Part shown: positions 1 through 13,945 of the stretch, in pieces
Layout of the letters: each line of letters opens with the position of its first letter
How positions within the stretch are numbered: the first letter of the stretch is position 1
DNA from: an uncultured Desulfobacterales bacterium
Lineage (GTDB): Bacteria > Desulfobacterota > Desulfobacteria > Desulfobacterales > UBA11574
Assembly: GCA_937925895.1 (NCBI GenBank)
Contig: CALANC010000292.1
Span: forward strand, 1-13,945
DNA length: 13,945 bases
Reading direction: 5' to 3'
Program-made: the position numbers and the translations under genes
The notes under the pieces: model-generated
Databases searched by the model: none
What the model was told of the DNA's origin: nothing
The model's input: the letters and a program-made list of their open reading frames with translations, nothing else

Positions 1-139
1 AGAATTGGGAGGAACTGTTCGTATAAGGCAAAGCCGGTAGATAAATTATACTGGTTGGATGAGAGGAGCCGTATGAATCGAGAGGTTCACGTACGGATCT
101 GTGAGGGCCTGGGGGTGAAATTCCCCCGGGCTACTCGAC
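1..139 (+). mobile_element. Group II intron, 3' end (domains V and VI)
   Basis: This is the 3' end of a self-splicing group II intron; the rest, including any reverse transcriptase/maturase gene, lies left of the window. Domain V is the 34-nt hairpin at 66-99. It has the AGC triad at 67-69, a GAGA (GNRA) tetraloop at 80-83 and the two-base bulge CG at 90-91. Its two helices pair fully except that triad G68 faces A97, where a U is normal. Domain VI follows: G103-G107 with C108-G115 pair back to C121-C131 and C134-C136. A133 is left unpaired seven bases from the end, the expected branch-point adenosine. The intron ends in AC at 138-139, fitting the group II AY rule. The fold is read directly; the domain assignments rest on the known family structure. 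The intron subclass cannot be told from this piece. Confidence 0.93.
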
Positions 140-251
140 TATACCCAACATCATAAAGGTGGATATAGACTTTGTGATATCAACAATTGCTAAGCTCTCT
201 GCAGAAAAATTAGGGTTACAATCACAAAGCAAAATTTTTACTGCTTCTTGA
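140..251 (+). CDS. 3' exon of an intron-interrupted gene, possibly TOBE/ModE-type C-terminus (partial)
   Basis: Directly after the intron's 3' splice site an open frame (codons from 141) runs 36 codons to TGA at 249-251. It begins IPNIIKVDIDF and includes the stretch STIAKLSAEKLGLQSQSKIF. A hydrophobic strand followed by xxSAExLGLxxxxxIxxx resembles the end of TOBE domains of molybdate/tungstate ABC ATPases and regulators, where a T-x-E-S-x-E-x-L-G-L segment precedes the last strand. The usual final strand (a VYAxFKAxxV-like tail) is missing or altered, so the exon may be degenerate. The 5' exon is outside the window. The intron lies in the same orientation as this frame, as needed for splicing to restore the mRNA. 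The product call is tentative and rests on a short motif match only. Confidence 0.4.
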
Positions 252-648
252 TTTTTAGGACTGCGAAATGAAAGCTTGAATATTTGAGTTATTTGGATTT
301 TTTTAGATTTCAAACGACATCATAATAAAAATTCCATTTTTTCCGCCAATAAAACTATAGGCAAGCACCACAAGATATTGTATATGTGCCAATTCTAAAT
401 TTCTCTTCAAAAAGTTGTGACTTCTCCCTTCACGGTTGATAAATCACAGCTCGAAATATTTTAGGTTTAGAAAATAAGTCTAGAAAATAATCGTTAAATT
501 AGATAGTTGCAGTCCAGGTCCTGTGTCATGAGTTTTTTAGCTTAACCCTAAACCACAATATCTTGAAATAAATTTATTACATATCCATACCTTCAGAGAC
601 GAAAAGCAGACAACAATATACTGCTATCCTTCTTATTGGGTCTAATAA
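252..648. other. AT-rich intergenic stretch, no recognisable gene
   Basis: About 400 bases between the interrupted gene's stop and the cytochrome terminator. I see no frame with a plausible start, ribosome site and protein-like composition on either strand, and no RNA gene. Confidence 0.5.
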
Positions 649-683
649 AAATGGCTGCAAGCCAATGTTATGCATGCAGCCAT
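641..683 (-). terminator. Rho-independent terminator of the multiheme cytochrome gene
   Basis: Perfect 9-bp inverted repeat, ATGGCTGCA (651-659) and TGCAGCCAT (675-683), with a 15-nt loop. On the minus strand it is followed by TTTTATTAGA (641-650). It lies 25 bases after the cytochrome stop codon. Confidence 0.8.
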
Positions 684-708
684 TATTAATACGATCAGTA
701 GACCGTGA

Positions 709-3231
709 TTATTCGGTTTTTCTTTTTCTAACCAAAAAGACAAAGAGAATAATGATGAGAAGTGCCAACGGCGGGCCGAAAATTTGAAAATTAGCTGCTA
801 TGAACATACCTTTCGCGATTAGTTTCATATGCTCAGCATCGGTACTCGGTATCATGCCCAATGCGTCTCCTAACTTGGAGATAATTCGGTAAATAAATCT
901 TCCCTCCGGAATCTCACGGTGACAAGATAGACATACCCCCAGTCGTTCCATGTTATCTCGCATCTCCTTGGGCAAAGGACCATCCAGAGGCCAATGATGA
1001 CCAACGGTTTGCAGTTGCTGATCTTTTCGATCGACAACATTATCGAGGTCCATGGATAACTCAGGCACCGGACTGATCTGGTATTGTGCTGTCTTGGTGA
1101 CCAGATCTCCTTTTTCATTCATGATGTCTACATAGATACCTTCAGCATATCCCCTTAGATAGCGTCCTTCGTGGGTGCCATAACCCAATGATTTGGACCT
1201 CGCATGACAGGAAGTGCATTCACGGGCCTGCCAGTCCACCGTATGGGGCGCGGCCGGGGCCATATCGATGCTCTTCTGGCCTTTTTCACCACCCCCTTCC
1301 AACCCTTTCGGAGTTCGCCATATCTTATTGTGGACCAAAACTTCGCCGTCGGGTGCCTTGACGGTCGTTATTTGCTGACAGCCGGGGATAATGGGACTTA
1401 CTCTTCCTTCACCATTGATCCCAAGCACAGGGTCTTCCCATCGAAGATAGGATCGGTTTTCATTGGTCTTACCAAAAGCCACGCCGGGCGCGACCGGCGG
1501 TTCGACGCCGCGCATGGATTCTGCGGTATGACCATTTTCAAAATGTGTATTGCCCGCTGCGACCCAATCGGTGGCCTTTTTATTGCCGGAGAAATCGACA
1601 TTCACATGACAGCCGTAACATTGGGGTGCCCAGGCAGAGTGACATCCATAACACTCTATCTTTTCTAAGTGGCTCTTGGCTTGAAGTTTAGCAGCGACAG
1701 CCTTGGCGGGATTTCGCCACTTGTTGGCAGTTGCTAGTGATTTTAAGGCCGGCACTTCAAAATCAAGCCCTGATGCAGAATGTACCACCACTTTTTCGCC
1801 GTCTCTAACCACGTTGTTAAATGGATTTCCCCGGGTGGTCAGCAGATAGCCGTCCTTGGCATCATATGTGGTACTAAACTTGGCATGGGTGGCCAGCGGT
1901 GAAGTTGAAAGTCCGCGAGCCTTTTTCATGTCTAGTTCACTGCCGAATTCGTCTCCCCAACCCAACGGCAGTTCCCATGGGTAATAGGCAGCGGTTCCGT
2001 GGCAGTCTGAGCATTCTATTTCCACATTAGCCAGAAGTGTGCCAGTAATGTTGCCATTACCATGCAGGGATGTCGTGGTATGACAGTCCTGACAGAGCAG
2101 GCCGCCTTCAGGATTGCCCTCCCGCGATTGTAAACGGTGGTGCACATCATCTTTGATAAACTGGTAGAATTTGGTGTGAAGTTTGGGTTGCTTGCTACCC
2201 TTATCGGTGTAAGGGCTACCATAGGAAAATTCCATCAGACCTTGAAAGGACACACCAATGCGCTTGCCCCGATTGTGACAGGAAACACAGGTCTCATGAG
2301 GTATGCCTGAGTAGACTTTATCATTAACGACAACTTTGGCTTTGCGTGAGGACTGGATCGAGTGCACCATCGCATGGCCCGGTTGATCCCGTTTGACCGT
2401 CTTATCGCCGCCTTCATACAGCCCGGCATTATTATAAGGGATATGGCATGCACTGCAGCCCATTCCCCTGAAATCCCCTCGTTTTTCACGCCCCTTGACA
2501 CCCACATGGCAACGCTGACAATCTGTTCGCAGATAAGTATATATGGCTTCCCAGGGTTTTTCCTTTAGCGTCTCCACATTGGTTTTTGGGACTTGATTGA
2601 GCTGGGTGGGAAAGTTATCCGGATATTTTTTCATCAGCGCCTGGGTGTAAGATTTGTAATCGGTTGTACCGAAAATAGGCTCAGGGCCGTCGGGGTCTGT
2701 TACGTCATAATTGCCATACTTCTTTTCATATCCAGTACTGGCGGGGCCCCATCCCCATAAGGCTCCCTGTATTTTACCGGCCTCCGTCTGCATGATGGAA
2801 CGGTATTGGGCATAGGTCCACTCTTTATGGCATTGACCACATATCTTTTCATTAACCCATACCGAACCCGAGTGCACGACAAAGGTGGTTAATACGCCGC
2901 CTTTCGGGGCACCAGTGTGGGCTATTTTGGCATCTTTTTCTTCCTTTGGATTACCTCCGTGACAAATCACACACCCATTCGGGTCTCCGAGTCTAGCACC
3001 TTTTGCGTATATCTGTTCGGCCATTTGGGAATCGTGAGCACGAATCGGTTCTATGCCGGCGTGGCACTTATCAGGTGCCATGCATCCAACATTTGGTGCT
3101 GGATAATCGCTTGGGTTCATTCCGGTCACCGTTGTTGCGGCCCAAAGATCAGGGGTAATTACTAAATAGATAGAACTCAAGAGAATGGTCATTAAAGAAA
3201 AAACGGAAAATCCCCTATGATAATTAGCCAT
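709..3231 (-). CDS. Membrane-anchored multiheme c-type cytochrome (11 CXXCH plus one CX5CH)
   Basis: 840-residue exported cytochrome, probably moving electrons in the periplasm. An N-terminal signal peptide (hydrophobic about residues 10-31, likely cleaved after WAA) precedes CXXCH haem sites at C87, C131, C238, C259, C315, C380, C407, C527, C538, C672 and C767. An extra CX5CH (C50 to H57) could bind a twelfth haem. The C-terminus has one membrane helix (about 813-835) ending in RKRKTE, so the haem domain is held on the outer face of the inner membrane. I chose the ATG at 3229-3231 because AGAGGTG sits six bases upstream and a signal peptide follows at once. The frame stays open to 3549, but that extension lacks a ribosome site and contains the likely promoter. 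No partner quinol oxidase or iron-sulfur subunit is adjacent. The substrate is not evident; a specific subfamily cannot be named from sequence alone. Confidence 0.93.
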   Translation of the reverse strand: MANYHRGFSVFSLMTILLSSIYLVITPDLWAATTVTGMNPSDYPAPNVGCMAPDKCHAGIEPIRAHDSQMAEQIYAKGARLGDPNGCVICHGGNPKEEKDAKIAHTGAPKGGVLTTFVVHSGSVWVNEKICGQCHKEWTYAQYRSIMQTEAGKIQGALWGWGPASTGYEKKYGNYDVTDPDGPEPIFGTTDYKSYTQALMKKYPDNFPTQLNQVPKTNVETLKEKPWEAIYTYLRTDCQRCHVGVKGREKRGDFRGMGCSACHIPYNNAGLYEGGDKTVKRDQPGHAMVHSIQSSRKAKVVVNDKVYSGIPHETCVSCHNRGKRIGVSFQGLMEFSYGSPYTDKGSKQPKLHTKFYQFIKDDVHHRLQSREGNPEGGLLCQDCHTTTSLHGNGNITGTLLANVEIECSDCHGTAAYYPWELPLGWGDEFGSELDMKKARGLSTSPLATHAKFSTTYDAKDGYLLTTRGNPFNNVVRDGEKVVVHSASGLDFEVPALKSLATANKWRNPAKAVAAKLQAKSHLEKIECYGCHSAWAPQCYGCHVNVDFSGNKKATDWVAAGNTHFENGHTAESMRGVEPPVAPGVAFGKTNENRSYLRWEDPVLGINGEGRVSPIIPGCQQITTVKAPDGEVLVHNKIWRTPKGLEGGGEKGQKSIDMAPAAPHTVDWQARECTSCHARSKSLGYGTHEGRYLRGYAEGIYVDIMNEKGDLVTKTAQYQISPVPELSMDLDNVVDRKDQQLQTVGHHWPLDGPLPKEMRDNMERLGVCLSCHREIPEGRFIYRIISKLGDALGMIPSTDAEHMKLIAKGMFIAANFQIFGPPLALLIIILFVFLVRKRKTE

Positions 3232-3346
3232 ATGATTCACCTCTTTCCTAATGGTTTGTCTTGTAACTACAATTGCACGAGAGGATATTTTCGGCAGCAA
3301 AAGATGAATGTCGTTCAACCATTTCATCCACTCTCTATATTGTTTC

Positions 3347-3374
3347 AGTATGTTAGAAGGAAGCACTTTGTCAA
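3347..3374 (-). promoter_or_regulatory. Candidate sigma70 promoter of the cytochrome gene
   Basis: On the minus strand TTGACA (3369-3374) is followed after 16 bases by CATACT (3347-3352), giving a leader of roughly 110 bases before the ATG at 3231. Just upstream of the -35, on the plus strand, TTGATTAAT occurs twice with a 13-base period (3391-3399 and 3404-3412), a possible operator. Confidence 0.5.
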
Positions 3375-3390
3375 CCAATTTTCCAAGTGG

Positions 3391-3412
3391 TTGATTAATG
3401 CGATTGATTAAT
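3391..3412. repeat. Tandem 9-mer TTGATTAAT x2, possible operator
   Basis: Two exact copies of TTGATTAAT separated by GCGA lie 17 bases upstream of the -35 hexamer of the cytochrome promoter. Position and spacing fit a direct-repeat activator or repressor site, but no regulator gene is nearby to connect to it. Confidence 0.35.
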
Positions 3413-3571
3413 GGCATTTGGATTTTAGGTAAGGTGGAGGTTTGCCCTTTTAATTTTTGATATATGCAAAATGGTTTGAGTTGATCCAGGTTGCTAGACT
3501 GGTAAGATAACTTTACTTTAGAGTTACGATTAAATGACAATAATGCCAATTAAAATTATGGCATTTCAGAA

Positions 3572-4099
3572 TTGAATGAATCAGTGATTGAAATACGTTT
3601 TGAGCGACCTGATGATGTTGATGAAATACGCTCGTTAAACGATAAGGCGTTTGGTCAACCTATGGAGGGTCGCATTGTCGATAAGTTGCGTAAATCATGC
3701 AAAGGAAGACTGTCACTTGTTACAATCTCAAATATTAAAGTAATAGGGCATATTTTGTTCAGCCCAGTAACGATAGAAACGCAAAGTGGTATTATTGAAG
3801 GAATGGGTCTTGGTCCGATGGCTGTCTTGCCAGAATTACAGAACCAGGGAATTGGTACTAAACTTGTTAAAGAGGGACTTCGAATTATTAATAATACGAC
3901 GTGTCCGTTTGCAATTGTGCTTGGCCACGAAAAGTATTATCCACGATTTGGGTTTCAACGTGCATCAAAATATGGTTTAAAAAGTCAATGGGAAGGGATC
4001 CCAGATGAAGCATTTATGGTGATGATTCTTAATGATTCAGTAATGAAAGGAGTGTCTGGAATTGTAAGATACAGGGATGAGTTCGATGAAGCAATGTAG
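3572..4099 (+). CDS. GNAT-family N-acetyltransferase, YhbS-like
   Basis: 175-residue acetyl-CoA-dependent acyltransferase; the acceptor is unknown. The acetyl-CoA-binding motif A is clear at about residues 80-103 (LGPMAVLPELQNQGIGTKLV, with the Q-x-x-G-I-G loop). The C-terminal GHEKYYPRFGF (118-128) is the hallmark of the YhbS/COG3153 branch. Length is normal for a one-domain GNAT. The frame begins with TTG at 3572 because an in-frame TAA lies at 3551-3553 and no in-frame ATG or GTG occurs in between. No good ribosome site is visible, so the exact start is weak. It is divergent from the cytochrome and followed, 50 bases after its stop, by a family A repeat. A weak hairpin (CGAATC 4123-4128 with GATTCG 4138-4143) follows the stop. 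The gene stands alone, like its neighbours in this accessory stretch. Confidence 0.88.
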   Translation: MNESVIEIRFERPDDVDEIRSLNDKAFGQPMEGRIVDKLRKSCKGRLSLVTISNIKVIGHILFSPVTIETQSGIIEGMGLGPMAVLPELQNQGIGTKLVKEGLRIINNTTCPFAIVLGHEKYYPRFGFQRASKYGLKSQWEGIPDEAFMVMILNDSVMKGVSGIVRYRDEFDEAM

Positions 4100-4148
4100 A
4101 AATCCTAATGGTTCCAAATAGACGAATCATTCATTACGATTCGATTGG

Positions 4149-4272
4149 ATATCACAAATATCATAACTTCACGCACTGGTTGCAATGATGGCAAGATAAC
4201 ACAAGTTTTGACAAGTCAGTTTTTATTGAAGTACTCTCAATATATCTGCACTTGGGCAATATTTGGTTTTCT
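4149..4272 (+). repeat. Dispersed repeat family A, copy 1
   Basis: About 120 bases co-linear with 6289-6417. The shared core is AAGATAACACA(A/G)GTTTTGACAAG (4193-4215), followed at identical spacing by TCTCAATATATCTG (4235-4248) and, with a 5-base gap, AATATTTGG. Both copies start with ATATCACAA exactly 42 bases before the core. The rest of the 4100-4444 gap holds nothing I can identify. Confidence 0.75.
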
Positions 4273-4444
4273 GGAAAGTTGTGTCAAGGAAGCGACAGGG
4301 TATAGCAATTTTTTAGTATACTTGTATCACACGCCAGAAGAGTTTTGAATGCGTAGTGGCCATAGTAATAACCGTCTGTTCGCCTTTGTCCGGTACATGA
4401 GAGCACATAGCTGCCAAACACTCCCCTTCCCTATTGTCGGAATC

Positions 4445-4777
4445 CTATTTAAAAACATTGAAAATGGCTTTACTGACTGAGATTATGGACTTCTGGTCCT
4501 TTATGATCGCTTCCAACTCACCAGGATCCAGGTGCACGGCACCGCAATCTTGGTTTACACAAATATCGATCTTCACATCCTCGCGATCCACCTCCACAAG
4601 GCTCCGGGTTCCGCAGCGGAAGCAATGATCCTTATGCTCTTCACAATACTTTTCATTGGCCTCCTTGGCGGACTTCTCCCTCAGGTTTTTGATCTGGTTC
4701 TGTTCCTGCTCCTTGAAAAACAGTTCCTCATCTCCCATTTCCCCTTTGATCTTTAACAAGACTCGATCCTTACTCAT
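4445..4777 (-). CDS. Zinc-ribbon protein of the zf-TFIIB type
   Basis: 110-residue cytosolic protein. Residues 1-45 are charged and look helical or coiled. The C-terminal half carries the zf-TFIIB (PF13453-like) pattern CFRCG (52-56) ... VKIDIC ... CGAVHLDPGELEAI (78-91). Zinc ligands would be C52, C55, C73 and C78. The second pair is spaced CX4C (CVNQDC) instead of the usual CX2C, and an additional Cys45 precedes the first pair. Such proteins are small nucleic-acid or protein-binding modules with no known reaction. The start at 4777 is secure: AAGGAGGAG lies just upstream. A near-consensus promoter and a 13-codon leader ORF lie in the 120-base leader. Nothing adjacent shares the strand, so it is probably monocistronic. 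Confidence 0.87.
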   Translation of the reverse strand: MSKDRVLLKIKGEMGDEELFFKEQEQNQIKNLREKSAKEANEKYCEEHKDHCFRCGTRSLVEVDREDVKIDICVNQDCGAVHLDPGELEAIIKDQKSIISVSKAIFNVFK

Positions 4778-4790
4778 GTCTCTCCTCCTT

Positions 4791-4832
4791 TTAAAGCGTT
4801 TTATAAAGGTTCAGACGGTAGGTGCTGTCCAT
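4791..4832 (-). CDS. Possible 13-residue leader peptide ahead of the zinc-ribbon gene
   Basis: ATG at 4830-4832, preceded by GAGG eight bases upstream, opens the frame MDSTYRLNLYKTL and stops with TAA at 4791-4793. This is immediately before the AAGGAGGAG ribosome site of the zinc-ribbon gene. The tight stop-to-Shine-Dalgarno arrangement would allow translational coupling. The composition gives no run of a single amino acid, so classical attenuation is not suggested. It could be chance. Confidence 0.3.
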   Translation of the reverse strand: MDSTYRLNLYKTL

Positions 4833-4902
4833 TGTTCAAATCCTCATTTGGTTCCGGTAAATCTGGATCTCTCTTATTGTCGCTTTTTGCTTGGTAATCG
4901 GG

Positions 4903-4931
4903 AATATAGAAGAATTGCCCCTGGGTGTCAA
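4903..4931 (-). promoter_or_regulatory. Near-consensus sigma70 promoter of the zinc-ribbon gene
   Basis: On the minus strand TTGACA (4926-4931), a 17-base spacer and TATATT (4903-4908). Transcription would start near 4896 and give a leader of about 120 bases before the ATG at 4777. Between this promoter and repeat copy 2 (about 4932-5067) I see nothing else identifiable. Confidence 0.75.
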
Positions 4932-5067
4932 GGGCCATGCGGGGATCTTTAGGGGGCCTTCTTGACCTTTACAACGGTCGATTTGGAGACTGCGCCGCCG
5001 TAGCTGAGCCGTGGCGTTAAGATTTCAGATATCTCCTACGTACATAGCACCTTGTTAAACCTGTGGT

Positions 5068-5212
5068 TACTGCTATGAAAGCGTAAGTATCAGAGCTTAA
5101 ATTTTCGTGTGATATCGTTTTTTCAATAGGGGCAAATCTTTTCCGGAGGGTTTGTCCTTTTCCATTCAAGAATTCTAAGGTTTTGACAAGCCCAATTTTC
5201 ATGAGGTAATAT
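5068..5212 (+). repeat. Dispersed repeat family A, copy 2 (long form with hairpin)
   Basis: The long form is shared with copy 4. In order it has CTGCTAT...GC...ATCAG (5068 on), GATATCGTTTTTTCAATAGG (5111-5130), a hairpin (AGGGGCAAA 5128-5136 with TTTGTCCTT 5151-5159) and the core AAGGTTTTGACAAGCCCAAT (5177-5196), then TTTTCATG. No plus-strand gene lies just upstream, so the hairpin belongs to the repeat rather than being a simple gene terminator. Confidence 0.65.
5183..5212 (+). promoter_or_regulatory. Possible promoter for the cysteine-synthase-like gene inside repeat A copy 2
   Basis: TTGACA (5183-5188), an 18-base spacer and TAATAT (5207-5212), about 95 bases upstream of the gene start. 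The -35 hexamer is part of the conserved core of repeat family A, so the repeats might carry promoters. This is an inference from a moderate match only. Confidence 0.35.
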
Positions 5213-5312
5213 CAATATTAGTCGGCAAAAAAAAGCCACTGGACAAATGTTTGAAACAGAAATCATCACAACTTTAAAAGCTATATCTATTGTTTAAAAA
5301 AAGAGGAAGAAA

Positions 5313-6260
5313 ATGCCTGATAGATTGAGCCAACTGAGTCCTTCAACTATACATACGGTTGGCAACACGCCAATTGTTCAACTGCAAAAAATTGTCCCGG
5401 AAAATGGCGCTGATGTGCTAATCAAATTAGAGTACTTCAATCCAACCGGTTCGTATAAAGACCGTATGGCCCTGGCGATGATTGAAGAGGCTGAAAAGCG
5501 AGGTGATTTGCGTCCAGGTATGACAGTTGTTGAGTATACAGGTGTTAGTACCGGGTCATCTCTGGCATTTGTATGCGCCGTTAAAGGGTATACGTTTAAG
5601 GTTGTGTCGTCTGATGCTTTTGCCAAGGAAAAACTGGACATAATGCGTGCATTTGGGGCAGAACTAGAAATTATCTCCAGTCTGGATGGAAAAATCACGC
5701 GTGACTTAATTCCACGAATGATTGAGAGAGCTGAGAATATCGCTCAGGTGGATAACACCTATTTTACAGACCAATTTAACAATACTGACATAATTAAGGG
5801 TCACGCCAGGATCGGTTATGAATTGTTACAACAAGTGACTAACCCCATTGATGCTTTTTGTGGAGGAGTTGGTACAGCGGGTATGCTGATGGGGGTTGCT
5901 CATGCTTTGCGAGAAGCCAACACCCAAACTCGGATAGTCGCTTTGGAACCAGCTACTTCGACGGTAATCTCCACCGGAACAGCAGGGACACATCATATTG
6001 AAGGTATCGGGGTTGGGTTCGTCCCTCCACTTTTGGACAAGGATTACTATGATGAAGTCAGGGGTATTGATGAAGCAGAAGCACGGCAGATGGTGCTACG
6101 ACTAACAAGAGAAGAAGGAATATTTTCAGGAACATCGACCGGATTAAACATTGTCGGAGCGCTCCAACTCGCCCAGGAATTAGGCCCTGGTCATTCGGTC
6201 GTTACCGTCGCGGTAGATACAGGCTTGAAATACCTGGCCGGTGACCTATATGAGACCTGA
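5313..6260 (+). CDS. Cysteine-synthase-family PLP enzyme (fold type II), divergent
   Basis: 315-residue cytosolic enzyme of the O-acetylserine sulfhydrylase/cystathionine beta-synthase family, likely making or using a beta-substituted alanine such as cysteine. NTPIVQLQ (18-25) and NPTGSYKDR (43-51) carry the PLP lysine K49. HHIEGIGVGFVPPLLD (227-242) matches the conserved CysK segment. GGVGTAG (184-190) is the phosphate-binding loop and DTGLKYL (302-308) the cofactor-ring region. The substrate loop differs from the TSGNTG of CysK: here it is TGVSTG (76-81), with Ser replacing the conserved Asn. Substrate or activity may therefore differ from ordinary cysteine synthesis. Length fits the family. 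The start has GAGGAAG just upstream. It stands between repeat A copies 2 and 3 and is followed 225 bases later by cyanase in the same direction. Confidence 0.9.
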   Translation: MPDRLSQLSPSTIHTVGNTPIVQLQKIVPENGADVLIKLEYFNPTGSYKDRMALAMIEEAEKRGDLRPGMTVVEYTGVSTGSSLAFVCAVKGYTFKVVSSDAFAKEKLDIMRAFGAELEIISSLDGKITRDLIPRMIERAENIAQVDNTYFTDQFNNTDIIKGHARIGYELLQQVTNPIDAFCGGVGTAGMLMGVAHALREANTQTRIVALEPATSTVISTGTAGTHHIEGIGVGFVPPLLDKDYYDEVRGIDEAEARQMVLRLTREEGIFSGTSTGLNIVGALQLAQELGPGHSVVTVAVDTGLKYLAGDLYET

Positions 6261-6288
6261 GTCGGGCGATGGATAAAAAACTAAATAG

Positions 6289-6417
6289 ATATCACAATAC
6301 CTGTTAACGAGTACTGTACCAGCGAGATTGGTAAGATAACACAGGTTTTGACAAGCCCGATTTACTTGACTCAATCTCAATATATCTGTATGGGTATTGA
6401 CTAATATTTGGTCTAAG
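6289..6417 (+). repeat. Dispersed repeat family A, copy 3
   Basis: Co-linear with copy 1. ATATCACAA starts 29 bases after the upstream stop codon, the core AAGATAACACAGGTTTTGAC runs 6333-6352, and TCTCAATATATCTG (6375-6388) and AATATTTGG follow. It lies between the PLP enzyme gene and cynS. Confidence 0.75.
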
Positions 6418-6485
6418 GAAAACTGGTTGTTAATCTTGTTGTCGTTATTTTACAATTTAATCTTAATCATTTCAGGAGGTATTGA

Positions 6486-6926
6486 ATGGAGCTGTCTGAA
6501 ATCACGAAAAAACTATTGGCTGCTAAAAAAGAGAAATCATTGAGTTTTGCTGATTTGGAAACTGTTGTGGGGCGTGATGAAGTCTGGATTGCGGCTGTTT
6601 GTTACCGGCAGGCCAGCGCTTCTAAGGAAGAAGCGGAAAAAATTGTATCAGCTTTAGGGCTTGCCCCTGATGTGGCCGAAGCGCTTACCGAATACCCTCT
6701 GAAGGGATTAGGCCCTGCAGTCCCCACCGATCCGTTGATCTATCGTTTTTATGAGATTATGCAGGTTTATGGAATGCCTCTTAAGACAATTATTCACGAA
6801 AAATTTGGTGACGGCATCATGAGTGCTATCGATTTTACCTTAGATGTCGAAAAGGAGGAAAATTCTAAGGGAGATCGTGTCGTCGTTACCATGAACGGGA
6901 AGTTTTTACCCTTCACTAAATGGTAA
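6486..6926 (+). CDS. cynS: Cyanate hydratase (cyanase)
   Basis: 146-residue cytosolic enzyme that converts cyanate and bicarbonate to carbamate and CO2; carbamate then falls to ammonia and CO2. It detoxifies cyanate and supplies nitrogen. Residues 1-75 form the helix-turn-helix-like oligomerisation domain. The C-terminal catalytic domain contains [15 protein letters not shown] (82-96) and [14 protein letters not shown] (104-117). The three known catalytic residues are present: R87, E90 and S113 (R96, E99 and S122 in the E. coli enzyme). Length is close to the family norm. AGGAGGT five bases before the ATG fixes the start. The usual partners, a carbonic anhydrase (cynT), a cyanate transporter or CynR, are not adjacent; the upstream neighbour is a PLP enzyme. 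A terminator hairpin follows. Confidence 0.97.
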
Positions 6927-6979
6927 TCACCAGCTATTTGCTCTTGCTATAACGCAAATAAGCCTTAGTTGTTGATGTC

Positions 6980-7155
6980 TGCTATAGTGCAAACATCAGC
7001 GGCCTGAAATATTTAGGATATCATCTTTTCATTAAGGGCAAATTCATTTTGAAGGATTTGCCCTTTTCATTTTTATGATATATGTAACTATCAAGATTCG
7101 GCTTCAGCTTGTGCGTATGGCAAGAAATCACAGGTTTTGGCAAGCCAGATTTTCA
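6980..7155 (+). repeat. Dispersed repeat family A, copy 4 (long form with hairpin)
   Basis: Shares with copy 2 the blocks CTGCTAT...GC...ATCAG (6980 on), GGATATCATCTTTTCATTAA (7017-7036), a GGGCAAAT hairpin, and the core GGCAAGAAATCACAGGTTTT (7119-7138), then GGCAAGCCAGATTTTCATG. The core has TTGGCA where the other copies have TTGACA. It extends to within about 60 bases of the first integron cassette junction. Confidence 0.65.
7034..7075 (+). terminator. Rho-independent terminator after cynS
   Basis: AAGGGCAAAT (7034-7043) pairs perfectly with ATTTGCCCTT (7056-7065), with a 12-nt loop, followed by TTCATTTTTATG. It serves cynS by position but is also a conserved part of the long form of repeat family A. 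A second hairpin without a T run lies at 6971-7000 (GTTGATGT with ACATCAGC). Confidence 0.7.
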
Positions 7156-7211
7156 TGGGAATCTTCCTAATTTATGGTTGTAATTCTTTCGCAGCGAATC
7201 AATATTTAATG

Positions 7212-7945
7212 TTATGCTTCCGAGATAATGCCATGAACAAATGCTGTACTATAATATTTACATTGTTCACGCTATTAGCCATTGGTGGATACAATAATGA
7301 AAGTCAAGCATCCAGAGCCACTCCAACTGACAAAACTAGTCAAAAAACTTTAATAAAACTGAACCCAAAGACATCGGAATATAATATTAATGAAGTTTCT
7401 AAAGGAGCAGTTCGCTTCTCAGCATCTGTTGAGAATAAAGATGATAGCTTAATAACTTTTGCTCATCCTACCATCTGCTTTCCTGCAGACTACCAAATCG
7501 GCAAGTCGTTGAATTTTAAAGATCACCACGGTAAATCGGAAATCCTTCTTACAATAGAAAAACCTGATGGCCAAATTGTAATCTTGCGTGACGGACCTCA
7601 TTTTTTCGACCCTAATAATATTAGTCATTTCACCATTAATCCTGGGGAATCAAAGCTGTTTTATGTTGGATGGTTTTTCCAAAATGCGCGAGGAAGGTGG
7701 GAAGATGACCTTAAAGCCGAAAGTGTGTTTATGGGAAAAGGACAATATAGGGTAAAGTTGCTTTATCGTAATTTTTTTCCATAGGCATTCATTTATGACA
7801 CATCCACCAGTAAGAGGAGTCTTATAAATGTTTGGACAGGAGAAATACAATCCAACGAGGTTCTCGTAAAAATAAAATGAATTTAAGGCATAACCTGCGC
7901 CTGGACGCAGACGGGCTAAAAACCGCGAACGATAGTTAGGCGCCG
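7212..7945 (+). mobile_element. Integron gene cassette 1 (secreted protein gene)
   Basis: A cassette is cut between G and TT of its core sites. Here GTTATGC at 7211-7217 marks the left junction. The attC R'' box at 7888-7894, GCATAAC, is its exact reverse complement, as the mechanism requires because the R' box of an excised cassette is formed by the cassette's own first bases. The gene ATG lies 21 bases from the junction, a typical compact cassette. The unit is 734 bases. No integrase gene lies in the window. Confidence 0.75.
7233..7784 (+). CDS. Secreted protein of unknown function in integron cassette 1
   Basis: 183 residues from the ATG at 7233. An earlier TTG at 7139 is open in frame but lies before the cassette junction and inside a repeat. 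Residues 1-26 (MNKCCTIIFTLFTLLAIGGY and onward) form a signal peptide with no lipobox cysteine, probably cut near SQA. The mature part is strand-rich and aromatic, with segments such as AVRFSASVENKDDSLI, SEILLTIEKPDGQIVIL and KLFYVGWFFQNARGRW, suggesting a beta-sandwich. I recognise no family. The ribosome site is poor. As the only gene of a cassette it would depend on an outside promoter. Unknown exported proteins are common cargo of environmental cassettes. Confidence 0.7.
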   Translation: MNKCCTIIFTLFTLLAIGGYNNESQASRATPTDKTSQKTLIKLNPKTSEYNINEVSKGAVRFSASVENKDDSLITFAHPTICFPADYQIGKSLNFKDHHGKSEILLTIEKPDGQIVILRDGPHFFDPNNISHFTINPGESKLFYVGWFFQNARGRWEDDLKAESVFMGKGQYRVKLLYRNFFP

Positions 7946-7951
7946 TTAACT
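7888..7951 (+). other. attC recombination site of cassette 1
   Basis: 64-base site. R'' GCATAAC (7888-7894) and R' GTTAACT (7945-7951). The inner arms are GCGCCT (7897-7902) and AGGCGC (7938-7943), with the unpaired GG following the left arm where attC sites carry extrahelical bases. GTTAGGC at 7935-7941 also resembles an R' box. The junction at 7945 is preferred because the next cassette's R'' (AGTTAAC, 8362) is the exact complement of GTTAACT. Length is within the known 57-141 range. Confidence 0.68.
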
Positions 7952-8484
7952 TGATAGAGATGGATACGACACAATCAACACGCATTATAGATTTCAGCCT
8001 TGGTGTGGTTGGTGCTTTAATATTTATTTCAGCTGCGACGAAAGTCCGGTTACTTTTTAACATTTTTCACTTTCAATATTTTTGGGAACAAGCAATAGCC
8101 ATCATTTATTTTACATCTGCAATTATTGCTTGTCTTGGTCTGCTTCGTTTGAGAATATGGGGTTTTATTGCTGCATACATTCACATACTTGTTGCAACGA
8201 TGTTTTTGTCGATATCGATTTTGCCCTTTTTATTTAATTTGTTACGATTGGACTATTTGACAGCTAAAAAAGTATTGCTTATCAGCAATTTAGCGATGTT
8301 ATTCTTCATTGTAGTTTTACATGGCATAAAGAGAATGCTGGATAAGAAGTCATCGATGACAAGTTAACAAATCAGTGGAGAGAGACCGGGCTTATACCGC
8401 GACTTTTTAAAGATAATTTTCGGGGGCAAGTGCAGTGCCTTTAAACACTTTTTCCGTATAACAGCCTGGCCACTCACTTGCACG
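7946..8484 (+). mobile_element. Integron gene cassette 2 (membrane protein gene)
   Basis: The left junction is G|TTAACT at 7945/7946. The right end is G8484 of the R' box GTTAAAT. The cassette's R'' AGTTAAC (8362-8368) complements its own left core GTTAACT perfectly. The unit is 539 bases, with the ATG nine bases from the left core and the attC overlapping the stop codon. It directly abuts cassette 1. No further R'' complementary to GTTAAAT is found downstream, so the array seems to end here. Confidence 0.78.
7960..8367 (+). CDS. Small four-helix membrane protein of unknown function in integron cassette 2
   Basis: 135 residues from the ATG at 7960; an in-frame TTG at 7951 would add three residues but overlaps the recombination core. 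Four hydrophobic segments are visible at about residues 9-30, 42-64, 66-95 and 105-127, with short basic loops (KVR, LRLR, KK) and a polar end (DKKSSMTS). The length and the even number of helices suggest a small inner-membrane protein with both ends inside. No motif links it to a known family. The stop codon TAA (8365-8367) lies inside the attC R'' box, a common economy in cassettes. There is no clear ribosome site beyond GATAGAG. Confidence 0.75.
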   Translation: MDTTQSTRIIDFSLGVVGALIFISAATKVRLLFNIFHFQYFWEQAIAIIYFTSAIIACLGLLRLRIWGFIAAYIHILVATMFLSISILPFLFNLLRLDYLTAKKVLLISNLAMLFFIVVLHGIKRMLDKKSSMTS

Positions 8485-8490
8485 TTAAAT
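8362..8490 (+). other. attC recombination site of cassette 2
   Basis: 129-base site with the full attC plan. R'' AGTTAAC (8362-8368), a 5-base spacer, L'' AGTGGAG (8374-8380), a long imperfect arm, L' CTCACT (8473-8478), a 5-base spacer, and R' GTTAAAT (8484-8490). L'' and L' pair except for one extra G (8378), the extrahelical base that sets strand choice in attC sites. Further in, ACCGGGCTTATAC (8385-8397) pairs with GTATAACAGCCTGG (8456-8469) with two small bulges. Confidence 0.85.
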
Positions 8491-8531
8491 TGGCACTGCG
8501 GCTATAATCCTTTAATGGAAATTAAAACCAG

Positions 8532-8568
8532 AAAGCGTGGACTGACGTAAAAATTCCACGCTTTTTCT
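8532..8568 (+). terminator. Rho-independent terminator after the cassette pair
   Basis: AAAGCGTGGA (8532-8541) pairs with TCCACGCTTT (8555-8564), followed by TTCT. It is 40 bases beyond the last attC and would end read-through from the cassettes. The A-rich left flank lets it work in both directions. Confidence 0.65.
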
Positions 8569-8667
8569 AATTGTTGCCTACACAATATCTTGGAGTGGTG
8601 GGATCTGGTATGAAACCTGACATATCTCCAACAAACCCGTAACGAATCTAGATTGCATGTTAATGCT

Positions 8668-8775
8668 GAGACTGTCGAAAAACCCTAAATCTGTGTTTTT
8701 GGGCTTAGTAACTATTTGATTTTATTATATGCCAAAGGGCCCAAATCGCCGTTTTTAGACTTTTCCGACAGTCTC
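8668..8775. mobile_element. MITE-like element, 108 bp, no coding capacity
   Basis: Termini are GAGACTGTCGAAAAA (8668-8682) and TTTTCCGACAGTCTC (8761-8775), inverted repeats of 15 bases with one base offset. Weaker complementarity (AAA and GGGC blocks) continues to about 38 bases. GCT flanks both sides (8665-8667 and 8776-8778), a possible 3-bp target duplication. Terminal GAGACTGTC-type ends are seen on several DDE insertion sequences, so it could be moved by a transposase encoded elsewhere. Confidence 0.65.
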
Positions 8776-8922
8776 GCTATATCTCTGGAAATTTAAAATC
8801 GATTCAATTGGTTGCGATATCATATTTCAAAAATTGAACCGTCCAAGGGTGCATTGACCGGTTTATTTAAACCCTCCTAAGGACTGCTATTAAGACCTGT
8901 GATAGCATCCATTCATGTGAAA

Positions 8923-8963
8923 ATATCATCCATCTCAAAAACCTTTGATATGTCTGACCAACC
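8923..8963 (+). repeat. Dispersed repeat family B, copy 1
   Basis: ATATCATCC, nine variable bases, then ACCTTTGATATGTCTGAC. All three copies align without gaps over 36 bases in the same orientation. Between the MITE and this copy (8776-8922) only a small hairpin (TTCAAT with ATTGAA) is visible. Confidence 0.65.
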
Positions 8964-9093
8964 TTAGGTTTTGTGGATAGATCTGAAAACAAAAAGAGGG
9001 GAATGGAATCAACTTTCTACAATTTTAAAATGAACGCTTCCGGTCAACCATGATAGTCGGATGTTACGATCAATTGACAGGGATCAATAAAAA

Positions 9094-9132
9094 TTCGGAT
9101 GAACAGCCGATTCCTACTCTTGCTCATCCGAA
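9094..9132 (-). terminator. Terminator overlapping the stop of the lysine-rich protein gene
   Basis: On the minus strand TTCGGATGA and TCATCCGAA form a perfect 9-bp stem whose left arm is the last codons of the gene (9124-9132). The stop codon (9114-9116) is in the loop, and the right arm (9094-9102) runs into TTTTTATTG. Confidence 0.75.
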
Positions 9133-9467
9133 GCAGGAGGTGGCGCTTTCTTTTTTTCTTTCTTTTCCTTCTTTGCGGGAGCACCCTTGGCGATCTTTGC
9201 CGACGGCTTATCAGGGGTGTTCTTTTTGGCAGCCAGTTTTTCTGTTTTGGTTTGGACTTTATCAGCGTTTAACTTCTCCTGGGCGGCAATACAGGCCAGG
9301 CGGTAATTTGCTTTGCGGATGTCGGCCCTCATTTTTTTGATAAAGCTGTCGCGTTTAATCGCGACGGTGTCCAAACCTTTCTCTTTGAGAGAAGACATAC
9401 GGGTTACAAGTTTATCACCGGCGACTTTCTTATGACCTTCTAAAAATCCCTTTCTTTTGAGACTCAT
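9114..9467 (-). CDS. Small basic protein with a lysine/alanine-rich tail, unknown function
   Basis: 117 residues. Residues 1-68 look folded and helical (GLDTVAIKRDSFIKKMRADI, then RKANYRLACIAAQEKL). From about 70 the chain is a low-complexity Lys/Ala/Pro tail (KIAKGAPAKKEKKEKKKAPP) ending in acidic SDEQE. Such tails are seen on histone-H1-like and other nucleic-acid-associated bacterial proteins, so DNA or RNA binding is possible, but the N-terminal part matches no family I recognise. AGGAGG lies ten bases upstream of the ATG and fixes the start. A TTGACA (9546-9551, minus) lies upstream, without a convincing -10. The gene is alone on its strand, set between family B copies 1 and 2, and its terminator begins inside the coding sequence. 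Confidence 0.75.
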   Translation of the reverse strand: MSLKRKGFLEGHKKVAGDKLVTRMSSLKEKGLDTVAIKRDSFIKKMRADIRKANYRLACIAAQEKLNADKVQTKTEKLAAKKNTPDKPSAKIAKGAPAKKEKKEKKKAPPPASDEQE

Positions 9468-9567
9468 AGTAAATTTTCCTCCTGCTTCATAGTATAAGCT
9501 TTTTTACATATCGAGAACGAAATTCCACTATAAATCGTAGCGGCTGTCAAATAGAATATAATAAAAA

Positions 9568-9625
9568 GAGGGACGCAGCTTAGTTTTGCAGTTTACAGCT
9601 TTTTATTGCTAAGCGGTGCGCCCTC
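9568..9625. other. Long stem-loop, function unknown
   Basis: GAGGG (9568-9572), CGCA (9574-9577) and GCTTAG (9578-9583) pair with CCCTC (9621-9625), TGCG (9617-9620) and CTAAGC (9609-9614). This gives 15 base pairs with a 1-base and a 2-base bulge and a 25-base loop. It lacks a T run and attC core boxes. It could be a small palindromic element or part of an untranslated RNA. Confidence 0.45.
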
Positions 9626-9704
9626 AGGTTACTAACAATTCATACTCGTAAACAAAACTCCATGTAGAAACTGATCGTTTAAGATATCTCTTCAAACCTT
9701 CAGG

Positions 9705-9743
9705 ATATCAGCCGGCCTCATAACCTTCGATATGTCTAACGCC
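9705..9743 (+). repeat. Dispersed repeat family B, copy 2
   Basis: ATATCAGCC, nine variable bases, then ACCTTCGATATGTCTAAC, aligned gap-free to copies 1 and 3. It lies 135 bases after the opposite-strand gene's leader and 135 bases before the HMG-CoA-lyase-like gene. The remainder of 9468-9877 holds the stem-loop at 9568 and a short hairpin GCGCA/TGCGC (9837-9857). Confidence 0.65.
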
Positions 9744-9877
9744 GCGATGTCTTGTGTTCTTGCCAGTTCTTGAATTCACCTGGCCAAAGATAGAGATCAT
9801 GATTATTTTGAAGCGTCTGACAACGAATTCAACGGGGCGCAGGTTTTATCTGTGCGCTGTTAAAAGGAAGACCAACT

Positions 9878-10768
9878 ATGGCATATCCTACACACGCCTT
9901 CATCACGGAAGTCGGCCCGCGCGACGGGCTGCAAATGGAAAAGCAGGTGCTGTCCACTGATCAAAAAATACAACTGATTAACGGCTTGGTGAAAGCCGGG
10001 GTGAGTTCCGTTCAAGTGGCATCTTTTGTTCATCCCGGCAAGGTGCCGCAAATGGCTGATACCGAATCTGTAATTGACGCTTTGCCGCCAATGGATTCGG
10101 TTGAGTTTAGCGCCTTGACCCTAAATCGCAAGGGGATGGAACGCGCCTGTCGTACACCGATTCAGTGGATCGAAGTGTCGCTTTCGGCCAGTGAAGAGCA
10201 AAGCAAAAGCAACAGCGGCATGTCGGTTCATGAGGCCCTGGCGGAAGCAGTCGCCATGATTGATTTAGCCCGGCAGGAAGGCCGCAAAGTACGCGGCAGC
10301 ATTCAATGCAGCTTTGGATGTGTGCATGAATGTGAAATCGAGGTGTTTCAAGTACAGCGCCTGGCCGAGAAACTCTTGAACAAAGGCTTGGACCGGCTTA
10401 TATTGGCGGATACTACGGGGATGGCCACACCACCGGCCGTGCGTCAAAATCTGGCGGCAATATTGCCTATGGCAGGTGATGTTTCGGTTGGGCTGCACTT
10501 GCATGACACCCGTGGTATGGGCTTGGTCAATCTAATGACCGCACTAGAAATGGGGATTACATATTTTGACACCTCACTGGGGGGCTTGGGCGGATGCCCA
10601 TTTGTTGAAGGCGCAGCAGGGAATATAGCCACCGAGGACACCATCCATTTGTTAAACAGTCTGAATGTTGCCACCGGAATTGATTATACCAAGGTAGCCG
10701 CAGAGTCGCGCAAGCTGAGCCGCCTGCTGGGGCGTGACCTTACAGGTAAGATGTACCGGCTGCTTTGA
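9878..10768 (+). CDS. Hydroxymethylglutaryl-CoA lyase family protein
   Basis: 296-residue DRE-TIM-barrel enzyme expected to split 3-hydroxy-3-methylglutaryl-CoA into acetyl-CoA and acetoacetate, the last step of leucine breakdown. EVGPRDGLQ (11-19) holds the catalytic R15-D16. ASFVHPGKVPQMAD (48-61) matches the family. LHLHDTRGMG (206-215) gives metal ligands H207 and H209. LGGCPFVEGAAGNIATED (237-254) is the signature with catalytic Cys C240 and metal-ligand N249. Length is typical. AAGGAAG lies a few bases before the ATG. No leucine-degradation partner (methylcrotonyl-CoA carboxylase, methylglutaconyl-CoA hydratase, CoA transferase) is adjacent, so related aldol substrates are possible. By eye its base composition is more GC-rich than the flanking DNA. 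It lies between two family B repeats in direct orientation, suggesting it may have moved as a unit. Confidence 0.93.
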   Translation: MAYPTHAFITEVGPRDGLQMEKQVLSTDQKIQLINGLVKAGVSSVQVASFVHPGKVPQMADTESVIDALPPMDSVEFSALTLNRKGMERACRTPIQWIEVSLSASEEQSKSNSGMSVHEALAEAVAMIDLARQEGRKVRGSIQCSFGCVHECEIEVFQVQRLAEKLLNKGLDRLILADTTGMATPPAVRQNLAAILPMAGDVSVGLHLHDTRGMGLVNLMTALEMGITYFDTSLGGLGGCPFVEGAAGNIATEDTIHLLNSLNVATGIDYTKVAAESRKLSRLLGRDLTGKMYRLL

Positions 10769-10849
10769 CCTTGAAGAATATTAACAGAAAGAATTTATGT
10801 GGCATGGAGGACGTTCGAATTGCCTGCAGATATTTGCCATAAGATAAAA

Positions 10850-10891
10850 ATATCATCCGCCCGAAAAACCTGAGATAAGTCTGACTGGCTT
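10850..10891 (+). repeat. Dispersed repeat family B, copy 3
   Basis: ATATCATCC, nine variable bases, then ACCTGAGATAAGTCTGAC, same orientation and spacing as the other copies. It begins 82 bases after the lyase stop. Just beyond it GGCTTGACGACCCAGATT loosely resembles the core of family A, so the two families may be related. Confidence 0.6.
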
Positions 10892-10954
10892 GACGACCCA
10901 GATTGTTCATCTGCTTAGGCTCAAAGATAAGCTCTCAAAAGGACTGGACTGTTT

Positions 10955-11506
10955 CTAAACCTTTGCCTTGCCAAGGAGACCTTTGAAATCAGCCTTCTCC
11001 TTGTTTAGATCCTTATGGAAATTTGCCTCGATTTTTTCAAGTATTGATTGCCACTCTTTGTCCGCTTCCAGATTTGGGACAATGGCAGATCCGTAAATGG
11101 CGTGCTTTCTTGCCAAATTTTTTGTTAACTTTTTTATCCTTTTTTCAGCTGCAATTTCTACAGTGTTCTGAAAATCGGAAAACATTTTATCAAGTCGAGA
11201 TACATCTAAGCCACAAATTTCATTTAACAGGTCAAGATATAATTTATTGTCACGTCCGAACTTAAGATCCTCTAACATAATTCCTGACACCATTTGTTTT
11301 ATGTTCAAATCATATGTCGTTTTCATGCGTTCCAATTCTACTTTTAATTGCTCTTTCCTAGACAGATTATCCTCATATTTTTGCAACAATCCCTTTAATC
11401 GCTTGGTGACCTCGATGCGATCGTGCTCCTTTTTTTCCTCTTTGCTGAGAGTCAGGTGCTTTGTCTTTTCCATAACAATATCAAGTGTACTTTTTATCTC
11501 CGCCAT
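10955..11506 (-). CDS. Coiled-coil conserved hypothetical protein
   Basis: 183 residues, charged and predicted almost all helical, without signal peptide or membrane segment. The opening MAEIKSTLDIVMEKTKHLTL and the following EEKKEHDRIEVTKRLKGLL recall a group of uncharacterised proteins (DUF6657-like) found in Desulfobacterota and relatives; this is from memory of the N-terminal pattern and is tentative. Residues 38-70 (KGLLQKYEDNLSRKEQLKVE and onward) have heptad character. No catalytic motif is visible. GGAGATAAA ahead of the ATG supports the start. It begins 46 bases after the cysteine-cluster gene on the same strand, so the two are probably co-transcribed. Function unknown. Confidence 0.75.
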   Translation of the reverse strand: MAEIKSTLDIVMEKTKHLTLSKEEKKEHDRIEVTKRLKGLLQKYEDNLSRKEQLKVELERMKTTYDLNIKQMVSGIMLEDLKFGRDNKLYLDLLNEICGLDVSRLDKMFSDFQNTVEIAAEKRIKKLTKNLARKHAIYGSAIVPNLEADKEWQSILEKIEANFHKDLNKEKADFKGLLGKAKV

Positions 11507-11552
11507 TTTATCTCCAATGTTGCATCGTTGACGCCATTTTTTTTATTTCTAC

Positions 11553-11990
11553 TTAGGTGTTCTTTACAACATATTCAATCGTTGAGTTAATTATTTTCAA
11601 AATTTTTTCTTTAGAATAGAGCGGTCCACGGCCAATCCCCGGGCATTCATCAGCAACCCGGCGCCACTTTTTCGGAGAACGGATATTTTCAAACCAGAAA
11701 GGAAAGGTGGCACACTGTCGGGGACGTACCGGATAAATAACACACTCGTTTTTATAAAAAAAACACCGCCCATCCGCATGTTCTTTGATACGGTATCCCA
11801 CCTTAAACGGAAGAAGATATGTTTCAATGAAACTTGAAACCTGTTTTGAAAGGTATTTGGCTATCTTTGCGACTTCATTTTCGGTAACGTAGACAATGCC
11901 TGGCTCTCCCATGCAGCAGAGACCGCATAACTGACATTCAAAGTGAATACCTTGATCAAAAAAATAGGACCGATTGTATAGTTTGTTCAT
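11553..11990 (-). CDS. YkgJ-family cysteine-cluster protein
   Basis: 145-residue cytosolic protein with the CxxCxxCC signature of the YkgJ/Fli-type zinc- or iron-binding family (PF03692): C19, C22, C25, C26, then C76, C83, C93 and C116. The segments FECQLCGLCCMGEPG (17-31), GRCFFYKNECVIYPVRPRQC (74-93) and ATFPFW (94-99) are typical. The eight cysteines probably bind one or two metals; the biochemical role of the family is not established. ATG at 11990 with GAG eight bases upstream is the best start. A TATAAT box lies 24 bases before the ATG. It heads a two-gene unit with the coiled-coil protein and is divergent from the cupin operon. Confidence 0.88.
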   Translation of the reverse strand: MNKLYNRSYFFDQGIHFECQLCGLCCMGEPGIVYVTENEVAKIAKYLSKQVSSFIETYLLPFKVGYRIKEHADGRCFFYKNECVIYPVRPRQCATFPFWFENIRSPKKWRRVADECPGIGRGPLYSKEKILKIINSTIEYVVKNT

Positions 11991-12013
11991 TTCATCTCAA
12001 AAAATATCGCCGT

Positions 12014-12019
12014 ATTATA
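12014..12019 (-). promoter_or_regulatory. -10 element for the cysteine-cluster gene
   Basis: A perfect TATAAT on the minus strand, within GGTATAATACGG. The -35 region at normal spacing is poor, so the promoter may need an activator. Transcription would start about 15-20 bases ahead of the ATG at 11990. Confidence 0.5.
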
Positions 12020-12170
12020 CCTTTATGGAAAAATTTTAGAAATGGTCACTGTATCTTGCACGGGTCGGAGGCCTTCCTGCGCTATTTTCAGATGATATAT
12101 CATGATGATATTTCAATATCAATCTCGACCTTTTGTTGCAGATAATAAATCCCGACAAGTTTCTGGCAAC

Positions 12171-12199
12171 TTGACATAAAATCCTAATTTCACTATACT
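12171..12199 (+). promoter_or_regulatory. Strong sigma70 promoter of the cupin-BrkB operon
   Basis: TTGACA (12171-12176), exactly 17 bases, TATACT (12194-12199). Transcription would begin near 12206 and leave a leader of about 180 bases before the cupin gene. In the leader GCCCT (12320-12324) and AGGGC (12351-12355) could pair; no known riboswitch is recognised. A perfect 12-bp palindrome ATGATATATCAT (12092-12103) lies between this promoter and the divergent one. Confidence 0.78.
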
Positions 12200-12389
12200 C
12201 TTTTCAAAAACCAAAAAATTGGCCATGCAGTTTCAGGTTTTAGGTAACACCCGTTATTTCCTTTTTAAATTGAGATAATTTTTCTTTAATTACTAATTTT
12301 TAATTCATCCAGCGCTTTTCGCCCTGGCAAATTGTGCGTTGTACATCTGTAGGGCAAGTAGCCAAAAATTCAAATGAAAGGAACAATAT

Positions 12390-12659
12390 ATGAAAATAGA
12401 AATCAAAAAACCATCGGATCAGGATCTCGAAAAAAGAGGGGTTTTTTCGTGGCCGATATGGGAAAAAGAAAAATCTCGTTTCGACTGGTATTATGACAGA
12501 GCCGAAGAATGCTATCTGCTGGAAGGTAAGGTGGTTGTTGAAATACAAGATGGTGAAAAAGTTGAATTTGAAAAAGGAGATTTTGTTTCATTTCCGAAAG
12601 GGTTGTCCTGTATTTGGGATATCAAGACACCGGTAAAAAAACATTTTAACTTTAAATGA
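12390..12659 (+). CDS. Small single-domain cupin (DUF861/Cupin_3 type)
   Basis: 89-residue cytosolic beta-barrel. The pattern FDWYYDRAEECYLLEGKVVV (31-50), EFEKGDFVSFPKGLSCIWDI (59-78) and PVKKHF (81-86) fits the short Cupin_3 branch related to the ureidoglycine aminohydrolase cupin domain. The metal-binding histidines of classical cupins are largely absent (E40, C41 and K70-G71 in their place), so an enzymatic role is uncertain; binding of a small ligand is possible. AAAGGAAC before the ATG sets the start. The stop is followed 13 bases later by the BrkB-type gene, so both form one transcript from the promoter at 12171. This pairing hints at a sensing or envelope-related role, which is inference only. 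Confidence 0.87.
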   Translation: MKIEIKKPSDQDLEKRGVFSWPIWEKEKSRFDWYYDRAEECYLLEGKVVVEIQDGEKVEFEKGDFVSFPKGLSCIWDIKTPVKKHFNFK

Positions 12660-12672
12660 ATGAGCAAAAATA

Positions 12673-13945
12673 ATGAGGAAGAGAGAAGGCGGTTGGTTTT
12701 TCATAATCATAAGAAACCATTTGCAGGTTATTCTTCAAAAGATCAGCCTTTCAATTAATTTCTTTTTTAAAAACGAACTGCTCAACCATGCCGGGGCGGC
12801 CGCTTTTTTTTTCCTACTTTCAGTTACACCTGTGTTCCTTTTAATGCTCATTTCCTTTGAACGCTACCTGACTTCCTACCCTGATATTTCAGTCAGTTTT
12901 TTTGCTTTTCTAAAAAGTATAAATGAAAATCTGGACAAGGATTTACTTGTAAAAATCGGTCTTCTCAACGTCAACACGGCCGCCATCGGAATCTTCGGCT
13001 TTATCAATCTGCTCTGGGCAGCCGGTTTAATCTTAACTTCCATACAACGTGGATTGGGAATCATTTTCCCGGCCGAAAAGATCCGGCCACAACATGTGAT
13101 TAATTTTCTCTCATTTATTCTTTTAGGTTTCTTTTTGCTACTTGCCATTTTGGCGACACTTGCCAGTATGGGATTAAATTTTTTCCAATCCCTTTTGTCA
13201 GACAACCTTATAATTCAGACACTTTTTCAAACTCTCTTTTCTTTTATAAGGCGCTTACTTCCTTTTCTTATTACTTTTCTGGTTATTTTTCTGACATACC
13301 GTCTGTTACCTCCCCGGAAGCCAAAAACAGCATCAAGTCTTGTTGGCGCCTTCCTTTGTGCTCTGTCAATTATTCTGCTTCACATTCTCTTTTCCAAATT
13401 CTTCAACATATCCCAATACAATGTAATTTATGGCTTGATCGGCTCGCTGATTTTGATGGTTCTCTGGGTTCACTTTTCCTTTATTCTGTTTTTTTTCTTT
13501 GCAGAATATATCTTCGTCACCGATAGAATCGATGTTCTTTTGCTGGAACGCCTCTATTTCTTTAAATTGCTGAACAAAAAAAAAGAAAAAAAAATCGGAA
13601 AATTTTTATTCAGTCATCCAGAACGGATTTTTGATAAATATGCCAAGCGCTACAACCCAGGCGAAACTCTTTTTGCCCAAGGCGATATAAGCAAAGATAT
13701 ATACTTTATTTTTAAGGGCAGTATTTCCATTTACCAGACAATTGACGAAGACCGGAAAAAAATTACCACCCTTAAGGAGGGAGAAGTGTTCGGCGAAATG
13801 GCTTATCTTTTAAATGAAAACAGAACGGCAACAGCAGTAGCAGAAACTGAATCGATTCTCCTGGTCATCGTCCCTGACATTTTCGAAGAACTCTTACATG
13901 CCAATTATACATTTTCTCGAAATTTAATACAGCTTTTGAGTAACC
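12673..13945 (+). CDS. YihY/BrkB membrane protein fused to a cyclic-nucleotide-binding domain (3' end outside window)
   Basis: 424 residues are visible and the frame is open to the window edge. Residues about 15-285 form a YihY/BrkB (formerly 'RNase BN') domain with about six membrane helices, starting with NHAGAAAFFFLLSVTPVFLL (38-57). A basic linker (NKKKEKKIGK, about 301-310) leads to a cNMP-binding domain (about 325 onward). It has YNPGETLFAQGD, IYFIFKGSISIYQ and the phosphate-binding cassette FGEMAYLLNENRTATA (373-388), with the key E375 and R384 both present. BrkB proteins are of unsettled function; this one looks gated or regulated by a cyclic nucleotide on the cytoplasmic side. ATG 12673 is chosen because an in-frame TGA at 12661 excludes earlier starts; the ribosome site is weak. 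It is co-transcribed with the cupin. Confidence 0.88.
   Translation, partial: MRKREGGWFFIIIRNHLQVILQKISLSINFFFKNELLNHAGAAAFFFLLSVTPVFLLMLISFERYLTSYPDISVSFFAFLKSINENLDKDLLVKIGLLNVNTAAIGIFGFINLLWAAGLILTSIQRGLGIIFPAEKIRPQHVINFLSFILLGFFLLLAILATLASMGLNFFQSLLSDNLIIQTLFQTLFSFIRRLLPFLITFLVIFLTYRLLPPRKPKTASSLVGAFLCALSIILLHILFSKFFNISQYNVIYGLIGSLILMVLWVHFSFILFFFFAEYIFVTDRIDVLLLERLYFFKLLNKKKEKKIGKFLFSHPERIFDKYAKRYNPGETLFAQGDISKDIYFIFKGSISIYQTIDEDRKKITTLKEGEVFGEMAYLLNENRTATAVAETESILLVIVPDIFEELLHANYTFSRNLIQLLSN

Follow-up and report, generated by a model that had tools for sequence, protein, structure and literature searches.

The window, by which is meant the whole stretch of 13,945 nucleotides that was analysed, is contig C292 of a MAG (G000) that comprises 2.58 Mb in 481 contigs and is 69% complete. 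The lineage appears to be Desulfobacterales-like, since the best named relative of the HMGL-like protein (9878-10768) is 90% identical and is found in a Desulfobacterales MAG. Two gene cassettes lie side by side on the forward strand. Cassette 1 (7212..7945) carries a gene for a predicted lipoprotein (7233..7784) and the recombination site attC1. Cassette 2 (7946..8484) carries a gene for a small hydrophobic protein (7960..8367) and a second site, attC2. They are preceded by an attI-like site on the same strand (7172..7213) and by a putative intI stub on the opposite strand (7154..7168).

The boundaries of the cassettes are given by pairs of 7-base motifs, which had been pointed out in the initial annotation. 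GTTATGC at 7211 is the exact reverse complement of GCATAAC at 7888, and GTTAACT at 7945 is that of AGTTAAC at 8362; all four positions are as claimed. Both units have the parts of a gene cassette, an open reading frame and an attC whose R'' is matched by R' in seven of seven bases. Single units that obey this rule arise at a mean of 0.55 per Markov window, and 12% of such windows have at least two. A chain of two units that share one junction is present once in the window and in none of 300 first-order Markov windows. Nine other loci (221,650 strand-bases) contained no such chain and one single unit. The chain of two units is beyond chance; single motif hits are not clearly so. The two cassettes are real, and their boundaries hold, as covariance model R3, described below, matches their attC sites in exact register.

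Site attC1, taken with the R' of the next cassette (7888..7951, forward strand), reads GCATAAC-CTGCG-CCTgGAC ... GTTAGG-CGCC-GTTAACT and has spacers of five and four bases with one extrahelical G. Site attC2 (8362..8490, forward strand) has a long variable stem and reads AGTTAAC-AAATC-AGTgGAG ... CTCACT-TGCAC-GTTAAAT, so that the equal 5-base spacers and the one extrahelical G noted earlier were seen again when the motifs were read. The initial 40-odd bases of attC2 are also found in three other genomes (G002, G008, and G013). When the circular form is folded, with the cassette's own R' added, R'' pairs with R' in both sites and on both strands. The R''/R' and L''/L' pairing and the extrahelical base that define an attC are recovered by the motif scan and by model R3 (below), whereas the minimum-energy folds do not yield the canonical L''/L' stem cleanly in attC1 or attC2. 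The motif scan looked for R boxes, spacers, L boxes, and the extrahelical base. At first strict RYYYAAC boxes were required, which gave no match in the window, and the scanner was loosened after the sites in the window had been inspected; an independent test was therefore needed, for which covariance models were used. The loose scan returned 7888-7951, 8362-8490, and two matches on the opposite strand, four in all compared with 4.8 in shuffled sequence. At stricter R-box scores the window had two matches against 0.9 in shuffles, and then one against 0.35.

Three covariance models were built, and the window was absent from the source sets of all of them. For R1, 14 attC sites were aligned from 20 loci around the intI genes of relatives, and the 10 that share one register were kept. 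R2 was made from 25 R1 hits at 22 loci, including three in an Omnitrophota locus (L069), and R3 from 54 R2 hits at 25 loci. These 54 include one site from the window's own MAG (contig C407), two at other attI-like copies (L096 and L100), and a further two in loci that contain such copies (L179 and L180). Searches of the window were run with filters off. R1 ranked attC1 first, although at 9.8 bits and an E value of 2.9, and missed attC2; it was set aside as too narrow. R2 placed attC2 (18.5 bits, E 0.013) and attC1 (10.1 bits, E 2.3) at ranks one and two. The best two R3 hits were 8362-8490 (22.3 bits, E 5.5e-4) and 7888-7951 (18.5 bits, E 0.0063), with the third at E 0.45. As a control, R3 was run on 84,005 bases of genome G003 and gave five hits at E <=10, of which the best two, real or not, scored 18.3 and 16.6 bits (E 0.045 and 0.13) and were both in locus L138. 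The attC calls are thus above chance with R3 for both sites and with R2 for attC2. It had been suggested that a covariance model could expose the proposed sites as background; with R2 and R3 they rank first and second in the window instead. An R2 search of the whole MAG listed one site, C407:3173-3244, and neither attC of the window. That site (L071, 3173-3244, minus strand, 34.6 bits with R2) is close to the end of its contig.

The gene of cassette 1 begins with the ATG at 7233, stops at 7782-7784, and encodes 183 amino acids on the forward strand. A total of 113 homologues were found. The gene is intact in relatives, and the copy in the window is cut by an early stop that leaves it about 31 residues shorter; the full-length end of the relatives would fall about 7 nt ahead of attC1. 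The relatives are lipoprotein-like, and a structure model of one of them, P0005, is mostly beta-strand. Fold matches were weak, with a query TM-score of at most 0.36 among the matches listed. Twenty homologues were aligned, and P0001, which has 96% identity and comes from a contig of 1270 bases, is alone in having the residues encoded to the left of ATG 7233. It probably represents this locus in a closely related genome. Two others, P0007 and P0031, have extensions unlike that of the window, and the remaining aligned homologues start at or past the ATG. Unbroken homology across the proposed junctions, which would have spoken against the cassettes, was thus not seen in this alignment beyond P0001. 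A scan of genome contigs for the gene found two loci. In Omnitrophota (L069), a homologue is directly preceded by an attC whose last bases are GTTATGC and directly followed by GCATAAC, with more attC hits beyond; neither R1 nor R2 called the site right behind the homologue. In Thiotrichaceae (L068), a relative of the gene is present and no attC was seen.

The gene of cassette 2 (forward strand) probably starts at ATG 7960, to judge from the N-termini of its relatives, and its stop codon falls inside the R'' of attC2. The genes had been described as compact and placed 9 to 21 bases from the junctions; the early stop of gene 1 and the probable start and the stop of gene 2 refine this description. 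There were eight database hits to the second protein, and the longest contigs that carry them are all shorter than 1.9 kb. One hit, P0114, is probably the protein's own cluster. The product is probably a membrane protein, as suggested by its hydrophobicity, and its predicted fold is unreliable. No convincing match was found in Pfam, NCBIfam, or PADLOC, and a plasmid collection contained no match to the cassette proteins. Over the cassettes, Rfam had no family at cut-off.

The left edge of the array is formed by the attI-like site, where crossover would be expected at G7211|T7212. When 6927-7232 was searched in 24 genomes, pieces near 7152-7218 recurred and stopped at GTT. A 30-base core pattern, allowed at most three mismatches, was found 18 times among 60 genomes, 10 of which carry it, and 28 times across the order, where it is present in 17 of 389 genomes, 13 of 150 genera, and, by the analysis' own count, eight families; the reversed pattern, as a control, was found nowhere. 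A class-level search drew almost identical genomes to the order-level one and is no independent count. A 317-base query from G008:C345 had 26 matches, which fall in 10 of 60 genomes. The exact 23-base core was not found in viral contigs. The copies are of two forms, a long one, in which a 26-base piece is repeated, and a short one that is seen in the window, G000:C78, G005:C189, G008:C336, G003:1.71 Mb, and G139:C214. The copy at G000:C78 (L104, about 2024-2085) is a second and degraded one in the same MAG, with an intI-start motif and little DNA downstream.

Altogether 34 copies were collected, and two more candidates without the core were left out. Twenty-six were usable, with a GTT end and more than 400 nt downstream; the eight excluded lack GTT, and one of them is also short downstream. 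In 10 of the 26, the junction 7-mer recurs as its reverse complement 100-1500 nt downstream, whereas 5000 permutations gave 1.02 such copies on average and never more than 5; an earlier set of 18 copies had given a matching R'' in seven against 0.83 permuted. The cassette rule is not obeyed by the other 16. R'-like bases lie directly past GTT in the attI-like copies. The copies end as an attI would, at G|TTRRRY followed by differing cassettes (26 copies, with the rule in 10). An attC-like start can be recognized by eye in seven of the 10 (the window, G008:C29, C303, and C336, G059:C163, G280:C51, and G125:C12), and three have no attC-like sequence at R''. Those at G008:C303 and C336 seem to be cut short past the first half. 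At G008:C345, six of the seven junction bases are matched and a strong attC is present. In the loci of the remaining 33 copies, model R3 found 13 hits at E <=1, each on the same strand as the site: nine downstream (eight loci) and four upstream (three loci). Four of the 13 (at L096, L100, L179, and L180 at 866) belong to the training set of R3 and nine are outside it. The upstream attC would not be expected if the site were simply the attI that heads an array, and may belong to older neighbouring arrays. At G008:C29 and G059:C163, which are from different families, the 66 bases behind the first attC are 97% alike, beginning at the junction (L100 3206-3271, L152 887-951). These bases could be the shared start of a cassette or the right arm of an old attI, and are a hint of shared junctions.

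The initial annotation stated that there is no integrase gene in the window. In agreement with this, ten IntI proteins of relatives gave no match by tblastn at E 0.01, and intI was also sought elsewhere in the MAG, in which there is no TIGR02249 match above cut-off at 69% completeness, while 29 of 60 relatives have an intI over the cut-off. At that completeness, an intI gene may lie elsewhere in the genome. The locus thus has no integron-integrase nearby, as in a CALIN, and lacks the functional intI of a complete integron. To look for remnants, ten IntI proteins of relatives were compared by tblastn with the 1600 bases on the upstream side of every attI-like copy. Three of the 34 copies have integrase fragments there, all of which point outward from the site, as intI does in a normal integron. 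At G008:C345 the fragment is N-terminal and stops where the conserved element starts; at G008:C336 it comes from the middle of the protein, and at G003:1.44 Mb it is C-terminal and 26 residues long. Hits at G039:C113 and G139:C321 were ignored (E 0.5-1). An intI start with its ribosome-binding site is recognizable, with at most two mismatches, at G000:C78 (two), G005:C189 (one), G008:C345, and G008:C35; at G008:C345 the motif opens the integrase-gene remnant. In the window, the putative stub, with a start codon at 7154-7156 and a ribosome-binding site, is weak (six mismatches in 19) and is 49 nt from GTT, the same distance as that of the motif at G000:C78 and G005:C189. An attI is expected between intI and the first cassette; the window has no intI, and the fragments at the three copies are not intact genes. 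In none of 20 intI loci and seven further loci did the attI-like core adjoin an intact intI; a single hit with four mismatches is distant from intI. An attI could be located in seven of the 20, and its sequence differs from that of the site in the window. The intI matches in the order have frames of about 315-380 residues and, in many cases, longer ones of 395-537 codons, and the remnants at the attI-like sites best match the longer kind.

Taken together, the locus appears to be a chromosomal integron that lost its integrase gene, of which attI, cassette 1, attC1, cassette 2, and attC2 remain; the probability of this reading is put at roughly three in four. The attI-like element of the window is probably the attI of a lost intI and would have been recombined by IntI. 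An IntI-type recombinase would have been encoded leftward from about 7156, and would have inserted circular cassettes at G7211|TT of attI, building up an array of two or more. The gene intI would later have been lost except for its apparent start, where the intergenic repeat now begins, and the cassettes would now be fixed unless IntI acts in trans. An intI would have stood beside the site of the window, and the events would have followed in this order. The cluster had first been taken to be CALIN-like. The two attC called by R3 and the missing integrase agree with that, but the attI-like left edge and the integrase remnants at other copies argue for an integron with a lost integrase, a CALIN in which the attI is retained. 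The array is headed by a conserved site that is common to other loci, which the definition of CALIN ignores. The locus is also like a complete sedentary chromosomal integron in that an attI-like site is followed by cassettes with attC in one orientation and that, at sister copies, integrase fragments sit at the place expected for intI. It is unlike one in that the window has no intI and the cassettes are only two.

An unlikely alternative is that the cluster is not dead and that integrase-free platforms are still filled by an IntI that is encoded elsewhere. Several copies can be present per genome (five in G008), different genes follow different copies, and intI is common in the order (above cut-off in 29 of 60 relatives), all of which would suit action in trans. 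However, the attIs known from these genomes are unlike the site in the window, the integrase fragments beside copies indicate decay, and some of the attC at copies are cut short. In its fullest form, as a network of integrase-free attI docking sites of the same sequence with many platforms of one or two cassettes per IntI in trans, the idea is doubtful. If true, integrons would have a scattered form besides the single array, and one integrase would serve many platforms.

It is very improbable that the cassettes entered an ordinary attG-like site by means of a distant IntI, in which case the left flank would be host DNA. Such attG insertion has been described (PMC12444791, citing Loot 2024), and the locus resembles it in its cassettes without an adjoining intI and in its G|TT junction; the MAG also has no intI over cut-off. 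The left flank, however, is not locus-specific host DNA but a conserved sequence that recurs in the same position at many loci (28 places, 17 of 389 genomes) and breaks at GTT, and this, with the integrase fragments adjoining three copies, makes off-target insertion unlikely. Hardly more can be said for a reading in which the conserved left element is not an attI but a repeat of mobile or regulatory nature, carried perhaps as in delta-attI-type cassettes, that ends in GTT by coincidence. The element is multi-copy, with varying left flanks and short and long forms, and attC lie upstream of it in three loci. Delta-attI-type cassettes of mobile integrons are described (PMC12901181); they likewise have attI pieces away from intI, but there attI closes a cassette, whereas in the window it opens the array. 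Against this reading, the rule is obeyed far above the permuted level, R'-like bases lie past GTT, and the N-terminal integrase piece stops where the G008:C345 element begins. Finally, inverted repeats that flank two ordinary genes by chance are refuted, even if single units are not rare in Markov windows, by the two-unit chain (0 of 300), the R3 hits, and the gene-1 relative inside an array.

The loss of intI, as the preferred reading of the locus, gives the shared attI-like head a use as a sequence handle for testing such loss across an order. A marine study of attI (Elsaied 2011) is cited in PMC8618304. In the open-licence literature, as far as listings and the openings of abstracts show, no report of an orphan attI family like that of the window was found. 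The origins proposed for CALINs (PMC8618304) are off-target insertion, loss of intI, and rearrangement. The window fits the second of these, to which the attI-like head and the integrase fragments at sister copies point. Sites of attI other than those of class 1 are poorly described and are undetected by IntegronFinder (PMC9024848), and similar heads may therefore be overlooked elsewhere.

The surroundings of the array contain other repeated or possibly transferred DNA. A dispersed intergenic repeat with a hairpin (6969-7151) stops where the attI-like region starts. Pieces of 6927-7232 have 20 matches in the MAG itself and 32 in G003, some of which are the attI-like part. The repeat was dropped as a marker of attC-like arrays, since it stands between ordinary-looking genes in the stretches of G003 that were inspected. 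A second dispersed intergenic repeat (8494-8670) lies immediately to the right of attC2 and recurs in relatives, where its left flanks differ. The single Rfam match in the window is a piece of a group II intron (64-139), near the end of the contig. The gene for cyanase (6486-6926) is 80-93% identical in DNA to those of several relatives from other genera, and the similarity is limited to about 6434-6948, the gene with a short margin; horizontal transfer is possible on these grounds. It was rejected as a cassette, as neither the motif scan nor a covariance model found an attC there. A CxxCxxCC gene (11553-11990) has relatives at the DNA level (72-74%) that lie no more than a few hundred bases from intI in G022 and G016 (L026 and L029).
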